A stretch of DNA of 64,000 nt from Chitinophagales bacterium (GTDB lineage Bacteria; Bacteroidota; Bacteroidia; Chitinophagales; Chitinophagaceae): NCBI GenBank assembly GCA_025353485.1, contig JANXQO010000024.1, forward strand, positions 1 through 64,000, given 5' to 3'. Positions 1 to 64,000 of the stretch are shown in pieces. Numbering within the stretch: position 1 is the first letter of the stretch; each line of letters begins with the position of its first letter. Made by a program: the position numbers and the translations under genes. The notes under the pieces were generated by a model. That model was not told the origin of the DNA and searched no databases. It was given only the letters and a program-made list of their open reading frames with translations.

Positions 1-354
1 TGCCAGCTTTTTATTTAGCTCAAAAAAAATATTTACACCAATACTAAAATTACTTGCGTATAGAAATGAACCATTTTCCTCAAGGCAAATCTCTTTAACC
101 TTATCAAAATTATTAAGCCAGCCGGTGGTGCCGCTTACAACAGGAAGTCCTGCATCAAAGCATTGCAAAATATTGTTCATAGCATTTTCAGGAGTGGTAA
201 ATTCTATTGCTACGTCGGCTTTTTGTAAATTATCTTTTGTAAGATCTGACAGGTTATGTAAGTCAATAGTTAAACATATAGTATGGCCTTTTTGTAAAGC
301 TATCTCTTCAATAGTTTTACCCATTTTACCATATCCAAGTAATGCAATTTTCAT
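1..354 (-). CDS. dapB: 4-hydroxy-tetrahydrodipicolinate reductase, N-terminal part (window edge)
   Basis: The first 118 codons are present; the gene runs off the left edge. The protein starts MKIALLGYGKMGK, a dinucleotide-binding glycine motif, followed by EFTTPE, SGTTGW and ASNFSIGVN, which are hallmark DapB stretches. DapB reduces the dihydrodipicolinate precursor with NAD(P)H in lysine and diaminopimelate (peptidoglycan) synthesis in the cytoplasm. It is the last visible gene of the leftward parA-parB-DUF5683-dapB series, separated from DUF5683 by 56 nt that contain a palindrome. dapD, for another step of the pathway, lies separately at 9.8 kb. The catalytic C-terminal domain is outside the window. 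Confidence 0.93.
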   Translation of the reverse strand, partial: MKIALLGYGKMGKTIEEIALQKGHTICLTIDLHNLSDLTKDNLQKADVAIEFTTPENAMNNILQCFDAGLPVVSGTTGWLNNFDKVKEICLEENGSFLYASNFSIGVNIFFELNKKLA

Positions 355-383
355 AACCTCACTTTTACTTTTAATCCTCTCCA

Positions 384-401
384 TCCCGATAGTTATCGGG
401 A
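384..401. repeat. Short perfect palindrome (TCCCGATA type), family C
   Basis: An 18-nt perfect palindrome, TCCCGATA-GT-TATCGGGA apart from the central pair, lies between DUF5683 and dapB. The same 16-nt core, on the opposite strand, occurs at 62990-63005 inside miaA. It could act as an RNA hairpin between the two genes, but it lacks a T-tract like a normal terminator. Confidence 0.8.
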
Positions 402-410
402 GAGAAGAGA

Positions 411-1058
411 TTATTGTAATGAAGATAAAACTTTTGACTGTTTATCTTTAAAAGAAAAAACCAGGCTAATGCCGCCTGTATTAGCGTATGGATTATACCC
501 CGGCTTTATTGTAAAACTAATATTATCATTTACATCAAATGCTTTTAAATGAGCATCAACAGTGGCATCCACCACATTTAATCCCCAAAAAACAAGAAAG
601 AATAAAACAGAATAATCTACATTTTGCCTGAATGCATTTCTATTGGTTCGTATAGATTCAGTGGAAAAATTTATAAACCTGGGGTCAACCTGTACATCAT
701 TAGAAGGAATTGTATCAGAACGTAAAATTACCGCTTGCTTCAGAACTTTGTATGTTTTTAAATTATAAATAAAAACACCTGCTGTAATTCCAAGTGCCCC
801 ATAAATAATGGGAATCTTCCAGTACTTTTTATTGTATGCCTGCCCCCAGCCAGGTAATATTGCAGACCTGAAGGTGGCAACTTTTGGATTGTGTTTTTTT
901 GCCGATGTATCAAGTGCTAAAATATTTTTTCTTGCAGCAGTATCCTGTTTAATAGCTTTGGTAATTACTGAATCATTTTTTTGCTGCGCAAAACTATTGC
1001 TGCAAAAAAATATTGTAAGAAGAAATACAATGGTAAAAAATAATTTTTTATTGCGCAT
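411..1058 (-). CDS. DUF5683 domain protein, exported/membrane
   Basis: A 215-residue protein with a clear N-terminal signal peptide (residues 1-24, ending NSFAQQ). The core AILPGWGQAYNKKYWK, followed by a hydrophobic segment around residues 85-103, is characteristic of DUF5683 proteins of Bacteroidota. A second hydrophobic stretch lies near residues 150-165. The molecular function is unknown. It starts 4 nt after parB and is transcribed with it, an arrangement I recognise as a conserved parA-parB-DUF5683-dapB neighbourhood, so a link to the cell envelope or division is possible but only inferred. Confidence 0.8.
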   Translation of the reverse strand: MRNKKLFFTIVFLLTIFFCSNSFAQQKNDSVITKAIKQDTAARKNILALDTSAKKHNPKVATFRSAILPGWGQAYNKKYWKIPIIYGALGITAGVFIYNLKTYKVLKQAVILRSDTIPSNDVQVDPRFINFSTESIRTNRNAFRQNVDYSVLFFLVFWGLNVVDATVDAHLKAFDVNDNISFTIKPGYNPYANTGGISLVFSFKDKQSKVLSSLQ

Positions 1059-1062
1059 ACGC

Positions 1063-1977
1063 TTAGTTCACAGGCACGTTCATCTTATCTAAAATTGAAT
1101 TTAATTCTTCAAGAGAATAATATTCAAAAGTGATACTGCCAAAGCCTTTTTTATTGTTATGCAATTTTACTTTGGTGCTGTAGTGAGAAGCTAAATTATC
1201 TTCAATTTTTTTTAATGCAGGTGATAGTTGCGATTTTACGGAATTATTAACAGCATTGCCGGGGATATATATTCTTCTTACAAGTTCTTCGGTTTGCCGA
1301 ACAGACAATTCTTTATTTTTTATTTCATGAAAAATGAAAAGCTGTTTATCAACCGAATCCACATTTATCAATGCTCTTGCATGGCCCATACTAATAGCGC
1401 CATTGCGTACAGCAACCTGTATATCCGGGGGTAATTTTAAAAGGCGGATATAATTGGTAACCGTACTTCTTTCTTTTCCCATTCTCTCAGCAAGCTGCTC
1501 CTGGGTATACTCCAATTCCTCCATCAGGCGCCTGTAACTAATGGCGATTTCAATTGCATTTAAATTTTCTCTTTGTAAATTTTCCAGCAAGGCAAGCTCC
1601 AGCAGTTGCGAATCTTTCGTTTCTCTAACATATACAGGAACATCTTTTAATCCTGCAATTTTTGCTGCCCTGAATCTTCTTTCACCGGCTATTATTCTAT
1701 ACTTTCCACCCGCAAGTTTAGTAACTGTGAGCGGCTGAATAATGTCATGCGTTTTGATGGAAGCCGCCAGTTCACTTAATGCTACTTCATCAAAATCATG
1801 CCGGGGTTGTTTTGGATTTATCTCTATCTGGTCAAGCCTTATGCGCAAACTTGTACTTGCTTTTTCTATTATTTCACTTTTTAATGAGCCTGTAGTGGAT
1901 CTAAGGTCTGCATCAATATTTTGTAATAAAGACCTGATGCCTTTTCCTATGGCATCTTTTTTATTTGTAGTAGACAT
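1063..1977 (-). CDS. parB: Chromosome-partitioning protein ParB
   Basis: A 304-residue protein with the ParB/Spo0J layout. An N-terminal ParA-contact tail comes first, then the ParB/Srx CTPase fold with GERRFRAAK at 98-106 and ENLQREN at 132-138. A helix-turn-helix region follows at about 158-180 (QEQLAERMGKERSTVTNYIR), then a C-terminal dimerisation segment. ParB binds parS sites, spreads on DNA and stimulates ParA ATPase to segregate the chromosome. It lies 33 nt downstream of parA in the same direction. No perfect parS consensus was recognised by eye nearby. Confidence 0.96.
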   Translation of the reverse strand: MSTTNKKDAIGKGIRSLLQNIDADLRSTTGSLKSEIIEKASTSLRIRLDQIEINPKQPRHDFDEVALSELAASIKTHDIIQPLTVTKLAGGKYRIIAGERRFRAAKIAGLKDVPVYVRETKDSQLLELALLENLQRENLNAIEIAISYRRLMEELEYTQEQLAERMGKERSTVTNYIRLLKLPPDIQVAVRNGAISMGHARALINVDSVDKQLFIFHEIKNKELSVRQTEELVRRIYIPGNAVNNSVKSQLSPALKKIEDNLASHYSTKVKLHNNKKGFGSITFEYYSLEELNSILDKMNVPVN

Positions 1978-2010
1978 ATTTAATTGTTCAAGCTTAATAA
2001 CTGATAATCT

Positions 2011-2811
2011 TTAACTCATCACTTTCTGTTCCTGACTTAATTTTGTCATATTGTTTTTCTGTAGAATTTCTTTTGCAAGGTTTAGATAATTTATTGCCCC
2101 CTTGCTGTCTGCATCATATAAAATGGCAGGCTTACCAAAGCTTGGCGCTTCACTTAATTTTGTATTACGATGAATAATGTTTGAAAAAACGAGGTCTTCA
2201 AAATGTTTACGTACTTCGTTTACCACCTGGTTACATAAGCGCAAACGGCCATCATACATTGTCATCAGCAACCCTTCTATTTGCAGTTCCGGGTTTAACC
2301 TGTTCTGTACAATTTTAATTGTGTTCAATAATTTTCCCAACCCTTCCAAAGCAAAAAATTCTGCCTGCACAGGAACTATCACACTATCGGCAGCGGTTAA
2401 AGCATTCACTGTTATTAACCCTAATGATGGTGAGCAATCAATAATAATAAAATCGTAATCATCTCTCATCGGATCTAAAATGTTTTTTAAAACACTTTCG
2501 CGGTTAGGATAATTTATCATTTCAATTTCAGCACCTACAAGATCAATGTGCGAAGGAATAACATCGAGATAAGGAATATCTGATTTTAGAATTACATCCG
2601 TTGCAGGGGTTGAATTCACCATGCAATCATACAACCCATGTGGTATATTATGCAGGTCAAAACCCAGGCCTGTTGTACTGTTTGCCTGGGGATCAGCATC
2701 TACCAGTAAAGTTTTAAACTCCAATACACCAAGGCTTGCTGCAAGGTTTATTGCTGTAGTGGTTTTACCAACGCCGCCTTTTTGATTTGCTATACCTATT
2801 ATCTTTGCCAT
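2011..2811 (-). CDS. parA: Chromosome-partitioning ATPase ParA
   Basis: A 266-residue ParA/Soj ATPase. The deviant Walker A KGGVGKTT is at residues 11-18, followed by [13 protein letters not shown] (Walker A') and [14 protein letters not shown] (Walker B region). It forms ATP-dependent DNA-bound gradients that move ParB-parS complexes. It is first in the leftward parA-parB-DUF5683-dapB run. A palindromic repeat (2813-2833) touches the ATG, leaving a single base between them and occupying the space where a ribosome-binding site would be. Length and motifs are normal, so the gene appears intact. Confidence 0.97.
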
Positions 2812-2812
2812 G

Positions 2813-2833
2813 CCCCTATCCCCTAAAGGGGTA
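2813..2833. repeat. Palindromic repeat abutting the parA start codon
   Basis: The plus strand reads CCCC-TAT-CCCCTAAAGGGG-TA. It lies immediately upstream of parA and would be in its 5' leader. It resembles the element inside the first codons of xdhB (17475-17500), sharing TATCCCCTAA followed by GGGG and ATTTA. Confidence 0.75.
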
Positions 2834-3013
2834 TTTATTTTTTGTGATTATTGGCTAATTATATTTCTTAAAACGCTGTCCTTTACATCGTACTTCTTAC
2901 ATCCTGCACCACACATTTTTCTGACAGGTTGGCAAATTTACTTATTCGGTATAATATTAGGGTGTTATTAATCCCCTAACTTCTAACAAATAAACCCGAG
3001 TATAAATTTTATC

Positions 3014-3514
3014 ATGTACACAATTATTTCTGCAACTAACAGAGTGGGTAGCCATACTGAAAAAGTTGCAAAACAATATCAAAATATTTTAAAAGAAAAA
3101 GGCATAGCCGCAAAAATATTTTCTTTAAAAAATTTAAATGTTTTAGAAAATAATCCTGCTTTTTCTAAAGCAGAAAATGAATTTTTATTTCCTGCACAAA
3201 AATTTATTTTTATAATGCCGGAATATAATGGAACCTTTCCCGGCGTATTAAAAGCGATGATAGATACAAGCGATGTAAAAAAAGCATGGTGGCACAAAAA
3301 AGCATTGCTGGTTGGCATTTCAACAGGCAGGGCGGGTAATTTGCGGGGAATGGATCAGATTACGGGCTCATTAAACCACATGAAAATGATAGTACATCAC
3401 AATAAGCTCCCCATTTCAGTTATTGATAAAGTAATGGACGAAGGGGGAACAATAACCAATAAAAATACATTGCAGGCAATTGATCTGCAGTTGGATGAAT
3501 TTATAAATTTTTAG
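3014..3514 (+). CDS. NAD(P)H-dependent FMN reductase family protein
   Basis: A 166-residue flavodoxin-fold protein. The motif MPEYNGTFPGVLKAMID (about residues 74-90) is the FMN-binding signature of NADPH-dependent FMN/azo-reductases, and GRAGNLRG follows near residue 115. Such enzymes reduce FMN, quinones or azo compounds in the cytoplasm; the substrate here is unknown. The phosphoesterase gene follows after 9 nt on the same strand, so they may share a transcript. The start is the first ATG, with no better alternative. Confidence 0.85.
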   Translation: MYTIISATNRVGSHTEKVAKQYQNILKEKGIAAKIFSLKNLNVLENNPAFSKAENEFLFPAQKFIFIMPEYNGTFPGVLKAMIDTSDVKKAWWHKKALLVGISTGRAGNLRGMDQITGSLNHMKMIVHHNKLPISVIDKVMDEGGTITNKNTLQAIDLQLDEFINF

Positions 3515-3523
3515 TTTGATAAC

Positions 3524-4780
3524 ATGCGAAGTCCAACATTTATTTTAATTTTTCTTGCCATAATGATATTGATGGACACATACGTGTTTCAGGCAATAAA
3601 AATGGTGAGCAATTCTGCTTCTCCAAAAACAAAAACAATAATTTATGCAATTTATTGGGCCATTTCAATTCTTGCAATAATTGGATTTTTGATTTTTGTT
3701 TTAACAGGTCCGGAATTTCTTCCGAAGAAATTGAGGACCTATTTATTCGCCACTGTTGTAGGTTTATTTTTTGGAAAACTGATTTCTGTTATTTTCTTTT
3801 TAGTAGATGATGTACGGAGGTTGATTCAATGGGTTGCAGGAAAGTTATTTTTCAGAAATACAGAAGGAGAGCAGCTTACAGAGGGTGGGATAAGCCGGTC
3901 AGCTTTTTTAAGCTGGATGGGACTTACTGCGGGGGGAACTTTGTTTGGTAGCTTAATTTATGGATTTACCAATAAATATAATTACGAAGTAAGAGGAGTT
4001 AAAATGGCATTCGATAATTTACCGGCGGCTTTTAAAGGATTAAAAATTGTTCATATCAGTGATATACATTCCGGCAGTTTTACAAATAAAGCTGCAGTGA
4101 TGAGAGGTGTAAAAAAAATAATGGATGAGAAGGCAGATCTTATTTTATTTAGTGGCGACCTTGTGAATGACAGGGCAACAGAAATGGAAGAATATATGAA
4201 TGTGTTTGCTCAAATAAAAGCGCCCTTGGGTGTGTATTCTACATTTGGTAATCATGATTATGGTGATTATGTTAGCTGGCCTTTTAATGGCATAAGCAAA
4301 CAACAAAATTTATTGAACCTTACAAAAGTTCATGCAGCACTTGACTGGCGTTTGTTGATGAATGAACATGTAGTGCTGGAAAAAAATGGTGAGCAGATCG
4401 CATTACTTGGTATTGAAAACTGGAGCAACAAAGCACGGTTCCCCAAACATGGAAGAATGGATCTTGCCTATGCAGGTGCAGGAAAATATCCATTTAAAAT
4501 TTTAATGAGTCATGATCCCAGTCATTGGCATGCACAGGTAATTCCGCAATATCCTGACGTTGATCTAACCCTTAGCGGCCATACACATGGAATGCAGTTT
4601 GGTATTGAGATACCGGGGTTTCACTGGAGCCCTGTTCAATATGTTTATAAAGAATGGGCGGGATTGTATGAAGAAGGGAAACAAAAATTATATGTGAACA
4701 GGGGATTTGGATTTATCGGTTATCCGGGAAGGGTCGGAATATTGCCGGAGATAACAGTGATTGAGTTAAGCCCTCTCTAA
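3524..4780 (+). CDS. Membrane-anchored metallophosphoesterase
   Basis: A 418-residue protein. Hydrophobic helices lie at about residues 3-20, 40-62 and 70-95, with another at 125-145. The catalytic domain contains HISDIHSG (about 178), SGDLVND, GNHDYG, SHDP and SGHTHGMQFG. These supply the D-x-H, GD, GNH(D/E) and GHxH metal ligands of calcineurin-like phosphoesterases of the YkuE/YaeI type, which often act on lipid-linked substrates. The gene follows the FMN reductase by 9 nt. Its final codons and stop lie inside a palindromic repeat (4771-4800), so the C-terminal SPL residues appear repeat-derived. Confidence 0.88.
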   Translation: MRSPTFILIFLAIMILMDTYVFQAIKMVSNSASPKTKTIIYAIYWAISILAIIGFLIFVLTGPEFLPKKLRTYLFATVVGLFFGKLISVIFFLVDDVRRLIQWVAGKLFFRNTEGEQLTEGGISRSAFLSWMGLTAGGTLFGSLIYGFTNKYNYEVRGVKMAFDNLPAAFKGLKIVHISDIHSGSFTNKAAVMRGVKKIMDEKADLILFSGDLVNDRATEMEEYMNVFAQIKAPLGVYSTFGNHDYGDYVSWPFNGISKQQNLLNLTKVHAALDWRLLMNEHVVLEKNGEQIALLGIENWSNKARFPKHGRMDLAYAGAGKYPFKILMSHDPSHWHAQVIPQYPDVDLTLSGHTHGMQFGIEIPGFHWSPVQYVYKEWAGLYEEGKQKLYVNRGFGFIGYPGRVGILPEITVIELSPL

Positions 4781-4800
4781 ATCTCCCCCAATAGGTGAGA
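4771..4800. repeat. Family A repeat at the 3' end of the phosphoesterase gene
   Basis: Read on the minus strand, this matches the element at 60738-60767 inside the CCA-adding enzyme. Both contain TCTC, then GGGGGAGATTTAGAG, then GGG, with one left arm degenerate here. The stop codon TAA (4778-4780) is part of the repeat. Confidence 0.7.
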
Positions 4801-4939
4801 CTTGCTATCGCACAAAGCCGTTATTTAATATTTGAAAATTATTATAATTCTGCGAAAACTTTGGCAATTTTTTTTCGATAGATAAGGTTCACCCTCTATT
4901 TATTTAATCAAAAAAAAAATTTACTTAGAGGCAAAACAT

Positions 4940-5551
4940 TTAAGCAGCTATGCGTTGTAAAATTGCTTTACAGGGATATGAAGAAGTTATTCTTACATCG
5001 TGCTTTTTATAAAGAGGAATTGATAAATAATCTCCTGCCGTAAGACTGTGAACTTTATCCTCAATAGTTATATCACATGTTCCTTCGAGGATTAAAAATT
5101 TTTCAAATTCATGCTGGTGGATCTCCTGTGGTGCCATATCTTTTATCCAGATAATTGCTGTTGTAACCAGAGGAGTATAACCAATTAGTTTTGCATAAAA
5201 ATCACTAAAATTTTCCGGGAGTTTTATGTCAGCCCTGTTTATCCATTGATCATAATCAGAAATTTTAGAACTTTCATTTAAAACAGAGGGAAAGGTTGGT
5301 GCCTCACCATTTTTCAATCTTTCAGTATAATCTATCACGGCCATTAAAAAAGGCTTTATTGTTGGATCAGGCGCAACTGCGTTATGTATTACATAGCTTT
5401 CCAAAGCATCACTGATATTTTCAATTTCTTCACGAACCTCGATGTGAGATAAAGCTATTCGTCTTATTTCTTCATTTTCTTTCTCACAGGTAACACCCAG
5501 AACATAAAGCTCCAATATTCCGGAGGCGATATAGTCTTGAATGTTTTCCAT
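4940..5551 (-). CDS. Cupin-domain protein with anti-sigma-like N-terminus
   Basis: A 203-residue protein. The C-terminal ~85 residues form a cupin barrel: HQHEFEKFLILEG provides the His/Glu ligand motif and GDYLSIPLYKKHDV the second motif. The N-terminus (IASGILELYVLG, then an acidic EEIRRIA helix region) resembles the start of Bacteroidota anti-sigma factors of the RskA/ChrR style. No sigma factor gene adjoins it. It may be a metal- or redox-sensing regulator, but this is inference. It is a single gene, flanked by noncoding gaps on both sides. Confidence 0.65.
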   Translation of the reverse strand: MENIQDYIASGILELYVLGVTCEKENEEIRRIALSHIEVREEIENISDALESYVIHNAVAPDPTIKPFLMAVIDYTERLKNGEAPTFPSVLNESSKISDYDQWINRADIKLPENFSDFYAKLIGYTPLVTTAIIWIKDMAPQEIHQHEFEKFLILEGTCDITIEDKVHSLTAGDYLSIPLYKKHDVRITSSYPCKAILQRIAA

Positions 5552-5682
5552 TTTTCTTAATTGATTTTTTTTATAATTTTTACGTAATAGATACGGTATT
5601 TTATATGATCAGGATTTATTTTTTATTGGTGACAAATAAAAATAAAAGTGATAAAAAAGATGAACACTGCAAATAAATATAT

Positions 5683-7392
5683 TTAATACCTTTTCTCTCT
5701 CATCGGGATTCTTTTTCTTCCGCCGCCTTCATCGCTTGGTCTTTTAAATCCGCCGTCAGCTTCGTTCATACGCACCAAACGACCATTATAATTTGTGCCA
5801 TCAATACTCTTTATCATTTTACCTGCAACACTTTTATCAATCTCTACCCATGCATTCATTTCACGCAGGTCTATCTTACCAAGAATATCTTTGCTAAGAT
5901 TACTTTCATCTAAAATGTATTGAAGAAAACTTGCTTTATAAAAACCATCTTTAGTGCCAAGGTTTATAAATAATCTTGTGAAGCCATTATCCCGTGTAAA
6001 CGTTGGCCTTTCTCTTCTTCCACCATCACGGTTATTTACTTCCGGTCTTCTTTCTCTAAAGTCGTTTCTTGTATTTAGATCATCAGCGTTTTTATAATAT
6101 TTTAAGAAGTGGTTAAACTCTAATGCCGCAACACTTTTTAACACATCTTCTTTACTAATATCCGCGAACTTCTTTAGCAGATCAGGCATGTACGTTTCGT
6201 ATTCGCCATGCGAAGTATCTGCTGCCATTAGTTTATCCATGAAATGGAAAAACTGTTTACGGCAAACATCTTTACCGGTTGGTATATCTAACCGGTGAAA
6301 TTGTGCATTGGTCATTTTTTCCAATTGCTTTATTTTATAAGATTCCCTGCTATGGCAAATGGAAATACATATTCCGCTTTTACCTGCACGGGCAGTACGT
6401 CCGCTGCGGTGGGTGTACACTTCAATATCATCCGGCAGTTCGTAATTGATAACATGTGTTATTCCTTCCACATCAATCCCTCTTGCTGCCACATCTGTCG
6501 CTATTAATAATTGAATATTTTTTTGACGGAAGCGGCCCATTACTTTATCCCGCTGTTGTTGTGTAAGATCACCATGCAGGGCTTCAATATCATAACCTTC
6601 TTTCACCAGCCTCTCTGTTATTTCCTGTGCATCTGCTTTGGTTCTTGTAAAAATAATTCCGTACATGCCGGGGTTAAAATCAACTAAGCGTTTTAATGTT
6701 TCGTAACGTGATTGTGCCGGCGTAATAAAATACTGGTGATCAATATTTACATTGGCTGTATTTTTTTTGCCTACCGTAACTTCCTGCGGATTGCGCATAA
6801 AATTTTTAGAGATAGCTTTTACTTCCGGCGGCATGGTGGCGCTGAACATCCATGTGCTTTCCCGTCTGATAGTATTTTTTAAAACAAAATCTATATCATC
6901 TCTAAAACCCATGTTAAGCATTTCGTCTGCTTCATCCAGCACTACATATTTTACTTTCTCAAGATCAATTGCTTTTCTTTCTATCATGTCAATTAACCTG
7001 CCCGGAGTGGCAACAACAATGTGCACTCCTTTTTTTAAAGCCCGTATTTGCATCACAATTGAAGCGCCGCCATACACCGGCTCAGCTATAGCGCCTTTCA
7101 TATATTTTTTATAATCCTGAAGATCGTTGCATATCTGTAAACATAATTCTCTTGTGGGGCATATTATTAATGCCTGAGGATATTTTTGCGTTACATCAAT
7201 TAATTGTAACAATGGCATTCCAAAGGCTGCCGTTTTTCCTGTGCCTGTTTGTGCTAATCCCACAAAATCTGTAGTGCCTGATATTAAGATAGGAATTGCT
7301 TTTTGTTGTATAGGAGTTGGTGTCTCAAATCCAAGGTCTGCAATGGCCCGTACCAATTCCTCTTTTAAACCTAATTCTTCAAATGCATTCAT
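5683..7392 (-). CDS. DEAD-box RNA helicase with DbpA-type RNA-binding domain
   Basis: A 569-residue ATP-dependent RNA helicase. The Q-motif is near residue 25 (TPTPIQQKAIP), Walker A AQTGTGKT is at 47-54, and PTRELC, ATPGRLID and DEAD (about 151) follow. SAT, ARGID and HRSGRTARAG complete the helicase core. After a linker, a DbpA-like RNA-binding domain starts at about 465 (FTRLFINLGTKDGFYKAS), and the tail is rich in Arg and Gly. Proteins of the DeaD/CsdA/DbpA group act in ribosome assembly and cold adaptation. It is a stand-alone leftward gene. A second, shorter DbpA-domain helicase lies at 29538. Confidence 0.93.
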   Translation of the reverse strand: MNAFEELGLKEELVRAIADLGFETPTPIQQKAIPILISGTTDFVGLAQTGTGKTAAFGMPLLQLIDVTQKYPQALIICPTRELCLQICNDLQDYKKYMKGAIAEPVYGGASIVMQIRALKKGVHIVVATPGRLIDMIERKAIDLEKVKYVVLDEADEMLNMGFRDDIDFVLKNTIRRESTWMFSATMPPEVKAISKNFMRNPQEVTVGKKNTANVNIDHQYFITPAQSRYETLKRLVDFNPGMYGIIFTRTKADAQEITERLVKEGYDIEALHGDLTQQQRDKVMGRFRQKNIQLLIATDVAARGIDVEGITHVINYELPDDIEVYTHRSGRTARAGKSGICISICHSRESYKIKQLEKMTNAQFHRLDIPTGKDVCRKQFFHFMDKLMAADTSHGEYETYMPDLLKKFADISKEDVLKSVAALEFNHFLKYYKNADDLNTRNDFRERRPEVNNRDGGRRERPTFTRDNGFTRLFINLGTKDGFYKASFLQYILDESNLSKDILGKIDLREMNAWVEIDKSVAGKMIKSIDGTNYNGRLVRMNEADGGFKRPSDEGGGRKRIPMREKRY

Positions 7393-7563
7393 TTAATTTT
7401 TTTTAAATTTTAATCAGCCGCAAAGGTAAGCTATTGCAGGGGAAGCATTGCTTAATAAGAGTAGTTTTTGTGATAGGTAAACTGGTTAACAAAAGATTAC
7501 AATTATTATTTTGGTTTTTGGCATATATATTGAAAATTTTACATCGTATTAAAATACATTTTT

Positions 7564-8145
7564 ATGAAAACGAAACTTATCTCATTAGCATTTATGCTGT
7601 TTATTTGTTCAGTCTCCTTCTCCCAGGGCTTAACATTTGGAATTAAAGGAGGCGCAACAATTAACAAACTCACCGGCAAATCTTTTAAAGAAGAATTTTC
7701 TTTTGGTTATCATATAGGAGTGTTTGCAACACTGGGTATGGGTGGAAAATTAAGCCTGCAGCCTGAAGTTTTATTAAACCAGATAAATAACGATACAGCT
7801 ACAAATTTTAGTTCCGTTTCTCCGAATTTTAATAAGGTAAAAAATATTCAATTAAAATATTTAAGCATTCCCCTGCTTCTTAATTATAAGTTGAGCAACA
7901 TCTTTGCATTGCAGGTAGGTCCGCAATTTGGAGTTCTAATAGATCAAAATAAAGATCTTGTGAAAAATGGCGGTGATGCATTTAAAAAAGGAGATTTCTC
8001 CATGCTTGGAGGGCTACAATTAAAATTATTAAAATTCAGAGTATACGGACGTTATGCTATAGGCCTAAATGATTTAAGTAACATTACCAACAGTGGTAAA
8101 TGGAAGAGCCAAAGTATTCAGCTCGGTGTGGGTATCGCTTTATAA
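7564..8145 (+). CDS. Outer-membrane beta-barrel (PorT-like) protein
   Basis: A 193-residue secreted protein with a signal peptide (MKTKLISLAFMLFICSVSFSQ). It then shows GIKGGATINKL and LSLQPEVLLNQ, typical of the small eight-stranded outer-membrane barrel family common in Bacteroidota (PorT/OMP_b-brl_2). Alternating hydrophobic strands continue to the C-terminus, which ends in a short amphipathic strand (GVGIAL). The cargo is unknown. The start at 7564 gives a proper signal peptide. The downstream gene is convergent and begins directly after the stop. Confidence 0.8.
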   Translation: MKTKLISLAFMLFICSVSFSQGLTFGIKGGATINKLTGKSFKEEFSFGYHIGVFATLGMGGKLSLQPEVLLNQINNDTATNFSSVSPNFNKVKNIQLKYLSIPLLLNYKLSNIFALQVGPQFGVLIDQNKDLVKNGGDAFKKGDFSMLGGLQLKLLKFRVYGRYAIGLNDLSNITNSGKWKSQSIQLGVGIAL

Positions 8146-8715
8146 TTAAGAACGAATAATTTCAATCTCACCTTCCCTGTTTAATTTAATAATAGATGAA
8201 GGTTGAGAACTAATATCCGTCTGACGGTGTTGAACTATATAGTCAACACCGTTTTTTATTGCAATACTTATTTCTAAAAAATTTTTAGGATAAACCTCTC
8301 CACTTATGTTTGCCGATGTTGAAACAATAGATTTTTTAAATTGAGTGATAAGTTGTTTGCAGAAATCATCTTTTACAATTCTTATCGCAATTGTTCCATC
8401 TTGGCTGATAAGATTTTTTGCAACATTTTTTGCATGATTGTAAATAACTGTGGTAGGTTTTTTTGCTGAAGCTAAATATTCAAATATTTTTTTATCCGGA
8501 TTTTCTACATAAGTAAAAATATTTTTTTCATCAGCAACCAATATTATCATTGATCTTTTATCATGCCTTTGTTTTAAAGAGAAAATTTTTTCTACTGCAT
8601 CATTATTTGTTGCGTCGCAACCAATGCCCCAAATAGTATCGGTAGGATAGAGAATTAGTCCGCCTGCTGCTAAAACTTTACAACATTCATCAATATCAAT
8701 TTTAAAGTCATTCAT
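8146..8715 (-). CDS. Threonylcarbamoyl-AMP synthase, Sua5/YrdC family
   Basis: The start is placed at 8715 (MNDFKIDIDECC), giving 189 residues, the usual YrdC length; the longer ORF would add residues overlapping the upstream gene. The family core is GGLILYPTDTIWGIGCDA, SLKQRHDKRSMIILV and STSANISG. The enzyme makes threonylcarbamoyl-AMP from Thr, bicarbonate and ATP for tRNA t6A modification. It overlaps the glycosyltransferase stop by 8 nt, implying translational coupling. Confidence 0.92.
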   Translation of the reverse strand: MNDFKIDIDECCKVLAAGGLILYPTDTIWGIGCDATNNDAVEKIFSLKQRHDKRSMIILVADEKNIFTYVENPDKKIFEYLASAKKPTTVIYNHAKNVAKNLISQDGTIAIRIVKDDFCKQLITQFKKSIVSTSANISGEVYPKNFLEISIAIKNGVDYIVQHRQTDISSQPSSIIKLNREGEIEIIRS

Positions 8716-9706
8716 GCAGTTTGGCAATTGAGTTAAGTAATTGACTTGTTTCAATTGTAAATGCACACTTGTAATGCCCCAGCGGACAGGCTTTTCTGCC
8801 ATGTAAAGTACAAGGTCTGCAGGTCAGTGGTACTTTTGTTTCTACAATAAAAGAGTTTGTTGAAAGCGGCCCAAAGCCATAGGCAGGAATCGTTGAACAA
8901 AAAATAGCAGTAACAGGGGCATTCATTGCAGAGGCGAAGTGCAAAGGCGCAGAATCATTCACATAATTCATAACAGCATTTTTCATTAATGCGGCAGATT
9001 GCAAAAAATTTAATTTACCCGCAAGCACTTCTGTATTGTTATTGGTTGAAGATGATGCGATGGCGTCACATAAGTTTTTATCTTCTTTACCACCTAATAA
9101 AAATATTTTATATGAGCGGGGAATTACATTTATAAACTCGATCCATTTTTCAACAGGATACTGTTTGGTAAACCATACGCTGGATGGAGCTATACAAATG
9201 TATTGCTGTGTTGCGTATGCTTCTATGAACTTAAAATCATTTTCAGATGGATACAATTTTGGTTTTGCAAATACAGCATCAGTAAAGTCTTTTATCAGTT
9301 CATGATTTCTTTCCACCTCATGCCTGCCATCATTCATAATATGCTTTATCTTTTTTGAAAATAAAAAGCTGAATGGATTTTTATCATAACCAATTTTTTC
9401 TTTTGCATTTGAAAACGCGGTTAAAAAACCTGTGCCGGCAAAGCGTTGCAGGTTGATAACTTTATCATATTGTATGCTTCTAATTTGCTGAAGCATTTTA
9501 AAAAGATTGCTGAATTTATTTTGCTTTTTATCCCATATCAATATTTCATTTAAGAAAGGGTTATTCGCTAATAAACCTTCATTACCTTTTCTTACTAAAA
9601 AATCTATTTGTGCTTCAGGATGCGCCTGGTGAAGTTTTTCAACCATGCCTGTTGCCAACACCACATCGCCAATAAAAGCTGTTTGAATAATAAGAAATCT
9701 TTGCAT
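8708..9706 (-). CDS. Glycosyltransferase family 9 (heptosyltransferase-like)
   Basis: A 332-residue protein starting MQRFLIIQTAFIGDVVLATG, the GT9 N-terminal signature. It later shows CIAPSSVWFTKQYPVEKW and VNDSAPLHFASAMNAPV, the ADP-sugar-binding C-terminal half. Heptosyltransferases add heptose to LPS inner core at the cytoplasmic face of the inner membrane. The exact sugar and acceptor cannot be read from sequence. It overlaps the Sua5/YrdC gene downstream by 8 nt and sits divergent to dapD, with 71 nt between the starts. Confidence 0.88.
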   Translation of the reverse strand: MQRFLIIQTAFIGDVVLATGMVEKLHQAHPEAQIDFLVRKGNEGLLANNPFLNEILIWDKKQNKFSNLFKMLQQIRSIQYDKVINLQRFAGTGFLTAFSNAKEKIGYDKNPFSFLFSKKIKHIMNDGRHEVERNHELIKDFTDAVFAKPKLYPSENDFKFIEAYATQQYICIAPSSVWFTKQYPVEKWIEFINVIPRSYKIFLLGGKEDKNLCDAIASSSTNNNTEVLAGKLNFLQSAALMKNAVMNYVNDSAPLHFASAMNAPVTAIFCSTIPAYGFGPLSTNSFIVETKVPLTCRPCTLHGRKACPLGHYKCAFTIETSQLLNSIAKLHE

Positions 9707-9777
9707 CTGGATTTCAAAGTTATCTAAATCATTTTCTATTTGTCAGGTTAACATTAAGTTTGCAAAAAATGTGAAAC

Positions 9778-10590
9778 ATGGAATTAGAAAAAATGGTAAG
9801 CGCTGCATGGGCAGACAGAGAATTATTAAAACAATTAGAATACACTGACGCAGTAAAAAATGTAATAGATGAAGTGGACACAGGAAGGCTGCGTACGGCA
9901 ATGCCCGTTGGTGATGGCTGGCAGGTAAATGAATGGGTGAAGCAGGCAATACTTATGTACTTTGGAATTCAGCAAATGGAAACTTATTCATTGCCGCCAT
10001 TTGAGTTTTATGATAAGATGAAATTAAAAAAAGATTATGCATTGCTGGGTGTAAGAGCGGTTCCACATGCTATAGCAAGATATGGGGCATACCTTGCAAG
10101 AAACGTTGTGCTGATGCCAAGCTATGTAAACATCGGGGCTTATGTAGATGAAGGTACGATGGTGGATACATGGGCAACTGTTGGCAGTTGTGCGCAAATT
10201 GGCAAACACGTACATCTTAGTGGTGGCGTGGGTATTGGCGGTGTGTTGGAACCCCTGCAGGCAAGCCCGGTAATTATTGAAGACGGATGTTTTATCGGCA
10301 GCCGGTGTATTGTTGTGGAAGGAGTAAGGGTGGAGAAAGAAGCGGTGCTGGGTGCCAATGTTGTGCTAACGCAATCAACAAAAATTATTGATGTTAGTGG
10401 AAATGAGCCCATAGAGTATAAAGGAATTGTTCCTGAAAGAAGCGTGGTGATACCGGGAAGTTATGTAAAGAAATTTCCTGCAGGAAACTACAGTGTTAGC
10501 TGTGCATTAATTATTGGTAAGCGAAAAGAAAGCACTGATAAAAAAACCAGCCTTAATGATGCCTTAAGAGATTTTAATGTGAGTGCATAA
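9778..10590 (+). CDS. dapD: Tetrahydrodipicolinate N-succinyltransferase
   Basis: A 270-residue enzyme of usual length. The N-terminal alpha domain includes GDGWQVNEWVKQAIL. A left-handed beta-helix of hexapeptide repeats spans about residues 100-215, including VDEGTMVDTWATVGSCAQIG and GVGIGGVLEPLQ. It transfers succinyl from succinyl-CoA to tetrahydrodipicolinate in the lysine/DAP pathway. The next gene (an EamA transporter) starts 5 nt after the stop, so they probably form an operon. Another pathway gene, dapB, is at the left edge. Confidence 0.95.
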   Translation: MELEKMVSAAWADRELLKQLEYTDAVKNVIDEVDTGRLRTAMPVGDGWQVNEWVKQAILMYFGIQQMETYSLPPFEFYDKMKLKKDYALLGVRAVPHAIARYGAYLARNVVLMPSYVNIGAYVDEGTMVDTWATVGSCAQIGKHVHLSGGVGIGGVLEPLQASPVIIEDGCFIGSRCIVVEGVRVEKEAVLGANVVLTQSTKIIDVSGNEPIEYKGIVPERSVVIPGSYVKKFPAGNYSVSCALIIGKRKESTDKKTSLNDALRDFNVSA

Positions 10591-10595
10591 CATCA

Positions 10596-11543
10596 ATGAC
10601 AGTAACAGTTAAAAAAAATAAACTTGTTCTTGGTGGTTTTGTAATCACATTTATTGGAGCACTTTTTTTTTCAACAAAAGCAATTTTAGTTAAGCTCGCA
10701 TTTGCTAACACACACACCGATCCGGTTACAATATTAGCTTTACGGATGCTGTTCTCACTTCCGTTTTATATTGCTATCGGATTATTTGCCAGCAATAAAA
10801 AATCGAATATATATTTTACCAAAAGGCAATGGGCTTACATAATATTACTTGGGTTAACGGGGTATTATGTAAGCAGTCTTTGCGATTTTATTGGGCTGCA
10901 ATACATATCAGCAGGGCTTGAGCGGCTGATACTTTTTATTTATCCAACATTAGCTGTGGTATTAAATGCAATGATATTCCGGCAACGGGTTAATGGGTTT
11001 CAAAAGTTAGCGATGGCATTAACTTATGCGGGCATTGCCATTGCATTCTGGGGCGAAATGAAAATTGATTCATCCAACCCGGAGTTTTTTATTGGAAGTA
11101 TTTTTTGTTTTTTATGTGCCATCACATTTGCGATTTACCTTGTTGGCAGCGGTAAAATGATCGCAGAAACAGGCGCTATAAAATTTACTTCTTATGCAAT
11201 GATAGCGGCTGCCGGCGGAATTTTTATTCATTACTTTATTACCGGGGGAATAATACATCACATGAAGACAGATCTATTGGGTTATGGATTTTTGCTGGCT
11301 ATTTTGGCTACTGTGATACCCTCTTTTTTAATGTCGGCCGGTATTAAAAAAATTGGCTCCAGCAATGCTGCAATTATTTCCAGTATTGGCCCTGTATCAA
11401 CAATTTTGCAGGCTCATTTTATTTTAGGGGAAAGAATAACTGTTGAACAGATCACAGGAACTATCCTGGTTATAGTTGGAGTGATGTTAATAGGATTGAG
11501 AACAAGAGGAAATTTTAGCGCAACTCAAAAAATAGTTAATTAG
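10596..11543 (+). CDS. EamA-family (DMT) transporter
   Basis: A 315-residue integral membrane protein with about ten hydrophobic segments in two repeats of five, the EamA/RhaT drug/metabolite transporter layout. The first repeat begins GGFVITFIGALFFSTKAILVK and the second begins near FFIGSIFCFLCAITFAIY. The conserved second-half motif ISSIGPVSTILQAHFILGE matches the family. The substrate is unknown. It follows dapD by 5 nt; export of an amino acid or related metabolite is possible but not shown. Confidence 0.88.
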   Translation: MTVTVKKNKLVLGGFVITFIGALFFSTKAILVKLAFANTHTDPVTILALRMLFSLPFYIAIGLFASNKKSNIYFTKRQWAYIILLGLTGYYVSSLCDFIGLQYISAGLERLILFIYPTLAVVLNAMIFRQRVNGFQKLAMALTYAGIAIAFWGEMKIDSSNPEFFIGSIFCFLCAITFAIYLVGSGKMIAETGAIKFTSYAMIAAAGGIFIHYFITGGIIHHMKTDLLGYGFLLAILATVIPSFLMSAGIKKIGSSNAAIISSIGPVSTILQAHFILGERITVEQITGTILVIVGVMLIGLRTRGNFSATQKIVN

Positions 11544-11547
11544 CAAT

Positions 11548-11555
11548 TACATTTG
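11548..11555 (+). promoter_or_regulatory. Putative -7 box for tRNA-Leu
   Basis: TACATTTG matches the Bacteroidota TAnnTTTG -7 consensus and lies 16 nt before the tRNA. No clear TTTG -33 element at the usual spacing was found. Confidence 0.45.
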
Positions 11556-11571
11556 TAGTAATATTTTACCA

Positions 11572-11655
11572 GCCCGGGTGGCGAAACTGGTAGACGCACT
11601 GCCTTCAGGTGGCAGCGTTCGCAAGGATGTGCTGGTTCGAATCCAGTCCCGGGCA
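11572..11655 (+). tRNA. tRNA-Leu (anticodon CAG)
   Basis: The acceptor stem GCCCGGG pairs with CCCGGGC at 11648-11654. The D-loop contains TGGTAGACGC. The anticodon stem CTGCC/GGCAG encloses the loop TTCAGGT, giving anticodon CAG. A class II variable arm (GTTCGCAAGGATGTGC region) and the T-arm GGTTCGAATCC are present. CCA is not encoded. Confidence 0.96.
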
Positions 11656-11820
11656 CTGATTAAATTTTAAAAGCCTTGATAGTATTACATCTAAGCGATT
11701 TTTAATTTATTGTGGAACATTACAGGGGACATTTCCAACAGCTTTTTATGGTAGATCGTTCTTTAATTCTATTGTGTAAAGTTTTATATTTAAGGATTGT
11801 ACGACCTTGAAAGAAATAAC

Positions 11821-12306
11821 ATGGACTATTCAGATTTTACTTCAAAATTCAAAAAACAGATTGCAAGTATTCCAATTAAAAAACAATTTGTTTTAGCTCT
11901 TACAATCTGCAAAAATCTATATGCCGACTATCAGAATTTTGTTATGGTTCACAACTGGGGTGACACAGATTTATTAATGGATGCAATTAGATTATGTGAG
12001 AAAACAAATCTTGTGGCAATAGATAAAGTCAAAATTCAAGAAACGATTTTAAAAATCGATTCAATCATTCCTGATACAGAAGATTTTGGTGATGAAATCG
12101 GCTCTTATGGATTGAATGCTTCTGCTGCTGTATATGAGACACTTCAATTTTTGCTGGATAATGACAGCATGCACATTTATAATATAGGAACATATCTTAC
12201 TGATACAATTGATTTCAAAATACAGGAAAAGAAGAATTTGAGCGAGAATGAAATAGATAATCATCCTTTAATGGTTGGGGCAAGAAATTTTCTTCTTACC
12301 GACTAA
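11821..12306 (+). CDS. DUF416 family protein (YjaG-like)
   Basis: 161 residues from the ATG at 11821 (MDYSDFTSKF); an in-frame ATG 24 nt upstream is possible but gives an atypical start. The stretch KKQFVLALTICKNLYADYQNF followed by HNWGDTDLLMDAI is the DUF416/YjaG signature, as is the acidic DTEDFGDEIGSY region. It is probably a soluble alpha-helical protein of unknown function. A second unknown gene follows 22 nt downstream on the same strand. Confidence 0.75.
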   Translation: MDYSDFTSKFKKQIASIPIKKQFVLALTICKNLYADYQNFVMVHNWGDTDLLMDAIRLCEKTNLVAIDKVKIQETILKIDSIIPDTEDFGDEIGSYGLNASAAVYETLQFLLDNDSMHIYNIGTYLTDTIDFKIQEKKNLSENEIDNHPLMVGARNFLLTD

Positions 12307-12328
12307 CTTCAATTTTTAAAAATTTGTT

Positions 12329-13162
12329 ATGAGTCAATTTGAATATACCGATCTAAATAAATTTAAGGTTTCTATTGGAGTTTCTTTAATTGGTTTAACT
12401 TTCTTATTGCCATGGCTATTTTTTAAGGAAAATTTCGACTTATTAATCAAAACTGAGGAACTTAAAACTTATACTGAAACTGCACAAAATATTGTGAAGC
12501 AGAGGCAATTAATTGTATCCTATTTTCCCATAGTTATTTTAATAATAATTCTTTTGACCTTTTTATTAGGTATTTTTTTATGTTACAAAGGAATTATTGG
12601 TTGGAATAAAAACGAAAGATTAAAACGAGAAGCTATCCAATTGTCTAATAAATTATTAACTCAAGAAACTGAAAAATTTGCCGCTGGTAAAGATGTCCCT
12701 ACTGATATTCCATCGACTGTAGAAGATGGGAATGAGGTGGAAATTTACTCAATACCTATTCCAATAAATGATTTGTGGGAACTAAATCATTGGGGGAGCG
12801 ATGTTGCTTCAATCAAAAATGGAAAAATGGTTTTTACTGGAACAAGAACAAGACTTGAAACAGACGGTTGTCATATTAATTTAAAAGATCTTTTACAGAT
12901 TGGAAAATTTTATAAAGTTTCCTGTTTTGTAAAAGCCATTCTAAATACTACTGGTGAATTTCAGCTTTGGTGTCATGATAACATAGGAATTGATCCCCAT
13001 GGTTTTGAAAAAGCAATACCGTATGCTATTCCTTCAGTAGTAGGGGAAAGATGTTCACTTAAATTTGAGGCAAAATTTAATGGTAACATAAGAATTCATC
13101 TTCAATATAAACCCGGAACAGGGGAAATTGAAATAAGCGATATAAGAATCATCCCATTGTAA
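12329..13162 (+). CDS. Hypothetical membrane protein with beta-sandwich-like C-terminus
   Basis: 277 residues, family not recognised. Two hydrophobic helices (about 15-32 and 65-88, the latter VIlIIILLTFLLGIF-like) suggest a membrane anchor. A linker rich in Lys and Glu follows. The C-terminal half (about 145-277) is rich in beta strands, with pattern FYKVSCFVKAILNTTGEFQLW and IRIHLQYKPGTGEIEISDI, reminiscent of CBM4/9-like jelly-roll domains. It could be a surface- or periplasm-facing binding protein. The upstream DUF416 gene is 22 nt away. Confidence 0.6.
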   Translation: MSQFEYTDLNKFKVSIGVSLIGLTFLLPWLFFKENFDLLIKTEELKTYTETAQNIVKQRQLIVSYFPIVILIIILLTFLLGIFLCYKGIIGWNKNERLKREAIQLSNKLLTQETEKFAAGKDVPTDIPSTVEDGNEVEIYSIPIPINDLWELNHWGSDVASIKNGKMVFTGTRTRLETDGCHINLKDLLQIGKFYKVSCFVKAILNTTGEFQLWCHDNIGIDPHGFEKAIPYAIPSVVGERCSLKFEAKFNGNIRIHLQYKPGTGEIEISDIRIIPL

Positions 13163-13189
13163 AATAACAAATCACCGAGATTTACTAAC

Positions 13190-13264
13190 ATGAAATTTTT
13201 CTTTTTTTTCTTTATTGTTTTTGTTTGCGCATGTAATAACAGTCGAGAAATAAAAAATATTTAA
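13190..13264 (+). pseudogene. Lipoprotein signal fragment
   Basis: A 24-codon ORF begins with an M-K start followed by a run of Phe and the lipobox-like VFVCAC, then NNSREIKNI and a stop. The signal sequence is convincing but no mature domain follows. It may be the remnant of a truncated lipoprotein gene, or a genuine tiny lipopeptide. Confidence 0.4.
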
Positions 13265-13294
13265 TTAAAACTACAGCCAACAATTACATTTGTG

Positions 13295-13435
13295 CTATTG
13301 GGGCTTTTCTTTCTCATACCAATCAAAATTAAATTTTTCATCTTCAGGCAATTCTTCGAATTCAATTATTAAAGAATTCATTCTGCAGGGCTCACATTCT
13401 TTTAATCGTTCTTTTAAAGCTTCTATAAAACTCAT
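13295..13435 (-). CDS. Small acidic ORF, 46 residues
   Basis: An ATG at 13435 opens a 46-codon frame beginning MSFIEALKERLKECEPC, with an acidic middle (FEELPEDEKF) and ending in EKEKPQ. It has plausible amphipathic helix composition and no recognised family. It is short, alone and antisense to the surrounding genes, so coding status is uncertain. Confidence 0.35.
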   Translation of the reverse strand: MSFIEALKERLKECEPCRMNSLIIEFEELPEDEKFNFDWYEKEKPQ

Positions 13436-13503
13436 GATCTTCTTTGTTTCCCATTCTGGGGATAGACGTCTTTTAATTATATTTACTTGTTGAATAAATT
13501 ATT

Positions 13504-13977
13504 ATGACAAGAGAAGAAAAATTTATGAGTGAGGCAATTTCCCTGTCACAAAGTGGCGTAAGAAATAATGAAGGCGGACCATTTGGATGTATAGTGGTGA
13601 AGGGAGATATAATTGTTGGCAGAGGAAATAACAAGGTCACTTCTTCCAATGATCCTACCGCTCATGCCGAAGTGGTTGCTATCAGAGATGCCTGTAAAAA
13701 GCTTAATACATTTCAATTGGAGGACTGTGAAATTTATACTTCATGTGAGCCTTGCCCTATGTGTCTGGGTGCTATTTATTGGGCACGGCCAAAAGTGGTT
13801 TACTTTGCCAACAGTCGGCAAGATGCTGCCAATATTGGCTTTGACGACTCCATGATATACGAAGAGCTGGGCATTGACCTTGATAAAAGAAAAATCCCCA
13901 TCATCAATTTATGCAGAGAGGATGCATTGAAAATTTTTGTGGAGTGGGAAAATAAGGAGGATAAAATAAAATATTAG
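13504..13977 (+). CDS. guaD: Guanine deaminase
   Basis: A 157-residue member of the cytidine-deaminase-fold guanine deaminases (Bacillus GuaD type). The zinc site is HAE at 54-56 plus PCPMC at 83-87 (SCEPCPMCLGAIYWA). The downstream NIGFDDSMIYEEL is typical of GuaD. It hydrolyses guanine to xanthine and ammonia, feeding the xanthine dehydrogenase encoded by the nearby xdh genes. It is transcribed rightward, convergent to xdhC, with a nested palindromic repeat between them. tRNA adenosine deaminase is a related alternative, but length, context and the C-terminus favour guanine. Confidence 0.9.
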   Translation: MTREEKFMSEAISLSQSGVRNNEGGPFGCIVVKGDIIVGRGNNKVTSSNDPTAHAEVVAIRDACKKLNTFQLEDCEIYTSCEPCPMCLGAIYWARPKVVYFANSRQDAANIGFDDSMIYEELGIDLDKRKIPIINLCREDALKIFVEWENKEDKIKY

Positions 13978-14036
13978 GGCTGCTGTCAACATCAAAATAT
14001 TTATCATTATCAGTCCCGGCATTTGTAAAAAGAAAT

Positions 14037-14175
14037 GAGGAAATACGTCTTTGCGATCCCGCATTTGCGGGAGAAGCAATCTACTAGAAAACATTTTTAT
14101 GAGATTGCTTCGTCTGATTTTATAGCATTTCTTTGCTTCTTTTTATAAGCCGGCTCGCAAAGACGTAATCTCCTC
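14037..14175. repeat. Nested palindromic element of 139 nt (REP/MITE-like)
   Basis: The outer arms are 14037-14056 and 14155-14175; both read GAGGA.. then TACGTCTTTGCGA inward. Inside are AGAAGCAATCT (14071-14081) facing AGATTGCTTC (14102-14111), and a hairpin TCCCGCA/TGCGGGA at 14057-14072. No open reading frame spans it and no target-site duplication was seen. It lies between convergent guaD and xdhC, where it could also terminate both. Confidence 0.75.
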
Positions 14176-14216
14176 TTGTTAATCAGCCAACCAATAATTT
14201 GTGGAAATCATTTTCA

Positions 14217-15191
14217 TCATCCGTTATTCTTTACTTTAATAATCTCAGCAGCAATACTTATTGCAATCTCTTCCGGTGTCTGGCTTTTAATTTGAATACC
14301 AATTGGTGAATAAATTTGTTTTAAAATATTTTCATCTATTCCTTCTTTTTTATAATCATCAAACATCTTTTCAATTTTCTTTTTGCTGCCAAGCAATCCA
14401 AAATATTTAAAATCTTTATTCATTAAAGATCTAACAGCAATGTCGTCAGTGCGATATCCAAATGTCATTACCACTACATAATTATTTTCTCCTGAAGGAA
14501 TTAATTCTTTTAATTCAGAATAATCTTTCACTATCTTTTTCTCATGAATATAATTATTTTTCTCTACCGTATTAAGTTGTTCCCTGTCTTCAAACAAATG
14601 GATATAAAAAACCATCGAGCACATCAACTTTGAAAATGCCAACGCACAATGTCCGCCTCCAATAATGTAGAGATGATTTTTATACCCTGTTTTTTCTGTA
14701 TAGCTCCATTCTTCTTCACTCATTAAATTAAATTCAAAATCTTTGCCTGGTGGAGAATCATTAAATAAAATTCCTTCGGAAGAAAGATGTAATGCCCCGT
14801 TTTTATTTTTTTCAAGAGAAGAAATTAATTCCTCAATATGCTTAATATCTTTTTCCTTAATCTTATATAAAAAAATTGTTTGCTCTCCCGAGCATATCAT
14901 TCCGCTTTGGTTTTTACCTGCGGATTTATCGTGTATCTGTTTTCTTATCTTCCCTTCTGATAACTTGTTACTTGTTACTTGTAACTGTTCCTTCGCCAAC
15001 TCCACAAACTTGTGTTCCATTATTCCGCCGCCAATTGAGCCTTCCATTTCTTTCTTTGCATTTACTGCCATAAAAAATCCCCGCCTGCCCGGACTACTTC
15101 CGGAACTTTCCAAAACATACAAAAGCATTACAGAAATATTTTTCTCAAAACTTTCTATTACAAATTTCCAAATAGAGATTTGCCTGTTCAT
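14217..15191 (-). CDS. xdhC: XdhC-family molybdenum cofactor insertion/maturation protein
   Basis: 324 residues. The N-terminal XdhC/CoxI domain has ESSGSSPGRRGFFMAV and GSIGGGIMEH. The C-terminal Rossmann domain starts at about residue 174 (LYIIGGGHCALAFSKL) and ends with the IGIQIKSQTPEEIAISIAAE block. XdhC binds and sulfurates molybdenum cofactor for insertion into xanthine dehydrogenase. Its ATG overlaps the xdhB stop (ATGA, 4 nt), so the two are translationally coupled. Residues 71-78 (QVTSNKLS) are encoded by a heptanucleotide repeat (14964-14984), probably an in-frame insertion between the two domains. Confidence 0.92.
   Translation of the reverse strand: MNRQISIWKFVIESFEKNISVMLLYVLESSGSSPGRRGFFMAVNAKKEMEGSIGGGIMEHKFVELAKEQLQVTSNKLSEGKIRKQIHDKSAGKNQSGMICSGEQTIFLYKIKEKDIKHIEELISSLEKNKNGALHLSSEGILFNDSPPGKDFEFNLMSEEEWSYTEKTGYKNHLYIIGGGHCALAFSKLMCSMVFYIHLFEDREQLNTVEKNNYIHEKKIVKDYSELKELIPSGENNYVVVMTFGYRTDDIAVRSLMNKDFKYFGLLGSKKKIEKMFDDYKKEGIDENILKQIYSPIGIQIKSQTPEEIAISIAAEIIKVKNNG
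14964..14984. repeat. Heptanucleotide tandem repeat inside xdhC
   Basis: Three consecutive units CTTGTTA, CTTGTTA and CTTGTAA occur on the plus strand (TAACAAG on the coding strand). Being a multiple of three in total, they preserve the xdhC frame. A related unit AATAAGT is repeated at 38275-38300. Confidence 0.8.
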
Positions 15192-17530
15192 AAAGTATGG
15201 TAAGCCTCTTTAATAGTTTGAGATTTTGTTTTTTTCGGATATAAGCTAATTAAAACTTTTTCAGGAGTTATCGGTGCAGAAAACTTTATATCTGCTGAAG
15301 GCTTAAACGCTTTTATTGCATTACGTATGGCAAAAAAAGCACCAATCCCATACATCAAAGGCGGCTCCCCTACAGCCTTTGAGCGGAAGATGGCGAGATT
15401 ATCTTTTTTAGTTTTTAAGAAATGAACTTTTATTTCTTCCGGCACAGAATATATATCCGGCACTTTATAAGTTGATAATGCATTGGATATTAATTTTCCT
15501 TCTTTATCATAAATAATTTCTTCCATTGTCATCCATCCCATGCCCTGCACAATACCGCCTTCAATTTGACCGAGATCAACAACAGGATTCATAGTTGTGC
15601 CGAAATCATGCACCACTTTCACTCCATCAAAAGTATAAATACCACGCAGGCAATCAAGGGTAACAACTGTAATTGCAGTTCCATAAACATGATATGCAAA
15701 TGGATGGCCTTTTTCAATTGTTGGATTAAAATGAACCTGTGGTGGTGCATAATGTGAATGCTCAGATAAATTAACTCTCTTTATGTATGCAGTTGCAATA
15801 AGATTCTCCCAGGTAAGTTCAGTTTTTTTATTGCCGATATGTACAAGCCCTTCTGAAATTATCATCTTATCGCAGGGCTGTTTTAAAATTTCTTCAGCTA
15901 TAGGTTTCAATCTTTCAAATAAATTTAAACAGGCCATCTGCACAGCTTTGCCATTAAGATCAGCCGTGGCGCTTGCTGCAGAGGGAGAAGTGTTTGCAAT
16001 GCGAAACGTATTAGTAGTATGAATTTTTATTTTTGATAAAGGCAATGAAAAAATGGTTGCTGCAACCTGAGCCATTTTTGTATTTACTCCCTGTCCCATT
16101 TCTACAGCGCCGGTACTTATACCAACACTTCCATCAGTGTACAAATGCACCAATGCCCTTGCCTGGTTCATTACAGTTTTTGTGAAAGAAATCCCAAAGC
16201 ATATCGGCATGAAAGAAATTCCTTTTTTATACAATTGATTTTCATCATTGAATTTTTTTACCAGCTTCCTTATTTTTTTTATTGCATAAATATCTTCTGC
16301 TTCTTCCCAACATTTTTTTGCTTCACTTTCTGCTTTTTGCCCGTATGGAAATTCATCATTTGTCTGCAATAAATTTTTCTTTTGAATTTCAGATGCATCA
16401 ATACCTAATTCTTCTGCTGCTTTTGCAATTGCTGATTCAATAACAAACATTCCCTGCGGCCCTCCAAAACCTCTGAAAGCTGTATTGGGAGGCAGGTTGG
16501 TTCTGCAGCAGTAGGCAGTTGCTTTTACATTCGGAACAAAGTATGAATTGGTGCAATGAAATAAAGTTCTTTCTAAAACAGCGGGAGAAAGATCTGCGGC
16601 GGCGCCTGCATTCTGGTAAAAGATTGCTTCATAAGCAATGATCTTTAAATTTTTATCCAGCCCTATTTTAAAATCAGAAGAATATGGATTTCTCTTTCCT
16701 GTCATCCGCATATCTTCCATCCTGTGCAAACAATATTTTACAGGTTTTTTTAAATGATAAGTTGCCAGTGCACATAAAATTGCCCACACAGTAGCCTGAT
16801 CTTCTTTACCGCCAAAGCCGCCGCCAAGGCGGGTTACATCAACTTCAAGGCGATGCATGGGGATTTTTAATACTGCAGCCATGTGCCTTTGAACGGCTGT
16901 TGGTCCCTGCGTGGAAGAATAAACTTTTATACAATTATTTTCCTGCGGAATGGTATAAGCTCCCTGGGTTTCAATATACAAATGTTCCTGTCCGTTTGTT
17001 TCCGCAATGCCTTCAAAAATATGAGCACATTTTTTCCATGCTTTATCAATATTTCCTAAAGAAAATGTTCGTGGTGGAATGATGAGTTCATTTTTTTCTT
17101 TGGCTTCTCTCGGGTCAGTAATTATTGGTAATGGTTCAATTTCTATTGTAATATTTTTTACTGCAGCCTGTGCTATCTCATTTGTTTCTGCAACAACAAA
17201 TGCAACAGGCATTCCATTAAAATGAACTTCGTCTTCTGCAAGCAATGGCTCATCAGGCACAATGCCACCGATCTGATTATCACCGGGAATATCTTTGTAT
17301 GTAAATATTCTAACAACTCCGGGCATTTTTTCAGCAGCAGAAATGTCAAGGCTAATAATTTTTCCATGCGCAACCGGCGAGCCAAATGCAGCGCCAAACA
17401 AGGTTCCCTGCAGCAAAGGAATGTCATCCAGGTAAATGGATTCGCCACGAACGTGTGTTATAGAATCAATGTTGCCCATATCCCCTAATGGGGGATTTAG
17501 TTGTATGATATTTTTATTAGGATTGTTCAT
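15188..17530 (-). CDS. xdhB: Xanthine dehydrogenase, molybdopterin-binding subunit
   Basis: 780 residues, the size of bacterial XdhB. Key stretches are THVRGESIYLDDIP at the N-terminus, RLGGGFGGKEDQ, RMEDMRMTGKR, TAFRGFGGPQGM, GAVEMGQGVNTKMAQ, SPSAASATADLNGKAVQ and KAVGEPPLMYGIG. The last contains the catalytic Glu near residue 720. With XdhA it oxidises hypoxanthine and xanthine to urate. Residues 11-19 (LNPPLGDMG) derive from a palindromic repeat, so initiation at Met18 (17479) is an alternative. xdhA lies 373 nt upstream across a repeat array; xdhC overlaps downstream. Confidence 0.96.
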   Translation of the reverse strand: MNNPNKNIIQLNPPLGDMGNIDSITHVRGESIYLDDIPLLQGTLFGAAFGSPVAHGKIISLDISAAEKMPGVVRIFTYKDIPGDNQIGGIVPDEPLLAEDEVHFNGMPVAFVVAETNEIAQAAVKNITIEIEPLPIITDPREAKEKNELIIPPRTFSLGNIDKAWKKCAHIFEGIAETNGQEHLYIETQGAYTIPQENNCIKVYSSTQGPTAVQRHMAAVLKIPMHRLEVDVTRLGGGFGGKEDQATVWAILCALATYHLKKPVKYCLHRMEDMRMTGKRNPYSSDFKIGLDKNLKIIAYEAIFYQNAGAAADLSPAVLERTLFHCTNSYFVPNVKATAYCCRTNLPPNTAFRGFGGPQGMFVIESAIAKAAEELGIDASEIQKKNLLQTNDEFPYGQKAESEAKKCWEEAEDIYAIKKIRKLVKKFNDENQLYKKGISFMPICFGISFTKTVMNQARALVHLYTDGSVGISTGAVEMGQGVNTKMAQVAATIFSLPLSKIKIHTTNTFRIANTSPSAASATADLNGKAVQMACLNLFERLKPIAEEILKQPCDKMIISEGLVHIGNKKTELTWENLIATAYIKRVNLSEHSHYAPPQVHFNPTIEKGHPFAYHVYGTAITVVTLDCLRGIYTFDGVKVVHDFGTTMNPVVDLGQIEGGIVQGMGWMTMEEIIYDKEGKLISNALSTYKVPDIYSVPEEIKVHFLKTKKDNLAIFRSKAVGEPPLMYGIGAFFAIRNAIKAFKPSADIKFSAPITPEKVLISLYPKKTKSQTIKEAYHTL
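17475..17500. repeat. Family A palindrome in the first codons of xdhB
   Basis: The plus strand reads CCCATATCCCCTAATG then GGGGATTTAG. It shares the CCnTATCCCCTAA core with the element before parA (2813-2833) and GGGGATTTAG with family A at 60738. It encodes XdhB residues 11-19. Confidence 0.7.
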
Positions 17531-17535
17531 TATTA

Positions 17536-17934
17536 ATATTTCAAATCTAAGTTCTCCCTTTAGGGAGACAGAGGGTTTTCGGCCTCACCCACTTATCCCT
17601 CTCCTTCAGAGAGAGGGACGGTACTTCAATACAAATCCAAACATTTTATCTTCCATATCATCTTTAAATATCTATCAACAAGCCTGTTTCTATTTTCAAT
17701 TTATTTGAAATATTTCAAATCTAAGTTCCCCCTTAGGGAGGCAGAGGGTTTTCAGCCTCACCCTCTTATCCCTCTCCAATAGAGAGGGACGGTACTTCAA
17801 TACAAATCCAAATAAAAATTCTTCCACATCATCTATAAATATTTATCATCAAACTTATCCTCTTTTCGGGCTATGGTAAATATTTCAAATCTAAGTTCTC
17901 CCTTTAGGGAGACAGAGGGTTAAAAAGACAGAGG
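17536..17934. repeat. Three-copy direct repeat array between xdhA and xdhB
   Basis: Copies start at 17536, 17710 and 17880, giving periods of 174 and 170 nt. Each begins ATATTTCAAATCTAAGTTC, continues with a CTCCCTTTAGGGAG-type palindrome and ACAGAGGG. The first two then have CCTCACCC and a second palindrome (17597-17617; 17770-17788) followed by GACGGTACTTCAATACAAAT. The third copy is truncated and runs into the 3' end of xdhA, supplying its stop. Confidence 0.9.
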
Positions 17935-19340
17935 TTTTTTGGAAACAGTGTAATAAAATGCGCTTTTATCAACTGGCTTAATAATAACCGCTTGTATTCT
18001 TCTGAACCTCTTGCATCGCTTATCGGTGATATTTCTGATTGTGCAATTTCTGTTGCTTCATCAATTATTTTTTCTGTAATTTTTTTATCTTTTAAAAAAG
18101 CAGATGTTTTTGAAAGGTACATAGGCACAGGGCCAACGCCACCTGCAGACAATCCTGCATTAAAAATTATTTTACCATCTGTATTAATTTTTATTGCGCT
18201 ATTTACGCTGGCAATATCAAGATGTGTACGCTTACTTACTTTTTCAAAATTGAAAAGATCTTTTTTGCCGGGAGGTTCAAACCAAATTTGTTCAATAAAT
18301 TCATTCTCCTTTTTATCTAATTGCTTATAACCTTTATAAAAATTTCTTAAAGAGATTTCTCTTTTTACAACCCCATCGCTCAAAATAATTCTTGTATCCA
18401 ATGCCAAAAATAAAATGGTGAAATCTCCGATAGGAGAAGCGTTTACAAAATTGCCTGCAATCGTAGCAATGTTGCGTATGGGAGTAGATGATATGAGCTT
18501 ACTTATCTTTTTAAAATCCGGAAACGCATCGTTAATAATTTTTGATTCCATAAGATCAGTAACAGTTACTGATGCCCCCATAATACATTTGTTTCCATCC
18601 CTGCTAATACCATTCAATTCTTTTTTATTGAATAAGAAATTAATTTTTGCATTCACCATTTTCTCATGCTGCTGAACATACAGGTCTGTTCCACCACCTA
18701 AATATTTTTTTTGATAATCTGTTTGCTTTTCTATTCCATTAGTTTTTGAATTTATTTCCAATAATCTTTTTTTAATGCTCACAAAATATTCGGGAAGAAT
18801 AGAATTGGAAGTGACATATTCAATAACATCTCCTTTATTTTTTTGCATAAGGTCAGCAATATTTTTTGCCGCTTTTTGTATTGATTTATATCCTGTGCAT
18901 CTGCAAATATTTCCATCAATAGAAGCAACTGCATTTTCATAAGTCTTATGATCTTGACTAAGGCAAAAACCAGCAAAAGAAACAACAAACCCCGGTGTGC
19001 AAAAGCCACACTGGGTGGCGCCTTCATTGTACATCGCCTGTTGTACAGGATTTAATTTTCCTGCATCTTCTCTTTCAGTTGAAAGATTTAATCCTTCTAC
19101 TGTAACAACATGCTTACCATTAATATTACCCAAAGCAGTAAGGCATGATGTTACACTTCTGTATCTTAATTTGTGATCAATAATTTCTCCCGTTAAAACT
19201 GTGCAGGCACCACAATCTCCCTCCCGGCAACCTATCTTTGTGCCCATAAGATGTTTATGATAACGGATAAAATCAAGCAGCAATTGGCCCGGTGGCAGTT
19301 CAGTTGAGATTTCTTTATCATTAAGAATAAATTGTATCAA
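17904..19340 (-). CDS. xdhA: Xanthine dehydrogenase, 2Fe-2S and FAD subunit
   Basis: 478 residues. The N-terminal plant-type 2Fe-2S cluster uses C38, C43, C46 (CREGDCGAC) and C66. The second cluster uses C110, C113 (CGFC) and C145, C147 (CRC). The FAD domain shows YLGGGTDLYVQQHEK, IRNIATIAGNFVNASPIGD and FEKVSKRTHLDIASVNSA. It passes electrons from the molybdenum subunit to NAD+. The last residues (about NLCLFNPLSP) and the stop are encoded by a truncated copy of the repeat array, so the native C-terminus has probably been replaced. It is first in the leftward xdhA-xdhB-xdhC set. Confidence 0.95.
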   Translation of the reverse strand: MIQFILNDKEISTELPPGQLLLDFIRYHKHLMGTKIGCREGDCGACTVLTGEIIDHKLRYRSVTSCLTALGNINGKHVVTVEGLNLSTEREDAGKLNPVQQAMYNEGATQCGFCTPGFVVSFAGFCLSQDHKTYENAVASIDGNICRCTGYKSIQKAAKNIADLMQKNKGDVIEYVTSNSILPEYFVSIKKRLLEINSKTNGIEKQTDYQKKYLGGGTDLYVQQHEKMVNAKINFLFNKKELNGISRDGNKCIMGASVTVTDLMESKIINDAFPDFKKISKLISSTPIRNIATIAGNFVNASPIGDFTILFLALDTRIILSDGVVKREISLRNFYKGYKQLDKKENEFIEQIWFEPPGKKDLFNFEKVSKRTHLDIASVNSAIKINTDGKIIFNAGLSAGGVGPVPMYLSKTSAFLKDKKITEKIIDEATEIAQSEISPISDARGSEEYKRLLLSQLIKAHFITLFPKNLCLFNPLSP

Positions 19341-19382
19341 AATAAGTTTTACTTAAGTATTAAAGTTACTATAATTGAATAA

Positions 19383-20399
19383 ATGAATATGGATACAATA
19401 TCATTTGATAAGCAGATTTATTACAGGCTGATTGCTTTGTGGGTGTTGTGCGAAGGCATACTTGGCGGCATGATGCATGCAGTTAAGATTCCGTTTACAG
19501 GTATTATTGTTAGCAGCGGCGCTGTTATTTGTATTTGCCTTATAGCTTACTATGTGCCTGCAAATGGCGCAATATTAAAGGCGACAATTATTGTAGCAAT
19601 TTTTAAAATGATGTTAAGTCCCCATACTCCGCCAACAGCTTATGTTGCCGTATTTTTCCAGGGAATGATGGGACAGCTTCTTTTTTTTAATCGCAGGTTT
19701 TTCAGGCTCTCCTGTATTTTACTTGCCGTATTTGCATTGGTTGAATCGGCTATCCAGAGAATAATTGTGCTTACTGTTTTATATGGAAATAATTTTTGGA
19801 ATGCGCTAAATGAATTTATAAGAAAACTCACCAATGAGACGACAGTTAATAATTACAGTTTAATGGTTGCCACCGGTTATATAATGTTGCATGCTTTCAT
19901 TGGGTTGATGGTAGGCGTGTTTGCCGGAAGTATTGTGTGGCAATCAAAATCATGGAGCATTTTGCATGAAGAATATTTAATACCCTATACAAATGAAAAA
20001 AATAATGAGCAATTAAAACCGGCCGGTACTAAAAGAAAAAAGAAAATAAAATATTTTTTTATTTTTATCTGGATTACATTGATCGTACTTTTTGCTCAAT
20101 CTTATTTTCACATTGGCGCAGCATTGCTTCCTCCACAAATTCCATTACAAATTCTTTTACGTTCAATATTGATAGTTTTATCATGGTATTTTTTAGTCAG
20201 CCCTTTATTAACTTCTTTAATAAAAAAATGGTTAAGCAATCAGCGAATAAAATCCCAAAGCGATATTAGCCAGGTGATATTGATGCTGCCTTCTACAAAA
20301 TATATTTTTTTAAAAAGCTGGCAACTTTCTTCTGCAGCTAAAGGATGGAAACGAGCATCAGCCTTTTGCAAAATACTTTTTGTTAATATTCTGCGATGA
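19383..20399 (+). CDS. Integral membrane protein, possibly ECF-transporter-like
   Basis: 338 residues. About six hydrophobic helices fill residues 15-195, then a charged loop (about 200-222, rich in Lys), two more helices (about 224-245 and 250-275) and a cytoplasmic tail. The first part (GGMMHAVKIPFTGIIVSSG) looks like an ECF substrate-capture subunit. The tail LPSTKYIFLKSWQLSSAAKGW recalls the coupling helix of CbiQ/EcfT proteins. No ATPase gene adjoins. It starts 42 nt from divergent xdhA and its stop overlaps the TonB-receptor start (ATGA), suggesting a coupled uptake pair. The function is inferred only. Confidence 0.5.
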   Translation: MNMDTISFDKQIYYRLIALWVLCEGILGGMMHAVKIPFTGIIVSSGAVICICLIAYYVPANGAILKATIIVAIFKMMLSPHTPPTAYVAVFFQGMMGQLLFFNRRFFRLSCILLAVFALVESAIQRIIVLTVLYGNNFWNALNEFIRKLTNETTVNNYSLMVATGYIMLHAFIGLMVGVFAGSIVWQSKSWSILHEEYLIPYTNEKNNEQLKPAGTKRKKKIKYFFIFIWITLIVLFAQSYFHIGAALLPPQIPLQILLRSILIVLSWYFLVSPLLTSLIKKWLSNQRIKSQSDISQVILMLPSTKYIFLKSWQLSSAAKGWKRASAFCKILFVNILR

Positions 20400-22486
20400 T
20401 CTCTCAATTGTTAATCATGACAACAAATTCCAGCATTTACTTAAGGATCGCATTACTCTTTGCTTTATTTTTTGTTTTAATAAATGGATATTGCCAGGAT
20501 ACGGATGTTGCAAAAATTACATTGCCATCAGTGATTATAAAAGCGTTTGAACAAAATAGAAAATTAAAGGATGTACCTGCTGCCGTAAATTATATTGGCA
20601 AAAGCACACTGGAACATTTTAGTACTGCTTCAATTGTTTCTGCAATAAATTCTACTCCCGGAGTAAGAATGGAAGAGCGTTCTCCCGGAAGTTACAGAAT
20701 GAATATCAGGGGAAGTTCAATGCGGTCTCCGTTTGGTGTAAGAAATGTAAAGATTTATTACAATGATATTCCATACACCGATCCTGGCGGGCAATCATAC
20801 CTGAATGAACTTGGCTATTACAATTTTAATTCGATAGAAATAATTAAAGGCGCTAACAATAGTTTGTATGGCGCCGGAACAGGCGGCGTAATGCTTATAG
20901 AAAGCCTGAATGAAAATGAAAAAAAAGCAATTTTTACAGAATATTCAACAGGCAGCTTTAACCTTCAAAATGCTTATGCATCGCTAATAACTGTTGCTGA
21001 CAAAGCAATTAGTAAGATTGGTTATCAGCATCAAAGTAGTAACGGATACAGGGATCACAGTAAATTAAAACGGGATATTTTAAGTTGGAATGGTTTGTTT
21101 AAAACGGGTAATAATGGATTATTGAAAACAACATTTTTGTATGGTGATCTCTTTTATGAAACTCCGGGTGCATTAACAAAATCAGAATATGATATTAATC
21201 CGAAAGCTGCAAGACCTGTTGCTGGCGCTATTCCCGGCACTATACAGGCTAATGCGTCTATTCATCAAAAAATGTTTTTGGCCGGGGCGTCGTATTCACA
21301 ACTTATCACTTCAAACCTGCAAAATAAAACCACTTTGTATGGAATGTTTACTGAATTGCGTAACCCGGCAATAAGCAGTTATGGAAAAAATTCAGAGCCA
21401 CATGTTGGCGGAAGAACCGTTTTTACATATAGCCGCTTGGTAAATAATGTGATGTTGCACCTTGACGCAGGAGCTGAATTGCAGCAGGGATTTGCTTCTG
21501 TTTCAATTTATAAAAACGTGGGAGGTAATGCGGATTCTTTAAGAACAAATGATGAAATAAATAACCGTCAGCAATTGGTATTTGCACAGGCATCTGTGGA
21601 CCTAAGGCATTGGACCCTTATAAGTGGTGCAAGCTGGAATACTTTGCGGATCAATTTTCAAAGATTTTCCCCTGCATCTTCAGGTAAGCAAAACAGGAAT
21701 TTTGATAATGATATTGCGCCACGGTTTACCATTATGAGAAAATTTAATTCAGTAAATATTTATACAAGCATCGCAAAAGGATTTTCGCCGCCAACCACTG
21801 CTGAGTTGTTGCCTACGGGTGGTGCAGTAAATCCTGGATTGAATGCTGAAGAAGGAACTAACTACGAGATTGGAATGAAAGCAACTTTTTTTAAATATCT
21901 GTACGTAGATATTAATGCATTTTTCTTTTCTTTAAAAAATACAATTGTATTAAGGCGTAATGCCACAGGCGGAGACTTTTATATAAATGCAGGAAGCACA
22001 AAACAACATGGTATAGAAAGTTTTTTTAGTTATCCAATATTTTCTTTATCAAACAAAATAAAAAATGGAATCGTTTGGCTTAGCCATACCTGGCATGATT
22101 TCCATTACAAAGAATTTAAACAACTTACCAATGATTTTTCCGGTAACAGACTTCCTTCAGTTGCGCCGCATACCATTTCTTCAGGAATTGATATTTCAAT
22201 GAAGAATGGATTGCTTGGTGCACTTACTTATTATTACAGTGACAGGATTGCGCTGAATGATGCCAACACTGAATATGCAAAAGCATATCATTTACTTGGC
22301 GCAAAAATTGGTTATGAAAATCGGGTAAAGAAAAAACTGGATTATAGAATACTATTTGGCGCCGAAAATTTATTAAATAAAAAATATAGTTTAGGAAATG
22401 ATATTAATGGCTTTGGTGGAAGATATTACAATGCCGCTGCCCGAAGAAACTTTTTTGCTTCGATCACTTTACATTTCTTTAGATAA
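20396..22486 (+). CDS. TonB-dependent outer-membrane receptor
   Basis: 696 residues. A signal peptide (LLFALFFVLINGYCQ) follows a short leader; Met8 at 20417 is an alternative start. The plug domain has VSAINSTPGVRMEERSPGSY, MNIRGSSMRSPFG and NSIEIIKGANNSLYGAGTGG. The rest is barrel, ending YNAAARRNFFASITLHFF with the terminal Phe signal. It imports a large or scarce nutrient using TonB energy; the FecA/siderophore-like class is nearest by eye, substrate unknown. It overlaps the upstream membrane protein by 4 nt, implying a two-component uptake route. Confidence 0.9.
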   Translation: MISQLLIMTTNSSIYLRIALLFALFFVLINGYCQDTDVAKITLPSVIIKAFEQNRKLKDVPAAVNYIGKSTLEHFSTASIVSAINSTPGVRMEERSPGSYRMNIRGSSMRSPFGVRNVKIYYNDIPYTDPGGQSYLNELGYYNFNSIEIIKGANNSLYGAGTGGVMLIESLNENEKKAIFTEYSTGSFNLQNAYASLITVADKAISKIGYQHQSSNGYRDHSKLKRDILSWNGLFKTGNNGLLKTTFLYGDLFYETPGALTKSEYDINPKAARPVAGAIPGTIQANASIHQKMFLAGASYSQLITSNLQNKTTLYGMFTELRNPAISSYGKNSEPHVGGRTVFTYSRLVNNVMLHLDAGAELQQGFASVSIYKNVGGNADSLRTNDEINNRQQLVFAQASVDLRHWTLISGASWNTLRINFQRFSPASSGKQNRNFDNDIAPRFTIMRKFNSVNIYTSIAKGFSPPTTAELLPTGGAVNPGLNAEEGTNYEIGMKATFFKYLYVDINAFFFSLKNTIVLRRNATGGDFYINAGSTKQHGIESFFSYPIFSLSNKIKNGIVWLSHTWHDFHYKEFKQLTNDFSGNRLPSVAPHTISSGIDISMKNGLLGALTYYYSDRIALNDANTEYAKAYHLLGAKIGYENRVKKKLDYRILFGAENLLNKKYSLGNDINGFGGRYYNAAARRNFFASITLHFFR

Positions 22487-22538
22487 AATCAACAGACAAT
22501 TAATCAATAACATTTATCTTTTCAAAAAAATTACACAC

Positions 22539-24115
22539 ATGAGATTCATCAAAACGTTATCACTTTTATTACTTTTTACGTTTCCTTTATTTGTATTTGC
22601 ACAAAAAGAAAATATTGATCAGAATGTAATGCAACAAATAAGGAAAGAAGGTTTACAAAATTCCAAAGTAATGGATATTGCTTTTCATCTTACAGATGTA
22701 AGCGGGCCAAGGCTTACAGCATCTCCGGGTTTTATGAGAGCAGCTAATTATGCAAAAAATCAATTAACACAATGGGGCCTTGTAAATGCAATGCTTGATC
22801 CGTGGGGTGATTTTGGAAAGAGCTGGGAGTTGCAAAAATCTTATGTGGCAATTATATCTCCCTGGTATAAATCATTAGAGGCTTATCCTAAAGTATGGAC
22901 AGGCGGAACAAATGGTATAAAGAATGCAGAGGTGTTACTAATATCAGCAAAAGACTCTGCAGGCTTAGATGCATATAGAGGAAAACTAAAAGGAAAAATT
23001 TTACTACTTGACAGAAGCGATAAATACAACCTGAGTTTTAAACCGGATGCTACCAGATATACTGATGCAGAATTAGACTCGATGTCTAATATAAAAATGC
23101 AACCCGCTGATACAGCCGCTATGCGCAGGCGCAGAGAACAATTTGGCTCTTTCAGAGGTGCACAAATTTTGATAAACACATTAAAAGCATTGGCAACTTC
23201 AGAAGGCGCTGTTGCTATTTTAAGTACAAGCCCAAGAAATCATGACGGAACTATTTTTGTTCAGCAGGCAGGTCCATACAAAGTTTCTGATCCTGAAAAC
23301 TTTTTAGATGTTGCAATAGGTTGGGAAGATTACATGACGATGGTGAGGCTGTTAAAAAATAATATCGCAGTAAAGATGGATGTTGATGTACAAACAAAAT
23401 TTTCATCAGCAGATACAAAAGGCTATAATGTAATAGCAGAAATACCAGGCACAGATAAAAATTTAAAAGACGAAGTTATAATGCTTGGCGGTCATCTTGA
23501 TTCGTGGGTTGGTGGTACCGGAGCAAATGATAATGGTGCTGGCAGCGCTGTAATGATGGAGGCAGACGCATATTAAAATCAATTGGTGTAAAGCCGAGAA
23601 GAACCATCCGCATTGCATTGTGGAGCGGAGAAGAGCAGGGCATTTTTGGTTCAAGAGGTTATGTAAAGAAAACATTTGCAGACCCTGCTGATATGAAATT
23701 GTTGCCTGCTCATGAAAAATTTTCAGCCTATTTCAATGTTGATAATGGTTCCGGAAAAATTCGTGGTGTATATCTTCAGGGTAACGAAGCAATGAGAAAT
23801 ATTTTTATGCAATGGCTTGCTCCGTTCAATGATCTTGGCGCCAAAACACTTACCATTGATAATACCGGCGGCACTGACCATTTATCTTTTGATGCAGTGG
23901 GATTACCCGGGTTTCAGTTTATACAGGATCCACTGGAATATGATGCAAGAAATCATCACAGCAATATGGATGTGTACGATCATTTGCAGGAAGAAGATCT
24001 TAAACAGGCCGCCACAATTGTAGCCGCATTTGTTTATGATGCTGCCATGAGAGATCAAAAACTTCCAAGAAAGGAATTACCGCAACCACGACCAGCGGGG
24101 CAAAGAGGCTTTTAA
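22539..24115 (+). pseudogene. M28 metallopeptidase, interrupted by a frameshift
   Basis: The ATG at 22539 begins MRFIKTLSLLLLFTFPLFVFAQ (signal peptide). The frame holds GGHLDSW and [15 protein letters not shown], zinc-ligand motifs of family M28 (carboxypeptidase Q-like), then stops at 23576. The next frame continues the protein: [45 protein letters not shown] and the C-terminus to 24115. Total length is 3n+2, so a single missing base near 23563-23570 explains the break, restoring about 525 residues. It is either a recent mutation or a sequencing error. Confidence 0.88.
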
Positions 24116-24121
24116 AATAAT

Positions 24122-24142
24122 AAGCTCCTTCGGGAGCTTTTT
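24122..24142 (+). terminator. Rho-independent terminator after the M28 gene
   Basis: A 7-bp stem AAGCTCC/GGAGCTT with a TTCG tetraloop is followed by a short T-run, 6 nt after the M28 stop. Confidence 0.8.
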
Positions 24143-24166
24143 ATATTTTGTGTAAAAAAAATATTT

Positions 24167-25087
24167 ATGAGACCTGTTTTAATTTTTATTCTTTTCTTAT
24201 TAATTTATCAGCAACGCCTTACTGCACAGGATACTTTAAATTTTAATAAGACTGAAATTATTTATGGAAGAAAAGATGGTATGGCACTAACCATGTTTAT
24301 GCTTGCCCCCAAAGAACATCCAAATGGAAAAGCGATCGTTAGTGTAGTAAGTGGCAATTGGAATTCCAGTTACAATTATGCAGCAACTTTCGTTAACAGC
24401 GCCAAAATTTATATTGACAGGGGGTACACAGTGTTTACCGTAATGCATGGCTCACAACCCCGCTATGCTATTCCTAACGAGATCGCTGATGTAAAAAGAG
24501 CTGTAAGATTTATCCGGTATAATTCAAATAATTATCACATAGATGGAAATCATCTTGGAATTACAGGCACTTCATCAGGCGGCCATTTAGCTTTAATGGT
24601 TGGATTGTCTGATGATAAAATAGATTCAGCTTCCAAAGATCCTGTAGATCGTGTTTCAGCCAGGGTGCAGGCTATTGCCGTATTTTTTCCGCCTACGTAT
24701 TTTTTAAACTGGGGACAACAACAAATGAATCTCTCAAATTTTCAGGCGGCTTTGGCTGTAGCAGGAGTTGCCGGGGCTTTTGATTTTAAAGTTTGGAATG
24801 ATACCGTTAAATTATATCAAACTGTAAACCCCCAAATGAGATTAGAGATAGCTAAACAAATTTCTCCAATATATTTTGTTACACCTGATGACCCTCCGGT
24901 GTTCATCATTCATGGTGATGCGGATAAAACAGTGCCTTTGCAGCAATCAGAAACTATTATTAAAAAATTAAAGGAAGCAAATGTGCCTAACAATTTTATT
25001 ATTAAAAATGGCGGAGGTCATGGATGGAAGAACAGGGATGTGGAAGAGAAAAATTTTGTTGATTGGTTTGATAAATATTTAAAATGA
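24167..25087 (+). CDS. Secreted alpha/beta hydrolase
   Basis: 306 residues with an N-terminal signal peptide (ILFLLIYQQRLTAQ). The nucleophile elbow GTSSGGH lies near residue 143. The Asp is in HGDADKTVPLQQSE and the His in GGGHGW near the C-terminus, completing a Ser-Asp-His triad. The pattern resembles BD-FAE/acetyl-esterase or prolyl-oligopeptidase-like hydrolases. It would act in the periplasm on an ester or short peptide; the substrate is not identifiable. A second unrelated hydrolase follows after 50 nt. Confidence 0.85.
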   Translation: MRPVLIFILFLLIYQQRLTAQDTLNFNKTEIIYGRKDGMALTMFMLAPKEHPNGKAIVSVVSGNWNSSYNYAATFVNSAKIYIDRGYTVFTVMHGSQPRYAIPNEIADVKRAVRFIRYNSNNYHIDGNHLGITGTSSGGHLALMVGLSDDKIDSASKDPVDRVSARVQAIAVFFPPTYFLNWGQQQMNLSNFQAALAVAGVAGAFDFKVWNDTVKLYQTVNPQMRLEIAKQISPIYFVTPDDPPVFIIHGDADKTVPLQQSETIIKKLKEANVPNNFIIKNGGGHGWKNRDVEEKNFVDWFDKYLK

Positions 25088-25137
25088 TTTGTGAGATTAT
25101 AAAAATAAATTTTCTAAGAACATTATTAAATTTTTGA

Positions 25138-26484
25138 ATGAAATTTTTAATCATCATCCTGTGGCTCCATATTGTATTGTGGGGTTGTAAAATAAAACAG
25201 GGTTATGATAAGAGCGCAATCCAACCACTCACCGGCCATTTTACAGGTTATTTTGAATATAAGGATAAGAGGCTAAATACAACATTCGATTTTGATTTTC
25301 AAAATAATAAACAGGTTGCTTTTATTTCGGTACCCGATAATCTTCAACTGGATAAGCCTTTCACACAAGTAAGATATGACTCACCTCATATTAATTTAAG
25401 CATGCGGGATGGGGAGCAAACGCTAACCATTAATGCTGTTTTATATAAAGATAAAATTGAAGGGGCATTAAATAATAAAATTCCGGCAAAAATATATTTA
25501 AGTAAAGTTGATAATTATAAACCACCCGTAAAGCCTTACACAATTGAAGAAGTTGTTTTAAATAACAATGGGATCAAACTCAATGCAAAACTTTATCTTC
25601 CAAAAAGGGTTACACCCTCTGCAGCAATCATAATGGTTTGCGGTACAGGCGCACATACAAAAGAAGAATATAATGGCAGCGCAGATCTATTTGCGTCATC
25701 AGAAATTGCAACACTCATTTTTGACAAACGCAATGTTACCAACTTTCCTGAATTAAATTTAAAACGTATAAATTCTGACATTACAACTATGACTGATCTG
25801 GTGAGTGATGTTGAAGCAGCATTTAATTTTCTTAAAAAAAGAAAAGAAATAAACCCTGAAAAAATTGGTTTGATTGGTTTTAGCCTTGGTGCAGTAGAAG
25901 TACCAGTGGTTGCTGCAAGGCATCCGGATATTGCTTTTCTAATTGCAGTTTCCGGTAATGCAACTACTGATGAAGAATTTATAATAAACCAGGGAATAAA
26001 TCTTTTAAAAGATAAAAATTATACCGCTGACATAATAGAAAAAGCGAACGAAATATATAATGAGCTTTTTGCCTATGCAGAAAATAAGGCAAACAAAAAA
26101 CACTTGCAAACATTGCTTGATAATGCTTTCAATGATGGTTGGGGGCAAATTATTTTTCAGCCGGAAGTTCCAGGTGATAATGAATTAAAGTATTTGCTAA
26201 CATGGAATAATTATAAATTTGATCCTGCATATTATTGGAAACAAATTAATGTTCCCTGCCTGATAATTTATGGCGCAAAGGATAATTATATTCCTGTACA
26301 AAAAAGTATCGAAATATTAAATAAAGTTTTCTCAAACAAAAAGGAACTGCTATCGCTTAAGGTTTATCCAAATGCTGATCATACAATAACAACTGTTTCC
26401 CAGCCTAGTAATTTTGATTTCCCAAAATATGCCGACGGATATATTAGCGACTTAATAAACTGGCTTTCTAAACAAATTAAATAG
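25138..26484 (+). CDS. Alpha/beta hydrolase, probable lipoprotein
   Basis: 448 residues. The N-terminus MKFLIIILWLHIVLWGC ends in a lipobox-like LWGC (Cys17), so it is probably lipid-anchored. An N-terminal beta-rich domain of about 130 residues precedes the hydrolase fold. That fold shows MVCGTGAHTKEEYNG, the nucleophile elbow GFSLGAVEVPV, IYGAKDNYIPVQKS with the acidic residue and NADHTITT with the His. Similar two-domain proteins are annotated as acyl-CoA thioester/dienelactone-type hydrolases. The substrate is unknown. Confidence 0.8.
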   Translation: MKFLIIILWLHIVLWGCKIKQGYDKSAIQPLTGHFTGYFEYKDKRLNTTFDFDFQNNKQVAFISVPDNLQLDKPFTQVRYDSPHINLSMRDGEQTLTINAVLYKDKIEGALNNKIPAKIYLSKVDNYKPPVKPYTIEEVVLNNNGIKLNAKLYLPKRVTPSAAIIMVCGTGAHTKEEYNGSADLFASSEIATLIFDKRNVTNFPELNLKRINSDITTMTDLVSDVEAAFNFLKKRKEINPEKIGLIGFSLGAVEVPVVAARHPDIAFLIAVSGNATTDEEFIINQGINLLKDKNYTADIIEKANEIYNELFAYAENKANKKHLQTLLDNAFNDGWGQIIFQPEVPGDNELKYLLTWNNYKFDPAYYWKQINVPCLIIYGAKDNYIPVQKSIEILNKVFSNKKELLSLKVYPNADHTITTVSQPSNFDFPKYADGYISDLINWLSKQIK

Positions 26485-26542
26485 TGCCATAGCCTTCTCT
26501 CACAAACTCACAAAATTTATTATCTTTAAGAAAATATTCTTT

Positions 26543-26779
26543 ATGAGCAAAAAAGAACTCATAGAAAAAACAATTAATACACTTGAAAAGTTGCCGGAGG
26601 AGAAGATTATTGAAGTATCTGATTTTGCTGATTCGATTCTTCAAAAAAATGGGGATACCCAATTACTACAGGACATTGCTCAATTAACTACCCAATCAAA
26701 AAGCTATGAGTTTTTAGCAAATGAAGAAGAGCTTTATACGTTAAATGATATCAAAGAAACTTACAATGATAAAGGGTGA
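26543..26779 (+). CDS. Antitoxin-like protein upstream of a MazF/PemK toxin
   Basis: 78 residues. The N-terminal MSKKELIEKTINTLEKLPEE is followed by an EVSDFADSIL helix, resembling DUF2281-type antitoxins. The acidic C-terminus (FLANEEELYTLNDIKETYND) fits a toxin-wrapping tail. The gene overlaps the toxin start by 14 nt, a normal toxin-antitoxin arrangement. It would bind and neutralise the toxin and repress the operon; this role is inferred from position and composition. Confidence 0.7.
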   Translation: MSKKELIEKTINTLEKLPEEKIIEVSDFADSILQKNGDTQLLQDIAQLTTQSKSYEFLANEEELYTLNDIKETYNDKG

Positions 26780-27086
26780 TATCATTTTAGTTCCGTTTCC
26801 TTTCACAAATTTAGAAGGCTCTAAAATTCGCCCTGCTCTTGTTTTGATATCTTCTGATATTGATGTTACAATTGCATTTATTACAACTCAATTTAATTGG
26901 ATTGATGAAAGCTGTGTAGCAATTGAAGCATCAATAGAAAATGGATTAAAGAAAAATTCTTTAATCAGGTTAAACAAATTAGCCAGTGTAGATAACAATC
27001 TTGCTTTAGGAAAAATTGGCAAGTTACAATTGAAGGATATTGTGCAAATAAATGCCCAACTTAAAAAAATACTTAAAATATCTTAA
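26766..27086 (+). CDS. PemK/MazF-family toxin
   Basis: The start at 26766 gives 106 residues beginning MIKGDIILVPFPFTNLEGSK, the canonical PemK/MazF N-terminus. IRPALVL follows and the C-terminal ALGKIGKLQLKDIVQIN strand-helix closes the fold. Such toxins are sequence-specific endoribonucleases that arrest translation. The gene overlaps the antitoxin stop by 14 nt and precedes a PLP decarboxylase by 12 nt, which may be co-transcribed by read-through. Confidence 0.87.
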   Translation: MIKGDIILVPFPFTNLEGSKIRPALVLISSDIDVTIAFITTQFNWIDESCVAIEASIENGLKKNSLIRLNKLASVDNNLALGKIGKLQLKDIVQINAQLKKILKIS

Positions 27087-27098
27087 AATATCCGCTAT

Positions 27099-28517
27099 AT
27101 GCAATACGAAGAATTCCGCAAAGCAGGACATAACCTTATTGATTACATAACTGACTATCTGCAACAGTCACAAAACAAACCTTTGTTTAATAATGTAGAA
27201 CCATCTTTTTTAAATGAGCTATTTGATGAATCAATTCCCAACCATCCGCAATCGCTTGATGCAATTCAAAAAATATTGGAACAGAAATTATTGCCTTACT
27301 GTACTAATGTAAATCATCCGGGCTACATGGGACTTATCACGCCATCGCCAAATCCGGCGGGCATTTTAGGCGATCTTTTAGCAGCAGCATTAAATCAAAA
27401 CCTTGGGGCGTACACAATTGGCCCTTCTGCAACTGCAATGGAGTTGCGTGTGATACGCTGGCTTAATGATCTTATTGGTTATGATGAAAAAGCCGGTGGC
27501 AACCTTACCAGCGGTGGTATGATGGCGAACTTTATCGGATTAAAATTAGCAAGAGATTTTACAACGGGTGATGTGGCACAACATGAAGGCATCCAGGGAA
27601 AGTGGGCTGTGTATGTTTCAGAAGAGCGGCACGTTTCCATTGATAAATCTGTTGATGCAATCGGCCTGGGAAGAAACGCTTTAAGAGCATTGCCCACTGA
27701 TGATAAATTTCAATTAAAAATAAATGCGCTGGAAGAAACGATTGCAAAAGATAAAAGAGATAGTATAAAACCTTTGTGTATTATTGGTTTGGCAGGCACT
27801 ACAAACCTGGGTGCTGTTGATGATCTTGAAGCATTGCATCAAATTGCAGTGAGAGAAAAATGTTGGTTTCATGTGGATGCAGCGTATGGCGGCGGCATGT
27901 TACTGTCAGAAAAAAATAAAAATTTATTAAAGGGCTTGCATCTGGCTGATTCAGTTACCATTGATCCGCATAAATGGTTTTATGCGCCGCTGGATTGTGG
28001 TGCTGTATTGGTAAAAGATCATGATCAGTTAACAAGATCATTCGGCATTCAACATGCCTACCTAACTGACAGGAGCAACAACGAACGCTACCAGTTTTAT
28101 GTTCATGGTTTTGAACAATCAAAACGTTTCCGCAGTTTAAAAGTATGGATGAGTTTTCAGCATTATGGTAAAGATAAAATTGGTGAGTGGGTTGATGACA
28201 ATGTTGCACAGGCAATGCATTTGCACAACCTTGCCTGTAACAGTAAAGACTTTGAAAGTGCGACCCAGCCAATGATGTCAGCGATTTGTATCCGTTATAA
28301 AAATGAAAATTTATCTAACGAAGAGCTTACAAAACTTCATCGTGATGTGGCCGCACGAATTGAAAAGGAAGGACAGTTTTGGTTTGCAACAACTGAACTT
28401 AAAGGCAAAACATGGTTCAGAATTAATCCTGTAAATATTAATACAACTATTGAAACAATGGATAAATTATTTGCAACGCTGCAGGAATATTGCGGGGAAT
28501 TTTTAATCCTTAAATAA
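27099..28517 (+). CDS. PLP-dependent amino-acid decarboxylase (group II, aromatic type)
   Basis: 472 residues, the usual length of aromatic-L-amino-acid decarboxylases. Motifs include NVNHPGYMGLITPSPNP, GGNLTSGGMMANF, VSEERHVSIDKS, GLAGTTNLGAVDDL and HVDAAYGGG. SVTIDPHKWFYAPLDCG carries the PLP lysine at about residue 292. It removes the carboxylate of an aromatic amino acid (Trp, Tyr, Phe or DOPA) in the cytoplasm; the exact substrate cannot be assigned by eye. The first 12 nt after the toxin stop are the only gap upstream. Confidence 0.9.
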   Translation: MQYEEFRKAGHNLIDYITDYLQQSQNKPLFNNVEPSFLNELFDESIPNHPQSLDAIQKILEQKLLPYCTNVNHPGYMGLITPSPNPAGILGDLLAAALNQNLGAYTIGPSATAMELRVIRWLNDLIGYDEKAGGNLTSGGMMANFIGLKLARDFTTGDVAQHEGIQGKWAVYVSEERHVSIDKSVDAIGLGRNALRALPTDDKFQLKINALEETIAKDKRDSIKPLCIIGLAGTTNLGAVDDLEALHQIAVREKCWFHVDAAYGGGMLLSEKNKNLLKGLHLADSVTIDPHKWFYAPLDCGAVLVKDHDQLTRSFGIQHAYLTDRSNNERYQFYVHGFEQSKRFRSLKVWMSFQHYGKDKIGEWVDDNVAQAMHLHNLACNSKDFESATQPMMSAICIRYKNENLSNEELTKLHRDVAARIEKEGQFWFATTELKGKTWFRINPVNINTTIETMDKLFATLQEYCGEFLILK

Positions 28518-28562
28518 TTCTAAAATCTATTTTCATCTACCTATTATTTCATTAAGGCTAAT

Positions 28563-28570
28563 TATATTTG
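28563..28570 (+). promoter_or_regulatory. Putative -7 box for the hicB transcript
   Basis: TATATTTG fits TAnnTTTG, 55 nt before the hicB ATG. No convincing -33 TTTG was found at normal spacing. Confidence 0.4.
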
Positions 28571-28625
28571 TACTGTCTCACACTATAACCCATTTATTTA
28601 ATTGGTTATCTTTTTAAAGTCAATT

Positions 28626-29009
28626 ATGAAAGCAGCAAATATTTCCGGTAAATGGCAGGAAGGAACAAATTTTGTAAAATTAAGTTTGCCTGTAATGATA
28701 TTTGAAGAAGAAGGTTCGCAGATCGCCTATATTCCGGTATTGGATTTGAGCGGCTGTGGCAATAGTGAAGTTGAAGCCATAGATTCTTTGAAAGTTGCTT
28801 TGGATGATTATTTTTCTTACACAACAAGAAAAAAAACACTCACTGCAGATTTGAAAAAACATGGATGGATAATAACAAAGAAACGCAAACCCTTTGTAGC
28901 GCCTGATATAACTGATATTCTCAACAAGAATGAATACCTGCATGAAATAGTAAATACCCGCCCATATAAAATGGATAGAATGTCTGTGAATATTCCTCAT
29001 TATGCTTAA
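28626..29009 (+). CDS. HicB-like antitoxin
   Basis: 127 residues from the ATG at 28626. The partial RNase H-like fold appears as KLSLPVMIFEEEGSQIAYIP, DLSGCGNSEVEAIDSLKVAL and DDYFSYT. This matches the HicB/UPF0150 pattern, including the glycine-rich GCGNS turn before the helix. A C-terminal extension follows. HicB neutralises the HicA mRNA interferase. The gene immediately downstream (3 nt) is a HicA relic with its middle missing, so this antitoxin is now orphaned. Confidence 0.75.
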   Translation: MKAANISGKWQEGTNFVKLSLPVMIFEEEGSQIAYIPVLDLSGCGNSEVEAIDSLKVALDDYFSYTTRKKTLTADLKKHGWIITKKRKPFVAPDITDILNKNEYLHEIVNTRPYKMDRMSVNIPHYA

Positions 29010-29012
29010 TCT

Positions 29013-29142
29013 ATGTCATTTAAAACAGGCAATCTTAAATTATCTATTGTAAGAAAAATTTTAGAACAAGAGGGTTGTAAGTGTTATGCGAACGCTTGAT
29101 TTAAGTAATAAAGACATGGAGAAAATAGTAAACGAAATTTAA
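29013..29142 (+). pseudogene. Decayed HicA-like toxin (internal deletion)
   Basis: An ATG 3 nt after hicB opens MSFKTGNLKLSIVRKILEQEG, the N-terminal helix of HicA-type toxins, and ends at a stop near 29099. A second frame from 29082 reads RTLDLSNKDMEKIVNEI and stops at 29142, resembling the C-terminal helix of the same family. The central strands with the catalytic His are absent. An internal deletion plus frameshift is the simplest reading. Confidence 0.6.
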
Positions 29143-29168
29143 TTCTAAAAAATAAATATAAATAAATC

Positions 29169-29522
29169 ATGAAAACTATTATTATCAGCACACTTACTTT
29201 GCTTTCATCATTTCAATTATTTGCACAAAATGATGCAGATAAAGTTGAACAATATGCAGAAGTTGTTGTAACGCCAAGATCGCTTAGCAGCAAAGTAACC
29301 GTTGATATAGATTATGGGGAAGAAAGAAGTATATGGAAAGATAACCGCGTAAAAACAGATGAGGGTAAATTAAAGAAATTTAATACCGTGGTAGATGCTT
29401 TAAATTATATGGGAAAAGAGGGTTGGAGACTGGTGAATGCATTCCCTTTTATTACAGGCAACACACAGGTATACCACTATGTGTTTAAAAAATCTTTTTC
29501 AAAAGCGGAAATAACGCAGTAA
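29169..29522 (+). CDS. Hypothetical secreted protein (DUF4177-like C-terminus)
   Basis: 117 residues with a signal peptide (MKTIIISTLTLLSSFQLFAQ). The mature part contains QYAEVVVTPRSLSSKVTVDIDYGEE. The pattern ALNYMGKEGWRLVNAFPF, followed by a Tyr-rich YHYVFKK strand, resembles the DUF4177 fold of small proteins. The function is unknown. It lies 26 nt after the hicA relic and converges on a DEAD-box helicase 15 nt downstream. Confidence 0.65.
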   Translation: MKTIIISTLTLLSSFQLFAQNDADKVEQYAEVVVTPRSLSSKVTVDIDYGEERSIWKDNRVKTDEGKLKKFNTVVDALNYMGKEGWRLVNAFPFITGNTQVYHYVFKKSFSKAEITQ

Positions 29523-29537
29523 GTAAAGCCCGGTACA

Positions 29538-30863
29538 TTATTTGGCCACATCTATCTTTACCTTTTTATTTTTTATTTTTTGATCTTTTATCAGTTGGAG
29601 TGTTTGGCTAACTTTTAATTTTCTTACCGCAACAAAAGAAAAAAAATCTTTAACATCAATTAATCCTATATCATCTTTTTTTAACTGGCCCTTGTTTGAT
29701 AAAAACCCTACAATATCAATTTTATTTACTTTGTCTTTTTTTCCTGCAGCAATAAAAAGTGTTGTCCATTTTGGTTTTTCGGGTAACGGGCTATTCTCCG
29801 GCAATTCCAAATGTTCAACATCTTCTTTAATATAAGCAGGTAATTTTTCTTCGGCAGATAAAATAAGTATGGCAGTTCCGCCTGCATCCATCCTTGCTGT
29901 GCGGCCATTTCTGTGAATATAAATTTCTTTAGTTGCAGGCAGGTGATAATGTACAATGTATTTTATATTAGGAATATCAAGCCCACGGGAAGCGAGATCG
30001 GTTGTAACCAAAACATTCACCGTTCCGTTTTTAAATTTGCATAAAGCGCTGTCCCGTTGTTGCTGTTCCATTGCGCCATGATAAAATTCATTTACAATTC
30101 CTTTTTTTGTAAGAAGATCACTGGTACGCTCAACAGATTCACGATGGTTGCAAAAAACAATAACAGATTTGTTGCCAATTGAACAGATGAGTTTAAAAAG
30201 CGTATCCGTTTTATCTTTTTCCGGTGATAAAACAGTTTGTATATGAAGCTTGTTTTCTTTTTCGTTCCCTGATAAAAAATTAAGTCTGAGGGGAGATTTT
30301 AACCTAATAAAATCCGGTACTTCCACTGCTTCGGTGGCTGAGGTTAATATTCTTTTTTGTAGAGACTTTAGTGATTCAACAATAAAAATAATCTCTTCCC
30401 AAAAACCTGATTCAAGTGATTTATCAAACTCGTCAAGCACTAAAGTATCAATGGTGTCAATAGTAATATTCCCCCGTCTTATGTGATCAGCCAAACGTCC
30501 GGGCGTTCCCACCAACAAAGCCGGTGGTTGAATTAAATTATTCTCTTCAGTTTCTCTTAAATGGCCGCCATAACAACAGCTTATTTTAAAATCGGTGCCC
30601 ATTGATTTAAATACCTGTTCTATCTGTATTGCCAGTTCTCTTGAAGGAACAATTATTAATGCCTGCGTTTTTTTATTGCTTTTGTCAAATCTTTGCAGCA
30701 GCGGTATTAAAAACGCAATTGTTTTTCCTGAACCTGTTAAAGACAATAAAATAACATTGTCATTTTTTTCAATTGTCTCTATTGCTGAAAGCTGCATTTC
30801 ATTAAGTGCATCAATTTTTAAATTGGAAAGTAACTTTTCTGTAGAATAATTTTTTGTATGCAT
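29538..30863 (-). CDS. DEAD-box RNA helicase, DEFD variant, with DbpA-like domain
   Basis: 441 residues. Walker A is SLTGSGKT at 41-48, followed by PSRELA, GTPGRLADHI and LVLDEFDKSLES (DEFD instead of DEAD). TSAT, SRGLDI and HRNGRTAR complete the core. The C-terminal ~75 residues (WTTLFIAAGKKDKVNKIDI) form a DbpA-type RNA-binding domain, suggesting a 23S rRNA or ribosome-assembly role. The variant motif II occurs in some real helicases. It is transcribed alone, leftward, convergent with the preceding small gene. Confidence 0.9.
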   Translation of the reverse strand: MHTKNYSTEKLLSNLKIDALNEMQLSAIETIEKNDNVILLSLTGSGKTIAFLIPLLQRFDKSNKKTQALIIVPSRELAIQIEQVFKSMGTDFKISCCYGGHLRETEENNLIQPPALLVGTPGRLADHIRRGNITIDTIDTLVLDEFDKSLESGFWEEIIFIVESLKSLQKRILTSATEAVEVPDFIRLKSPLRLNFLSGNEKENKLHIQTVLSPEKDKTDTLFKLICSIGNKSVIVFCNHRESVERTSDLLTKKGIVNEFYHGAMEQQQRDSALCKFKNGTVNVLVTTDLASRGLDIPNIKYIVHYHLPATKEIYIHRNGRTARMDAGGTAILILSAEEKLPAYIKEDVEHLELPENSPLPEKPKWTTLFIAAGKKDKVNKIDIVGFLSNKGQLKKDDIGLIDVKDFFSFVAVRKLKVSQTLQLIKDQKIKNKKVKIDVAK

Positions 30864-31022
30864 TGGTGCAAAAGTATGAAACTTACCACCAGCATACAGT
30901 TTACCCGGTTTGCGGCTACTACTTAAATAATGCTGATAAGTTGTGTTAACACTAAATTATACCGCTCACTAAAAAATATTACCGTTCACCTTTAAACCTA
31001 TCAACAAATTTGAGTGTTACAA

Positions 31023-31030
31023 TAAATTTG
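31023..31030 (+). promoter_or_regulatory. Putative -7 box for the outer-membrane protein gene
   Basis: TAAATTTG fits the TAnnTTTG consensus 21 nt before the ATG at 31052. A TTTG at 31009-31012 is too close to be the -33 element. Confidence 0.3.
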
Positions 31031-31051
31031 CAATACCAAATAAAGTTTATT

Positions 31052-33499
31052 ATGAGAAATTTAGTTTTATTGCTTTTATGTGTATTTACAGGAGCAATTA
31101 CATATGCCCAACAAATTACAGGTAGTATAAAAGATGAGCAGGGGAAAACGCTGCAGGGTGCAACCGTTTCTTTAAAAAGATCAAAAGATTCTTCAGTAGT
31201 TAAATTAGGAGTAACTAACTCCACGGGCAGTTATACGTTTATAAATATTGCCAATGGTAAATATTTTATAAACACTTCCCATGTTGGCTATGTAATAAAA
31301 AATTCGCCTGCTTTTGAAGTAAGTGGCGAAGGCCTGGTACCTGTTCCGGAAATTTTATTATCTAAAGGTTCAGGCACTTTAAAAGAAGTTGCAATAACAT
31401 CTGAAAAACCCATAATTGAAGTTAAGGCTGATAAAACTATTTTAAATGTTGAGGGCAGCGTAAATGCTGTGGGGCAGGATGCTTTAGAGCTTTTGCGAAA
31501 ATCACCAGGCGTTGTTGTAGATAAAGATGAAAATCTTAGCCTTAGCGGTAAAAATGGTGTGCAGGTATATATTGATGGAAGGCCAACACCATTATCCGGA
31601 ACCGACCTTGCAGCTTATTTAAAAACATTACAATCTTCTTCTATTGAATCTATTGAGATCATCACCAATCCTTCATCTAAGTATGATGCGGCAGGCAATG
31701 CAGGTATTATCAATATAAAATTAAAAAAGAATAAATCTTATGGTACAAATGGTTCTGTAAATCTTGGTTACAGTATTGGCACTTATCCAAAGTATAATGG
31801 CGGTTTTTCATTAAACAACCGCAATAAGTACGTGAATTTATATGGGAACTACAATTACAATGATAGCCGGAATACGATGTACATAAATTTGTATCGCAAA
31901 CAATTAGATACTTTATTCGATCAGCGTTCTCTCATGAGCTTTACAGGGCACGGTCATAATTTTAAAGCAGGAGCTGATTATTTTATTAATAAGAAAAGTA
32001 CCCTTGGCGTAATGCTAAATGGCAATATTGGAGAAAATATATTTGCTAATGAAAGCCGCACCCCAATCTCCTATATACCATCCGGGCAATTGGTTAAAAC
32101 CCTTACCGCTTCTAATTCTACAGCAGGAAAACGAAATAGCGGCAACCTTAATATTAATTATAAATATGCTGATACATCAGGTCACGAATTGAATATAGAT
32201 GCTGACCGGGGCCTCTATAGAATTAAAAGCGATCAGATGCAGCCCAATAATTATTATGATAAAAGCGGCATCTTATACAACACACGTATCTATAATTTTA
32301 TTGCACCCACCGATATTGATATTTATAGTTTAAAAACTGATTACGAACAAAATTTTAAAAAAGGCCGGTTAGGTTTTGGCGGTAAAACATCATTTGTAAA
32401 AACAGCTAATGTTTTTAACCGTTATGATATTATTTCCGGCAGCAGGTTTTATGACAGTACAAGAAGTAATAGTTTTAATTATAAAGAAAATATAAATGCT
32501 TTTTATGTGAATTACAATAAGGCCTTTAAAGGTTTAATGATACAGTTTGGTGTGCGGATGGAAAATACTAACCTTGAAGGTATATCGGATGGGTATAAAT
32601 GGAGTGGTACAAAATTCATAACAAATAAGGATGGCTTTAAGAGAAACTATACTGACTTTTTCCCCAGTGGTGCAATTACCTTTAATAAAAAGCCAACAAG
32701 CCAGTGGGGTTTGCGGTACAGTCGCAGAATTGACAGACCTGCCTACCAGGATCTTAATCCATTTGAATTTAAATTAGATGAGTACACTTTTCAAAAAGGT
32801 AACATAAATCTCAGGCCGCAATACACAAATAGTTTTGCTATAACACATACTTATAAATACACCCTTACTACAACATTAAATTACAGCCATGTAAATGATG
32901 TATTCACCCAATTGATAGATACAGCAGAATTATCCAAAAGTTTTATTACTAAAAAGAATCTTGCTACGCAGGATGTTGTCAGCTTAAATATCAGTTATCC
33001 ATTCAGTAAAAAATGGTATAGTATTTTTTCTAACCTTAATGCAAACTATTCCCATTATAAAGCCAATTTTGGAACAGGAAGAACTGTGGACCTGGATGCT
33101 TATTCCTTCAATATTTATCAACAGCATACTTTTAAATTAGGTAAAGGTTATACAGGAGAAATAAGCGGCTTTTATACTTCACCTTCTATATGGCAGGGAA
33201 CTTTTAAAAGTACAGCTATGTGGGGAGTTGACGGAGGGTTATTGAAAACAATATTAAAAGGAAAAGGCACTGCAAAAATTGCTGTTAGTGATATTTTTAA
33301 TACAATGCATTGGGGAGGTACAAGCCAGTTTGCAGGACAATATATAAGAGCAAACGGTGGATGGGAGAGCCGTTTATTTAAAGTGAACTTTAGTTATCGC
33401 TTTGGTAACAACCAGGTAAAAGCTGCAAGGCAACGCAAAACCAGCCAGGAGGAAGAGAACCAGCGTGTAAGCGATGGAGGTGGAGGTATAGCAAAATAA
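31052..33499 (+). CDS. TonB-receptor-like outer-membrane beta-barrel family protein
   Basis: 815 residues from the ATG at 31052, which opens a signal peptide (MRNLVLLLLCVFTGAITYAQ). A carboxypeptidase-regulatory-like domain comes next (ITGSIKDEQGKTLQGATVSL, about 20-105). A plug-like region follows (ALELLRKSPGVVVDKDENL; VQVYIDGRPTPLSG; IEIITNPSSKYDAAGNAGI), then a long barrel with the RYSRRIDRPAYQDLNPFE stretch typical of this Bacteroidota family. The C-terminus has an unusual basic and Gly-rich tail. It is probably a transporter or biogenesis protein of the outer membrane, cargo unknown. A convergent terminator follows. Confidence 0.85.
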   Translation: MRNLVLLLLCVFTGAITYAQQITGSIKDEQGKTLQGATVSLKRSKDSSVVKLGVTNSTGSYTFINIANGKYFINTSHVGYVIKNSPAFEVSGEGLVPVPEILLSKGSGTLKEVAITSEKPIIEVKADKTILNVEGSVNAVGQDALELLRKSPGVVVDKDENLSLSGKNGVQVYIDGRPTPLSGTDLAAYLKTLQSSSIESIEIITNPSSKYDAAGNAGIINIKLKKNKSYGTNGSVNLGYSIGTYPKYNGGFSLNNRNKYVNLYGNYNYNDSRNTMYINLYRKQLDTLFDQRSLMSFTGHGHNFKAGADYFINKKSTLGVMLNGNIGENIFANESRTPISYIPSGQLVKTLTASNSTAGKRNSGNLNINYKYADTSGHELNIDADRGLYRIKSDQMQPNNYYDKSGILYNTRIYNFIAPTDIDIYSLKTDYEQNFKKGRLGFGGKTSFVKTANVFNRYDIISGSRFYDSTRSNSFNYKENINAFYVNYNKAFKGLMIQFGVRMENTNLEGISDGYKWSGTKFITNKDGFKRNYTDFFPSGAITFNKKPTSQWGLRYSRRIDRPAYQDLNPFEFKLDEYTFQKGNINLRPQYTNSFAITHTYKYTLTTTLNYSHVNDVFTQLIDTAELSKSFITKKNLATQDVVSLNISYPFSKKWYSIFSNLNANYSHYKANFGTGRTVDLDAYSFNIYQQHTFKLGKGYTGEISGFYTSPSIWQGTFKSTAMWGVDGGLLKTILKGKGTAKIAVSDIFNTMHWGGTSQFAGQYIRANGGWESRLFKVNFSYRFGNNQVKAARQRKTSQEEENQRVSDGGGGIAK

Positions 33500-33518
33500 A
33501 ATTTTAAAAAGATTGCAT

Positions 33519-33558
33519 AAAAAAATTGGTCCGGCTTATTGTCGGACCAATTTTTTTT
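33519..33558. terminator. Bidirectional terminator between convergent genes
   Basis: A stem TTGGTCCG/CGGACCAA (33526-33550) is flanked by an A-run on the left and a T-run on the right. It therefore works on both strands for the outer-membrane protein gene and the cytochrome gene. Confidence 0.9.
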
Positions 33559-33571
33559 ATGAATAAATATT

Positions 33572-34195
33572 CTACATTTTATGCTGAACAACAGGAGGTG
33601 CAGGTGGCGGAACAATATTGCTTATAGGTTTTGTAGATTTTAAATAGGCAAATATGGCCTTCAATTCGTCATCATTTAAATTTTTAAATGCAGGCCATGG
33701 CATTGGTGGTAATAACATACGGCTTCCGGCTAAGCCTTTTTGCTTGCCATTTCTAATACAAAATATAAACTGATCTTCATTCCATGTTCCTATTCCCGAT
33801 TCATCTGAAGTGAGATTAGCTGTATATGATATACCCCATGGACCTACCCATGAAGTAAGATCATTGGTAACAACAAGCCCTTTACTTTCCATTGCATTTC
33901 TATCTACATCGGGTGGTGGCTGTTTTGCAGGATGGCCTGATAATAATAATGTACTGTCATCTTCCGGGCCCATTTTCCCCATTTTTTTAGGAGTATGGCA
34001 ATTACCACAATCCATAGACATCACCAGGTGTTGTCCCCATTTAACCTGGGTTTCATAGCCACCATTACTTTTACTTCCAACAAGTACGGTATCTTTTTGA
34101 TTATTGGTTTCACCGGTTTTGTTATCGGTGCATTGGGAAAGAAAAAATGTGCTGCATACAAGGGTAATTACAATGATAACTGATAGTTTTTTCAT
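33572..34195 (-). CDS. c-type cytochrome lipoprotein paired with PuuD
   Basis: 207 residues. The N-terminus is a lipoprotein-like signal ending FFLSQC (Cys22). One heme-binding motif CGNCH lies at 63-67, in QHLVMSMDCGNCHTPK. The class I-like C-terminus is PPMPWPAFKNLNDDELKAIF, where Met may be the axial ligand. A Pro-rich tail ends the protein. It is transcribed leftward 145 nt downstream of puuD, so it may accept electrons from urate oxidation in the periplasm. That link is inferred from gene order. Confidence 0.8.
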   Translation of the reverse strand: MKKLSVIIVITLVCSTFFLSQCTDNKTGETNNQKDTVLVGSKSNGGYETQVKWGQHLVMSMDCGNCHTPKKMGKMGPEDDSTLLLSGHPAKQPPPDVDRNAMESKGLVVTNDLTSWVGPWGISYTANLTSDESGIGTWNEDQFIFCIRNGKQKGLAGSRMLLPPMPWPAFKNLNDDELKAIFAYLKSTKPISNIVPPPAPPVVQHKM

Positions 34196-34340
34196 AACAG
34201 AGTTTTAAGAGTAATAAAAAATTTTCAGGTGCTATAACCAGCTCAAACGGTTTTACGAAGGATTTCTTTTAATGAAGAAAATTAATTTTATCAGGTATTC
34301 CAAATTTAGGGTATAAATTATTAAGAATAAATAAAGTCAG

Positions 34341-35768
34341 TTATTTTAATGCAGCACCCTGCTCAATCCAGCAACGAATAATATCACGTTCTTCAAGCGT
34401 CATATTGGTTTTATTATTCTGCGGCATTGTTTTAGTAATTACAACACGCTGCATAATTTTATCTTTTAGTTTAACCAGGTTATCAGGTGTATCGTAAGTT
34501 ACACCATTAGGCGGAGCAGTGATAACATCATCTGCAGGTTTTACAGAATGACAACTGATACATCTTTTTTGAACGATTGTATTTACTTCTGTAAAACTAA
34601 TATTGGCTTTACATTCACCTGGTTTTGCCGGAGCAGAAACATACGCCGTTGCCAATAAAATCAATACTGAAACAGGCATTACCCAAATGCTGTATTTGCC
34701 CTGTTCACGCAGGTTTAGCCAATGTTTTATTCCTGCGCTTCCTAAAGATATTGCTGCTAAAATTATCCATGGATATTTAAAACCAAATGTGCCTGGAAAA
34801 TGATTGCTCACCATTACAAATAATACAGGGAGAGTTAAATAATTATTGTGAAGCGAACGCAAGCCTGCATGTTTACCAAGTTCAGGATTTAACGGCTTGC
34901 CTTCTTTTGCCGCTTTCACCATTGCTTTTTGTGAAGGAATAATTACAAAGAAAACATTGGCAACCATTATTGATCCAAGCATGGCACCAAAATGAATGTA
35001 CGCAGCCCGGGCACTAAATACATAACAATAGAACCATGCAAACCCGATGATGATTATAACGCCAACAAGTGTAAACCAAATCCCTTTTTTTACAAGAGCA
35101 GTTTTACAAAGAATATCATACAAAAGCCAGGCAACAACAAATGATACGATGCCTGTAACAATTGCTGCAGCAGAACTCATTGCGAAAACATTGGTATCAA
35201 TTAAAAATCCTTTTGCATTAAAATAATATACAATGAACAAAAGGCTAAAACCGGATAGCCACGTAAAATATGCTTCGTACTTAAACCAGTGAAGGTGCTT
35301 TGGGATTGACTTTGGGGCAGTTTTGTATTTCTCCAGGTAATAAAATCCGCCCCCATGAATTGCCCATAGATTTCCGGCAAGTTCATCACGAACATTTTCC
35401 GTTCTGTTCAATGCGTTCTCTAAAAAAACAAAATAAAAAGAGGCACCTATCCATGCAATTCCGAAAGTGATATGCATTACTCTTACAACAATATTCAGCC
35501 ATTCCATCATGTGGCCTTCCAACGGAGTACCTTTTAGAATAAGGTAAGTAAATACAAGGATTGTTATTATTACAAGAACAATTGCTGCGTAAATAAAATT
35601 ATGCGAACCCAGTAATTTGTTTTTATAGTTATCAGATTCCGTATCGTTTTTTATGCCATTATCGTCTTCACCCGAGAGTGTGCGAAAGTGATATGTCATC
35701 CATATCAGCATGATTAAAATAAGTACCAGTATGCCGTAGATTATAAAGTGGAACATATATGCGCTCAA
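34341..35768 (-). CDS. puuD: Membrane urate hydroxylase PuuD with cytochrome c domain
   Basis: 475 residues, about nine transmembrane helices and a periplasmic c-type heme domain. The first half carries the Urate_ox_N signature: RVMHITFGIAWIGASFYFVF (96-115), LWAIHGGGFYYLEKY and HWFKYEAYFTWLSGFSLL. The C-terminal heme site is CISCH at 403-407, with Met448 (TMPQNN) a likely ligand. PuuD oxidises urate to 5-hydroxyisourate and delivers electrons to the respiratory chain, so unlike soluble uricase it makes no hydrogen peroxide. It is divergent from allantoinase (54 nt between genes) and close to the other ureide genes. Confidence 0.92.
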   Translation of the reverse strand: MSAYMFHFIIYGILVLILIMLIWMTYHFRTLSGEDDNGIKNDTESDNYKNKLLGSHNFIYAAIVLVIITILVFTYLILKGTPLEGHMMEWLNIVVRVMHITFGIAWIGASFYFVFLENALNRTENVRDELAGNLWAIHGGGFYYLEKYKTAPKSIPKHLHWFKYEAYFTWLSGFSLLFIVYYFNAKGFLIDTNVFAMSSAAAIVTGIVSFVVAWLLYDILCKTALVKKGIWFTLVGVIIIIGFAWFYCYVFSARAAYIHFGAMLGSIMVANVFFVIIPSQKAMVKAAKEGKPLNPELGKHAGLRSLHNNYLTLPVLFVMVSNHFPGTFGFKYPWIILAAISLGSAGIKHWLNLREQGKYSIWVMPVSVLILLATAYVSAPAKPGECKANISFTEVNTIVQKRCISCHSVKPADDVITAPPNGVTYDTPDNLVKLKDKIMQRVVITKTMPQNNKTNMTLEERDIIRCWIEQGAALK

Positions 35769-35822
35769 ATTAAAATTTAGTTTTCTATTTTTAGTGATTC
35801 ATTTCAGATTAATATTTTTTAA

Positions 35823-37154
35823 GTGTTTGATATTGCCATAAAAAGTACAAGAATAGTAACTCCCGAAGGAGAAAAAAAAGGAGTAATAATTATTAAAGGC
35901 GGGCTAATAATTGATGTTACTGAATCATTGAACAATACTGATGAAAGATTAATTGATGTACTCGATAAAGTAGTAATGCCGGGAGTTATTGATCCTCATG
36001 TTCATATCAACGAGCCGGGAAGAACAGAGTGGGAAGGCTTTGATACAGCCACAAAATCAACACTGGCAGGAGGTATTACCACTTTGGTGGATATGCCTTT
36101 GAACGCATCACCGGTTACCACAACGCTAAAAGCATTTGAAGAAAAATTAACTGCGGCAAAAAAACATCTCCATACCAACTGTGGTTTTTGGGGAGGTGTT
36201 ATCCCCGGAAATGAAAACGAAATTGAACCGTTAATTGATAAAGGTGTTCTGGGTTTCAAAGCATTTTTAACGCATAGCGGCATTGATGAATTTCCAAATG
36301 TAACAGAACATGATCTTAGAAAAGTAATGCCAATAATTGCAAAACATAATTTGCCTCTGCTGGTGCATTGTGAATTGTCTTTCCCCCTCTCCCTGGGAGA
36401 GGGGACGGGGGTGAGGTCATATCAAAATTATTTAAACTCACGTCCACGTAAATGGGAAGATGATGCTATTGCATTGATGATTCGTTTGTGTGAAGAATAT
36501 AATTGCCGGACTCACATTGTCCATTTATCATCTTCCAATTCAATTGAACAAATTGAAAAAGCAAAACAAAAAAGATTGCCCCTCACTGTAGAAACCGCGC
36601 AACACTATTTATATTTTACTGCAGAAGAAATAAAAGATGGACAAACACAGTTTAAATGTGCACCTCCCATACGTGAAAAAGAAAATAATGAAAAACTGTG
36701 GCGGGCATTAAAAGATGGAATAATAGATTTTGTTGCAACAGATCATTCGCCTGCAACTCCCGGCCTTAAAGAACTGCAGAGCGGTGATTTTATGAAAGCA
36801 TGGGGAGGGATTGCATCGCTGCAATTTGCATTACCTGTGTTATGGACTGCCGCAAAAGAAAAAATGTGCTCTTTAAATGAGATTGCAAAGTGGCTTTCAG
36901 AAAATCCCGCAAAACTCATTGGCAAACAAAATTCAAAAGGTAAAATTGCAAAAGGATATGATGCAGACTTAATTGTTTTTGATGAAAAAAAAACTTTTAC
37001 AGTTACTGAAGATATAATTCAGCACAAGCATAAAATAACTCCTTATTTAAATGAAAAATTATTTGGTGTTGTAGAGCAGACTTATTTGTCAGGAGAAAAA
37101 ATTTGTGATAAAGAAGCTATGGTATTGAATAAAGGCAAAGTGATATTAGAATAG
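35823..37154 (+). CDS. allB: Allantoinase
   Basis: 443 residues, GTG start. Metal ligands of the amidohydrolase fold are visible: H59 and H61 (DPHVH), K146 (GFKAF, carboxylated Lys), H182, H234 (HIVHLSSS) and D307 (TDHSP). It opens allantoin to allantoate. Residues about 186-198 (SFPLSLGEGTGVR), just after the H182 ligand, are encoded by a palindromic repeat and look like an in-frame insertion before YQNYLNSRPRKWEDDA. Context (allantoicase next, puuD divergent) supports allantoinase over dihydropyrimidinase. Confidence 0.93.
   Translation: MFDIAIKSTRIVTPEGEKKGVIIIKGGLIIDVTESLNNTDERLIDVLDKVVMPGVIDPHVHINEPGRTEWEGFDTATKSTLAGGITTLVDMPLNASPVTTTLKAFEEKLTAAKKHLHTNCGFWGGVIPGNENEIEPLIDKGVLGFKAFLTHSGIDEFPNVTEHDLRKVMPIIAKHNLPLLVHCELSFPLSLGEGTGVRSYQNYLNSRPRKWEDDAIALMIRLCEEYNCRTHIVHLSSSNSIEQIEKAKQKRLPLTVETAQHYLYFTAEEIKDGQTQFKCAPPIREKENNEKLWRALKDGIIDFVATDHSPATPGLKELQSGDFMKAWGGIASLQFALPVLWTAAKEKMCSLNEIAKWLSENPAKLIGKQNSKGKIAKGYDADLIVFDEKKTFTVTEDIIQHKHKITPYLNEKLFGVVEQTYLSGEKICDKEAMVLNKGKVILE
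36384..36420. repeat. Family B palindromic repeat inside allantoinase
   Basis: A perfect palindrome with 10-nt arms CCCCTCTCCC/GGGAGAGGGG around one central base (36384-36404) is followed by ACGGGGGTGAGGTCAT. The same tail type (GGGTTGAGGTTAT) follows the palindrome at 38865-38898. The insertion keeps the allB frame. Confidence 0.85.
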
Positions 37155-37229
37155 TCAATGCCATTGCCCGAAAATAAAGTGGTATAAAAAGAATTTGTTT
37201 AATTCGCTAAAATTCGTGTTATAAAATTT

Positions 37230-37237
37230 TACATTTG
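37230..37237 (+). promoter_or_regulatory. Putative -7 box for allantoicase
   Basis: TACATTTG fits the TAnnTTTG consensus 22 nt before the alc ATG. No -33 element at normal spacing was seen. Confidence 0.4.
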
Positions 37238-37259
37238 ATATAATATTATCCCACTAACT

Positions 37260-38279
37260 ATGGATACAGTACAACCCGCATTTACAAAACTTACAGACCT
37301 TGCTGCCGAAAATTTAGGCGGCAAAGCACTTTTGTGCAGTGATGATTTTTTTGCTGAAAAAGAAAATTTACTTAAGCCCGGAAGGGGAATTTTTATCACT
37401 GATAAATATACTGACAGGGGCAAATGGATGGATGGCTGGGAATCAAGGCGCAAAAGAATACCGGGGCATGACTGGTGTATTATACAACTGGCAACTTCAG
37501 GAAAAATTATTGGGGTAGATATTGATACAAATCATTTTCTTGGCAATCACCCTCCACATGCGTCTATTGATGCATGTTACATGGAACCGGGCTCAACTAT
37601 TGATTTTGAAAAAGCCTCGTGGATAGAAATTCTTCCTAAGTCTTCATTGAAAGCCGGTTCACAAAATTTTTATGCAATCAAAGATATTGAAGCAGAGGGA
37701 GGCAAAAATATTTATACACATATCAGGTTAAACATTTATCCTGATGGTGGTGTGGCAAGAGTGAAAGTTTATGGAGAAGTTTTTAAAGATTGGAAACTTG
37801 ATAACCGGGAAGAAATAATTGATCTTGCCGCCGCAGTTAACGGAGGTAAATCTATTCTGTGTAACGATATGTTTTTTTCTCACATGGATAATCTTATAAT
37901 GCCCGGCAGGGGGATTAATATGGGAGATGGCTGGGAAACAAAACGTAACCGCACTCCCAATAATCGCGATTGGGTAATTGTAAGGTTGGCGCATAAAGGG
38001 ATCATTGAAAAAATAGTAATTGATACCTGTCATTTTAAAGGAAATTATCCTGATAGTTGTACGCTGGAAGGTTGTACTATTTCACCAAAGGATGAAATAA
38101 AATTACAGACCTCAGAAATAAAATGGACTTCTATTTTACCACAAACTAAATTAACCGCCGACAATGAACATCATTTTGAAAATGAAAACAAAGATGAATT
38201 TACGCATGTTCGTTTGTCCATTTTTCCTGATGGAGGAATAAGCAGGATGAGATTGTGGGGAAGGGTACCAAGTAAATAA
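37260..38279 (+). CDS. alc: Allantoicase
   Basis: 339 residues composed of two related halves, the family's internal duplication. LTDLAAENLGGKALLCSDDFF in the first half matches IDLAAAVNGGKSILCNDMFF in the second. MDGWESRRKR matches GDGWETKRNR, and DIDTNHFLGNHPPHAS matches VIDTCHFKGNYPDSC. It hydrolyses allantoate to ureidoglycolate and urea in the cytoplasm. It lies downstream of allB and upstream of uraD, all rightward. Its stop codon lies in a heptanucleotide repeat (38275-38300). Length and motifs are normal. Confidence 0.95.
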   Translation: MDTVQPAFTKLTDLAAENLGGKALLCSDDFFAEKENLLKPGRGIFITDKYTDRGKWMDGWESRRKRIPGHDWCIIQLATSGKIIGVDIDTNHFLGNHPPHASIDACYMEPGSTIDFEKASWIEILPKSSLKAGSQNFYAIKDIEAEGGKNIYTHIRLNIYPDGGVARVKVYGEVFKDWKLDNREEIIDLAAAVNGGKSILCNDMFFSHMDNLIMPGRGINMGDGWETKRNRTPNNRDWVIVRLAHKGIIEKIVIDTCHFKGNYPDSCTLEGCTISPKDEIKLQTSEIKWTSILPQTKLTADNEHHFENENKDEFTHVRLSIFPDGGISRMRLWGRVPSK

Positions 38280-38300
38280 GTAATAAGTAATAAGTAATAG
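38275..38300. repeat. Heptanucleotide repeat at the alc stop codon
   Basis: Three units of AATAAGT plus a partial unit cover the TAA stop of alc. They are followed by ACTACAAACT-type short repeats up to uraD. The unit is close to the TAACAAG unit in xdhC. Confidence 0.8.
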
Positions 38301-38345
38301 GGTAGATGAACTACAAACTATAAACTACAAACTTTAAACTGTACT

Positions 38346-38855
38346 ATGACTATAGCAGAATTTGATCATTTACCAACCGAAAAGAAAAAAGAATTACTGC
38401 TGCAATGTTGCGGTTCGTCAGCATGGGTTAATAAAATGCTCACTATTTTTCCTGTAGAAGATCTTGTTGAATTATTGGAGGCTGCTGAAGAAAAATGGTA
38501 TGAATGCAATGAAGAAGATTGGAAAGAGGCGGCGAAGAATCATCCTAAAATCGGTGATTTAAATTCACTAAAAGAAAAATACAATGCAACCAAAGCATGG
38601 GCAGAAGCTGAGCAGGCCGGAGTTTCCACTGCATCGGATACAATTTTAAAAGAACTGGAAGAAAACAATAAACGCTACGAAGAAAAATTTGGATATATTT
38701 TTATTGTTTGTGCTACCGGCAAAACCGCAGAAGAAATGCTTGATATTTTAAAGGCACGTTTAAATAATACTTCAGAAGAAGAAATTAAAATTGCAGTCGG
38801 GGAACAAAATAAAATTACCAAACTAAGGTTAGAAAAAGTATTTTTAAACAATTAA
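38346..38855 (+). CDS. uraD: OHCU decarboxylase
   Basis: 169 residues, the usual length. The N-terminal LLLQCCGSSAWVNKMLTIFP and the central WKEAAKNHPKIGDL are the family signature; the latter holds the catalytic His. The C-terminal FGYIFIVCATGKTAEEML block is also conserved. UraD converts 2-oxo-4-hydroxy-4-carboxy-5-ureidoimidazoline to (S)-allantoin. It follows alc and precedes uraH, so the two enzymes acting after PuuD are adjacent, with a palindromic repeat between them. Confidence 0.94.
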   Translation: MTIAEFDHLPTEKKKELLLQCCGSSAWVNKMLTIFPVEDLVELLEAAEEKWYECNEEDWKEAAKNHPKIGDLNSLKEKYNATKAWAEAEQAGVSTASDTILKELEENNKRYEEKFGYIFIVCATGKTAEEMLDILKARLNNTSEEEIKIAVGEQNKITKLRLEKVFLNN

Positions 38856-38864
38856 ATTTAAACT

Positions 38865-38908
38865 CTGTTCCCTTCTCTGCTTGTGGAGAAAGGAACAGGG
38901 TTGAGGTT
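38865..38908. repeat. Family B repeat between uraD and uraH
   Basis: An imperfect palindrome with arms CTGTTCCCTTCTC and GAGAAAGGAACAG (one base different) is followed by GGTTGAGGTT, directly before the uraH ATG. It provides the purine-rich sequence where a ribosome-binding site would be. Confidence 0.75.
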
Positions 38909-39247
38909 ATGAGCAGGATAACAACACATATTCTTGATACTACAAAAGGGAAGCCTGCCGAAGGTGTTACCATTATATTATATGGCGGCGAAAATGATGA
39001 ATGGACTGAGCTTGTAAGAGGAATAACAAATGCTGACGGAAGAATAGCAGACCTTCTGAACAAAGATGACCTGCTTCACTTTGGTATTTATAAAATGCGT
39101 TTTGAAACCAAGGATTATTTTGACAAAATCCGGGTAAAAACTTTTTATCCTTATGTGGAGATTATTTTTGAAATAGAATCTAACCAGCATTACCACATTC
39201 CCCTGTTACTAAATCCATTTGGATATTCTACTTACAGGGGTTCCTGA
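38909..39247 (+). CDS. uraH: 5-hydroxyisourate hydrolase
   Basis: 112 residues, transthyretin-like fold. It starts MSRITTHILDTTKGKPAEGV, the conserved HVLDxxxGxPA-type N-terminus. The middle has DGRIADLL, and the C-terminus ends GYSTYRGS, the signature tetrapeptide of active HIU hydrolases (as opposed to transthyretin). It hydrolyses 5-hydroxyisourate, the PuuD product, to OHCU for UraD. It begins 53 nt after uraD across a repeat. No signal peptide is seen, so it is cytoplasmic. Confidence 0.95.
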   Translation: MSRITTHILDTTKGKPAEGVTIILYGGENDEWTELVRGITNADGRIADLLNKDDLLHFGIYKMRFETKDYFDKIRVKTFYPYVEIIFEIESNQHYHIPLLLNPFGYSTYRGS

Positions 39248-39249
39248 TT

Positions 39250-39936
39250 TTATTTTTTGCTTAAATAGATAAACACGTCAATCACATCTTCTTCTTTATT
39301 TAAGTTGATCTTGTTTTCCTTAATAAAACCCTCCACATTTTTCCGGGGAAAAAGATCTTTTAAATTATTTTTATTTACTATTAAAAAATTATTAGCTAAC
39401 CCGTTTATAGGGCTGATATAATATGTAGTTTCTTTTGAGAAAACCATTTCTTCATTTGGGGAAAGGTCGTAACTGTTAGCACCTAAAATTTTATCAACAG
39501 TTTGTATATTTTTTGCCTGCGAACTTGTTCCAAATGCGCCAACAGGTTTTCTTTCAATCAGCCTCATCTTATGCTTTATTGCGAGCCTTATCGTAGCAGA
39601 AGAAGCAGCCCATTCATAAAATCCATTATCATAAAAAAAAGTATCACTTCCTGCAGTAATTAATTTTATATCCTTTTGATTGCTGATTGCAACCGTATCA
39701 TTTTTTTCATTAATAAATCGCATTGTTTGATCAAAGTAATTAAGATTAATTCTCCCGAATGCTGTATCACCATTATTAAGATAGATCCTGGAGCTTACAA
39801 AGTTTGGGTACTTGTATCGTTCTTTACTTAAAAACGATTCCAGATCCGCATCTGTAACAGTAAATTTTTCCACATTTTGCGCAAAGGATGCAATACAAAT
39901 TGAAAATAAAAAAGAAAGGATACATAATTTTTTCAT
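39250..39936 (-). CDS. Secreted protein, tandem paralogue 1
   Basis: 228 residues from the ATG at 39936 (signal peptide MKKLCILSFLFSICIASFAQ). The mature region contains YPNFVSSRIYLNNGDTAFGR and NYFDQTMRFINEKNDTVAI, then FFYDNGFYEW and a C-terminal DVFIYLSKK. It is homologous along its whole length to the adjacent gene at 40011-40700. The family is not recognised; the pattern is typical of Bacteroidota periplasmic or outer-membrane-associated proteins. It is antisense to the purine genes and ends 2 nt from the uraH stop. Confidence 0.7.
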   Translation of the reverse strand: MKKLCILSFLFSICIASFAQNVEKFTVTDADLESFLSKERYKYPNFVSSRIYLNNGDTAFGRINLNYFDQTMRFINEKNDTVAISNQKDIKLITAGSDTFFYDNGFYEWAASSATIRLAIKHKMRLIERKPVGAFGTSSQAKNIQTVDKILGANSYDLSPNEEMVFSKETTYYISPINGLANNFLIVNKNNLKDLFPRKNVEGFIKENKINLNKEEDVIDVFIYLSKK

Positions 39937-40010
39937 AGCAGGAAAGATTAGGTCAACTGTATTTAATTGGCTAAATGTAATCAAACAAAAATATAATTTT
40001 TTACACCTTG

Positions 40011-40700
40011 TTATTTTGTTTTACTAACGTATATAAACACATCTATCAGGTCTTCTTCTTTAGTTAGATTAAGCTTGTTTGCTTTTATAAATTCGTCGAC
40101 ATTCATCTTTGGAAAAAGAGTGCTTAAATTATTTTTATTTGCCACAACAAAATTGTTTTTCAATCCTTTTACAGAGCTGATATAATATTTAGTTTCCCTT
40201 GAATAAACCAGTTCTTCATTTGGAAGAAGGTCATATGAAGAGAGTCCCAAAATCTTATCAATAGTTTGTATATTTTTTGCTGGTGAACTTGTTCCAAAGG
40301 CGCCTATGGTTTTTCTTTCAGCAAGCTTAAATATATGTTTCGCTGCAAGTCTCACTTTTGCAGAAGTAGCCACCCATTCATAAAAACCATTATCGTAAAA
40401 AAAAGTATCAGTTCCGATTGTAATTAAATTTACGTCGCTTTCATTAGCAATGGCAACTGTATCATGCTTCTCATTAATAAATCGCATAGATTGATCGAAG
40501 TAATTAAAGTTAAGTTTACCCCGTGCAGTATCACCATTGGTAAAGTATACATTGGCACGTGTAAAACCGGGATATTTGTATTCGTATTTTTCATAAAATG
40601 AAGAAAATTCTGAACCTTTTATAATTAGTCTTTCAACGTTTTGAGCAAATGAAATAATACAAATTAAAGATGCAAAAGCAATGCTAACCGTTTTTTTCAT
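40011..40700 (-). CDS. Secreted protein, tandem paralogue 2
   Basis: 229 residues with a signal peptide (MKKTVSIAFASLICIISFAQ). Core segments NYFDQSMRFINEKHDTVAI, FFYDNGFYEW, GAFGTSSPAKNIQT and DVFIYVSKTK correspond one-to-one to the downstream paralogue, which lies 74 nt away. The two likely arose by tandem duplication, and most sites are alike by eye. The function is unknown. Confidence 0.7.
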   Translation of the reverse strand: MKKTVSIAFASLICIISFAQNVERLIIKGSEFSSFYEKYEYKYPGFTRANVYFTNGDTARGKLNFNYFDQSMRFINEKHDTVAIANESDVNLITIGTDTFFYDNGFYEWVATSAKVRLAAKHIFKLAERKTIGAFGTSSPAKNIQTIDKILGLSSYDLLPNEELVYSRETKYYISSVKGLKNNFVVANKNNLSTLFPKMNVDEFIKANKLNLTKEEDLIDVFIYVSKTK

Positions 40701-40846
40701 AGTAGTATATTAGCCATATAAATTTGTAAAATAGAATATAAACCTGTTAATTAAAATCAATTTATAAAAGATAGCGTTTATTTTTTGATGCAGCATTTAA
40801 ACTTTTAACTTCTTTGGCAATTTAAAAGAACCAAAAACTTTAGTAT

Positions 40847-40854
40847 TAATTTTG
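40847..40854 (+). promoter_or_regulatory. Putative -7 box for the DUF6986 gene
   Basis: TAATTTTG fits TAnnTTTG 27 nt before the ATG at 40882. A TTTG at 40813 is too distant for a standard -33 site. Confidence 0.35.
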
Positions 40855-40881
40855 CCTGGCTGTTCAATCAAAATAGTTATC

Positions 40882-42324
40882 ATGAAATTTTCTTTAAAAG
40901 ATACCGAAAAAGATTCTTTGCTCAATAACCTCAAAACAGCTAACCTCAAATTCCAAAAAATATATCCCGGTGATAAGCCCGACAGGCAGGCAGTTCACAC
41001 TGTTTATGGAGGTGCCAATCTTTTTAAAAGTAACACCTGTGTAAAAATGGGCGACATCGCTTTGCGAAATTTAAAAACATATGCCCCGGATTTTACTGTG
41101 CTGGCAAGAGTACTGAAATTTAAAGGACATGAAGATCTTCCTGGTTCAGAAAAAAAAATAAAAAAGCTTACAAAGAAATTAGATAAAATGAGTGAGGCTG
41201 AAAGAAAGCTTGAACCCGAATGGCTTGCATATTCTGTGTACAATAAAATAATTCAAAAACTAAAAACAGAACCAGTAGAAGATTTCAGGATTGATTTTGA
41301 AGATGGCTTTGGCAATCGTCCCGACGATGAAGAAGATGCAACAGCAGTGAAGGCAGCCAGCGAACTTGCTATGGGTATGCAAAACAAAACTCTCTCACCT
41401 TTTATTGGTATCCGCATAAAACCATTTACTGAAGACCATAAATATCGTGGTGTAAGAACACTTGATATTTTTCTTTCAACACTGCTGCAAAAAACAAACG
41501 GACAACTCCCCAACAACTTTATAGTGATGTTACCTAAGGTTGTTATTCCTGAACAGGTAACTACCCTCGTGAGATTATTTGAGATAATTGAAAAAGAAAA
41601 TAACCTGCAGCCCGGCACACTAAAAATGGAAACCATGGTGGAAGCAACCCAAATTATCATGGATGATGATGGCCGCAACCCACTCATGAAAATTGTACGG
41701 GCCGGCGAAGGAAGGTTACTTGCTGCGCACTTTGGAACATACGATTACACAGCATCCTGTGGTATGACAGCAAAATACCAAACCATGGATCATCCCGTTT
41801 GCGACTTTGCCCACCACATGACAAAGGTTGCTCTTGGCAACACTGGAATTTTTCTTTCTGATGGTGCAACCAATGTAATGCCTGTTGCACCCCACCGTGG
41901 AAAAGCCCTTACCAAAGAACAACTAAAGGAAAACCAAGACTCGGTGCACAATGCATGGCGTACCGGTTACAACCATACCATGCACTCACTCATAAATGGG
42001 TTTTACCAGGGTTGGGATCTTAACCCTGCGCAGATCCCTATGCGGTATGCCGCCACGTACAATTTCTTTTTAAGCAGTTATGATGATGCAGTGTTCCGCC
42101 TGAAAACTTTTGTTGACCGTGCTGCCATCTCCACCCTTAGCGGCGATATTTTTGATGATGCCGCAACAGGCCAGGGACTGCTAAATTTTTTTCTCAAAGC
42201 CATGAACTGCGGCGCCATTACCGAAGAAGAAGCACTCGTAACCGGCCTTACACTTACTGAAATAAGAAGCCGTTCATTTTATAAAATTTTGGAAGGAAGA
42301 AGAGGAAGAAGAGGAAGAAAGTAA
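40882..42324 (+). CDS. CitE/malate-synthase-like enzyme (DUF6986 type)
   Basis: 480 residues from the ATG at 40882. It has an HpcH/HpaI-CitE-like TIM-barrel pattern: FRIDFEDGFGNRPDDEEDA, FIGIRIKPFTEDHKYRG, MLPKVVIPEQVTTLV, METMVEATQI and AHFGTYDYTASCGM. This matches proteins annotated DUF6986 or malate-synthase-like that occur with allantoicase genes. I infer action on glyoxylate or ureidoglycolate, since no ureidoglycolate lyase is visible here. The C-terminal GRRGRRGRK comes from a 9-nt tandem repeat. True malate synthase activity is not shown. Confidence 0.7.
   Translation: MKFSLKDTEKDSLLNNLKTANLKFQKIYPGDKPDRQAVHTVYGGANLFKSNTCVKMGDIALRNLKTYAPDFTVLARVLKFKGHEDLPGSEKKIKKLTKKLDKMSEAERKLEPEWLAYSVYNKIIQKLKTEPVEDFRIDFEDGFGNRPDDEEDATAVKAASELAMGMQNKTLSPFIGIRIKPFTEDHKYRGVRTLDIFLSTLLQKTNGQLPNNFIVMLPKVVIPEQVTTLVRLFEIIEKENNLQPGTLKMETMVEATQIIMDDDGRNPLMKIVRAGEGRLLAAHFGTYDYTASCGMTAKYQTMDHPVCDFAHHMTKVALGNTGIFLSDGATNVMPVAPHRGKALTKEQLKENQDSVHNAWRTGYNHTMHSLINGFYQGWDLNPAQIPMRYAATYNFFLSSYDDAVFRLKTFVDRAAISTLSGDIFDDAATGQGLLNFFLKAMNCGAITEEEALVTGLTLTEIRSRSFYKILEGRRGRRGRK
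42295..42321. repeat. Three-copy 9-nt repeat at the DUF6986 C-terminus
   Basis: Three units GGAAGAAGA, GGAAGAAGA and GGAAGAAAG lie immediately before the stop, encoding G-R-R, G-R-R and G-R-K. Being in multiples of three, copy-number change would alter tail length without shifting frame. Confidence 0.85.
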
Positions 42325-42386
42325 TAAATAAAGTAATGAGTACATACGGGCTGTCATCATCTTACGCTTTGCCAAAAATTAAACTG

Positions 42387-43277
42387 ATGTTGAAACAAAT
42401 GGTGTTCATATTTTTTTTGTTTTTTATCAGCGGGTATTGTGTTGCGCAAAATGATCAGAACTTTTACAGGATAACTTCTTCATACACTTCTTTTCCTGAC
42501 ACTGCACGGGCAAAAGGGCACGCTTACAAAAATATTTTATATACAGCAGATGATCATTATATGGATAGTTCTGTACAAATTATCATACCTGAAAATTTAG
42601 ATGCAGGGAGAAAAGTTGATATACTATTTTGGTTTCACGGTTGGGGAAATAATATTGACAGCGCTATTGTAAAGTATGAACTGGCAAAGCAATTTGCAGC
42701 CTCCAAAGTAAATGCTGTATTGGTTTTGGCAGAAACAGCCAAAGACGCACCTGATAGTTATGGTGGCAAATTAGAACAGACAGGCGTATTTAAAAACTTG
42801 GTGAGTGATGTACTTATTAAACTTAAAAAAGAAAAAATTATTTCTAAGAAATGCCAACAGGGAAGTATAACACTGGCAGGACATAGTGGAGCATATAGAA
42901 TAATAGCCTATATCCTGCAAAATGGAAATGCTACAGTGAAAGAAGTTATTTTATTTGATGCTTTATATGGAGAAACAAATAAATTTCTACATTGGATACA
43001 GTCCGATCCTGATAATAGTTTTGTAGATATTTATACCAATAACGGCGGTACAGATATTGAAAGTAAAGAAATGGTGAAACAGCTGATTAAGCTAAATGTT
43101 ACAACAGATACAATTGAAGAGAAGGATGTAACAATGCAATTATTACAAACAGAAAGAATTGTTTTTATTCATAGTTTGAATAAACATAATGACATAATTA
43201 ATAATCCGGATAACTTTCGATTGTTTATTGAAAATATTTCTTTTTTAAAAAAAATAAAGAAAAATAGATATAAATAA
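42387..43277 (+). CDS. Secreted alpha/beta-hydrolase-like protein
   Basis: 296 residues from Met18 of the longer frame (42387), chosen because it opens a signal peptide (VFIFFLFFISGYCVAQ). A hydrolase fold is suggested by ILFWFHGWGNNIDSA, VLVLAETAKDAPDSYGG and the elbow LAGHSGAYRIIAY. An acidic residue follows in LFDALYGE and a late His in SLNKHNDIINNP. The substrate is unknown. It sits 62 nt after the DUF6986 gene, so it may be transcribed with it. Confidence in the catalytic class is moderate. Confidence 0.65.
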   Translation: MLKQMVFIFFLFFISGYCVAQNDQNFYRITSSYTSFPDTARAKGHAYKNILYTADDHYMDSSVQIIIPENLDAGRKVDILFWFHGWGNNIDSAIVKYELAKQFAASKVNAVLVLAETAKDAPDSYGGKLEQTGVFKNLVSDVLIKLKKEKIISKKCQQGSITLAGHSGAYRIIAYILQNGNATVKEVILFDALYGETNKFLHWIQSDPDNSFVDIYTNNGGTDIESKEMVKQLIKLNVTTDTIEEKDVTMQLLQTERIVFIHSLNKHNDIINNPDNFRLFIENISFLKKIKKNRYK

Positions 43278-43327
43278 GACTGTGTGATCTGTAATGAATG
43301 ATCCTCATTTTTTTCTGTAGCAATAAA

Positions 43328-43359
43328 ATAAAAAAGCAACTTAAATTAATAAGTTGCTT
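43328..43359 (-). terminator. Terminator for the leftward coiled-coil gene
   Basis: A stem AAGCAACTTA/TAAGTTGCTT with a 6-nt loop; on the minus strand it is followed by a T-rich run. It lies between the convergent hydrolase-like gene and the 43404 gene. Confidence 0.75.
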
Positions 43360-43403
43360 AACAATAATTCACAGGATGTGAAAAAAATTTATTTAGAAAT
43401 TAG

Positions 43404-44399
43404 TTAGCTAAACAAGCCGCCTTTCTTTAGCTCACGGGTGCTTTCTCCAATTTTAAATCCATTTTGATAGATCTGGATTGTATAATTACCCTGTTGAAAA
43501 TTGCCTGGTGTAAATTGAAATTCAACATTCTTTCTTTTAGCTGTTTCAACTTCAACCGGAAGCTTGGCAGTAAAAGATTTATCACCTTCATCACGGGTAG
43601 TAAAAGTTCCTGAATGTAAGGCTTCAACTGTTATAGGCTTACCATCCGGGCCTACTACCAATACATAAATATCAGTGGTGCCAGCTTGTGCAATACGATT
43701 ATCAACATCAAAAGAAATTTTTAATTTATCAACACGCTTTGCAGTTAAAGTTACTTTTTCCTGCCCATTGCTCTTTAATTTTACAGGTGTGATAGAAATA
43801 TTTGATGCGTTTAATGTAGAAGCAATATCAACTTTCTTTTCAAGATCCTGTTTGGCAACAGTAGTTGTTGTAAGATCCTGATTTAGCTTTTCTTTTTCTG
43901 CAGTTAAAGTTGTTTTTTCCTGTGTTAATACAACTTTATCCTGTGTTAGGTTTTGATTATCCTGTGTTAAACGGGCAACATCTGCCTGCATGTTTGTGAT
44001 CTTATCATTAAGGCTGGCAATTAGTTGTTTAGCCCTGTTTAATTCAGAGGCAGTTGCATTTTTCTTATTTAAAATGCTGCGGATCTCTGCTTTTGTTTTA
44101 CTTATCTGGCTGTTGCTTGCAGTTAATTTACCCTGCAAACTGCTGTTAACAGTTTTTATAGAATCAAGGCGTGCCAGTGAAGCATCAAAGCTTTGCTGAA
44201 CGTCACTTTTTTCATCTGTTACTTTAGCAATTTGTGTTTGCTGCTTTTCAATAGTTGCAGTTGATGTTTTTTTGTCAAAAACTAAATATCCACTAACTCC
44301 CACAAGAAGAACAGCTAATATAACCAAAAATAAATTTCTGTAATCTTTGCGGGGTTGTTTAGTTTCGATGCTTGAATTTTCCAAATTTGTAGTAGTCAT
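43404..44399 (-). CDS. Membrane-anchored coiled-coil protein
   Basis: 331 residues. An N-terminal basic segment (KQPRKDYRN) precedes one transmembrane helix (about 23-41, FLVILAVLLVGVSGYLVF). A long coiled coil follows from about 47 to 190, rich in Gln, Lys, Asp and Thr with heptad-like spacing (VARLTQDNQNLTQDKVVLTQ). The C-terminal ~140 residues are beta-rich (KLKSNGQEKVTLTAKRVDKL), resembling an extracytoplasmic Ig-like domain. Family and function are not recognised; a cell-envelope structural role is possible. A terminator follows at 43328. Confidence 0.65.
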   Translation of the reverse strand: MTTTNLENSSIETKQPRKDYRNLFLVILAVLLVGVSGYLVFDKKTSTATIEKQQTQIAKVTDEKSDVQQSFDASLARLDSIKTVNSSLQGKLTASNSQISKTKAEIRSILNKKNATASELNRAKQLIASLNDKITNMQADVARLTQDNQNLTQDKVVLTQEKTTLTAEKEKLNQDLTTTTVAKQDLEKKVDIASTLNASNISITPVKLKSNGQEKVTLTAKRVDKLKISFDVDNRIAQAGTTDIYVLVVGPDGKPITVEALHSGTFTTRDEGDKSFTAKLPVEVETAKRKNVEFQFTPGNFQQGNYTIQIYQNGFKIGESTRELKKGGLFS

Positions 44400-44856
44400 G
44401 TTGTAAATTTTATGTTTAAAAATGAGAGTTTATATATTTGAGAACCTATATTATTAAATACTTTTTTCGTAATTAAAACCAACTATGTTTCAGGGAAGCA
44501 ACACATTAATTTCCATAATCATGCCAGAAGGCTCCTTTTGCAACAAAGTGATTGAGAGTATTAATAAAAATTTTCTATGTCACTGATTAACACTGTATTA
44601 AAAACAGAACAAAAAGAAGTTAAAATTTTGCAAATGAATATCTGTTATGATTAAATTTAAAGGAAAGGTTGGTTTATTATAAAAGGTTGTAAATAGAAGC
44701 TATAGCGCCGCTAAAAATATTTTGTCAACTCCTTATAAATTTTATAGCCTTTGTAATTTTCTTAGTTGTTAAAAAATGTATAAGGCTAAGATATTTTATC
44801 TGTTATTTTACCCTTCTCAAATAATCCCTTTACTTTTCAATCTTAATTAAAAATGT
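44400..44856. other. Noncoding 457-nt gap between divergent genes
   Basis: The gap is AT-rich and must hold promoters for the coiled-coil gene (leftward) and the SDR gene (rightward). I see no RNA gene, repeat or convincing small ORF; one 11-codon frame near 44647 is too short to support. Confidence 0.6.
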
Positions 44857-45615
44857 ATGTTAACTAAAATAGCATTAGTAACCGGAGGCAGCAGAGGCCT
44901 GGGTAAAGATATGGCGCTGCGGCTTGCCCGGCACGGACATGATGTTGTGATAACTTATCAATCTCAGAAGGAAGCTGCGCAGGCAGTAGTAAGCGAAATT
45001 GAATTGCATGGCAAACAGGCTGCGGCACTGCCTTTTGATGCTAATGATTTTTCGTCACTTGAAAAATTTGTTCAGCAATTCAGGGAATTATTACAAAAGA
45101 AATGGAATGTACAGTCTTTTGATTTTTTAATAAATAATGCAGGTATAGGAGCTACCCTGCCATTTGCACAGGTAACTGAAGAAGACTTTGATAAGTTTAT
45201 GAACATACATTTTAAAAGCGTTTATTTTTTAACACAACAACTCCTTCCTTTGATAAATGATAATGGCAGAGTGATAAATATTTCAACCGGCACTACCCGG
45301 TTTTGTGTGCCGGGTTATTCAGTATATGCATCTATGAAAGGTGCAGTTGAAGTTTTTACAAGATACCTTGCCAAAGAAGTTGGTGCAAAGGGTATTACTG
45401 TAAATGTAGTGGCTCCAGGTCCTGTTGAAACTGATTTTAATAATGGCGGCAACAGGGATATTCCTGAAAGAAAAAAAATCCTGGCATCACAATCAGCATT
45501 AGGAAGAGTTGGTTTGCCAAAAGATATTGGAGGAGTGATCGCTTTTTTATGCAGTGAAGATGGCGGATGGATTAACGGGCAACGGTTGGAGGTTTCGGGT
45601 GGAATTAATTTGTAG
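44857..45615 (+). CDS. Short-chain dehydrogenase/reductase (FabG-like)
   Basis: 252 residues, classical SDR size. Cofactor motif VTGGSRGLGKDMALRLA (TGxxxGxG) at the N-terminus, FLINNAGIGATLPFA (NNAG), the catalytic Ser in INISTGT, the Y-x3-K site in YSVYASMKGAVE, and the C-terminal VSGGINL. It is an NAD(P)-dependent oxidoreductase, near 3-oxoacyl-ACP reductase or glucose dehydrogenase in sequence style; the substrate is not assigned. The start at 44857 (MLTKIALVTGG) is preferred, because the ATG 4 nt earlier is out of frame and stops at once. Confidence 0.92.
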   Translation: MLTKIALVTGGSRGLGKDMALRLARHGHDVVITYQSQKEAAQAVVSEIELHGKQAAALPFDANDFSSLEKFVQQFRELLQKKWNVQSFDFLINNAGIGATLPFAQVTEEDFDKFMNIHFKSVYFLTQQLLPLINDNGRVINISTGTTRFCVPGYSVYASMKGAVEVFTRYLAKEVGAKGITVNVVAPGPVETDFNNGGNRDIPERKKILASQSALGRVGLPKDIGGVIAFLCSEDGGWINGQRLEVSGGINL

Positions 45616-45691
45616 TTTTGGTAACTGATATAACTTATCAACTGAAATACTTTTTTATTATTTACACTTCAAAATATTATTAATTTCTGCT

Positions 45692-46288
45692 ATGAGTTTA
45701 CAATTAAACAGATCAACTTTTGGCGACCCCGTTAATTCAGGAAATGTTTTATCGCGAAATGAAGTTGAAAAATTATTGAATGAATGGGTTTTGAATGATC
45801 GTTTAAAATTGCACATGAAACAGGTGGCTCATTTAATGAAAAGCTGGGCTAAAGAAAAAGAGGAACTTAATGATGATGATGTATGGAAATGGGAAATGGC
45901 AGGCTTACTGCATGATGCTGACTGGGATCAATGGCCTGATCAGCATTGCAAAAAAATTATAGAAGAACTGGAAATGAAAAATGTTGATCCGGAAATTATT
46001 CATGCCATTGCATCTCATGGCCCTGAACATTTTGGTGTGGAACCGGAAACAAAAATGGATAAAATGCTTTATGCCTTTGATGAACTAAGCGGCTTTATTC
46101 ATGCTTATTCACTTATGCGTCCCAATGGATATGAGGGTATGGAAGTAAAAGGAGTAAAAAAGCGTTTTAAGGATAAAGCTTTTGCCGCAAGTGTTTCCCG
46201 TGATGATATTAATGATGCCGCCGACCGCAGTGGTATTTCATTAGATGAGCTGATAGGTTTTGCAATCTTTCATCAGCAACAAAGCTGA
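45692..46288 (+). CDS. HD-domain phosphohydrolase-like protein
   Basis: 198 residues. The HD metal site is GLLHDADWDQWPDQHCK (about 72-88), with an upstream His in RLKLHMKQVAHLM and a downstream Asp in LYAFDELSGFIHAYSLMRP. It resembles HDIG-family proteins annotated as metal-dependent phosphohydrolases acting on a nucleotide or phosphorylated metabolite. The substrate is unknown. It is transcribed rightward 76 nt after the SDR gene. Confidence 0.85.
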   Translation: MSLQLNRSTFGDPVNSGNVLSRNEVEKLLNEWVLNDRLKLHMKQVAHLMKSWAKEKEELNDDDVWKWEMAGLLHDADWDQWPDQHCKKIIEELEMKNVDPEIIHAIASHGPEHFGVEPETKMDKMLYAFDELSGFIHAYSLMRPNGYEGMEVKGVKKRFKDKAFAASVSRDDINDAADRSGISLDELIGFAIFHQQQS

Positions 46289-46348
46289 TCACTGAAAATA
46301 ATCCGCAATCTTTTACCACTACCTTTCATATTTGTATGTTTGTAATTC

Positions 46349-47146
46349 ATGAAAAATCTTTCACCGGAGATCCGCACTGTACAGGTAACCCGTTATATCA
46401 CACCATTGCGTGAAGGTGGTTCTTTGCCTGCCATTGTAGAGGCGGACGATGATTTTTTATATGTGCTTAAATTCAAAGGAGCAGGGCAGGGGGTAAAAGC
46501 GCTTATTGCGGAATTGATTGGTGGTGAACTGGCCCGTATAATGGGATTAAAAATGCCGGAAATTGTATTTGCAAATCTTGATGAAGCCTTTGGCCGCACA
46601 GAACCTGATGAAGAAATACAGGACCTGTTGAAAGCCAGCGTGGGATTAAATCTCGGGCTTCATTATCTTTCAGGCTCTGCTACATTTGATCCGTTGGTTA
46701 CTACACCTGATCCAAAACTTGCCTCTAAAATTGTATGGCTGGATAGCTTTTTAAATAATGTTGACCGTACCTCACGAAATGCCAATATGCTTTTGTGGCA
46801 AAAAGAACTATGGCTTATTGACCATGGCGCAGGATTATATTTTCATCACTCATGGCACAATTGGGAAGAGCAGGCTACACGGTCTTTCACCCACATAAAA
46901 GATCATGTATTATTATCAAAGGCAAGTGAACTGGATGCCGTGGATAAGGAAATGCACACTTTATTGAATGATGAAATATTCCATTCTATAGTAGCTTTAA
47001 TTCCTGATGAATGGTTGCTGGTTGATGCACCGTTTCAATCTATCACACAACACAGGCAAGCCTATGAACAATTTTTACTTCGCCGCTTTGCCCATTCACC
47101 CATCTTTGTAAAAGAAACACAAAATGCAAGAGAAGGACTTATTTGA
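46349..47146 (+). CDS. HipA-like kinase family protein
   Basis: 265 residues. LYVLKFKGAGQG supplies a kinase beta3-like Lys. IVWLDSFLNNVDRTSRNANML is the HipA-type D-x-x-x-x-N-x-D-R catalytic loop and LWLIDHGAGLYFH the metal loop (IDH in place of DFD). It matches the stand-alone HipA_2-type family rather than full-length HipA, lacking HipA's N-terminal domain. It likely phosphorylates a protein; the target is unknown. Its 3' end overlaps the DUF3037 gene by 23 nt, and the two appear to be a functional pair. HipB was not seen. Confidence 0.8.
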   Translation: MKNLSPEIRTVQVTRYITPLREGGSLPAIVEADDDFLYVLKFKGAGQGVKALIAELIGGELARIMGLKMPEIVFANLDEAFGRTEPDEEIQDLLKASVGLNLGLHYLSGSATFDPLVTTPDPKLASKIVWLDSFLNNVDRTSRNANMLLWQKELWLIDHGAGLYFHHSWHNWEEQATRSFTHIKDHVLLSKASELDAVDKEMHTLLNDEIFHSIVALIPDEWLLVDAPFQSITQHRQAYEQFLLRRFAHSPIFVKETQNAREGLI

Positions 47147-47504
47147 GTATGCCGTTATTCGTGTAGTGCCACGGGTAGAAAGGGAAGAATTTTTTAATGT
47201 AGGTGTAGTGCTGTATTGTGCGAAACAAAAGTTTTTAAAAATGTTATTCAGGATAGATGAAGAGCGCCTGCAGGTATTTTGCAGTAACTGTGATGTGCAT
47301 GATGTAAATGAATACCTGGTGGCATTTGAGCGCATATGTACCGGCAGCGAGGACGCAGGCCCAATAGGTATATTGCCCATTGCAGAACGTTTTAGATGGC
47401 TTACCGCCACACGAAGTACGGTTGTACAAACCTCTAAAGTTCATCCGGGATTTTGTGATGATGCAGGAGAAATGTTGCACAAATTATTTGGACAATTAGT
47501 ATAG
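47124..47504 (+). CDS. DUF3037 protein, partner of the HipA-like kinase
   Basis: 126 residues. It begins MQEKDLFEYAVIRVVPRVEREEF, the DUF3037 N-terminal signature. GVVLYCAKQKFLKMLFRID and LPIAERFRWLTATRSTVVQ follow, the latter a conserved Arg-rich block, and it ends HPGFCDDAGEMLHKLFGQLV. The function is unknown. It overlaps the kinase gene by 23 nt, indicating coupled translation; DUF3037 next to a HipA-like kinase is a recurrent arrangement. It could be substrate, regulator or antitoxin, but none is shown. Confidence 0.85.
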   Translation: MQEKDLFEYAVIRVVPRVEREEFFNVGVVLYCAKQKFLKMLFRIDEERLQVFCSNCDVHDVNEYLVAFERICTGSEDAGPIGILPIAERFRWLTATRSTVVQTSKVHPGFCDDAGEMLHKLFGQLV

Positions 47505-47519
47505 TATATAACGTGAATT

Positions 47520-47560
47520 GTCAATGGTGAATATTTCACGATTAACAATTCACCATTGAC
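47520..47560. repeat. Inverted repeat, 13-nt arms
   Basis: GTCAATGGTGAAT (47520-47532) is perfectly complementary to ATTCACCATTGAC (47548-47560), with a 15-nt spacer. It may end DUF3037 transcription, though no T-run follows directly. Confidence 0.8.
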
Positions 47561-47629
47561 GAATCTTATGACTCCAGGGAAAGCAGTGAGAGCAAAACTT
47601 ATTTTTTAAGAATTAGATTTGCCTTTTAA

Positions 47630-47700
47630 TGCCCGATAGTATAACGGTAGTACATTAGATTCTGATTCTGATTGTCTTGGTTCGAATCCAGGTCGGGTAA
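47630..47700 (+). tRNA. tRNA-Gln (anticodon CTG)
   Basis: The acceptor TGCCCGA pairs with TCGGGTA (one G-T pair). The D-arm is GTATAACGGTAGTAC. The anticodon stem TTAGA/TCTGA encloses TTCTGAT, giving anticodon CTG for CAG codons. The T-arm is GGTTCGAATCC. CCA is not encoded. Confidence 0.95.
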
Positions 47701-47812
47701 CAAATAAGTAAGCATTGAAAGTGTCAGCAAATAGTACATTTATTTTATAGGTCTGTTTTTGCAAACTACCAAAACCCAAAGAATCTTAATTTATATTTAC
47801 TCAAATTTTAAA

Positions 47813-48241
47813 ATGAAAATAATTATAAAAATAATTTTTGCCGCCCTGTTTTTTTGTACACAAAATGCCGGAGCTCAAAATCCTCAAAACTGGACAAACA
47901 AAGAATTGATAGAACCCTCCGAACTGGCACCCGTTTTAAAAACTAAAAATACCCCTGTAATTTTTAGTATAGGCCCTGCAGCCACCATCCCTAATTCAAT
48001 TGATATTGGAATGGTTAAGGATAAAGCCAATCTTGATAAATTTAAAAAGCAATTAAGCGCACTTCCAAAGAAAACCAAAATTGTGGTGTATTGCGGCTGT
48101 TGTCCTTATGAACATTGCCCCAATGTACGTCCTGCAATTGATGTATTAAAAGAAATGAAGTTTACCAATTACAGGCTGTTGAATTTACCGCATAATATAA
48201 AAACTGACTGGATAGATAAAGGTTTTCCAACTGAGAAATAA
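47813..48241 (+). CDS. Secreted rhodanese-like protein
   Basis: 142 residues from the ATG at 47813, which opens a signal peptide (MKIIIKIIFAALFFCTQNAGAQ); an upstream TTG is less plausible. The middle holds PVIFSIGPAATIPNSIDIG. KTKIVVYCGCCPYEHCPNVRP follows, with Cys in the position of the rhodanese active-site loop (YCGCCP). A sulfur-transfer or thiol role in the periplasm is inferred. The four Cys in CGCCPYEHC are an unusual cluster and could bind metal. Confidence 0.75.
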   Translation: MKIIIKIIFAALFFCTQNAGAQNPQNWTNKELIEPSELAPVLKTKNTPVIFSIGPAATIPNSIDIGMVKDKANLDKFKKQLSALPKKTKIVVYCGCCPYEHCPNVRPAIDVLKEMKFTNYRLLNLPHNIKTDWIDKGFPTEK

Positions 48242-48401
48242 TTTATTTCTTCAAAGGTTTTTGCTTTATAGACATTCTGCGTTGCAGCGTAATATTTTTT
48301 TAGTTGCCGGATATTTTTTTTACATTTAATTATTATTAACTTCCGGTTTTGTTTATCTGTGTTCTAACACCTTTATTATTCATTTTTAAAACCTTAAAAC
48401 A

Positions 48402-49121
48402 ATGAAGCAATTCAAGTTTCTATCTGTCATTACATTAGTGGCCTGTTCTGTCTTTTTCTCTTCCTGCAACGATGATGAAAAAAAAGCAGATGATGTAACA
48501 GTAAGTACAGATACTACTGCAGTAAATAAAACGGAACCACCTGCAAAGCCCGGCAATATTTTAATTATTAAACAAAAAGTGGCAAACTTTGCAAAATGGA
48601 AACCAGTTTATGAGGCGCACGATTCAACCCGCCTGGCGTATGGGCTGCACAATTATATTGTGTCACGTGGTATAAAAGATTCCAATATGGTAATGGTAGT
48701 GTTAAAGATGGATGATTCTACCAAAGCAAAACAATTTACTGCATTGCCTGATCTGAAAGCAGCTATGCAAAGAGGAGGTGTAATAGGAGCGCCTTCATTT
48801 CTGTATATTGATATGCAGGTGCTTGATACTTCCAGTGCGTTGCCAACAAGGGTAATAGTAACCCATAAAGTAAAAGACTGGGATGCCTGGAAAAAATCAT
48901 TCGATAGCCATAAACAAACAAGGATGGATGCGGGCATTACAGATAGGGCCATCGGCTATTCAGTGGGCGACACACATACAGTAACCGTAGCTTTTGTTAT
49001 TAATGACATGAAAAAAGCGGAAGCATTCATGGCTTCAAAAGATTTAAAAGATAAAATGGCAGAAGCAGGAGTAGTTGGCCCACCGGATATTTTCTTTTAC
49101 AAAGTTGTTCAAAAATATTAA
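48402..49121 (+). CDS. Lipoprotein with a duplicated ABM/EthD-like domain
   Basis: 239 residues. The signal ends in the lipobox FFSSC, followed by a charged linker. Two homologous domains follow: VANFAKWKPVYEAHDSTRLA aligns with VKDWDAWKKSFDSHKQTRMD, and DLKAAMQRGGVIGAPSF aligns with DLKDKMAEAGVVGPPDI. These look like two ferredoxin-like dimeric alpha-beta barrel units. The function is unknown. The gene stands alone with a good terminator 3' (49153). Confidence 0.75.
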   Translation: MKQFKFLSVITLVACSVFFSSCNDDEKKADDVTVSTDTTAVNKTEPPAKPGNILIIKQKVANFAKWKPVYEAHDSTRLAYGLHNYIVSRGIKDSNMVMVVLKMDDSTKAKQFTALPDLKAAMQRGGVIGAPSFLYIDMQVLDTSSALPTRVIVTHKVKDWDAWKKSFDSHKQTRMDAGITDRAIGYSVGDTHTVTVAFVINDMKKAEAFMASKDLKDKMAEAGVVGPPDIFFYKVVQKY

Positions 49122-49152
49122 TTGATGTAATACGCAGAAATATTTTTGCAAT

Positions 49153-49186
49153 AAAAAGGTGATGGTTATTTAGCCATCACCTTTTT
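49153..49186 (+). terminator. Rho-independent terminator
   Basis: A 13-bp stem AAAAAGGTGATGG/CCATCACCTTTTT with an 8-nt loop lies 31 nt after the lipoprotein stop. Confidence 0.92.
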
Positions 49187-49476
49187 ATGTTTAATAACTA
49201 AAGAATAGAATCTGCAGCCATGTTCATCTTGTTATTAAAACAATGCAGGGTACCTTATCTGATTTGGTATGCACGTCATCGTTTATATTTTAGGGTATGA
49301 AAATTTGTGTTGGCGGCAATGATAAAAGTTTTTCAGTCAAGCCGTAAAAGAAGTTAGTTGCAGAGAAAGCATCTTTGCGTTTTTGCTTCTTTTATTTCTT
49401 TACGTAAAACCTCCCTGCAACATTGTACCAGCATCATAAAAATAATTATGTACCTTTTTACTCCAAAACTATTGTT
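49187..49476. other. Noncoding gap, degenerate repeat remnant
   Basis: Part of the ~355 nt without a gene before 49477. Around 49339-49404, TAAAAGAAG, GCAGAGAAAGCAT, CTTTGCG and CTTCTTTTA resemble a decayed nested palindrome of the GCAGAG type seen at 62622-62709. Nothing else was recognised. Confidence 0.4.
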
Positions 49477-49968
49477 ATGGCAGCACCAATACATTCGCCG
49501 TTGCAAAAAGACCTATCAGGATTAGCGCTTTTTATTTCGATTCCGCAAATAATTGCATCTCCAATTGTTGTAGGTGTTTCTCATCTTATATATCCTAAAA
49601 ATGTAGCTTTTGAAGTAAAAGATATTCTTGATTTTATTGTGGTATCATTTCCGTTAACATTAAGTGTTGCCCTGCTTTTTGTAATAATTGCAAAAGGAAA
49701 GTTTAATCTGTTTTACCTGTTGTTTGTTGTTGCAGGCGCTGCGCTGCTCTCAAATCTTTTGCATATGATAGTTGGAGAAATTCCTTCGGTAGATATAAAC
49801 AGAGGTGGCAATAATTCTGCAATTATGTGGGTCTTTAAAATATTCGACGTTTACTGGAATACCTTTGGCCCGATCCTTTTTATTCAGTCATGTTGTATTG
49901 GTATATATGCAGGGGTTAAATATTTGAATATAGAAGACAGAAAAAAAAGGGCTAAGAATAGCAAATAA
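49477..49968 (+). CDS. Hypothetical integral membrane protein, four helices
   Basis: 163 residues from the ATG at 49477 (MAAPIHSPLQKDL); an in-frame upstream ATG would add 18 atypical residues. Four hydrophobic stretches appear: GLALFISIPQIIASPIVVGV, DFIVVSFPLTLSVALLFVI, FYLLFVVAGAALLSNL and GPILFIQSCCIGIYAGV. The loop near residue 105 (VDINRGGNNSAIM) is polar. No family is recognised. It is a single gene with a long untranslated stretch upstream. Confidence 0.6.
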   Translation: MAAPIHSPLQKDLSGLALFISIPQIIASPIVVGVSHLIYPKNVAFEVKDILDFIVVSFPLTLSVALLFVIIAKGKFNLFYLLFVVAGAALLSNLLHMIVGEIPSVDINRGGNNSAIMWVFKIFDVYWNTFGPILFIQSCCIGIYAGVKYLNIEDRKKRAKNSK

Positions 49969-50001
49969 TTTTTGTGATCACCTCTAAAATAATCGGATCA
50001 T

Positions 50002-50373
50002 TTACAGCGGCGTTGTTATCCACCATGTGTTTCCAAACGGGTCAGTAATTCCGCCGCTTCTTCCATAGGGTTGATTGGCCGGCGGCATCAATGAAGTTGC
50101 ACCTTCGTCTAATGCTTTTTTAAATGTTTCATCTGCATTCTCTACATAAATAAATAAACCGGTAGTTCTTTCTGTAAATTGTTCAGTAGCATCTGCAAAC
50201 ATTATTGTGCTGCTGCCGATCATTACTTCTGCATGCATGATAATTTTTTCATCTCTCATGTGCCGTATTTTTTCTTCAGCTTTAAAATCGCTTTGCGTAA
50301 ATGCTGAAAATTTAGCTGCATCTTTTACAATCAGAGAAGGCATCACTGTTTGATAACCGGAAGGTATGTTCAT
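50002..50373 (-). CDS. VOC-family (PhnB/glyoxalase-like) protein
   Basis: 123 residues. It shows MPSLIVKDAAKFSAFTQ at the N-terminus, MHAEVMIGSSTIMFADA in the middle, and YGRSGGITDPFGNTWWITT at the C-terminus. This is the second half-site of PhnB-like vicinal-oxygen-chelate proteins. The fold is clear, but members range from antibiotic resistance proteins to enzymes; the activity is not identifiable. Leftward single gene. Confidence 0.85.
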   Translation of the reverse strand: MNIPSGYQTVMPSLIVKDAAKFSAFTQSDFKAEEKIRHMRDEKIIMHAEVMIGSSTIMFADATEQFTERTTGLFIYVENADETFKKALDEGATSLMPPANQPYGRSGGITDPFGNTWWITTPL

Positions 50374-50470
50374 AATTTAAAATTTTGTGTAAAGATATTT
50401 TTTTGTAAAAAATATTTTCTCTTTCTTCTCTTGCTGGTATTTCAACTAAAACTTATTAAAATCTTTTTAT

Positions 50471-50497
50471 AAAAAAAGCCCTGCAATTGCAAGGCTA
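50471..50497 (-). terminator. Terminator for the His-rich secreted protein gene
   Basis: An imperfect stem AGCCCTGCAA/TTGCAAGGCT; on the minus strand it is followed by seven T. It lies 26 nt downstream of the His-rich gene. Confidence 0.75.
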
Positions 50498-50522
50498 TCA
50501 TTCATTTTTTTACAAAAATTAT

Positions 50523-50753
50523 CTATTTTTTATCTTTTACCTCTCCGTCTTTCATATCCACCTTATGCTTGTGCATATGGCCATGGTGCTCATGCTTAAC
50601 TTTGTAGCCTTTGTATTTTTTATGGCGGCTAACAGTGTTGTGTACTTTTTGTATGGGGGTGGATGTTTTTTTCATTTTATCCTTATCATCCTGGGCTTTT
50701 ACAGCAATGCCAATAGAAAATGTGAGCATTAAAAGAAATAATAACTTTTTCAT
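50523..50753 (-). CDS. Small secreted His/Lys-rich protein
   Basis: 76 residues from the ATG at 50753 (signal peptide MKKLLFLLMLTFSIGIAVKAQ). The mature peptide is very basic, and the segment KHEHHGHMHKHKVDMKDGE carries seven His in about 16 residues, a metal-binding-like composition. No family is recognised. It might bind zinc, copper or nickel in the periplasm; this is inferred from composition only. Confidence 0.65.
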   Translation of the reverse strand: MKKLLFLLMLTFSIGIAVKAQDDKDKMKKTSTPIQKVHNTVSRHKKYKGYKVKHEHHGHMHKHKVDMKDGEVKDKK

Positions 50754-50823
50754 TTTTAATAATTTTTTTATGATTAAATAAATATGTTGTGCATGTTGCA
50801 AATACTATGCCTATAGAAAAATA

Positions 50824-51864
50824 TTAAATTACCAGTTGGCTGCATCCTCTTATATCAGTATTGTCACACCTGCCTAATACCTCAAAGCAACCATTGTGAT
50901 GTAATTTCCCCATATCTTCTGTAGCAATAAAAGCACAGGAATATATATTTGCCAGATCAATAATATTTATAATTCCTGTCTCAGTTTTGGTACTTAACGA
51001 TGCTGTTTGTATAGAGAATGGATCATCTTCGCTTCTTAATAAAACCTTCATCCACGGCGGGCATTTAAATATGCCGTTACCGGGGGAATATGCCTGCGAT
51101 AATATTTCTGTCATTCCATATTCAGAATGTATTTGCCGCAAGCCCGATTTAATTTGCAATGTTTCATGCATTTCTTCTCTTGTAATTTCCTCACGCCTGC
51201 CCTTCATTCCGCCAGTTTCCATTATAACAGTATTACTTAAATGCAGGGTATACTTTTCTGTAAAATCAAGCAGGGCATATGTTACACCTATAAGTAATGT
51301 TGGCTGTTTCAGAATTTCATTATGCAATAATGTATGGTATAATTTTTCATGATTATGTAAATAAAAGCCGCTTAAAGAATGAGCACTGCGTTTTATTAAT
51401 TCTTCCATCATTGTTATTAAAGAAGAATTTTTTCTTTCAAGATATGATGGTAATAATGCCAGGATGCACCATTCGCTTTCAGGGCCATAAAAAAGTTCAA
51501 AGCATTTAGTAAAGTTTTTTTTATAGAGATCTAAATTCTTAACATAATGTTTGCTATTTACAAATTGGGTGGTGCCACTGCTTTCAAAGATTATTTGCGG
51601 CTCAAACTCAGTTGTTTTAACAGCATTGGTTTTAAAAAACTGTATCGGTAAAAAAGGAATTTTTTTAATAGAATCAACCTTCTCAGGAGCTACTCTTACA
51701 AAATCTACATATTGCCGGTAAATATCATTATACTGATATTGAAATTGAAAAAGCTCCAGTGCCATTCTATCAAAATTGTAGTAGGAAGCACGGAAGATCT
51801 TATTTTCCCAGTCTGATATTTCAGGTGTGTTATTCAGTGAATAATAATTAAATTTGATATTCAA
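50824..51864 (-). CDS. LuxE/PaaK-type acyl-protein synthetase-like protein
   Basis: 346 residues, TTG start at 51864. It contains IPFLPIQFFKTNAVKT, IIFESSGTTQFVNSKHYV (adenylation P-loop-like SSGTT), VIMETGGMKGRREEITREE and LRQIHSEYGMTEILSQAYS, hallmarks of the LuxE family. LuxE activates a fatty acid or similar acid as acyl-AMP and moves it to an enzyme. No luxC, luxD or luciferase genes are near, so a role in envelope or sugar/lipid modification is likelier; the substrate is unknown. The start lies 9 nt from the divergent lipoprotein gene. Confidence 0.82.
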   Translation of the reverse strand: MNIKFNYYSLNNTPEISDWENKIFRASYYNFDRMALELFQFQYQYNDIYRQYVDFVRVAPEKVDSIKKIPFLPIQFFKTNAVKTTEFEPQIIFESSGTTQFVNSKHYVKNLDLYKKNFTKCFELFYGPESEWCILALLPSYLERKNSSLITMMEELIKRSAHSLSGFYLHNHEKLYHTLLHNEILKQPTLLIGVTYALLDFTEKYTLHLSNTVIMETGGMKGRREEITREEMHETLQIKSGLRQIHSEYGMTEILSQAYSPGNGIFKCPPWMKVLLRSEDDPFSIQTASLSTKTETGIINIIDLANIYSCAFIATEDMGKLHHNGCFEVLGRCDNTDIRGCSQLVI

Positions 51865-51873
51865 AATACAAAG

Positions 51874-52302
51874 ATGCGTAACCCAATTTTATTTTCTATA
51901 ATCATATTATTCTTATTCTCGTGCAATAAAGATAAGTATACCACAATCCCTCAATTAAAATACAAATCAGTTAATACAAAGGCGCTTCACAGGGGGCAAA
52001 TACTGCAATTTACTTTATCATTTACTGATGCAGAAGGGGATTTGACAGATTCTATTTTTGTTCAAAAAATAGTTAAACCCTGCTCTGCAGGTAATGGCAG
52101 TTTTACCCAACGATACAAAATACCGCAATTCCCTTCAGGCAAAAATCAGTCTGGAGATATTGTTGTTACGTATAGTTATAATGATGTAAACCCTCTTTGC
52201 ACTCCAAGAAATGATACGGCAGTTTTTAAATTTGTTTTAAGGGATAAGGCATTAAATAAAAGCGATACAGCAGTATCTGATCAAATTATTATATATAATT
52301 AG
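51874..52302 (+). CDS. Hypothetical lipoprotein
   Basis: 142 residues. A signal with lipobox FLFSC at about residues 13-17 indicates a membrane-anchored lipoprotein. The mature part shows LSFTDAEGDLTDSIFVQ and DIVVTYSYNDVNPL, beta-rich and possibly Ig-like. No family is assigned. It starts 9 nt from the divergent LuxE-like gene, and the UbiA-like gene follows 1 nt after its stop. Confidence 0.7.
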   Translation: MRNPILFSIIILFLFSCNKDKYTTIPQLKYKSVNTKALHRGQILQFTLSFTDAEGDLTDSIFVQKIVKPCSAGNGSFTQRYKIPQFPSGKNQSGDIVVTYSYNDVNPLCTPRNDTAVFKFVLRDKALNKSDTAVSDQIIIYN

Positions 52303-52303
52303 G

Positions 52304-53164
52304 TTGATTAAAAAATTTAGCGAGATTTTTTTATTTGGCAGCATTTTTATTTCCATCTGTGCTGTTGCAATGTGTGTAGAAACTAACCTCCTGTTACATC
52401 TCAGGCTAAACAATATCAGTTTTTATTTGTTTGTATTTGGGGCCACACTTGTGCAGTATAATATGCATTACCTTTTTAAAACGGCTGCAGTTGTAAACTC
52501 AAGGCGCCTAAAATGGTCAGTAAAAAATAAAAATATTCATACAATTCTAATTGTATTTGGAGTAGTATTTATAGTATATAGCCTTTTTAGTTTTAAGGTA
52601 AAACATTTTATTATTTTATTGGTATTTGGCGCCATTGCATTTTTATATTCATTTCCTTTTTTACCTTTTACAAATAAAAAAAGAATTAAAGATTTTGGAT
52701 TGCTGAAGATAATTACCCTTGCTCTTTTATGGACATTAGTTACCGTTTGGTTTCCAATAGATGAAGCAAATTTTTCAGAACTTTCTTTTCAGCTGATCTT
52801 TTTAAGAAGATTCATTTTCATCTTTATTCTTTGTTTACTCTTTGATATAAGAGATACGGAAGTTGACAGGAAATATAATATCGCAACACTTTCAGTAAAA
52901 CTGGGTGTAAAAAGATCGTATTTACTCTGCTACCTTCTTTTAATAATGTTTATAACGCTTTCTGTAATTCAATTTATTCATTTGCATGATATCATACAGT
53001 TAATTGCGATGCTGGTTTCGGCTGCAGCCACAGGAATAGTAATTGAGTATAGCAAAAAAAATAATTCAGACGTAGTTTATCTTACCGGCATTGATGGCAT
53101 GATGTTTTTGCAGGCATTGTTAGTTATTTTTGCATCTGTAATTAAAAATGTTAATCATCAATAG
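52304..53164 (+). CDS. UbiA-like membrane prenyltransferase, degenerate first motif
   Basis: 286 residues, TTG start 1 nt after the preceding stop. Eight or nine hydrophobic helices are present. The second aspartate motif is recognisable in LFDIRDTEVDRKYNIATLSV, followed by KLG, as in UbiA. The first (usually NDxxDxxxD) is not clear, where QYNMHYLF stands instead. UbiA enzymes attach prenyl chains to aromatic acceptors at the membrane. Loss of the first motif suggests altered or lost chemistry. It is likely in an operon with the lipoprotein gene. Confidence 0.65.
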   Translation: MIKKFSEIFLFGSIFISICAVAMCVETNLLLHLRLNNISFYLFVFGATLVQYNMHYLFKTAAVVNSRRLKWSVKNKNIHTILIVFGVVFIVYSLFSFKVKHFIILLVFGAIAFLYSFPFLPFTNKKRIKDFGLLKIITLALLWTLVTVWFPIDEANFSELSFQLIFLRRFIFIFILCLLFDIRDTEVDRKYNIATLSVKLGVKRSYLLCYLLLIMFITLSVIQFIHLHDIIQLIAMLVSAAATGIVIEYSKKNNSDVVYLTGIDGMMFLQALLVIFASVIKNVNHQ

Positions 53165-53232
53165 AAATTAATCTAACTAATAACTAAAATGACGAATTAC
53201 TCAATATAAAAAGAACTAAACCCGAATGTAAA

Positions 53233-54339
53233 ATGGCAAAGGCAAAAAAATCTAAATCTATATTAACAGATAAGTCACTTGAATTTTTACGAAATTATAT
53301 TAATAATCCCTCACCGGTAGGTTTTGAAACCAGCGGACAAAAGCTATGGCTTGCCTATATAAAAAATTATGTAGATACCCATATTACGGATGCCTATGGA
53401 ACTGCAGTTGGCATTATAAATCCTTCAGAAACTTTTAAAGTTGTTATTGAAGCACACGCTGACGAGATAAGCTGGTTTATAAATTATATTACTCCAGAAG
53501 GATTTATTTATTTAAAAAGAAATGGCGGAGTTGATCACCAGATTGCTCCATCGCAACGGGTTTTAATTCATGGAAAAAAAGGGGGAGTAAGAGCTGTGTT
53601 TGGCTGGCCTGCAATACATACAAGGCTTAGTAATGCTGACAATAAAGAAACACAGCCAAAGGTTGATAATTTATTTTTAGACTGTGGTGCAAGAACTAAA
53701 AAAGAAGTAGAAAATCTTGGTGTGCATGTTGGCGCTGTTGTTACTTATGAAGATGGCTTTGCAGAACTTGCTTATGATAATTTTATTGGCCGTGCATTTG
53801 ATAACCGCATTGGCGGTTTTATGATAGCTGAAGTAGCACGGTTACTTAAAGAGAACAAAAAGAAATTACCATTTGGTTTGTACATAGTGAATGCGGTGCA
53901 GGAAGAAATTGGTTTGCGTGGAGCAGAAATGATAGCCAGGAGAATTAAACCAGACATAGCCATAATAACCGATGTAACCCACGACTCTACTACCCCTATG
54001 ATAAATAAAATTACACAGGGTGATTGCAGCTGTGGCAAAGGCCCGGCACTAACGTACGGGCCGGCGGTGCATAATAAATTACTTAATCTTGTGCAAAAGG
54101 TGGCAGAAAAAAATAAGATCCCAGTACAATTATCAACAGTTAGCAGAAGCACAGGAACTGATACTGATTCATTTGCTTACGCCAATGATGGCTGCCCATC
54201 AGTGCTCATCTCAATTCCTTTGCGTTACATGCACACAACAGTTGAAATGCTGAACCGTAATGATATTGAGGAAACTATTAAACTGATGTATGAAACCTTA
54301 CTCACCTTATCACCAAAAACCAATCTTAGTTATTTTTAA
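53233..54339 (+). CDS. M42-family aminopeptidase
   Basis: 368 residues. Metal and catalytic motifs are EAHADEISW (His/Asp), GRAFDNRIGG (Asp bridging two metals) and NAVQEEIGLRGAE (general-base and ligand Glu). ITDVTHDS and the C-terminal PLRYMHTTVEM carry further ligands. The architecture matches glutamyl/tetrahedral M42 aminopeptidases, which trim peptides in the cytoplasm. A hypothetical secreted protein follows at the next base. The Lys/Ser-rich MAKAKKSKSI start is ordinary. Confidence 0.93.
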   Translation: MAKAKKSKSILTDKSLEFLRNYINNPSPVGFETSGQKLWLAYIKNYVDTHITDAYGTAVGIINPSETFKVVIEAHADEISWFINYITPEGFIYLKRNGGVDHQIAPSQRVLIHGKKGGVRAVFGWPAIHTRLSNADNKETQPKVDNLFLDCGARTKKEVENLGVHVGAVVTYEDGFAELAYDNFIGRAFDNRIGGFMIAEVARLLKENKKKLPFGLYIVNAVQEEIGLRGAEMIARRIKPDIAIITDVTHDSTTPMINKITQGDCSCGKGPALTYGPAVHNKLLNLVQKVAEKNKIPVQLSTVSRSTGTDTDSFAYANDGCPSVLISIPLRYMHTTVEMLNRNDIEETIKLMYETLLTLSPKTNLSYF

Positions 54340-54804
54340 ATGAGCTGTATGATTACAAAAATTTTTACATTTTTTTTATTCCTGTTGGTTGTTACCCAAG
54401 GGTTTGCCCAGGACAAAATAATTGATATAAGCAAAGACAGGCAATCTGCTGACCGGGCATTTATTTTAAATATTCTCCGCGCTAAAGTAAAACCACAGAT
54501 AAAGCAGGATGTAAGTTTTGTGGTTCGCTCACTGCAGCTAAAAAATAATTATGCTTTTTTAAAAGGAAATGTAAAATACGCCAATGGTAAAGAAATAGAT
54601 TTTAGGAAAACGGTTTTTAAAGAAGAATTTGAGCAGGGAATGTTTGATGGTAATTCTATTTATGCGTTGTGTAAAAAAGTAAATGGTAAATGGAAATATC
54701 TTGTTCATGCGATAGGGCCAACCGATGTTGTATATACCTGCTGGGCCTCTGTATATAAAGCGCCTAAAGAGTTGTTTGATTATAATGAGAATTGTGGTAA
54801 TTGA
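54340..54804 (+). CDS. Hypothetical secreted protein
   Basis: 154 residues with a signal peptide (FTFFLFLLVVTQGFAQ). The mature region has DRQSADRAFILNILRAKVK, VSFVVRSLQLKNNYAFLKG and YALCKKVNGKWKYLVHAIGP. No family is recognised; the pattern suggests a small periplasmic alpha/beta protein. It begins directly after the M42 stop; Met4 (54349) is an alternative start. Coupling with the M42 peptidase is likely but the role is unknown. Confidence 0.65.
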   Translation: MSCMITKIFTFFLFLLVVTQGFAQDKIIDISKDRQSADRAFILNILRAKVKPQIKQDVSFVVRSLQLKNNYAFLKGNVKYANGKEIDFRKTVFKEEFEQGMFDGNSIYALCKKVNGKWKYLVHAIGPTDVVYTCWASVYKAPKELFDYNENCGN

Positions 54805-54936
54805 ATGTCTTTGCAAAAAATAATAATTTATACTATCGGTCATTCTACAGGAACGCAGGATACCTTTGTTGCAATGTATTGCAAAGAAAACAAAGGAACG
54901 CCGGGAGCACAAAGTTCTTTTATCTTCTTTTGGATA

Positions 54937-56421
54937 CTATAAAATTGGCAGGCTGAAATAGAAAATACTTCCTTCTCCTTCGATACTTTCTGCCCATATT
55001 TTACCGCCATGTTGTTTAATTATTTCAGAAGAGATAAAGAGCCCGATTCCTAAGCCGCTAAAATCTTTTGATACTTCATCAACCCTGTAAAATCGGTCAA
55101 ATATTTTGTTGATCTTTTCTTTAGGAATTCCAATACCAAAATCCCTGAATGAAATAACGATTGCATTACCTTTTTTAACTGAGTTTACAATTATCTTTTC
55201 TTTACCGGGAGAATATTTAGCTGCGTTACTGATGATATTGGTAATTACCTGCTCAAGTCTTAGTGTATCAACTTTCACTTTCACAGATTCATTATTTTCT
55301 ACAATTAGTTTATGATCCTGTGTAATTTGCTGCATTGAAGTAAGCACTTCAGAAAGAAATAAATTCATTTCTATTTGTGCAAGAGTTAATCTTAGTTTGC
55401 CTGAGTGGATCCGCGACACATCAAGTAATTCATTTAAAAGAACATTCAGTTTACCTGCATACTGATCAACTTTTGTAAGATACTTTTGAATGAGTTCATT
55501 CCCGTTACTTTTTGAAATACTAAGGGCAAGTTGAGCATATGCTTTAATAGTGGTTAGAGGTGTTTTTAATTCATGACTGGCAATGGAAATAAATTCATCT
55601 TTTTTTTCTTCCAGCAATTTTGATTGTAATAATTCTGCCTCTTTGTGTATCAGCGCTTCTTCTGTTTTTTTTCTTTCAGTAATATCAGAAAGAAAGGCAA
55701 TAAAAAGCCATTCGCCTTCCATCTTTACATTTGAAATGCTCAGGTTGATATAAAATTCGTGACCCTTTTTATGCACAGCTGTTATTTCAATTGTCTTGTT
55801 TAGAACAGGTCCTTCACCGGTTTTTAAAAAGTGCGCCATTCCCTTTTTATGCGCCTCACGGTATTGATCAGGTATTATTGTTTCTGAAAGAGGTTTGCCA
55901 ATAACTTCATCTGCAGCAAATCCAAAAATAATTTCTGCTTTAGGATTCCATTCTAAAATTTGCTGGTGTTCGTTAATTACAATCACAGCGTCAGGGCCGC
56001 TTTTAAAAAAAGTTTTTAATCTTTTTTCGCTTTCCTCTATTTTCCTTTCTGCAGCTTTTCTTGCCGTTACATTCTTAAATACCCCCCTTGTATAAACCGG
56101 TTGATCTTTATTTTCGAAATACCCTATTTGACCCTCTCCAACAACTTCATTGCCATTTTTTGTAAGGAAAGTTGTAGTTAGCTCAATTCTTGTTTTTTCA
56201 AAAATGGCTTTTGTACGTGCCAATTTATATTCTTTAATACAGGGGAAATGTATAAAATCATAAATACTTTTGCCTGCAACCTCATACAGTTCATAACCCA
56301 ATGTTTTACCCCATGCGGGATTTACAAATTCAATGTTGCCTTCAATAGTTAAAAAATAAATAAGATCACTGGTATTTTCAAACAGGTCTTTGAAATGGCT
56401 ATCATGGCTGAGCTTGGGCAT
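54937..56421 (-). CDS. PAS-domain sensor histidine kinase, soluble
   Basis: 494 residues with no transmembrane helix. Two PAS domains lie at about 10-120 and 135-250, with SGPDAVIVINEHQQILEWNP in the second. HisKA follows with ISIASHELKTPLTTIKAYA, phospho-His near residue 282. The ATPase domain shows NIISNAAKYSPGK (N box), FRDFGIGIPKEKI (G1), FDRFYR (F box) and GLGIGLFISSEI (G2). It senses a cytoplasmic signal through PAS and phosphorylates a partner regulator. No response regulator adjoins, so it is an orphan kinase. Confidence 0.93.
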   Translation of the reverse strand: MPKLSHDSHFKDLFENTSDLIYFLTIEGNIEFVNPAWGKTLGYELYEVAGKSIYDFIHFPCIKEYKLARTKAIFEKTRIELTTTFLTKNGNEVVGEGQIGYFENKDQPVYTRGVFKNVTARKAAERKIEESEKRLKTFFKSGPDAVIVINEHQQILEWNPKAEIIFGFAADEVIGKPLSETIIPDQYREAHKKGMAHFLKTGEGPVLNKTIEITAVHKKGHEFYINLSISNVKMEGEWLFIAFLSDITERKKTEEALIHKEAELLQSKLLEEKKDEFISIASHELKTPLTTIKAYAQLALSISKSNGNELIQKYLTKVDQYAGKLNVLLNELLDVSRIHSGKLRLTLAQIEMNLFLSEVLTSMQQITQDHKLIVENNESVKVKVDTLRLEQVITNIISNAAKYSPGKEKIIVNSVKKGNAIVISFRDFGIGIPKEKINKIFDRFYRVDEVSKDFSGLGIGLFISSEIIKQHGGKIWAESIEGEGSIFYFSLPIL

Positions 56422-56510
56422 AAACGCTTAGGGTTTTGATAAAAATACATGTTTATTTATAGGGCATATTATTATTTTTTTAAAAGGCTGATAATTTAAA
56501 GTTAGTATGG

Positions 56511-56552
56511 AAAAAAAAATTCCTCCCGAAGAACCGGGAGGAATTTTTTCTT
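56511..56552. terminator. Bidirectional terminator-like hairpin
   Basis: The arms AATTCCTCCC (56518-56527) and GGGAGGAATT (56536-56545) are flanked by an A-run and a T-run. On the minus strand it would end the lon transcript; on the plus strand no upstream gene is evident. Confidence 0.8.
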
Positions 56553-56703
56553 TTAACCCTTAAAACAACCAACATGAAATAAATCGTGCTGATTTTGCTT
56601 ACTTATAGTTACGGATTAATTAGTGAGATGGATTGAAATTATTCTTACCCTGGGATAATGTAAAATGTTATTCAGGGAAGAGGTTCAACTTGAATATCGA
56701 ATG

Positions 56704-56768
56704 TTGAGTATTGGTTATTAAGTTTTTTTTAATCTCGGCTTTTCAAATATTCAATAATCAATGCTCAA
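56704..56768. repeat. Imperfect inverted repeat after lon
   Basis: TTGAGTATTGGTTATTAAG (56704-56722) pairs with 56750-56768, with four mismatches in 19, around a loop containing eight T. It lies directly downstream of the lon stop. Confidence 0.65.
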
Positions 56769-56786
56769 TAAGAGGAAGTTGCTTAA

Positions 56787-59207
56787 TCATGCAAGAGCCA
56801 TATCCAGCACCTGTTGCATGTTTTTTACATAACTTATTTTAAGACCTTTAATAAATGCCTGGTCAATTTCCTGTACATCTTTTTCATTTAAAGCACACAT
56901 GATTATTTCTTTTAATCCTGCACGTTTTGCTGCCAATACTTTTTCCTTAATCCCTCCAACCGGTAACACCTGTCCTCTCAGGGTTATCTCTCCTGTCATT
57001 GCTAAATAAGGCTTCACACGTTTGCCGGTAAAAGAAGAAGCAAGCGCCGTCATAAGAGTAATACCTGCACTAGGTCCATCTTTAGGCGTAGCGCCTTCAG
57101 GTATATGTATGTGTACATTCTTTTTAGTAAATATTTCCGGGTCAATACCATATTTTTTTGCATTAGCCTGCAGATAGGTCATCGCTGTGGTTGCACTTTC
57201 CTTCATTACATTACCAAGATTGCCGGTAAGTTTCAGCTCTCCTTTACCATTATCACTCGTTGTTGTTTCAATAAATAAAATATCACCGCCAACATATGTC
57301 CATGCAAGCCCCACGGCTACTCCCGCCATATTTGCTGTTTTATACATCTCATTACTAAAACGTGATTTACCTAATATTTTTGTAACATCTCCGGCACTTA
57401 TTGTTGGCTTTAATTTCCCTTTTGTTGCGTATTGCTTTGCCAGATTACGCATGATGGATGCCAGTTGCCTGTCAAGATCACGTACACCGCTTTCTCTTGT
57501 ATAGTCTGCAATAATCTTTTCTAAAACAGCATCGCTTATTTTAAAATTCACATCTTTTAATCCATGTGCTTCTTTTTGTTTGGGTAACAGGTGGCGTTTA
57601 GCTATTTCAATTTTTTCTTCTATAGCATAACCGCTTAGGTCAATTATTTCCAACCGGTCACGAAGAGCAGGAGAAATATTTTGCAGATTATTTGCAGTGG
57701 CTATAAATAAAACTTTGCTAAGATCATATTCAAGCTCTAAATAATTATCGTAAAAATTATTGTTTTGCTCCGGATCCAAAACTTCCAGTAAAGCAGATGA
57801 CGGATCGCCTCTAAAATCATTACCTACTTTATCAATCTCATCTAATATCATTACCGGGTTTGATGATTTTGTTTTTCTAATAGATTGTAATATCCTGCCG
57901 GGCATAGCGCCAATATAGGTTTTACGGTGTCCCCGAATTTCGCTTTCATCATGCAATCCTCCTAAACTTACCCTTACATATTTTCTGCTGATAGCATTGG
58001 CAATGCTTTTACCCAGGGATGTTTTACCAATTCCCGGAGGGCCAACAAAACAAAGTATCGGGCTTTTCATGTCGCCTTTTAATTTTAATACAGCGAGGTA
58101 TTCCAATATTCTTTCTTTTACCTTTCCCATTCCGTAATGATCGTGATCCAAAACTTTTTTTGCTTTTTTAAGATCATACTGATCCTTTGTATAATCATCC
58201 CATGGCAGATCAAGCATCAGGTCGAGATGGTTGTACACTACCGAATAATCTGGCGTTGAAGGATGCATCCTTTCTAATTTCTCCACGCCTTTATTAAACA
58301 TTTCTTTTGCTGCCGGCGGCCATTTTTTACTTTCAGCTTTTTTGCGCATTTCATTAACCTCAGCAACATTTTCTCCACCCAGTTCTTCTTTTATGGCTTT
58401 CATTTGTTGTTGCAAAAAATAATCTTTCTGCTGTTTATCCAGTTCTGCCCTTGTTTTATTGGTTACTTTATTTTTAAGCTCTGCATACTGCAATTCTGTA
58501 TGCAATAAATTCATCAGCACTTCGGCTCTTGCTTTTATGTTATTTATTTCAAGCAGCCTTTGTTTTTCTACCAAAGTGCTGTTAAGATTACTGCTAACAA
58601 AATGAATGAGAAATGCGGGATTTTCAATATTCTTTAAAATGATAGAAGCCTCCGAAGGCATATTGGGAGAGAGTTGTATTATTTGTGCGGCCAGCTCTTT
58701 AATTGATCCTACCATAGCATCAAAATCACTGTCATTAGTTAAAGGCTCATCTTCTAAAACAGTAACCTTCGCTTTAAAATAAGGAGTATCAGATGTTATT
58801 TCTTCTGTTTTAAATCTTTTTTTTCCCTGTATGATAATTGTAGTGCCGCCATCAGGCATTTTTATCAGTTTTACAATTTTAGCAATCGTTCCAATATCAA
58901 CAAGATCGCTAACGGTTGGCTCTTCTACATTACTGTCTTTTTGCGAAACTACGCCAACCAATTTGTCAGTTTTATAAGCATCGTTTACTGCCTTAATACT
59001 TTTATCCCTGCCAACGGTAATAGGTATAACAACACCCGGAAAAAGCACTGTATTTCTTAATGGTAATAATGGCAACTCTGCCGGAATAGCCTGCTCATCA
59101 CTGTTTTCAGCATCTTCATTTAATGGTATGATGGGCATAAATTCCATTTCCTCTTCTGATCCTCCTAAAAATAACTTGTGATTCATAATTTTTATTTCAT
59201 TAGACAA
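56787..59207 (-). CDS. lon: ATP-dependent protease Lon
   Basis: 806 residues, normal Lon length. The N-terminal substrate-binding LON domain has LPLLPLRNTVLFPGVVIP. The AAA+ module shows FVGPPGIGKTSLGKS (Walker A, about 390), VMILDEIDKVG (Walker B) and the RGHRKTYIGAMPG loop. The serine protease domain carries the Ser in DGPSAGITLMTA (about 712) and the Lys in VLPVGGIKEKVLAAK (about 753). Lon degrades damaged and regulatory proteins in the cytoplasm. Transcribed alone, leftward, with a hairpin terminator about 235 nt downstream. Confidence 0.97.
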   Translation of the reverse strand: MSNEIKIMNHKLFLGGSEEEMEFMPIIPLNEDAENSDEQAIPAELPLLPLRNTVLFPGVVIPITVGRDKSIKAVNDAYKTDKLVGVVSQKDSNVEEPTVSDLVDIGTIAKIVKLIKMPDGGTTIIIQGKKRFKTEEITSDTPYFKAKVTVLEDEPLTNDSDFDAMVGSIKELAAQIIQLSPNMPSEASIILKNIENPAFLIHFVSSNLNSTLVEKQRLLEINNIKARAEVLMNLLHTELQYAELKNKVTNKTRAELDKQQKDYFLQQQMKAIKEELGGENVAEVNEMRKKAESKKWPPAAKEMFNKGVEKLERMHPSTPDYSVVYNHLDLMLDLPWDDYTKDQYDLKKAKKVLDHDHYGMGKVKERILEYLAVLKLKGDMKSPILCFVGPPGIGKTSLGKSIANAISRKYVRVSLGGLHDESEIRGHRKTYIGAMPGRILQSIRKTKSSNPVMILDEIDKVGNDFRGDPSSALLEVLDPEQNNNFYDNYLELEYDLSKVLFIATANNLQNISPALRDRLEIIDLSGYAIEEKIEIAKRHLLPKQKEAHGLKDVNFKISDAVLEKIIADYTRESGVRDLDRQLASIMRNLAKQYATKGKLKPTISAGDVTKILGKSRFSNEMYKTANMAGVAVGLAWTYVGGDILFIETTTSDNGKGELKLTGNLGNVMKESATTAMTYLQANAKKYGIDPEIFTKKNVHIHIPEGATPKDGPSAGITLMTALASSFTGKRVKPYLAMTGEITLRGQVLPVGGIKEKVLAAKRAGLKEIIMCALNEKDVQEIDQAFIKGLKISYVKNMQQVLDMALA

Positions 59208-59416
59208 ATTGTCAAAATTGATCTCAAAGGAACGGGTTTTTAAACGAATACTATAGTTGTCAAGATTAGTGCCACGTTAATAGAACGTAATAAGTAAGAT
59301 TAAGTTATTTACAAACGAAATAGATAACAGGAAAAAGGTTGAACCCTAAAGTTTACCATTATTTTATTTAGCAGAGACGTAAAGAATTTTTTTATATGAA
59401 CTCTTATTTTATCATC

Positions 59417-59776
59417 CTAATTATCTCCACAATCTTTTTTTACTTGTCTTATATATTCATCTTCTTTGTTACGATCGTTACCTTTTTTCATGTCATCATA
59501 AGAAGTAAAGATGGCTTCTGCTTTAGGGAGGCCGCAATCACAATATCCGGAGGCGTTTTGCATTGTGTTAAATTGATTTACACAATCATCATGAAATTGT
59601 TTTCTGTCATTATCTGACCAGCCTTTTTTTGTTTCCGTATTATTCTCTTTAGTATCCTTTTTTATTTCATCCTTTTTTACCTCATCTTTTTTTACTTCCT
59701 CTTTTTTGGTATCAGAGTTATTGTTGCAGCTTATAAATAAACCTGCGCTTAATAAAAATAGAAAAATTGTTTTCAT
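59417..59776 (-). CDS. Charged lipoprotein, paralogue 1
   Basis: 119 residues. The lipobox LFISC leads into a Lys/Glu/Asp-rich linker of repeated KKDEV/I units. The C-terminal ~65 residues have KKGWSDNDRKQFHDDCVNQF, CDCGLPKAEAIFTSYDDMKKG and KKDCGD, including four Cys. This is shared in order with the neighbouring lipoprotein (59862-60209), so it is a tandem duplicate. A pair of disulfides is likely. The function is unknown; the linker may span the periplasm. Confidence 0.7.
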   Translation of the reverse strand: MKTIFLFLLSAGLFISCNNNSDTKKEEVKKDEVKKDEIKKDTKENNTETKKGWSDNDRKQFHDDCVNQFNTMQNASGYCDCGLPKAEAIFTSYDDMKKGNDRNKEDEYIRQVKKDCGDN

Positions 59777-59861
59777 GATTTTTTTTAATGTTAATAAAAC
59801 AATTACAAATTAAAATATGGAGAAAGAGATTGATTTTTTTGCCCACTATTATTAAGTATTA

Positions 59862-60209
59862 TTAATTACCTGGAAACTGTGCTTCACAATCCTCCTTACC
59901 TTTTTGATATTCTGCGTTTTTACCACCTTTTTTAATTTCATCGTAAGAACTGAAATTTGCTTCAGCTTTATCCAATAGGCAAGAACAAATCTGGTTAACC
60001 TTTAATTCTGATCCGTCATCCATTTTATTATTTTTTACACATTCATCCATAAATTGTTTTTTCTCATCAGCAGACCAGCTTTTTTTTGATGCCGTATTAT
60101 TTTCTTTGGCATCTTTTGTTACTTCGTCTTTTTTAGTATCAGAGCTATTGTTGTTGCAGCTGATAAATAAACCGGTTCCTAATAAAAATAGAAAAATCTT
60201 TTTCATCAT
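59862..60209 (-). CDS. Charged lipoprotein, paralogue 2
   Basis: 115 residues. The signal with lipobox LFISC is followed by a short charged linker (SDTKKDEVTKDAKENN). The domain SKKSWSADEKKQFMDECVKN, CSCLLDKAEANFSSYDEIKKG and DCEAQFPGN has the four Cys of its tandem paralogue, 85 nt away. The function is unknown. It is slightly shorter, with fewer KKDE units than the downstream copy. Confidence 0.7.
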   Translation of the reverse strand: MMKKIFLFLLGTGLFISCNNNSSDTKKDEVTKDAKENNTASKKSWSADEKKQFMDECVKNNKMDDGSELKVNQICSCLLDKAEANFSSYDEIKKGGKNAEYQKGKEDCEAQFPGN

Positions 60210-60451
60210 TATGTGTTTTTATGTTTTAATATAGTTACGTCTTAAAATGCTTAGATCGAAGCTATAACAGATTGCATGCAATTAATAATATTGGAAACAA
60301 TATTTCTTTCAGCTTTAATAGCCGGTAAAATAGTCAATCTTTTCATAATTGTTCTAAATATAAATTTTGACATAATTATTTATAAATGCCTGCCAAACAC
60401 TAACGCATCAGCGATAAACCAACAAACCGAAAACCAACTACTTTTGCACAG

Positions 60452-61942
60452 ATGTACATTAATTGCAGCGATAAAGAATTATTTATATTAAAAAAAATTG
60501 CTGATACTGCAACTGAATTAAATATGCCATGCTTTTTAATTGGAGGTTTTGTAAGGGATAAAATTTTGGAAAGAACAACAAAGGATATTGATATTGTTTG
60601 TTTGGGAGATGGCATTGCTTTGGCTGAACTTGTTGCTAAAAGCTTTCAGCCATCACCGGAAATTTCAGTGTTCAAAAATTTTGGAACAGCACAAATGAAG
60701 TTGAATAAATTTTCTATGCTAAAAAGTGTTTCGAAAGTCTCCCCCACCGGGGGAGATTTAGAGGGGGCCGCTGACCTGGATATAGAGTTTGTTGGTGCAA
60801 GAAAGGAAAGCTATAATTATGATAGCCGCAAACCGGCAGTGGAACAAGGATCTATTGAAGATGATCAAAACCGGCGTGACTTTACCATAAATACGTTGGC
60901 AATAAGTTTAAATAAAGAAGATTTTGGTGAGCTGGCAGATCCCTTTGATGGCATAAGTGATCTTACTAAAAAAATAATTAAAACACCTTTAGATCCGGAC
61001 ATAACTTTTAGTGATGATCCTTTGCGGATGATGAGAGCGATCAGGTTTGCCGCTCAATTACACTTTACTATTGAAGAAAAAACACTGGAAGCAATCACTC
61101 AAAATGCGGAGCGGATAAAAATTGTAAGCTCAGAGCGTATCACTGATGAGCTTAATAAAATTATCATGAGTAATGAGCCTTCAGTTGGGTTTAAAATTTT
61201 ATATACATCAGGATTGCTTAAAATTATCTTTCCTCAAATGGTAGAACTTGCCGGTGCAGAATACATTGATGGTTTGGGGCACAAGGATAATTTTTATCAT
61301 ACGCTGCAGGTGCTGGATAATATTGCAAAACATACAGCTGACCTTTGGCTGCGATGGGCTGCCATACTGCACGACATTGCAAAACCTAAAACAAAAAAAT
61401 TTGAAGATGGTCATGGCTGGACATTTCATGGGCATGAAGTAGTTGGTGGCAGGATGGTTCCAAAAATATTTAACCAGCTTAAGCTTCCACAAAATGATAA
61501 GATGAAGTTTGTAAGAAAAATGGTGGAGCTGCATCTCCGGCCTATCAGCCTTACAAAAGAAAACATAACCGATTCAGCATTACGAAGGTTACTCTTTGAT
61601 GCAGGCGATGATATTGACGCATTGATGATACTGTGTAAAGCAGACATCACATCAAAAAATAAATTTAAAGTAAAGCGCTTTTTAGAAAATTTTGAAATGG
61701 TAAGCCATCGCCTTGCGGGGGTGGAGGAGAATGATAAGATAAGAAACTGGCAGCCACCTGTTACCGGCGAAATGATAATGAAAGAATTCAATCTCACCCC
61801 TTCCCGTAAAGTTGGGGATATAAAAACAGCGATACGGGAAGCGATACTGGATGGGATTATTCCTAATGAATATGAAGCGGCATATAATTTTATGATAGAG
61901 AAAGCAAAAGAAATGGGAATTGTAAAAGCCGGCAAATTGTAA
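60452..61942 (+). CDS. cca: CCA tRNA nucleotidyltransferase with HD domain
   Basis: 496 residues. The nucleotidyltransferase core has FLIGGFVRDKILE (31-36 GGFVRD), KDIDIVCLG (DxD, 45-47) and RRDFTINTLA. The arm domain with DDPLRMMRAIRFAAQL follows, then an HD domain with WAAILHDIAKPKTKKF and HGHEVVGG. It adds CCA to tRNA 3' ends, matching the two tRNAs without encoded CCA here. Residues 92-107 (SVSKVSPTGGDLEGAA) are encoded by a family A repeat and form an in-frame insertion between the two halves of the catalytic head. It otherwise looks intact. Confidence 0.94.
   Translation: MYINCSDKELFILKKIADTATELNMPCFLIGGFVRDKILERTTKDIDIVCLGDGIALAELVAKSFQPSPEISVFKNFGTAQMKLNKFSMLKSVSKVSPTGGDLEGAADLDIEFVGARKESYNYDSRKPAVEQGSIEDDQNRRDFTINTLAISLNKEDFGELADPFDGISDLTKKIIKTPLDPDITFSDDPLRMMRAIRFAAQLHFTIEEKTLEAITQNAERIKIVSSERITDELNKIIMSNEPSVGFKILYTSGLLKIIFPQMVELAGAEYIDGLGHKDNFYHTLQVLDNIAKHTADLWLRWAAILHDIAKPKTKKFEDGHGWTFHGHEVVGGRMVPKIFNQLKLPQNDKMKFVRKMVELHLRPISLTKENITDSALRRLLFDAGDDIDALMILCKADITSKNKFKVKRFLENFEMVSHRLAGVEENDKIRNWQPPVTGEMIMKEFNLTPSRKVGDIKTAIREAILDGIIPNEYEAAYNFMIEKAKEMGIVKAGKL
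60738..60768. repeat. Family A palindromic repeat inside the CCA-adding enzyme
   Basis: TCTCCCCC (60738-60745) pairs with GGGGGAGA (60749-60756), followed by TTTAGAGGGGG. The same order occurs, inverted, at 4771-4800. The insertion preserves the coding frame. Confidence 0.85.
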
Positions 61943-62024
61943 TTTTATGCAGTTAATAGTTGCGGATAACTTATTACTGGTAACTCATTACTCATCACTT
62001 CTTACTTTTCCTTAATTTCGTGAT

Positions 62025-62609
62025 ATGGCAATATTAAGATTCAGAATTTATTGGGAAGATGATGACAGTGTTTATCGTGATGTTGTTATAAAACACACAC
62101 ACACTTTTTCTGATCTTCATCATGAAATATTAAAGTGTTTTGAATTTGATAATAAACACAAAGCAACTTTTTACAGAAGCAATGATAAATGGCAGCGGGG
62201 TAAAGAAATCACCCTGGAAAAATATGATAAAAAATATGTTGCAGAACCAATACTGATGAGTGAAACCACTATTGGCAGTGAGATAAAAGATACCAATCAA
62301 AAGTTTATTTATGTGTACGATTTCAATAAGAACTGGACCTTTATGGTAGAGCTTATTAATGTAAATAAAGAAGAAAGCAGCAAGATCACTTACCCATCCT
62401 GTGCAAGAAGTGAAGGCATTGGGCCAAGCCAATATGGAACAAAAGGATTGATTAGCGAAAAGCTTGCAGAGATAGAAGAAAAATATGATCTGAATGCAGA
62501 GGCCTTACTGGCTATGGGACAGGAAGGAGAAGAAGGTGAAACTTCTGAGGAGTCTGAAGATGCAGAAGAAGAAACAGAAGGTGCTGTCGGTGAGGATGAA
62601 TTTAAATAA
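62025..62609 (+). CDS. PRiA4b ORF-3-like protein
   Basis: 194 residues. The core LRFRIYWEDDDSVYRDVVIK, TFSDLHHEILKCFEFD and KATFYRSNDKW matches the plasmid pRiA4b ORF-3 family. FIYVYDFNKNWTFMVELI and SCARSEGIGPSQYG follow. The C-terminus is an acidic tail of Glu and Asp from about residue 165. The family is found in many bacteria without a settled function. It is transcribed rightward between cca and miaA. The acidic tail is typical of such proteins. Confidence 0.85.
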   Translation: MAILRFRIYWEDDDSVYRDVVIKHTHTFSDLHHEILKCFEFDNKHKATFYRSNDKWQRGKEITLEKYDKKYVAEPILMSETTIGSEIKDTNQKFIYVYDFNKNWTFMVELINVNKEESSKITYPSCARSEGIGPSQYGTKGLISEKLAEIEEKYDLNAEALLAMGQEGEEGETSEESEDAEEETEGAVGEDEFK

Positions 62610-62621
62610 GAAATTTGAAAG

Positions 62622-62709
62622 TTTAACCGCTGAGAACAGGAGAAGCAGAGGTTACGCTGAGAAAAGACCCTCTGCGTAAACTCTTTTAACTCATGTTCTC
62701 TGCGGTAAA
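62622..62709. repeat. Nested inverted repeat upstream of miaA
   Basis: The outer arms TTTAACCGCTGAGAACA (62622-62638) and TGTTCTCTGCGGTAAA (62694-62709) are nearly complementary. Inner segments GCAGAGGTTACGCTGAG (62645-62661) and CTCTGCGTAAACTCTT (62670-62685) also pair. It ends 8 nt before the miaA TTG start, so it would fold in its leader. Confidence 0.75.
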
Positions 62710-62716
62710 ATAAAAA

Positions 62717-63640
62717 TTGAAAAATAAAATCAGCGTAGTTATTATTGGCCCCACAGCTGTTGGCAAAACATCATTTGCTATTAAGTTAGCACAGAATTTT
62801 AAAACTCAAATAATATCAGCCGATAGCCGCCAATGTTATAAAGAACTAAATATTGGTGTTGCAAAACCTTCTCCTTTACAGTTACAGAAAGTTGAACACT
62901 ACTTCATCAATTCTCATTCATTACACAATGAAGTAAATGCAAAAGTATTTGAAGAATATTCTTTGCAAAAGGTAAATGATATTTTTAATCCCGATAACTA
63001 TCGGGACAATGATGTTGCTGTAATGGTTGGTGGTACAGGATTGTATGTAAAAGCATTTTGTGAAGGGATGGATGAACTGCCTGTTATTGATACTGAAATA
63101 AGAAAAACAATTGTAACAAATTATAACAATGGGGGGCTGGAATGGTTAAGCAATGAAATAAAAAAAACCGACTCTCTGTTTTTTTTAAAAGGGGAAATAA
63201 AAAACCCACAAAGAATGATGAGAGCATTGGAAGTAAAGCTCTCTACCGGCAGATCAATAATTGAATTTCAATCTCACAAAAAAAAGGAAAGAGACTTTGC
63301 AATAATTAAGATAGGATTAGAATTACCTAAAGAAGAACTTCAGCAAAACATAAATAACAGGATAAATGATATGATAAATAATGGATTATTGGATGAAGTT
63401 AAAACCCTTTCCTCTTTTAAAAATTTAAATGCATTACAAACTGTTGGCTACAAAGAATTGTTTGAACATCTTGATGGTTATCTTTCATTAGATGACGCAA
63501 TTGAGAGAATAAAAATCAATACACGCCAATATGCAAAACGGCAAATGACGTGGTTTAAAAAAGATAAAGAGGTGAAATGGTTTAGCCCTTTTGATCTTGA
63601 TGTAATAATTTCTTTTCTAAATAAAAAAGCATTAACATAA
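62717..63640 (+). CDS. miaA: tRNA dimethylallyltransferase
   Basis: 307 residues, TTG start at 62717. The P-loop GPTAVGKT is at 11-18, with ISADSRQCYKELNIGVAKPS and VMVGGTGLYVKAF following, and the C-terminal NTRQYAKRQMTWFKK. It transfers dimethylallyl to A37 of tRNAs reading UNN codons. Residues 91-97 (NPDNYRD) are encoded by a CCCGATA-type palindrome identical in core to one at 384-401. This is an insertion in the loop before VAVMVGGTGLY. A nested inverted repeat precedes the start. Confidence 0.93.
   Translation: MKNKISVVIIGPTAVGKTSFAIKLAQNFKTQIISADSRQCYKELNIGVAKPSPLQLQKVEHYFINSHSLHNEVNAKVFEEYSLQKVNDIFNPDNYRDNDVAVMVGGTGLYVKAFCEGMDELPVIDTEIRKTIVTNYNNGGLEWLSNEIKKTDSLFFLKGEIKNPQRMMRALEVKLSTGRSIIEFQSHKKKERDFAIIKIGLELPKEELQQNINNRINDMINNGLLDEVKTLSSFKNLNALQTVGYKELFEHLDGYLSLDDAIERIKINTRQYAKRQMTWFKKDKEVKWFSPFDLDVIISFLNKKALT
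62990..63005. repeat. Family C palindrome inside miaA
   Basis: CCCGATAA-CTATCGGG is the reverse complement of 385-400. It lies in frame within miaA and encodes most of the extra NPDNYRD residues. Confidence 0.85.
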
Positions 63641-63670
63641 TGTGGATGCTGTAAGAGTTATTCTAAAACT

Positions 63671-64000
63671 TTATAATTTAAAACCTATTGTCGCTACAAT
63701 ATTTCCTGTATTATTTTTAATAGAAGCCGGATCATTTGGTTTGTCCTGTAAGCGGTAAGGATAATTTACATCTTTGTTAATGGCATATACATAAGTAAGA
63801 TCAACAAAAAAACCTTTATCCCTGTAACCTAAGCCGCCACTTAGTTTTACACGGTCAGCCTTTTCGTTTTTATAGGGATTGCCATAATAGGCGCCACCCA
63901 GCCTAAACATGATTGTATTAAATTTTAATTCTCCGCCAACTCTTGCATTGAAAGCTCCTTTATACTGTTCTTTAATTGCATTATTAAGATAAATAAAATA
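63671..64000 (-). CDS. OmpP1/FadL-like outer-membrane protein, C-terminal part (window edge)
   Basis: 109 residues before the stop are visible, entering from the right edge. Segments FNARVGGELKFNTIMFRLG, LSGGLGYRDKGFFVDLTYVY and VATIGFKL are alternating hydrophobic strands like the last strands of OmpP1/FadL/TodX-type transporters. The end is a short hydrophobic beta strand (terminal VATIGFKL). It probably imports a hydrophobic compound; the fragment is too short to assign more. Confidence 0.7.
   Translation of the reverse strand, partial: YFIYLNNAIKEQYKGAFNARVGGELKFNTIMFRLGGAYYGNPYKNEKADRVKLSGGLGYRDKGFFVDLTYVYAINKDVNYPYRLQDKPNDPASIKNNTGNIVATIGFKL

Follow-up and report, generated by a model that had tools for sequence, protein, structure and literature searches.

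The window, the whole 64,000 nt stretch of Chitinophagales DNA that was analysed, contains an allantoinase gene whose neighbours are allantoicase, an OHCU decarboxylase gene and hydroxyisourate hydrolase. A short palindrome lies in the allantoinase ORF close behind the codon of His182, a putative metal ligand, as expected for the amidohydrolase family (Table 1). The preliminary description of this locus had reported a perfect palindrome followed by a GGGGGTGAGG tail, in frame with the gene, and both features were confirmed. At the element the protein reads HCEL-SFPLSLGEGTGVR-SYQNYL, immediately after the strand that carries His182. The predicted structure (mean pLDDT 90, falling to 71–74 in the blocks with the loop) shows residues 185–199 as a coil between strand 179–184 and helix 200–205. 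The window contains a single instance of CCCCTCTCC-N(1-6)-GGAGAGGGG, against a mean of 0 over 100 shuffles, and likewise a single instance of GAGAGGGGACGGGGGTGAGG with up to three mismatches (shuffle mean 0). The hairpin does form in single-stranded DNA, with a stability that is not unusual for its composition (z −0.91). A search of window positions 35000–40000 for known RNA families gave two matches only, both far under the gathering scores.

Table 1. Features of the window that bear on the palindromic element
Feature	Position	Strand	Basis
Allantoinase gene (TIGR03178), host of the palindrome	35823..37154	+	NCBIfam 549.7 bits, cut-off 357.85; ORF
Codon of His182	36366..36368	+	Nearly invariant in 40 aligned sequences
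Loop, residues 185–199, variable in homologues, overwritten by the element	36375..36419	+	Homologue alignment, structure model
Solo palindromic element, covariance-model match	36375..36416	+	Model R2, 46.1 bits, E 3.4e-13 in the window; this copy (L023) is one of the 22 used to build the model
Perfect palindrome, two 10-nt arms, 1 nt between	36384..36404	+	Arms 36384–36393 and 36395–36404, 100% complementary
3′ tail of the element, ACGGGGGTGAGG	36405..36416	+	Terminal GGGTGAGG invariant across 22 aligned copies
Diverged element copy, just before the hydroxyisourate hydrolase start codon (38909)	38863..38906	+	R2, 13.5 bits, E 0.017
Intergenic element copy	17583..17625	−	R2, 31.8 bits
Intergenic element copy	17756..17799	−	R2, 29.8 bits

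Comparison with homologues changed the interpretation of how the element came to be there. The preliminary description had envisaged a mobile element inserted into an unbroken enzyme gene, and had predicted a gap of 12–14 residues in homologues. The stretch equivalent to window residues 172–216 (45 residues) is 43–46 residues long in 91 of 98 homologue rows and 47–66 residues in the other seven; among the 98 rows, eight are duplicates of a gene that both searches recovered, and L057 matches the gene of L054 a second time. Because the gap is absent, the element represents the replacement of a variable loop and not a net insertion; the element is indeed dispersed and in frame, and its gene is open and matches its family, but the word 'inserted' does not hold. 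The nearest relative, L058, has an 80% identical allantoinase with THNSQLTTGNSR at the loop, which is ~33 nt long there and ~36 nt in the window, and over 4326 nt this locus is identical to G544, a genome of the window's genus.

It had also been reckoned that the same residues in other genera would count against a mobile element, and this was found in part. Among 97 homologue loci, only L074 (Terrimonas pollutisoli) and L087 have in-gene copies that the covariance model detects (E ≤ 0.01), both at the same loop, and a decayed copy was visible by eye at the loop of L054 (genome G038). The reading phase of the element in L074 differs from that in the window, and the L074 copy therefore looks like a separate event. 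A quick allantoinase tree with many weak branches pairs the window with L058 (SH-aLRT 87) and requires three changes by parsimony, one of them forced by starred branches, and a single origin of the palindrome is compatible with it. The copy is probably a tolerated footprint with no role in catalysis.

The same loop has other fillings. In L058, L066, L068, L077, L078 and L090 it consists by eye of unrelated simple repeats (CTCACAA-, GCAACCA- and AAATCAAAAACC-type; ACTCACAACTCACAACTCACAACT in L058), as if any spare repeat could overwrite it. In L056 and L099 it has an extra ~21 residues that contain CCTGCCGGCAGG, another palindrome type.

Mapped across the 3.82-Mb draft genome, as the preliminary description had proposed, the repeat proved to belong to a dispersed family, with 38 exact matches to the pattern GAGANGGNNNNNGNGTGAGG and none to its reversed control. 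The covariance model R2, built from 22 copies with a structure supplied by hand, gave at least 148 genome matches at E ≤ 1, with some palindromes counted on both strands; 150 of 782 candidates were scored, so these counts are lower bounds. The second place named in the preliminary description, before the hydroxyisourate hydrolase gene, is a real though diverged copy. The two intergenic copies in the window each lie in the middle of a longer intergenic repeat, which is present there twice in similar form, ~170 nt apart (17520–17840), and the ORFs on either side resemble xanthine dehydrogenase subunits by eye. Contigs C58, C137, C9 and C123 of the window genome end within or close to palindrome copies, which may break assemblies.

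The loci fetched around the covariance matches held 103 non-overlapping copies of at least 8 bits. Of these copies, 32 lie in open frames of at least 200 aa, in 28 ORFs (33 rows, one a contig-end row without protein), among which leuS is counted twice, being split over two contigs; as the loci were chosen from covariance matches, the in-gene fraction is a biased estimate, and ORF starts are possibly wrong where copies lie near N-termini. In-gene copies occur in both orientations and in several frames. All 21 of the 28 ORFs that were scanned match at least one NCBIfam family, and the genes include leuS (two contigs), aroC, trpA, alaS, purL, purH, hisC, thyA, aspS, murC, ftsZ, gcvP and nuoM, with others. 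Measured roughly against the single best, distant PDB homologue, the net change at solo copies is about +10 residues in ThyA, +10 in PurH, +11 in PurL and +7 in HisC, and AspS shows a larger, mixed insertion at the place of the element.

The copies within genes are a subtype of their own. Among 52 copies of at least 20 bits, those of the GAGAGGGG type lie mostly in ORFs of at least 200 aa (15 inside, two outside) and those of the GAGAGGGA type mostly elsewhere (two inside, 31 outside), with one copy of neither type in each place (subtype versus location, Fisher P 7e-9). Selection against stop codons may be a contributor to this split. It is the GAGAGGGG subtype that also borders the nucleases of leuS and aroC.

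These nucleases came to light when the in-gene carriers were scanned, which revealed DUF559 domains within LeuS, within AroC and before TrpA, in each case adjoining palindromes. The LeuS of the window genome has a palindrome at residues 290–303, DUF559 at ~320–429 and a second palindrome at 437–450; AroC follows the same order (144–157, 179–272 and 281–291); in TrpA the domain stands in front, with one palindrome between. Eight DUF559 matches were found in the window genome at E ≤ 1e-10, five of them in frame inside or fused to leuS, aroC, trpA, an icmF-like gene and argB (leuS, aroC and icmF-like called by Pfam, argB by eye). In several host genes of relatives, too, the palindrome borders an in-frame DUF559 domain. 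In the family sample, the domain occurs in 41 of 98 genomes, and 46 of 94 matches, from 30 genomes, lie in open frames of at least 400 aa. The hosts, named for part of these, include leuS (two sites), aroC, metH (three places), metG and cinA-like, icmF-like, hsdR-like and peptidase-like genes; we read these names by eye from motifs in the flanks and used Pfam to check leuS, aroC, metG and icmF-like.

Across the phylum, a DUF559 match at E ≤ 1e-24 is present in 147 of 395 genomes. Of 30 loci taken from the best of these, 14 are in frames shorter than 230 aa, and the other 16 include by eye LeuS site 1 (three), MetH before the TVKGDVHDIGKN motif (five), and hsdR- and other restriction-like genes. 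L228 and L256, from two genera but in one clade of the nuclease tree, have DUF559 fused before an acetylglutamate-kinase-like gene (argB, by eye). Two LeuS frames, L237 (genome G013, 1315 aa) and L365 (G543, 1267 aa), carry two nuclease guests each, and in L365 the guests occupy both recurrent LeuS sites.

We quantified the association between palindrome and nuclease in 37 DUF559 loci, which contain 39 distinct full-length palindrome matches (E ≤ about 4e-4). Within ~200 nt of the domain lie 31 of the 39, and these mostly face outward (13 of 14 on its left, 14 of 17 on its right). Palindrome density is 2.09 per kb near the domain versus 0.087 per kb elsewhere in the same loci. At least one palindrome lies within 200 nt in 17 of the 37 loci, on both sides in 13; the other 20 have none of the exact type at that distance, although some have other types by eye. 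With loci labelled by hand from frame length and flanking motifs, a palindrome stands beside 16 of 26 in-gene or fused domains versus one of 11 free-standing ones (Fisher P 0.004). At the level of whole genomes, the exact palindrome occurs in 12 of 41 with DUF559 versus three of 57 without (Fisher P 0.0016), so that three of 15 exact-palindrome genomes lack a DUF559 match at E 1e-10. In genomes searched for both, nine of 44 exact-pattern palindromes lie 23–83 nt from a DUF559 domain.

DUF559 belongs to the Vsr/PD-(D/E)XK-type class, and the in-gene copies look intact. Residues E16, D44, E55 and D57 (L229 numbering), assumed to be catalytic, never vary among the 36 in-gene and 14 other copies, and H61 is kept in 36 of 36 and 13 of 14, respectively. 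The dN/dS ratio was 0.10–0.17 in the four of 11 DUF559 pairs with finite dS, the other seven being saturated in dS. No ATG is present in the 30 codons before the domain in 23 of 36 in-gene copies, whereas 13 of the 14 others have one. ATG, GTG or TTG can be found there in 27 of the 36 (nine lack all three), and separate translation is therefore possible. The best PADLOC match of the LeuS nuclease was 'homing endonuclease' (5.2e-7), with a restriction enzyme (2.7e-6) and DpdF (6.2e-6) nearly as good. Searches with it returned 23 plasmid records (E 1e-12) and two phage records (E 1e-8), all below 60% identity, and thus gave no lead to a phage or plasmid origin.

No intein (Hint/splicing) Pfam match was obtained at E 1e-5 in six host proteins, and no Rfam intron match at gathering score in 10 DUF559 loci, results that speak against an intron or intein. 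Because nothing able to splice was found, the guest apparently stays in the host protein. A C-terminal LeuS query matched a single place in the window genome (100% complete), so the LeuS of this organism presumably works with its guests inside.

The LeuS sites provide alleles in different states. At LeuS site 2, genome G544 of the window's genus is empty (ITEWVN-LNDGSK-RETN; its LeuS is 90% identical over residues 46–348 of the query), the window genome has a solo palindrome (ITEWVN-LPSPKGEGLGVR-RETN), and G535 and G543, both of the same genus, have the full palindrome-DUF559-palindrome arrangement. G543 has a second full element at LeuS site 1, in a 1267-aa frame. Compared with the empty allele of G544, the solo copy replaces 18 nt by 36 nt, with no target-site duplication in this one close pair.

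The LeuS loci read comprised 30 from 96 matching family genomes and a further 18 from the genus, with G045 in both samples and the window's solo copy in the family count. In the family, LeuS site 1 was empty in 19, full in six and long in two of 27 readable loci, and site 2 was empty in 22, solo in three (one of another palindrome type) and long in three of 28. In the genus, site 1 was empty in 11, full in one and long in one of 13 rows, and site 2 empty in 15 and full in two of 17 rows, G544 being counted twice. Outside these tallies, the DUF559 search yielded further full site 2 alleles in L237, L239, L241 and L255. An aroC match was present in 96 of 98 family genomes, and 24 of 30 AroC loci were readable: three full, 20 short and one with a repeat-like remnant (G038). 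As expected of a homing element, the nuclease gene is present at the LeuS and AroC sites of some genomes and absent there in relatives. The C-terminal part of LeuS in L191 (residues 545–553) carries a further, opposite-oriented palindrome remnant (PSPLERAGGEV).

A tree of the DUF559 domains unites AroC with both LeuS sites in a starred clade (96/98), and a starred clade also brings the two LeuS sites together (96/81). Most in-gene copies lie on one unstarred branch (81/86), with the HsdR, TrpA and ArgB copies outside it. Host-site labels change 16 times on the tree, against a least possible 14 and a shuffled mean of 26.5, and LeuS site 1 requires at least three changes by starred branches. Since 16 changes stand so close to the minimum of 14, moves from gene to gene do occur in this sample, though not often. 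The nucleases are kin site by site, as homing or descent would give, and the element appears to keep to its sites and sometimes to jump.

We favour, with a little more than even confidence, the interpretation that the palindrome in allantoinase represents a solo terminal repeat from palindrome-DUF559-palindrome mobile elements, which sit in frame, do not splice and spread by break repair. The sequences show the anatomy of these elements; their mobility would be driven by the nuclease. The nuclease would be translated together with the host protein and would make its cuts in or close to palindromes or permissive loops. Through error-prone repair of the break, or through gene conversion, either the complete element or a single palindrome might then be copied in, with the loss of a few bases at the site. 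Outcomes that keep the reading frame and fall in surface loops would be retained by selection, and solo copies would be footprints or captured ends. The site states are compatible with both orders, solo from full element or solo before full. The model lends itself to direct testing, since a single genus offers empty, solo and full alleles of the same site.

The alternative that survives best is that the palindromes spread without a dedicated enzyme, by ectopic gene conversion or by replication template switching at hairpins, and that DUF559 is a passenger using the palindromes as homology. Such a process would suit the 18-nt replacement without target duplication at LeuS site 2, the allantoinase loop replaced at about equal length, the simple repeats that fill this loop in other genomes (such as that of L058) and the palindrome genomes that lack a DUF559 match. 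It leaves unexplained, however, the invariant acidic residues and low dN/dS of the in-gene nucleases, and the bias of palindromes towards in-gene over free-standing domains, and we regard it as unlikely, perhaps a one-in-five matter. Rather less probable is a REP-type palindrome moved by a RAYT (Y1 type), with DUF559 merely landing in loops that hold palindromes. The window genome does have 10 Y1_Tnp matches, and intragenic REPs are known in other phyla, according to Di Nocera et al. (PMC3733652), but eight of the 10 Y1 loci, scanned over ~1.5 kb on each side (24.6 kb), contain no element copy (best 8.1 bits, E 0.39), and the palindrome borders DUF559 much more often than its background density in those loci would give.

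The solo and full states that share LeuS site 2 in one genus, and the remnant at the AroC site of G038, would also fit a third account, in which the allantoinase copy is what remains of a full palindrome-DUF559-palindrome element once present in the loop. No DUF559 was found at the allantoinase loop in the 98 homologue rows, and a full element has two palindromes where the window copy has one; this account seems to us improbable, more so than the preceding one. Ordinary divergence of a hypervariable loop that happened to become palindromic has a negligible chance of being correct, and is refuted by the shuffles, none of which yielded such a palindrome, and by the 38 genome matches against none for the control.

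Under our preferred interpretation, that of a nuclease-bearing element with palindromic ends, linkers encoded by the palindromes allow leucyl-tRNA synthetase or chorismate synthase to carry a seemingly intact nuclease. Confirmation would reveal one way in which essential proteins acquire new loops and domains from selfish DNA, an issue that Rickettsia palindromic elements had already brought up. It also carries a warning for annotation, as some 'DUF559 fusion proteins' may be hosts with a guest. Among the titles and beginnings of abstracts covered in the open-licence literature, we found no description of palindrome-bordered in-frame DUF559 elements.

Inteins bring a nuclease in frame into essential genes, sporadically and at recurrent sites, and the elements described here do likewise. 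In contrast to inteins, they have no splicing domain in the six proteins searched, are bordered by palindromes and are located in variable loops, and their host protein would need to function while it contains the guest. Splicing lets inteins and introns evade selection, whereas these elements seemingly evade it by being tolerated. Group I and group II introns differ in their intron RNA, of which there was none at the insert in the 10 loci compared with Rfam. REPIN/RAYT systems consist of palindrome pairs in opposite orientation, a feature shared by the present elements, but the palindrome here showed no association with a Y1 transposase in eight of 10 loci scanned with ~1.5 kb flanks. A DDE-type transposon or MITE would differ in its target-site duplication, which is absent here in the one close pair compared. 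The Vsr-like EDxHD homing endonucleases possibly belong to a related nuclease fold class, to judge from the family names (DUF559, MTES_1575); none is known to have palindromic borders.

Similar in behaviour are the Rickettsia palindromic elements, to which the preliminary description had likened the repeat. That likeness fits, for here too many short palindromes are dispersed through the genome, with in-frame copies in otherwise conserved genes; what it missed is the nuclease partner. Going by Di Nocera et al. 2013 (PMC3733652), Rickettsia palindromic elements and intragenic REPs share with our family the short palindromes in frame in protein genes and the copies elsewhere in the genome, and different REPs occupy about the same recB site in two Xanthomonas species. 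They differ from it in that our palindrome borders an in-frame nuclease gene, that local bases are replaced and that the sites recur across the phylum. In the same source, CGTC-tagged REPs have CGTC (or TGTC/CCTC) directly at one stem end; the bases between the stem and GGGTGAGG vary in our 22 aligned copies.

The WHO elements of yeast, as portrayed in their description (PMC7282813), likewise have a non-splicing homing-type nuclease, replace part of a host gene and spread to other loci. They lie downstream of FBA1 with transcription of their own, whereas the nuclease described here is inside the host frame, often with no nearby ATG (23 of 36). The same source distinguishes two self-splicing classes of homing element, inteins and intron-encoded nucleases, and, as a third class outside the host frame, WHO; on that account, palindrome-DUF559 elements would fit none of the three. 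We tentatively suggest, with slightly less than even confidence, that they constitute an additional class, distinct in structure, among homing-type selfish elements: a nuclease domain with outward palindromes, carried as a permanent, unspliced, in-frame guest of essential enzymes and made together with its host, which would be mostly faithful to its sites but would occasionally jump to unrelated genes, leaving behind solo palindromes that rewrite surface loops, that of the window's allantoinase among them, with the same loops reused phylum-wide.
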